Shown here one piece after another: positions 1 to 11,059 of a stretch of DNA of 11,059 nucleotides. Origin of the DNA: Nanobdellota archaeon (GTDB lineage Archaea; Nanobdellota; Nanobdellia; Pacearchaeales; GW2011-AR1); assembly GCA_020056045.1 (NCBI GenBank), contig JAGVIM010000131.1, forward strand, positions 1 to 11,059, written 5' to 3'. Under the pieces are notes generated by a model. It did no database searches. It had not been told where the DNA came from and saw nothing but the letters and a program-made list of their open reading frames with translations. The position numbers and the translations under genes were made by a program. Within the stretch, counting starts at the first letter, position 1; each line of letters begins with the position of its first letter.

Positions 1-25
1 ATATTTTTATTAAATTAAGTATATA

Positions 26-64
26 TTTAAACCCCTCGAAGACTTCAATATTGTTTGAACCTAT
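26..64 (-). promoter_or_regulatory. Promoter module copy 1 (operator palindrome + TATA), reading out of the window to the left
   Basis: Read on the minus strand, a 26-bp block at 64-39 is identical to the block at 2031-2006. It contains the core GTTCAAACAATATTGAAG, a TTCAA-N6-TTGAA palindrome (arms at 55-59 and 44-48). After exactly 7 bp comes a TATA-like TTTAAA at 31-26. In copies 2 and 3 the TATA box lies 22-29 bases before an ATG, so a leaderless gene should start near position 2, just leaving the window. The module begins 4 bases after the stop of the 120-aa membrane protein. The role is inferred from sequence repetition and spacing. Confidence 0.7.
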
Positions 65-68
65 AATC

Positions 69-431
69 TTATTTTAAATGAAAAGTTTCCCAAAAAATAA
101 TAATTATTTGAAGAACTACTACTAAACAAACTCCAAAAAAAATTCCAATAAAAGGAAATATTGCTAATAAATTTGAAAAATTATAGCCCATATTATTCTG
201 AGCAAAAAACCACCAAGCTATAAGTAAACCAACTATAAATGTCAAAACAGAAAGTATAATTTGAAAAATTAAAGAAGTTGTTCTCAATTTTTCACTTTCA
301 GTTTTTATTCTAATAATACTAAAGATAATAAACCCTATTCCAAATGGAGAAAAAAGTGAAAAAATAGTTGATACTACAAACATTATTGCAAAATATATAA
401 GCATTGAAGGCAAATCTCCTAGGTACATCAT
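69..431 (-). CDS. Small multi-span membrane protein, unknown function, coupled to the DUF2330-like gene
   Basis: A 120-aa protein that is almost entirely hydrophobic. Spans are visible at about residues 9-40 (probably one long or two short helices around SPFG), 52-75 and 85-115, with a short charged loop (RIKTESEKLR) at about 41-50. Its ATG overlaps the stop of the upstream gene as ATGA (428-431), so the two are co-transcribed and probably translationally coupled. An AGGAGG ribosome binding site at 439-434 precedes two consecutive ATG codons. The second (428) has the more usual 5-base spacing from GGAGG, giving 119 aa. I do not recognise a family. The context suggests it works in the membrane with the DUF2330-like protein, perhaps as a partner of its C-terminal membrane bundle. 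The gene is very likely real; the function is unknown. Confidence 0.85.
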   Translation of the reverse strand: MMYLGDLPSMLIYFAIMFVVSTIFSLFSPFGIGFIIFSIIRIKTESEKLRTTSLIFQIILSVLTFIVGLLIAWWFFAQNNMGYNFSNLLAIFPFIGIFFGVCLVVVLQIIIIFWETFHLK

Positions 432-1969
432 TGCCTCCTATATCTTATTGCAAGTAAACTAAAAATAATCATCAAAACTAAGATTAATAACCAGGTAATT
501 GTTAATGAAACTACAATATAGTCTCCTAAAGATCCACTAATGGCTGCAATTAAAAAGAAAAATGCCCCAATAATAAATGTCAAAACAAAAGATATTATTC
601 CAATTATCCATCCCAGTATTCTTAATGGTTTGGTTACACTAAAAAACAATATTAAAATTCCAACAATAAACAAAATTCCTAAAGGGGGAGTAAAAATCCA
701 AACAATAAAAACAACTAATCCCCAAATCATTCCTTGCAAGAATAATTCCCAAATCTCAGGACCTGCATTAACCTTTTTATTATTTTCTGCCTTAGTTAGA
801 TAAATATCTTCATCCATTTGGCTTTTTTGCATGTTTGCAGAAAGTGAAGTCAAATAATATTTCGAATCCTTAGGCTCAATAAAAGGATTTCCACTATCAT
901 CATTCCCTAATTTATTTATATCATTTTTCTTTACCCAATTTCCATATTGAATATAAAATCCATCTGCTTCATATTTTCCATCTGCAAAAACATAAAGTTG
1001 TATAGGAGTATAACCTCTATAATTATAATCATTAGAATCAACATAATTTATTCCTCCTGGTTGTTGATCTATATAATAATCATTATTACAACTCTCTCCA
1101 CCAGTTGGATAACTTCTACACCAATTAGCTAAATTAACATCATTTGTCTTTTTTGTCCATATATAACCACTAGAATCTGTTCTAGTAGCGCCAATTAACT
1201 CCTCTTTTGCAGATCCATATTTTTTCTCATTGTTATTTGGAAAATTAACAGAAGATATTTTTAATGGAAAAACAATCTTATCACTTAAAAAAACCATTTT
1301 AATTGGTGTTGGATTACCTTCTTTTAAATCTTGAATAACTTCTGTTGCACCCTGAGCTTCAGGAGAAACCCTAATTGCAGTAAAATACCAACCCTTATTT
1401 ATATAACTTTCAAGAACATAAGAATATTCTTTAGGATAACTATACTTATTATCATTAAACCATTTTACTAAATCCTGTGAACTAGTTGCAATAAGAACCT
1501 TTACATCATAATAATCAACTTGCTTGGAACTAATAACATAAACTCCCTGATTCATATCTCCTGCTCCCTTTGCTACAGACATAACTTCTGCAAATCCTAT
1601 TCCCCTATTAGCATATTTAGGATAAGCAAGCTTTTGAGCATTTGTAAAAACTTTTTCATTAGCTTTAGTTATTTCAGGTTTAGTAGGGGTTGGAACAATC
1701 CACACTAAATCTTTTGCATTTCCCTTAAACACTGAAGTTAAAATCATTGTTTCAGTATTATCCTCATGAAAAATAACTGCTCTTTGTTGCCCAGGAGTAA
1801 CCCAATAACCTGGACGTGGAAAATAACCCCCGTCAGCTAAAACAAAACATAAATTAATGATAATTATTCCCAATACAATTAAAAAAATAAAATTACGTTT
1901 AAACCTATTTTTCATATTATATTCTGCATTATATACTTTATAAATTTTCTCTTCGTTTTTATTTTTCAT
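428..1969 (-). CDS. DUF2330-like surface protein with C-terminal membrane bundle
   Basis: A 513-aa protein. A hydrophobic segment at residues 25-45 (ending FVLADGGYF) looks like a signal peptide or anchor. The following region has the look of the DUF2330 family: Q-R-A-V-I-F-H-E-D with T-E-T-M-I-L at 62-77, then a gap to DLVWIVPTPTKPE (87-99). DUF2330 is known only as an uncharacterised, usually exported domain. The external part runs to about 400 and holds two cysteines (284, 294) close enough for a disulfide. Three or four membrane spans follow at about 408-446, 452-478 and 484-507, ending in basic RYRRQ. Two starts are possible. The ATG at 1969 has the repeated promoter module. The ATG at 1915 (residue 19) gives a cleaner signal peptide and has its own TTTATAAA 22-29 bases upstream. 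Domain assignment is by eye. Confidence 0.85.
   Translation of the reverse strand: MKNKNEEKIYKVYNAEYNMKNRFKRNFIFLIVLGIIIINLCFVLADGGYFPRPGYWVTPGQQRAVIFHEDNTETMILTSVFKGNAKDLVWIVPTPTKPEITKANEKVFTNAQKLAYPKYANRGIGFAEVMSVAKGAGDMNQGVYVISSKQVDYYDVKVLIATSSQDLVKWFNDNKYSYPKEYSYVLESYINKGWYFTAIRVSPEAQGATEVIQDLKEGNPTPIKMVFLSDKIVFPLKISSVNFPNNNEKKYGSAKEELIGATRTDSSGYIWTKKTNDVNLANWCRSYPTGGESCNNDYYIDQQPGGINYVDSNDYNYRGYTPIQLYVFADGKYEADGFYIQYGNWVKKNDINKLGNDDSGNPFIEPKDSKYYLTSLSANMQKSQMDEDIYLTKAENNKKVNAGPEIWELFLQGMIWGLVVFIVWIFTPPLGILFIVGILILFFSVTKPLRILGWIIGIISFVLTFIIGAFFFLIAAISGSLGDYIVVSLTITWLLILVLMIIFSLLAIRYRRQ
434..439 (-). promoter_or_regulatory. Ribosome binding site AGGAGG inside the end of the DUF2330-like gene
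   Basis: The minus strand reads TAGGAGGCAATGATG. The purine run is 2 bases before the first ATG and 5 before the second, favouring initiation at 428 or either codon. It supports coupled translation of an internal operon gene, in contrast to the leaderless first genes nearby. Confidence 0.7.
1937..1944 (-). promoter_or_regulatory. Possible internal TATA box for the alternative start at 1915
   Basis: TTTATAAA lies within the first codons of the DUF2330-like frame, 22-29 bases before the in-frame ATG at 1915. This is the same geometry as the two leaderless promoters at 2156-2163 and 2216-2223. Initiation here would remove 18 polar residues and leave a standard signal peptide. In such AT-rich DNA a chance match is possible. 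Confidence 0.35.
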
Positions 1970-1992
1970 AAAAAATTAAAACAGAACTTCTA

Positions 1993-2031
1993 TTTAAATC
2001 CAGTCAAGACTTCAATATTGTTTGAACCTAT
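1993..2031 (-). promoter_or_regulatory. Promoter module copy 2 (operator palindrome + TATA) of the DUF2330-like gene
   Basis: On the minus strand the 26-bp block 2031-2006 carries GTTCAAACAATATTGAAG (arms TTCAA/TTGAA at 2022-2026 and 2011-2015). Then come 7 bp and TTTAAA at 1998-1993. The ATG at 1969 lies 24-29 bases downstream, which predicts a leaderless mRNA. The block is identical to copy 1 and resembles copy 3. Because the palindrome sits upstream of the TATA/BRE region, an activator or special initiation factor is more likely than a roadblock repressor. The stop codon of the 40-aa gene (2012-2014) lies inside the block. Confidence 0.75.
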
Positions 2032-2134
2032 TTGATTTTTTCTTCCTGTTAATCATTAATGAAATTACCATTACAGCTAGAAAAGAAGTTACTAAAGCAA
2101 TCAGTTTATCCATATTCAATAAAAAAGATTCCAT
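2012..2134 (-). CDS. 40-aa single-span membrane peptide (smORF)
   Basis: ATG at 2134, TGA at 2014-2012. The peptide has a short acidic/polar N-terminus (MESFLLNMDK), one hydrophobic span at about residues 11-28 (LIALVTSFLAVMVISLMI) and a strongly basic C-terminal tail (NRKKKSNRFKQY). That is a typical positive-inside single-span membrane microprotein. A TTTATAAA box at 2163-2156 lies 22-29 bases before the ATG, and promoter module copy 3 lies directly upstream, so a leaderless transcript is predicted. No ribosome binding site is seen, as expected for leaderless genes. The stop codon falls within promoter module copy 2, so the 3' end of this gene doubles as the control region of the next gene. 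It could be a chance ORF, but promoter spacing and membrane topology argue for a gene. Function unknown. Confidence 0.6.
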   Translation of the reverse strand: MESFLLNMDKLIALVTSFLAVMVISLMINRKKKSNRFKQY

Positions 2135-2155
2135 AAAATAATTAAGAAAAATTTA

Positions 2156-2196
2156 TTTATAAATCCAACGAAAGCTTCAATCCTAATTGAACTGAT
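2156..2196 (-). promoter_or_regulatory. Promoter module copy 3 (operator palindrome + TATA) of the 40-aa gene, in a divergent intergenic region
   Basis: On the minus strand, block 2196-2171 contains AGTTCAATTAGGATTGAAGC, with perfect 6-bp arms TTCAAT/ATTGAA at 2176-2181 and 2186-2191 around a 4-bp centre. After 7 bp (CGTTGGA) comes TTTATAAA at 2163-2156. This matches copies 1 and 2 in the TTCAA/TTGAA arms, the total block length and the 12-bp distance from palindrome to TATA. The bases between the arms differ, which points to selection on the palindrome itself. The same palindrome lies about 25 bp upstream of the plus-strand TATA box at 2216. Confidence 0.7.
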
Positions 2197-2215
2197 AAAA
2201 TAAGGTAGCATAATA

Positions 2216-2223
2216 TTTATAAA
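2216..2223 (+). promoter_or_regulatory. TATA box of the 61-aa membrane protein gene
   Basis: TTTATAAA lies 22-29 bases before the ATG at 2245, predicting a leaderless transcript. It is divergent from promoter module copy 3, so the palindrome at 2176-2191 may serve both directions. Confidence 0.6.
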
Positions 2224-2244
2224 TAAAAAACAATTGTTTAAAAT

Positions 2245-2430
2245 ATGAATAAATGGTTAGAAATCTTAGTAGGTCTGATACTAGTAATAGCTGCAGTTGC
2301 TGCATGGGCAACATTTCCAAACTCAGTTGGAGCAGCTGCCTTGGCATTTCTTGAAGGGGGAATTGTCTGGCTTCTAGTTATTGTGGGCCTATTATTCCTA
2401 ATATTAGGACTAAGCGATCTAAAAGAGTGA
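2245..2430 (+). CDS. Small two-span membrane protein, unknown function
   Basis: A 61-aa protein with an amphipathic start (MNKWLEILVG), a first span at about residues 7-24, a short turn with FPNSVGAAA, a second span at about 38-56 and an acidic end (LSDLKE). The layout is a hairpin with both ends on one side. There is no ribosome binding site, but a TATA box 22-29 bases upstream suggests leaderless translation. It is divergent from the 40-aa membrane peptide and shares its intergenic control region, so it may belong to the same membrane-protein regulon. I do not recognise a named family, though short two-span proteins of this kind are common in archaeal genomes. Good coding potential; function unknown. 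Confidence 0.75.
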   Translation: MNKWLEILVGLILVIAAVAAWATFPNSVGAAALAFLEGGIVWLLVIVGLLFLILGLSDLKE

Positions 2431-2460
2431 TCCTAAGTAATTTAATTTTGAATAAGAAAG

Positions 2461-2470
2461 TATCTAGATA
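2461..2470. promoter_or_regulatory. Perfect 10-bp palindrome upstream of nreA
   Basis: TATCTAGATA is self-complementary and lies about 28 bp upstream of the putative nreA TATA box. It could be an operator or part of the 3' end of the preceding gene. With this base composition a short palindrome carries little weight. Confidence 0.25.
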
Positions 2471-2498
2471 TATCTTTATTTAATAATAACACAATTAT

Positions 2499-2535
2499 TA
2501 TATATTATTAATATTTCTAAAAAAGGATAAGTGAT
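2499..2535 (+). promoter_or_regulatory. Putative nreA promoter and ribosome binding site
   Basis: TATATA at 2499-2504 would place the transcript start near 2525-2530, leaving a very short leader. GTGAT at 2531-2535, 3 bases before the ATG, matches the archaeal GGTGAT-type ribosome binding site. Both elements are weak in this AT-rich sequence. Confidence 0.45.
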
Positions 2536-2538
2536 ACA

Positions 2539-3798
2539 ATGTCAACTCAATTATTTGATAATGAACTCTGTGTAAAATGTAGGGGGAGGGGTTTTTGCAA
2601 TAAGCCCTGCAGAATTTATTCTAAAATAAAAGATTTTACTCCCAAAACAAAAACACATTTTTCAGGCTCAAGCCCTCCTGAAATTTTTGTAGGAAAATTT
2701 AATTATCCAAATATCTCTGCAGGAATATTGGCTCCCGATAACTCAGAATCAGATTCTGAGAGAAATATGGAATTCTCTGCACAAGAAAGTGCAGAGCTTG
2801 CTTACCCAGAAATTTGGCATGAAAAAAAATTTTCAATTGATACAATTCTCACAAATAGATCCAAATTAATTTATGGTAAATTCAAAACAGAAATAAAAGC
2901 AAAAAATAATAAATTCACAAATTTAATGCAAGAAGTATCAATGGCCTACAAATCTGTTTCAACAGAATTTTTTCTTAAAAAACCTCCAGCATATAGACTT
3001 GAAATAAATAAACATCTTCCATTAATAGGAAATCCTGCATATCTAGAAAATGTAAGATTAGAAGAAAACCCTCAAATAAAACCAAAAGTAGAATATCTAG
3101 TTTCAGATACAGAAAATAAAGCAGTAAATTCCATTCTAGAATTATACAAATCTCAGATTGCTGTCACCAATATTAATAAAATATTAAGTGCAGGATTATT
3201 AGGACTCAAAACTCAAAGAAAACTAGTTCCAACAAGATGGTCAATTACAGCAGTAGATGATACAATTTCAAAAAATCTTTTAAAAAATATTAAATACTAT
3301 CCTGAAATAAATGAAATTCTCCTATTTCATGGATACTATGTTGGGAATCACTATGAAATTCTCCTCCTACCAGATAAATTTTCATTTGAAGTAATGGAAG
3401 CCTATATGCCTGGAAGTTTATGGAACCTACAATCAGGAACAAATCTTTCACAAGACTATGAAAGATTTAATGGAAGAAAATATTATGCAGACAGTGTAAC
3501 AGGAGCATACTATACGATGAGACTTGCTTTATGTGAGTATTTAGAAAAAATAAAAAGACAAGCCTATTGCATTGTCTTTAGAGAAGAACGTCCTGAATAT
3601 TATGCACCATTAGGAGTTGGAATTTTAAGAGAATTAGCAAGAGAAGCCTTCAACAAACAGCCTGAAAAATTTAATACAATAGAAGAGGCTCTAAAGCAAT
3701 CCCAAACAAGATTAAAACTTCCAATAAAAACTTTCACAAACAAATCTATTCTTTTAAAAGAATACAAACAACAAACGAGGTTAAATAAGTGGGTTTAG
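2539..3798 (+). CDS. nreA: Archaeal Nre-family DNA-repair protein (NreA-like) with PIP box
   Basis: A 419-aa protein. The N-terminus carries four cysteines, C11-x2-C14-x5-C20-x3-C24 (CVKCRGRGFCNKPC), a likely zinc-binding knuckle followed by GSSPPEIFVGKFNYPNISAG at 42-61, which is characteristic of the Nre family (DUF650/DUF651). The second half (about 230-395) has the conserved PTRWSITAVDDTIS block and the GNHYEILLLP and LGVGILRE segments. The last residues, Q412-T-R-L415-N-K-W418-V, form a PCNA-interacting (PIP) motif. In Haloferax, NreA is known to aid repair of DNA damage through PCNA; its biochemical activity is not settled. Length is normal for the family and the protein appears intact. 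The gene stands alone with its own promoter. Its TAG stop directly abuts the stop of the convergent PIN-domain gene. Confidence 0.92.
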   Translation: MSTQLFDNELCVKCRGRGFCNKPCRIYSKIKDFTPKTKTHFSGSSPPEIFVGKFNYPNISAGILAPDNSESDSERNMEFSAQESAELAYPEIWHEKKFSIDTILTNRSKLIYGKFKTEIKAKNNKFTNLMQEVSMAYKSVSTEFFLKKPPAYRLEINKHLPLIGNPAYLENVRLEENPQIKPKVEYLVSDTENKAVNSILELYKSQIAVTNINKILSAGLLGLKTQRKLVPTRWSITAVDDTISKNLLKNIKYYPEINEILLFHGYYVGNHYEILLLPDKFSFEVMEAYMPGSLWNLQSGTNLSQDYERFNGRKYYADSVTGAYYTMRLALCEYLEKIKRQAYCIVFREERPEYYAPLGVGILRELAREAFNKQPEKFNTIEEALKQSQTRLKLPIKTFTNKSILLKEYKQQTRLNKWV

Positions 3799-4302
3799 TT
3801 ATTTAAATATATTAATTGCATTTATAACTTCATCAATTAAATCTTTAGTAATAAATAAAGAAGACTTGGAATGTAATTCATTCACTTTTTCTATTGCTAT
3901 TTTTTTATTTATTATTTTTTCCCTAAATGCTCTTAATACAATTCCAACTGTACCATGAACTTCAAGATTATATTTTATAGCTATATTTCTTGCATCAAGA
4001 TCATCTGTCAAAAAACAATTAACTTTTTCCTGCATTGCAAGAACTATTGCACATGCTTCTCCTAAATCAAGATTCTCTTGATTAGTCAAAACTTTGACAT
4101 TATCCTTAAATTCAGGTTTTAACCCAGATACTTTTATTTGTTTAGGAACAGAAGTTTTACTTAATCTAAGTTCATTAGATACTTCTTCTGGAATTAAAAT
4201 TTCTGAAAAAATATTCAGGCTATTTATTAAATCAATTTCAGTTAAGTGGATTATTGGTCCAGTATCAGAAACAGATTTGTTTATAACTCCCTTATTTGCC
4301 AT
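3799..4302 (-). CDS. PIN-domain toxin (DUF3368-like ribonuclease) of a type II toxin-antitoxin pair
   Basis: A 167-aa protein when started at the ATG at 4302. PIN-domain hallmarks in order are VSDTGPIIHL (D13), the IPEEVSNEL helix (E39/E40), LDLGEACAI (E82) and LTDDLDARNIA (D100, D101, D103). Together these give the acidic Mg-binding site of PIN ribonucleases. LEVHGTVGIVLRA and the C-terminal helices resemble DUF3368-type PIN proteins. PIN toxins typically cleave RNA and are held inactive by the antitoxin. An in-frame ATG at 4374 would add 24 residues and overlap the antitoxin gene by 22 bp. I prefer 4302, because family members normally start just before the SDTGP strand, but neither start has a clear ribosome binding site. 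The gene follows the RHH antitoxin in the usual antitoxin-first order. All acidic residues are present, so it is probably active. Confidence 0.85.
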   Translation of the reverse strand: MANKGVINKSVSDTGPIIHLTEIDLINSLNIFSEILIPEEVSNELRLSKTSVPKQIKVSGLKPEFKDNVKVLTNQENLDLGEACAIVLAMQEKVNCFLTDDLDARNIAIKYNLEVHGTVGIVLRAFREKIINKKIAIEKVNELHSKSSLFITKDLIDEVINAINIFK

Positions 4303-4352
4303 TTTCAGTAAAACGAAAAATGGGAAAGACAGAAAATTCCCATAAATTTTCT

Positions 4353-4559
4353 TTATTTGCCATAAAGCCCCCATTGAATATCGCTTTTTATAGCAGACTC
4401 CAACTGAGCAACTTTTTGTTTTTTTATTAAATCCCGAACAGCGTTCCTGATAAGTTCAGACTTATTAGCATACCACCCCTGTTTAATTAGTTCCTCCATT
4501 TCATCAACTATTCTTTTAGTTAATTTTGCAGGTACACATTCCATATCTGAGTTTTCCAT
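4353..4559 (-). CDS. Ribbon-helix-helix antitoxin of the PIN toxin
   Basis: A 68-aa protein. A short beta strand (MECVPAKLT, residues 6-14) is followed by two helices, about 17-28 and 33-45, with the typical RHH/CopG sequence KSELIRNAVRDLI. RHH proteins dimerise through the strand and bind palindromic operators. The C-terminal tail (KKQKVAQLESAIKSDIQWGLYGK) would be the toxin-binding part. The preferred start is the ATG at 4559, because a TATA-like TTTAAAA lies 25-31 bases upstream. An in-frame ATG at residue 6 is an alternative. A perfect inverted repeat lies between TATA and start, suggesting autoregulation. Confidence in the antitoxin role comes from fold, size and the neighbouring PIN gene. 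Confidence 0.85.
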   Translation of the reverse strand: MENSDMECVPAKLTKRIVDEMEELIKQGWYANKSELIRNAVRDLIKKQKVAQLESAIKSDIQWGLYGK

Positions 4560-4565
4560 ATAATT

Positions 4566-4590
4566 GTATTACTCTGGTAATACTTTTAAA
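4566..4590 (-). promoter_or_regulatory. Toxin-antitoxin promoter with perfect inverted-repeat operator
   Basis: GTATTAC (4566-4572), TCTG, GTAATAC (4577-4583) form a perfect 7-bp inverted repeat. On the minus strand it sits between TATA-like TTTAAAA (4590-4584) and the antitoxin ATG at 4559. Binding here would block initiation, fitting autorepression by the RHH antitoxin. The repeat is directly visible; the regulator is inferred. Confidence 0.7.
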
Positions 4591-4605
4591 TCTTTCGGTT
4601 TAGAG

Positions 4606-4619
4606 AAAAGCAAGAAAAA
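4606..4619 (-). terminator. Possible T-tract terminator of the TFE-rhomboid-SpoIIM operon
   Basis: Downstream of the 30-aa ORF stop, the minus strand reads TTTTTCTTGCTTTT. Archaeal termination commonly occurs at such T-runs without a hairpin. It lies before the antitoxin promoter. Confidence 0.35.
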
Positions 4620-4637
4620 TAGACTGAATAAGTGGTT

Positions 4638-4730
4638 TTAACCAAAAATCTCTTTTCTTATAATCTTATAAAGAAAGCCAATAGCTTTTCGTGTTGCTTC
4701 AGAAATAATCTCATCCCTATTTTTATTCAT
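4638..4730 (-). CDS. 30-aa basic helical smORF behind the SpoIIM-like gene
   Basis: ATG at 4730, TAA at 4640-4638. The peptide (MNKNRDEIISEATRKAIGFL then YKIIRKEIFG) looks like one amphipathic, net-basic helix without a clear membrane span. Support comes from translation signals: the SpoIIM-like stop, two bases and this ATG read TGAAAATG, and GGGGTGA at 4739-4733 overlaps that stop. This is a strong match to the archaeal ribosome binding site GGTGA. Such placement suggests coupled translation as the last gene of the operon. A T-rich tract follows. I know no family for it. It could be a chance frame, but the ribosome binding site is better than that of most genes in this window. Confidence 0.5.
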   Translation of the reverse strand: MNKNRDEIISEATRKAIGFLYKIIRKEIFG

Positions 4731-4732
4731 TT

Positions 4733-4739
4733 TCACCCC
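4733..4739 (-). promoter_or_regulatory. GGGGTGA ribosome binding site overlapping the SpoIIM-like stop codon
   Basis: It matches the archaeal anti-SD complement (GGTGA) and includes the TGA stop of the upstream gene, 2 bases before the ATG of the 30-aa ORF. It is the main evidence that this small ORF is translated. Confidence 0.55.
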
Positions 4740-5587
4740 AACATCACAATCAAAGCACTTTCAATTATTCCAGCAATTACCAAAAGGGGGATTATGACAA
4801 AAATAAAAACTCTAATTGAATTTTTAAGATCAGATATAAAATTCTCTTTTATTTTTTCAGACTCTTTTTTGGAAAAAATAAAAAAACTAACAAAAATACT
4901 CAAAAACCAAAAAATTAACATTAAAAAAATATAAAAAATAATAAAAAAAGTATTTTTCATCAATGAATCAGTATAATTTTGAATAACTACTTTATCAAAA
5001 GATCCGGCAGTTAAAGAAATAACAACTGAAAAGACACTAAGTAGAACTAAAAAACACATAAGAGATAAAATAATTGCAAAAAATCCTCTTGATTTTTTCT
5101 TAGCATGTAGAAAAAATAATCCTAATTTAATTCCAAGACCAACACTAATTAAAACAGCAGGTATTTCAAATATTCCATGGGGAAATAATTTCCATAAAAC
5201 TAATAATCCGCTAGAATTAACTGCATTATAAGAAACAAAACCTAAAAGAAAACCATTAACAACAGCTATTACAATGGGAATAATACTAAAAACTATTCCA
5301 AAAATAAGCCCATAAAGAGAACTTTTTATATTATTACTAGTTATAAAAGAAACAAATCCAAAAAAATCAAGATCTTTTGTTTGATCTAATAATTGTTTAA
5401 TAAGCTTTAATAACTGTTCTTCAAATAAATGAGGAAAAATATATCCCAAAACTCCGCTAAATAAAAATAAAAATACAGCAAACCAAATATAATTTCTAGA
5501 CTCTTTAATATAATTAAGAGAAATTTTAAAATTATTATAAATAAAATTTCCAGATTTTTTTAACTCCTTCTTTTTTGTTTTTTTCAT
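4733..5587 (-). CDS. SpoIIM/DUF95-family integral membrane protein
   Basis: A 284-aa protein with a lysine-rich cytoplasmic N-terminus (residues 1-12) and about six hydrophobic segments at roughly 33-52, 92-118, 127-160, 168-193, 212-239 and 259-282. The signature FPHGIFEIPA (135-144), the preceding NGFLLGFV (111-118) and the terminal PLLVIAGIIESAL block identify the SpoIIM (stage II sporulation protein M, DUF95) family. In Bacillus, SpoIIM belongs to a complex that activates peptidoglycan hydrolases. Archaeal members have no known role and certainly none in sporulation. It starts 6 bases after the rhomboid stop and is followed directly by a 30-aa ORF, so it is in the TFE-rhomboid transcription unit. 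The protein looks complete. Family assignment is strong; function is open. Confidence 0.9.
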   Translation of the reverse strand: MKKTKKKELKKSGNFIYNNFKISLNYIKESRNYIWFAVFLFLFSGVLGYIFPHLFEEQLLKLIKQLLDQTKDLDFFGFVSFITSNNIKSSLYGLIFGIVFSIIPIVIAVVNGFLLGFVSYNAVNSSGLLVLWKLFPHGIFEIPAVLISVGLGIKLGLFFLHAKKKSRGFFAIILSLMCFLVLLSVFSVVISLTAGSFDKVVIQNYTDSLMKNTFFIIFYIFLMLIFWFLSIFVSFFIFSKKESEKIKENFISDLKNSIRVFIFVIIPLLVIAGIIESALIVMLG

Positions 5588-5593
5588 TTTAAA

Positions 5594-6469
5594 TCATCTT
5601 GAAAAATATTTGGAAATTAAAGCTGTCTTCTTTTTATATTTCTTTTTAAGATAAAGAGCAAAAATTAAACCAACAATTAATCCCCCTAAATGCGCACTAT
5701 TACCTATGGGAAGATCAATAAACAAACCAATTAAGATTAAGGGAACAATGGCAATTACAGGTAATATCCAGAATTTCATTTTAACAGGAAATGATAATCT
5801 CCTTATTTTCTCATTAAAAGAAAATACAGAAAATATTGAAATTAAAATATAAAGACTCAAAAATAAATCCAATATTGAAAGAATGCTTTTAGAACTAATA
5901 ACAGAAGAAAGAACAGCCTGTAAAACCAAGGCAACCAAAGGACCAACAATCAAATAAACACTATTTAAAGGAGTCAAAACTGCAAGAAGTCCTAATAAAG
6001 AAAAAATAGCTCCTGAAGCACCGACTGCATAAGTTTCTGGACTTCCAAATAATCTAGCCCCAATAAGACTTATTCCAAAATAATGTGCAAGAAAAACATA
6101 AAATAATCCTGCAAATAATCCTGCAATTATATACAAAGAAAAAAATCTTTTTCTTCCAATTAATCTTTCTACAAAATTGCCAATAAAAAACAATGAAAAC
6201 ATATTAGCCAATAAATGCCATAATTGAAAATGAATAAACATACTAGTAAAAACATTCCAAATTTTTCCTGCAAAAAATTCATTTGCCTGTAAAGCAAATA
6301 AAGATGCAACAGTGTCTTCCCCTAAATACTTAACAAGAAAAAATATAATAAAAAAAACAATAACATTAGCTATTATTATCCAATTTGTAACACTTATAGT
6401 ATTAAAAAAACTTCCAAAAAAAACCTTTTTTAATCTCTTCCGAGTATAATTTCTAAGTCTATTCTCCAT
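5594..6469 (-). CDS. Rhomboid-family intramembrane serine protease
   Basis: A 291-aa protein when started at the ATG at 6469, 7 bases after the TFE stop. It has a basic N-terminus, a first span at about 29-47, the conserved loop/helix LWHLLANMFSLFFIGNFVE (83-101, with H85 and N89), the catalytic serine motif GASGAIFSLLG (S152) and the catalytic histidine in SAHLGGLIVG (H260). Ser-His dyad and scaffold residues are present, so it should be an active protease cleaving membrane substrates. The linker between Ser and His spans (about 160-250) is long and contains extra hydrophobic segments. The open frame continues upstream to a TTG at 6595, but that part only reads the basic TFE tail out of frame and is not included. 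The neighbouring SpoIIM-like membrane protein may be a partner or substrate; this is inference. Confidence 0.92.
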   Translation of the reverse strand: MENRLRNYTRKRLKKVFFGSFFNTISVTNWIIIANVIVFFIIFFLVKYLGEDTVASLFALQANEFFAGKIWNVFTSMFIHFQLWHLLANMFSLFFIGNFVERLIGRKRFFSLYIIAGLFAGLFYVFLAHYFGISLIGARLFGSPETYAVGASGAIFSLLGLLAVLTPLNSVYLIVGPLVALVLQAVLSSVISSKSILSILDLFLSLYILISIFSVFSFNEKIRRLSFPVKMKFWILPVIAIVPLILIGLFIDLPIGNSAHLGGLIVGLIFALYLKKKYKKKTALISKYFSR

Positions 6470-6476
6470 TTTATAA

Positions 6477-7205
6477 TTATTTTTTCTTTTTTTTCTGTTT
6501 ACCTCTAGACTTAACAATATTCTTAGCTTTTTTAATCTTCTGATTTTTCTTATCCCCCGTAGGTTTAGATTTTTTAATCTCTTTCTTAACAGCAACTCTA
6601 ATGTCCCTATTCTTTTTTCTTATTGCCTTTGCTTTTCTTTCAGCATTTTTAATCTTAACAACTTTCTTCTTTTCAAGTTTATTCTCTTCAATCTTTCTTT
6701 CACTTGAAACAAGATCTATTTCTTTTTTTGTTCTAATAATATTTTTTTCAAGTTCATTTATAAAATCCTTATTATTGGACAAATGATAAACTTCTTCACA
6801 TTCTGGGCAAACAAAATCATTGAGTAAAGCAGATTCTTCATTTATTTCTATTGAACAAGTATTGCAAAGATAATATCTTTTTTCATTTCTATTTTTTAGC
6901 TGAGCCTCTAAATTTTCCAACTCTTTTTTTAAATTCTCTTCTAATAATTTAAGAGATTGATAGGTATTTAATGTCCAAAAATAAATATACCATCCTTTTC
7001 TCTTATCTTTCTTTCTAATAAAAGATACTAAACCATAATCAGATAATTTATACAAAATATTTCTAGTCTGATTTATTGTTAATTTCAACTTTTTAGCTAT
7101 TAAAAATTCATTTACATTCTTTTTATCAACCAATAAATCTATAATTGGTACTGCCTGCTTATTTATCAGCGTTTCGACAATGGATTTGAGAAATTTCGTC
7201 TGCAT
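6477..7205 (-). CDS. tfe: Transcription factor E (TFE alpha) with long basic C-terminal extension
   Basis: A 242-aa protein. Residues 1-80 form the winged-helix domain (FLIAKKLKLTINQTRNILYK, then a wing around GWYIYFWTLN). A coiled coil follows at 82-108, then a zinc ribbon with C114-x2-C117 (YLCNTC) and C133-x2-C136 (VCPEC). This is the layout of archaeal TFE/eukaryotic TFIIE-alpha, which helps RNA polymerase open promoters together with TBP and TFB. Most archaeal TFEs end soon after the ribbon, at about 170-180 aa. Here roughly 70 further residues are dominated by lysine and arginine, ending GKQKKKKK, and could bind nucleic acid. It is the first gene of an operon with rhomboid and SpoIIM-like genes. 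The start is ATG at 7205 without a visible ribosome binding site; the TATA region is at 7282-7269. Confidence 0.93.
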   Translation of the reverse strand: MQTKFLKSIVETLINKQAVPIIDLLVDKKNVNEFLIAKKLKLTINQTRNILYKLSDYGLVSFIRKKDKRKGWYIYFWTLNTYQSLKLLEENLKKELENLEAQLKNRNEKRYYLCNTCSIEINEESALLNDFVCPECEEVYHLSNNKDFINELEKNIIRTKKEIDLVSSERKIEENKLEKKKVVKIKNAERKAKAIRKKNRDIRVAVKKEIKKSKPTGDKKNQKIKKAKNIVKSRGKQKKKKK

Positions 7206-7216
7206 TTTTTTAAGTA

Positions 7217-7234
7217 GAGATTAATCGAAATCTC
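7217..7234. repeat. Inverted repeat in the tfe leader
   Basis: GAGATT (7217-7222) and AATCTC (7229-7234) flank a 6-base centre, 12 bases before the tfe ATG. In the mRNA it would make a short stem next to the start codon, or it may be a protein site downstream of the promoter. The stem is short and the effect unproven. Confidence 0.35.
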
Positions 7235-7268
7235 CATTTTAATATCTTTCTATAGGTATGTAACTACT

Positions 7269-7282
7269 TTTAAATTTATAAA
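7269..7282 (-). promoter_or_regulatory. TATA region of the tfe operon
   Basis: On the minus strand TTTATAAA (7282-7275) and TTTAAA (7274-7269) lie 64-77 bases before the tfe ATG. Transcription would begin near 7245-7255 with a leader of about 40-50 bases, unlike the leaderless genes in the left part of the window. Confidence 0.5.
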
Positions 7283-7326
7283 GCTATTGATTATTATTTA
7301 GGAAATAAAACCTAAAACCTAAAAAA

Positions 7327-7371
7327 TAATTAAATATTTAAAAAACAAAAGTTTTTAAGTAATTAAATATT
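7327..7371. repeat. Direct repeat of TAATTAAATATT in the tfe/LPDLPE divergent region
   Basis: TAATTAAATATT occurs at 7327-7338 and 7360-7371, three helical turns apart (33 bp). An AAAAAC-AAAA-GTTTTT inverted repeat (7341-7356) lies between them. The layout could mark paired binding sites, but low complexity makes chance likely. The rest of 7206-7408 holds only promoter-like AT tracts. Confidence 0.3.
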
Positions 7372-7374
7372 CAT

Positions 7375-7404
7375 TATATACATTAAAGGATATAAATAAA
7401 GAGG
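7375..7404 (+). promoter_or_regulatory. Promoter and ribosome binding site of the LPDLPE-repeat protein gene
   Basis: TATATA at 7375-7380 is followed by GAGG at 7401-7404, 4 bases before the ATG at 7409. A second TATA-like TTAAATAT lies a few bases further upstream. The leader would be short. Confidence 0.4.
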
Positions 7405-7408
7405 CAAT

Positions 7409-8050
7409 ATGGGTTTATTTAACAAAAAAAAGAGTACTGAAATAAAAAAACTTCCAGATTTACCGGAATTACCTAGGGAAAATAAAATTCTTTTAGAAAA
7501 CAATGGTTATCTTGATGAAGAAAATTCTCTTCCAGATTTAGAAATAAAAGAACTTCCAGATTTACCAGAATACCCTATTACAGAAAAAGGAAAAGAAAGA
7601 GGATTAACAAAGGCAGATATTCCTGAACCTGGAATGGAAAAATCACAATTTGAACCTATTTCAAGCCCTTTTGAAGAAAAACCAGAAAGATCTCAACTTA
7701 CTCCGATGATGAAAAAGATAATGGAACCAAAACAAATTATTCAAAAACATATTAATAATACTAGATTTGTTGAATCTAAAGTCATGACTCAAAAACCAAT
7801 TTTTAAGAGGGAAGAACCCAATTATAAAAAAGATGAACCAATTTATATTAGATTAGATAAATTTCAAAATGCAGTTAGTCTTTTTGAAGAAATAAAATCA
7901 AAAATACAAGAAATAGAAAGAAATTTAGAAAAAACAAAACAAGTTAAAAAACAAGAAGAAGTGGAATTAGAAGAATGGGAAAAAGAAATACAGGTAATAA
8001 AATCAAAACTAGATTCTATAGATAAAACAATATTTAATGAAATTGAATAA
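7409..8050 (+). CDS. LPDLPE-repeat and coiled-coil protein, unknown function
   Basis: A 213-aa soluble protein without membrane spans or cysteines. The N-terminal half is acidic, proline-rich and probably disordered. It has repeated short motifs: LPDLPELP (15-22), LPDL (41-44) and LPDLPEYP (49-56). A middle segment (about 95-145) leads to IYIRLDKFQNAVSLFEEIKS (145-164), and a charged coiled coil runs to about 206. I do not recognise a named family. The combination of motif-bearing tail and coiled coil suggests a scaffold or adaptor, possibly recruited to another protein through the LPDLP motifs; this is inference. The next gene starts 7 bases after its stop and also encodes a helical protein, so the two probably act together. 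It is divergent from the tfe operon across a 203-bp region. Confidence 0.8.
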   Translation: MGLFNKKKSTEIKKLPDLPELPRENKILLENNGYLDEENSLPDLEIKELPDLPEYPITEKGKERGLTKADIPEPGMEKSQFEPISSPFEEKPERSQLTPMMKKIMEPKQIIQKHINNTRFVESKVMTQKPIFKREEPNYKKDEPIYIRLDKFQNAVSLFEEIKSKIQEIERNLEKTKQVKKQEEVELEEWEKEIQVIKSKLDSIDKTIFNEIE

Positions 8051-8057
8051 TTTTAAA

Positions 8058-8396
8058 ATGGAAACAAGACATATAAAAATGGAACATAACAAAGTTCTAT
8101 TAGGAAAAAAACAAGTATTAACAACAGAATTAGAATTATTAAGAGTATTAAGAAAGATAAGAAATTGTAAGCTTCTAAGAAAAAAAGAAAATACATTAAG
8201 AAACAAAATAGATGTTGATCTAGCATCAGCAAGGACAAAATTAAATCTTCTTTTTTCAACTCTTCCAGAAGATCAAATTAAAAAAGTTCCAAAAGAAAAA
8301 ATAATAGACAAAAGAAAGTCAAAAGAAAAAAGAAAATTTGATAGCATTGAACAAGAACTTGAAGAAATAAAGAAAAAACTTGGAAATCTTAGATAA
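8058..8396 (+). CDS. Basic helical/coiled-coil protein, partner of the LPDLPE-repeat protein
   Basis: A 112-aa protein from the ATG at 8058. An ATG at 8037 would add 7 residues and overlap the previous gene, but the 7-base gap after its stop is like other junctions in this window. The sequence is rich in Lys, Glu, Leu and Arg. A long helix covers about residues 10-65 (TELELLRVLRKIRNCKLLRK), then comes a break at LFSTLPEDQIKKVPKE (65-80), and a terminal helix EQELEEIKKKLGNL. There are no membrane spans, no enzyme motifs and a single cysteine (C38). Family unknown. Adjacency and shared coiled-coil character suggest it forms a complex with the upstream protein. A T5 run follows 3 bases after the stop. 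Confidence 0.75.
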   Translation: METRHIKMEHNKVLLGKKQVLTTELELLRVLRKIRNCKLLRKKENTLRNKIDVDLASARTKLNLLFSTLPEDQIKKVPKEKIIDKRKSKEKRKFDSIEQELEEIKKKLGNLR

Positions 8397-8399
8397 TCC

Positions 8400-8404
8400 T
8401 TTTT
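8400..8404 (+). terminator. Possible T-run terminator between convergent genes
   Basis: TTTTT immediately follows the plus-strand stop (8394-8396) and precedes the stop of the convergent pyrDK gene at 8407-8405. Only 8 bases separate the two genes, so transcripts probably overlap. Confidence 0.3.
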
Positions 8405-10024
8405 CTATTCAGCACTCATAAAAGGTCCTTCAACACAAGTTCTTAATCCTTTTTCATTTGCACAACTTCCACATATACCCACTCCACATCTTGTCATATA
8501 ATCAACAGAAGAATATATTTTTTCTCCACCAGAAACCTGCATTTCCAAAGGCAAAACAGCTTCAACCATTGCCCTAGGCCCACAATTAAAAAAATAACTT
8601 CCCGTAGGTATTTTTGCTACCCTTAATAAATCAGCAATCGTTCCTTTTCTTCCTAGACTTCCATCTTCAGTTACGATTTTAACATCTCCAAATCTAGAAA
8701 ATCTTTCTACATAAAGCAAATGCTCCCTATCTTTAGCACCAAGCAAACTAACAACATAGGTTTTTTCAGATAATCTTTTAGCCAACAAATATAATCCAGC
8801 GATTCCGCAACCACCTCCAACTAAAACAACATTTGAACCATTAGGAACTTCAACGCTTCGTCCATGAGGACCTCTAACATAAAATTCATCTCCAACTTTT
8901 AATGAATTAAAATGCCTTGTGAAATACCCCCTTTCTAAGACACCAAGAGTTAAAGGTGAATCATCCATTATTGAAAAAGGCTTTTCACCTACTCCTGGAA
9001 TCCAAGCAAAAACAAACTGACCTGGTTTTGATTCAAGTCTTTCATTAGTCTTAACAACTTTAAAATTACAATCAGGATTTACAATTTCTTCAACTTTAAC
9101 TTTTCTATAATTCATATCAACTTTTTTTAATCTTTCTTCTGCAAGATTTGTTCCTTGCCGTATATCATAAACTAAAGCAACAAAATAATCTTTTATATCC
9201 CTATCATCCATTCCAGCGAGTGCACTACCAATTCCAAATACATTTGCACCAGCTTTTGCATAAGCCCTTACATCATTAAAATTAAAAATCCCACCCATAC
9301 CAATTATAGGAATATTTTCTCCAACAGCCTGTCTAATATCTCTAACACATTTAACTCCAATGGGAGTAATTCCTTTTCCACTAAGTCCTCCTACCTTATT
9401 TGTTAATACTTCATAACCATCAATCATATGACAGCCAGGACCAACAGTATTTATTGCAACAATACCATAAGCACCTGCATTAACAGCAGCTTTTGCAATC
9501 TCTCCAATATTTGATGCATTAGGAGTTAATTTTGCAAAAACAGGTATTTTTACATTTCTAACAACAGCATGTGTAATCTCATAAACTAAATTAGGATCTT
9601 GACCTAATTGCATTCCATAACCTTTTGCATGTGGACAAGATAAATTTAATTCAAAACCATCAACATGTTCTTCTAAAGTTCTAGCAACATATACAAATTC
9701 ATCTGCATTACCTCCAAAAATACTAGCTAATAAAAATTTATCACTAGGAAAATTAATATGAGAAAGCTCTCTTGCAAATTTCTCACAACCAGGATTTGTT
9801 AGTCCAACAGCATTTACAAAACTTCCAGGTGCATATTGAGAAAAAATAGGTTCTCTATTTCCAACCCTAGGTTCAGGTCCAATGCTCTTTGTAGTAATAA
9901 TTCCAAGTTCAGGAATCTCTCTTGCAAGTTTTTCTAAGCTTTGTGCAGAAGTTGTTACAATTCCAGAAGGAATTGTAAATGGCATTACTTCTTTTCCAGC
10001 AATTTGAATTTTTTCTACTTTCAT
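8405..10024 (-). CDS. pyrD: Fused dihydroorotate dehydrogenase PyrD-PyrK (class 1B, NAD-type)
   Basis: A 539-aa protein from the ATG at 10024; the frame extends to a TTG at 10063 inside a hairpin, which I reject. Residues 1-300 are a class 1 DHOD barrel: ITTKSIGPEPR (43-53), FELNLSCPHAKG with catalytic Cys130, VFAKLTPNAS (162-171), INTVGPG (191-197), GGLSGKGI (212-219) and the FMN-phosphate region IIGMGGIFNFND and GIGSAL. Residues about 305-539 are a PyrK domain: a flavin site at WIPGVGEKPFSI (341-352), a nucleotide-binding loop VLVGGGCGIAGL (400-411) and a [2Fe-2S] site C513-x4-C518-x2-C521-x8-C530. PyrD oxidises dihydroorotate to orotate; PyrK passes the electrons to NAD+. Usually these are two genes; here they are one chain with no frameshift needed. 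It lies behind dihydroorotase, the preceding pathway step. Confidence 0.93.
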   Translation of the reverse strand: MKVEKIQIAGKEVMPFTIPSGIVTTSAQSLEKLAREIPELGIITTKSIGPEPRVGNREPIFSQYAPGSFVNAVGLTNPGCEKFARELSHINFPSDKFLLASIFGGNADEFVYVARTLEEHVDGFELNLSCPHAKGYGMQLGQDPNLVYEITHAVVRNVKIPVFAKLTPNASNIGEIAKAAVNAGAYGIVAINTVGPGCHMIDGYEVLTNKVGGLSGKGITPIGVKCVRDIRQAVGENIPIIGMGGIFNFNDVRAYAKAGANVFGIGSALAGMDDRDIKDYFVALVYDIRQGTNLAEERLKKVDMNYRKVKVEEIVNPDCNFKVVKTNERLESKPGQFVFAWIPGVGEKPFSIMDDSPLTLGVLERGYFTRHFNSLKVGDEFYVRGPHGRSVEVPNGSNVVLVGGGCGIAGLYLLAKRLSEKTYVVSLLGAKDREHLLYVERFSRFGDVKIVTEDGSLGRKGTIADLLRVAKIPTGSYFFNCGPRAMVEAVLPLEMQVSGGEKIYSSVDYMTRCGVGICGSCANEKGLRTCVEGPFMSAE

Positions 10025-10051
10025 TTTGAATTTATGAAAAATGAAAAGACT

Positions 10052-10071
10052 AAAATTGTGCAAACAATTTT
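10052..10071. repeat. Perfect 8-bp stem-loop between pyrC and pyrDK
   Basis: AAAATTGT (10052-10059), GCAA, ACAATTTT (10064-10071) form a perfect hairpin in the 67-base gap between the two pyrimidine genes. In the minus-strand mRNA the loop is UUGC and U-rich sequence follows. It could be an intercistronic attenuator, processing or stability element, or a bound operator. Confidence 0.45.
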
Positions 10072-10091
10072 TTTATTTTCATTTTAAATAT

Positions 10092-11059
10092 TTAAGATTT
10101 TAATGTAACAAAAGGATCAATAACATATTCATCTAAATGAATTCCTCTTTTTACAGGCAAATTTAATCTAGGAATATTTAATCTATATATTTTATTAATT
10201 TTATTAAATGCCATATCATCAATTAATTCTTGTTCAGCTCCTCTTTCTACTAACATCTGAGTAAAATCAGGCCATGATGCTAACCCAGGTATTCCAGATA
10301 AATGTCTTATAGTTTTATCTTTATAAGTATGAGGCGAATGATCTGTTGCAAGTGTATCAATTTCTCCTCTTAAAAAACATCCAAATAATTCTTCTCTTTC
10401 TTCAGGACTTCTTAAAGGAGGATTAACCTTATATTGTATTCCGTTAACTCCTAACATAACTCTATTGTCCAAAAGAAGATTTCTTGCACAAACTTCAGAA
10501 CTTATCTTCATTTTAGATTTTTCACTATTTACTAAATCAACAGCCTGTTTAGTTGTAACATGTTTAACTTCTAAATGATATCTAGCTTTAACTTTTTTAT
10601 AATTTTGAATCTGCTGTAATAAAGAATATATCTCACTTTCAACAGGTCTTGCATTACAATGACTAATAGGATTTCTAGAATCCCATAGTTCTTTAAAAAT
10701 AAGACTTTCATCTTCACAATGGACAGCCTTAACACCATCAAATCCTTCTTTTACCAAACATTCATCAACTTCCAATTGATCTTCAAGTGTAACAATTCCA
10801 CAATCACCAGTTGATTGTCCAGCAAACATCTTTACTCCAATAACCCCAACCTTATGATTGGAAGTAGCTGGGAAAAATTCTCTCCATGTTTCAACAGCCT
10901 CTTTAATTTGATCTTTAGCTTTTGTTAAAATTATATAAACATAATATTTTACAGGAGAATTAGCAACATAAGCAAGTTCAAATCTATCTAAAACTCTTTG
11001 TCTTGTTGTAACAGGTTTATTTTTTAAATTACCTATATCAAATATAGCATCAACTCCAG
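10092..11059 (-). CDS. pyrC: Dihydroorotase (PyrC), C-terminal 321 residues; N-terminus outside the window
   Basis: The frame is open to the right edge (first full codon at 11057), well beyond the internal ATG at 10829. Visible motifs, numbered from the edge, are GVDAIFDIGN (1-10), GVKMFAGQSTGD with K76 (the usual carboxylated or substrate-side lysine region), VHCED with H113, HVTTK with H166, KVNPPLRSPEER (210-221) and the metal-binding LATDHSPHT (D239, H240). These place it in the dihydroorotase/allantoinase amidohydrolase family. The pyrDK gene directly downstream favours dihydroorotase, closing carbamoyl-aspartate to dihydroorotate. The HxH metal site at the N-terminus is off-window. It is diverged: the family's EVTPHHL block reads EVCARNL here (188-194), and the HICH-like strand reads HLEVKH. 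The window edge therefore cuts the gene; nothing shows it is broken. Confidence 0.85.
   Translation of the reverse strand, partial: GVDAIFDIGNLKNKPVTTRQRVLDRFELAYVANSPVKYYVYIILTKAKDQIKEAVETWREFFPATSNHKVGVIGVKMFAGQSTGDCGIVTLEDQLEVDECLVKEGFDGVKAVHCEDESLIFKELWDSRNPISHCNARPVESEIYSLLQQIQNYKKVKARYHLEVKHVTTKQAVDLVNSEKSKMKISSEVCARNLLLDNRVMLGVNGIQYKVNPPLRSPEEREELFGCFLRGEIDTLATDHSPHTYKDKTIRHLSGIPGLASWPDFTQMLVERGAEQELIDDMAFNKINKIYRLNIPRLNLPVKRGIHLDEYVIDPFVTLKS

Follow-up and report, generated by a model that had tools for sequence, protein, structure and literature searches.

A palindrome that is followed at a fixed distance by a TATA-like element has been found three times in an 11,059-nt stretch of DNA from a Nanobdellota archaeon (hereafter the window), and comparison with related genomes makes it likely that this module contains the operator of a transmembrane one-component regulator that acts on its own gene and on an envelope regulon. 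An envelope regulon had already been suggested in a preliminary description of this DNA, and the suggestion has gained support from the conserved site, the hydrophobic targets and a candidate HTH membrane regulator encoded in relatives.

The palindrome module and its occurrence in the genome

The minus strand carries the palindrome GTTCAA-N6-TTGAAG three times, at 43-60 (copy 1), 2010-2027 (copy 2) and 2175-2192 (copy 3). When up to two mismatches are allowed on both strands, by which each of these sites is scored twice (once per strand), the window holds 12 matches against 2.54 expected, a number that none of 200 shuffles has reached. Copies 1 and 2 agree in every letter of a 26-bp block (39-64 and 2006-2031) and share 88% identity over 41 bp; over the same length copy 3, with its differing centre and flanks, matches copy 1 at 68%. 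In each copy, 12 nt separate TTGAA from the TATA-like motif TTTAWA, the motif being TTTAAA at 26-31 and 1993-1998 for copies 1 and 2 and TTTATA at 2158-2163 for copy 3, each on the minus strand. An ATG follows 29 nt past the first T of this motif in copy 2 (1998 to 1969) and copy 3 (2163 to 2134). The window is an entire contig, and its end falls on the 'AT' of the ATG predicted at the same offset for copy 1 (start at position 2); copy 1 is left with no visible target gene because the contig stops there. The pattern search, the shuffles and the copy comparison thus bear out what the preliminary description had claimed, namely three minus-strand copies with TTCAA...TTGAA arms, the 26-bp identity of copies 1 and 2 beside a divergent copy 3, a constant 12-nt distance to the TATA box, and an ATG close behind it in copies 2 and 3. 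An RNA element has been searched for as well, and no Rfam family reached the gathering score in the window.

A version of the module with 22 positions and a tolerance of three mismatches, applied to the full draft genome (1.31 Mb, 73% complete), has given five matches and none for the reversed control. The three window copies are joined by a site on contig C69, behind which a protein of 714 aa with a signal-like N-terminus is encoded, and by a site on C187 that is followed by an ORF of 18 aa at the offset of the other copies and by another start at the contig end. The target list, for which ORFs of 30 aa are needed, scores the C187 site as ORF-less. The bare 18-bp palindrome also occurs without a TATA motif inside coding DNA (once on C30, twice on C255), and these occurrences have been counted as chance. 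As a search pattern it was abandoned in favour of the spaced pattern, because it matched coding DNA and exceeded the reversed control only moderately in relatives.

Conservation and geometry across relatives

The preliminary description had proposed a search of the genome and its relatives together with a list of downstream genes, and had considered that the palindrome might not be conserved or might lie at random positions without TATA and ATG. Neither is the case: 69 of 181 family genomes, mostly metagenome bins as are the genomes analysed throughout, together hold the exact module (palindrome, 12 nt, TATA, ATG at 29) 103 times, with none in the reversed control. The geometry becomes apparent when the gap between TTCAA-N6-TTGAA and TTTAWA is left free from 2 to 24 nt. 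Among 115 matches in 56 family genomes, 44 have a gap of 12, and exclusion of the own genome leaves 39 such sites, whereas the remaining 22 gap lengths then average 3.05 sites each. These 39 exact sites form an unselected set, of which 17 precede one shared gene, the candidate regulator described below, 18 precede other ORFs and 4 precede none. The longer list of 59 target loci, by comparison, includes mismatch sites hand-picked from a loose search (up to three mismatches, 89 genomes), a pattern that was rejected as control counts often equalled match counts among the matches listed; its low-mismatch rows and a few with two or three mismatches, again among the matches listed, have served as leads.

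The dyad arms extend over 5 to 13 bp, the sites are few per genome, and the spacer adjoining the TATA motif is partly conserved too. The right arm frequently differs in distant families, where the dyad symmetry is accordingly weaker. Many genomes have a single exact site, which may point to a small regulon or to a motif less strict than the exact pattern.

The candidate transmembrane regulator

The gene shared by the 17 sites encodes an ArsR-like winged helix together with a membrane part and occurs in two forms, a short one of about 180-220 aa with an N-terminal winged helix and two membrane helices, and a long one of about 700-925 aa with a winged helix, one membrane helix and a beta-propeller. 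Its HTH domain has been detected in 184 of 371 genomes of a phylum sample. Among three proteins scanned with Pfam, two have HTH_20 above the cut-off, whereas for HTH_5 one is above it, another reaches 21.9 of the 22 bits required and the third is unlisted; HAMP is unlisted in all three scans, and both long forms match Beta_propel (PF09826, E <=1e-157). Neither form has been matched above cut-off by any NCBIfam model. The AlphaFold model of the short form (mean pLDDT 78) shows the winged helix with pLDDT >90 and two long helices at 101-143 and 179-201. Foldseek has matched the regulator fold to CadC, CzrA, Phr and TFE-alpha; for the long form, it returned generic beta-propellers at low TM-scores only, which were set aside. 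The HTH_5 scores and the matches to CadC and CzrA place the winged helix in the ArsR type, and the fold with its HTH_5/HTH_20 matches is shared with the ArsR/SmtB repressors CadC and CzrA and with the Pyrococcus heat-shock regulator Phr. These are soluble proteins, whereas the present regulators bear membrane helices.

A hydrophobic segment is present in the complete regulator proteins encoded behind the sites and in those of the named loci. It lies behind the HTH in all 40 regulators of order or class level, which were hand-picked among the listed members of the 184 so as to cover different families, and two segments are found in 36 of these. In the relatives, one chain thus combines a DNA-binding domain with one or more membrane helices, as defines a transmembrane one-component regulator. 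For the alignments, regulator L140 (unread residues) was excluded from A1, and A3 comprises 39 of 42 short forms, without L263 (protein identical to L264), L303 and the truncated L312.

The preliminary description had proposed to look for an HTH regulator whose own gene has the site. Such a gene has been found in relatives and not in the assembled part of the own genome (73% complete), where the sole match to profile A1 (E 5e-6) is the TFE-alpha of the window.

Association of the candidate regulator with the palindrome

The regulator's own promoter usually carries the palindrome, in other families too. A site with at most one mismatch precedes 22 of 26 family regulators; of the remaining four, G090 shows paired changes in the two arms (TCCAA..TTGGA), G042 lies at a contig edge, G041 has no site and G104 a degenerate one. 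Among 61 judgeable named loci, 52 have a site at up to one mismatch, 54 at up to three, and seven have none. For the 40 distant regulators, a comparison of the left arm only (windows being too short for use of right-arm counts) has found ACTTCAA with 6 or more of its 7 letters in the expected position in 27, against 0-2 in nine windows further upstream, and with 5 or more in 36, against 5-14.

Regulator and site also co-occur. Of 56 genomes, 21 have the regulator and an exact site, 5 the regulator only, 5 the site only and 25 neither (Fisher, 1.5e-6), counts that are not independent of the others given here, because profile A1 was built from regulators picked for their position downstream of the site and because the separate counts draw on overlapping sets of genomes. 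The site-only genomes are G000, G038, G093, G026 and G095, and in the last two the sites have no ORF behind them and look like chance. What appears to be one shared operator at a fixed promoter position precedes several genes and the regulator, as in a regulon.

Target genes and synteny

A hydrophobic N-terminal stretch is present in 17 of 18 non-regulator targets (among them L120, whose ORF starts at offset 76) compared to 39 of 97 other ORFs. The targets include small membrane peptides, SIMPL, serpin, dockerin, DUF3160, DUF2330 and other secreted proteins. The earlier statement that all known targets are membrane or secreted proteins holds to this extent, while the target of copy 1 is cut off by the contig end.

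In the window, copy 3 is followed by a 40-aa membrane peptide (2012-2134, minus strand), which resembles peptides preceding the regulator in relatives (37% identity to a 46-aa peptide of G009 and 31% to a 41-aa peptide of G014 in a four-sequence alignment). Behind copy 2 lies a 513-aa DUF2330 protein (PF10092; 428-1969, minus strand), which over 33 residues shares 61% identity with the final part of the G009 regulator; no operator has been found near the DUF2330 homologues of G032 and G014 (L008, L009). The end of the window's DUF2330 gene is overlapped by the start of a 120-aa hydrophobic protein with no Pfam match (69-431, minus strand). Several further genes recur near the regulator in seven stretches compared within the genus: a divergent 61-aa protein (2245-2430, plus strand) in five, the archaeal Nre (2539-3798, plus strand) in four, and a SpoIIM-like protein (4733-5587), a rhomboid (5594-6466) and TFE-alpha (6477-7205), all on the minus strand, in three each, with a weak, distant match only to the rhomboid in a fourth. 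The window is thus syntenic with the regulator locus of several relatives, and the regulator is consequently expected just beyond the window start.

Proposed mechanism and alternative explanations

The module would consist of an operator and a core promoter. The operator, in regulator promoters about ATAACTTCAA-N6-TTGAASTYTTCG, would be bound as a dyad by the transmembrane regulator, whose N-terminal ArsR-like winged helix is predicted to be cytoplasmic. The two membrane helices of the short form would flank a short outside stretch, the single helix of the long form would hold an extracytoplasmic beta-propeller, and this outside part would sense an envelope signal. The regulator would control a few envelope genes together with the gene that encodes it. 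The fixed ATG suggests leaderless mRNAs, in which case the dyad would be placed at -57 to -42, immediately upstream of the BRE/TATA region. Recruitment of TFB/TBP, and hence activation, probably fits this position better than steric repression; a site upstream of BRE had also been proposed in the preliminary description. Copies 1 and 2 flank the cassette of the DUF2330 and 120-aa genes, which sits between the small peptide and the position of the regulator in relatives; for this reason it is probable that duplication gave rise to the promoter of copy 1 or of copy 2, and that the truncated gene behind copy 1 encodes the regulator.

The same regulator may instead repress its own and the envelope genes until a signal arrives from outside, a possible though less expected variant that agrees with the first part of the main reading. 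Most members of the ArsR family act as repressors, and negative autoregulation is common, yet the dyad stops 12 nt before the TATA motif and leaves this motif and the start free, and the archaeal membrane-bound ArnR is, by its description, an activator (PMC6396743). That another, soluble regulator binds the palindrome and the transmembrane HTH gene is merely one of its targets is unlikely. It would account for the five genomes with an exact site and no detected regulator, and for the absence of the regulator from the assembled part of the own genome; against it stand the recurrence of the HTH gene as a common target over many genomes and in other families, its co-occurrence with the site, the resemblance of its HTH to dimeric ArsR proteins, and the paired arm changes in the G090 regulator's own promoter.

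The fixed distances to TATA and ATG and the partly conserved spacer beside TATA would also suit a constitutive strong-promoter signal, such as an extended BRE or a site for an alternative TFB, before highly expressed envelope genes that are not regulated. Arms of 5 to 13 bp, the small number of sites per genome and the tie to one HTH gene make this very improbable. A local duplication or mobile repeat devoid of regulatory meaning, which the 26-bp identity of copies 1 and 2 around one gene cassette could suggest, is scarcely credible given the module in 69 of 181 genomes, its fixed spacing, the varying letters between and around the arms, and the differing centre and flanks of copy 3; duplication may nevertheless be the origin of copy 1 or 2.

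Relation to known systems

A close comparison is offered by ArnR and ArnR1 of Sulfolobus acidocaldarius, described as membrane-bound one-component regulators of the archaellum and pili, where ArnR has a putative HAMP and a sensing domain ahead of two C-terminal membrane helices and targets type-IV-pilus genes (PMC6396743). Common to both are an HTH at the N-terminus of a chain that also contains membrane helices, inverted repeats in the promoter of a target, and surface-structure genes as targets. Of the present proteins, the short form has an HTH and two helices, and the long form has one helix and a beta-propeller. Unlike ArnR by its description, the present regulators have an ArsR-like HTH, an outside part formed by a short stretch or a beta-propeller, a gene with its own operator and mixed secreted targets, and they belong to other archaea. 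They share the combination of a DNA-binding domain and a membrane helix in one protein with the transmembrane transcription regulators (TTRs) surveyed by Demey et al. (2023; PMC10269533), which are common in archaea. The terms DPANN, Nanoarchaeota, Woesearchaeota, Pacearchaeota, ArsR and HTH_20 do not occur in the main text of that survey, and the results consulted do not give operators or regulons of archaeal TTRs. Among the titles and abstract openings listed, no published description of this module or regulator in DPANN archaea has been found. Since transmembrane transcription regulators such as ArnR are already known, a DPANN regulator with its own operator would represent a variant of these.

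Significance

Few DPANN archaea can be grown, and to our knowledge little is known about their gene regulation. Here, operator, core promoter, candidate regulator and targets have been read from sequence alone over many genomes, and the module geometry is exact enough for the prediction of transcription starts. The system offers a test case for how a transcription factor may act from the archaeal membrane, and a way to approach the envelope genes of cells that are believed to rely on host contact. Tentatively, and with considerable doubt, one may postulate that an activator tethered to the membrane, present in about half of the phylum genomes sampled and as a rule in a single copy, uses its operator to keep surface-protein genes at the membrane, so that leaderless mRNAs for secreted proteins are made at the place of insertion while the outside beta-propeller or loop reports on the state of the envelope or on contact with a host cell. 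If this proves true, it could be the first DPANN regulon with operator, regulator and targets defined.

A Spacing-Constrained Promoter Module

Three copies of one module are found on the minus strand of the window, which spans all of C160, one of 262 contigs in a draft genome of 1.31 Mb and 73% completeness. The palindrome GTTCAA-N6-TTGAAG occupies positions 43-60 (copy 1), 2010-2027 (copy 2) and 2175-2192 (copy 3), and in each case the gap from TTGAA to a TATA-like TTTAWA is 12 nt. The ATG of copies 2 and 3 lies 29 nt past the first base of TTTAWA (offset 29), and at copy 1 the contig stops two bases into the ATG predicted for that offset. Behind copy 3 a 40-aa membrane peptide is encoded, and behind copy 2 a 513-aa DUF2330 protein with an overlapping gene for a 120-aa hydrophobic protein.

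The full module, with up to three mismatches, has five matches in this genome and none in the reversed control. A scan of 56 family genomes for TTCAA-N6-TTGAA followed by TTTAWA at every gap from 2 to 24 nt has yielded 115 matches, 44 of them at gap 12; without the window's own genome, 39 matches at gap 12 stand against a mean of 3.05 at each of the other 22 gaps (7 and 9 at gaps 3 and 24). When an ATG at offset 29 was also required, 103 sites in 69 of 181 family genomes were retained, and none in the reversed control.

Seventeen of the 39 gap-12 sites outside the window's own genome precede a conserved HTH protein, 18 precede other ORFs, and four have no ORF, about the number expected by chance. 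The start codon lies at offset 28-30 in 30 of the 35 ORF-bearing sites (two genes being counted via an in-frame second ATG at 29) and at 32 to 76 in the remaining five. A hydrophobic N-terminal stretch is present in 17 of the 18 non-regulator targets vs 39 of 97 other ORFs of the fetched loci (Fisher 1.3e-5). Among 20 targets scanned against Pfam, hand-picked sites included, clear families were SIMPL in four, one serpin, one dockerin protein and DUF3160, the rest giving weak matches or no family.

A further block, TTTAAAAAGAGG, which extends from TATA in the direction of the start, recurs among secreted-protein targets of different genomes (L106, L113, L117, L126, L130, L139, L149, L151, L152, L160 and L161), at the place where regulator promoters carry TTTATAAA; two promoter flavours lie behind one operator. 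Near the end of contig C187 of the window's genome (L161, minus strand), a site is followed by an 18-aa ORF at offset 29, then AAAGGAGG and, where the contig ends, another ATG; the ORF is perhaps a leader peptide.

A Candidate Membrane-Anchored Regulator Behind Its Own Site

The HTH protein, the candidate regulator, has an ArsR-like winged helix at its N-terminus (HTH_20, HTH_5). In its short form (about 180-220 aa) one or two, mostly two, predicted membrane segments follow the HTH, and in its long form (about 700-925 aa, a range set without a 641-aa case truncated where its contig stops) a single membrane helix followed by a Beta_propel domain (PF09826). AlphaFold has placed the short-form winged helix at high confidence together with two long helices (pTM 0.47), and has given the long form a beta-rich outside part (pTM 0.68); Foldseek neighbours of the short form are TFE-alpha, Phr, CadC and CzrA. 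We infer which parts lie inside and outside from the DNA-binding role.

A profile of the HTH domain, built from 24 sequences of site-bearing genes, has matched a regulator gene in 26 of 56 family genomes (E up to 1e-10, a single match per genome), 11 of 18 genus genomes (E below 1e-30) and 184 of 371 genomes of a phylum sample (E up to 1e-8; a single match in 183 of the 184), these sets overlapping and consisting mostly of bins. It was not found in the assembled part of the window's own genome, a draft 73% complete. A site with at most one mismatch stands at the right place before 22 of the 26 family regulators; that of G090 shows the paired arm change TCCAA..TTGGA, that of G042 is cut by a contig edge, that of G041 has no site and that of G104 a degenerate one. 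Regulator and exact site, the latter often single in a genome, co-occur in the family (21 genomes with both, 5 with the regulator only, 5 with the site only, 25 with neither; Fisher 1.5e-6).

The GTDB collection holds 62 named regulator loci, mostly titled Candidatus Pacearchaeota or Nanoarchaeota. Among the 61 that can be judged, the module is exact in 42, with one mismatch in 10, two in 1 and three in 1, and absent in 7; of these seven, L284 and L292 carry it further upstream, ahead of a small ORF (L158 and L147, same contigs), and L312 has palindrome and TATA farther from the start used. Since the profile came from site-bearing genes, 40 distant regulators provide the fairest test of autoregulation: at least six of the seven letters of ACTTCAA occur 55-66 nt before the ATG in 27 of 40, vs 0-2 in nine intervals further upstream. 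Behind the HTH, every one of the 40 carries a hydrophobic segment, a second being present in 36. On visual inspection, the right arm of their sites frequently reads TCAAA and the TATA can lie about 2 nt off its usual place, giving a less perfect dyad than the window's family has.

Gene Order Around the Window

The window reads TFE-alpha, rhomboid, SpoIIM, a PIN/RHH pair, Nre, a 61-aa protein (2245-2430; no Pfam or NCBIfam match) and copy 3, and onward 40-aa peptide, copy 2, DUF2330 protein, 120-aa protein, copy 1 and contig end. Among seven genus stretches, each selected for holding the regulator, the 61-aa protein is near it in five. G009 has TFE-alpha, rhomboid, SpoIIM, 61-aa protein, Nre, site, 46-aa peptide, site and beta-propeller regulator; G001 has TFE-alpha, rhomboid, SpoIIM, Nre, 61-aa protein, site and regulator, and G002 the same order minus Nre. 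The short contig of G014 carries Nre, 61-aa protein, site, 41-aa peptide and regulator, and in G015 Nre and the 61-aa protein lie some 4 kb from the regulator; the G005 stretch has none of these neighbours, and that of G008 offers no more than a rhomboid match that is both weak and distant. As the window's gene order matches that of several relatives, the regulator gene is expected behind copy 1, past the contig end.

A 33-residue stretch is shared at 61% identity by the DUF2330 target (428-1969) and the final portion of the regulator from G009 (L143:1046-3754), as if one module served sensor and target. The pair at 3799-4559 (minus strand) consists of a DUF3368 (PIN-like) gene overlapped by a small gene whose ribbon-helix-helix matches stay below threshold. 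It interrupts an order that G009 has without it, and resembles a toxin-antitoxin insertion. A single minus-strand ORF (8405-10024) appears to unite the functions of PyrD and PyrK, since its dihydroorotate dehydrogenase carries a DHODB iron-sulphur binding domain at the C-terminus.

Proposed Mode of Action

Most likely, the membrane-bound winged helix would occupy the dyad as a dimer, and the natural sensor would be the outside loop of the short form or the propeller of the long form. The longest arms are those of the L291 operator, GCGAAGACTTCAA-N6-TTGAAGTCTTCGC, perfect over 13 bp; the operator of G029 (also L307) has extended arms, GATAACTTCAA-N6-TTGAAGTTATC. With such extended arms, the CTTCG conserved in many spacers may be assigned to the right arm. 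Were transcription to begin at the ATG, the dyad would cover -57 to -42; TATA and start would then stay unobstructed, a layout that speaks for recruitment. Repression by the regulator is the less likely alternative. A precedent is ArnR of Sulfolobus, a membrane-bound archaeal activator with inverted repeats in a target promoter (PMC6396743). Transmembrane regulators are already a known kind (PMC10269533), and a literature search of titles and abstract openings has found no description of the present family, its operator or its regulon.
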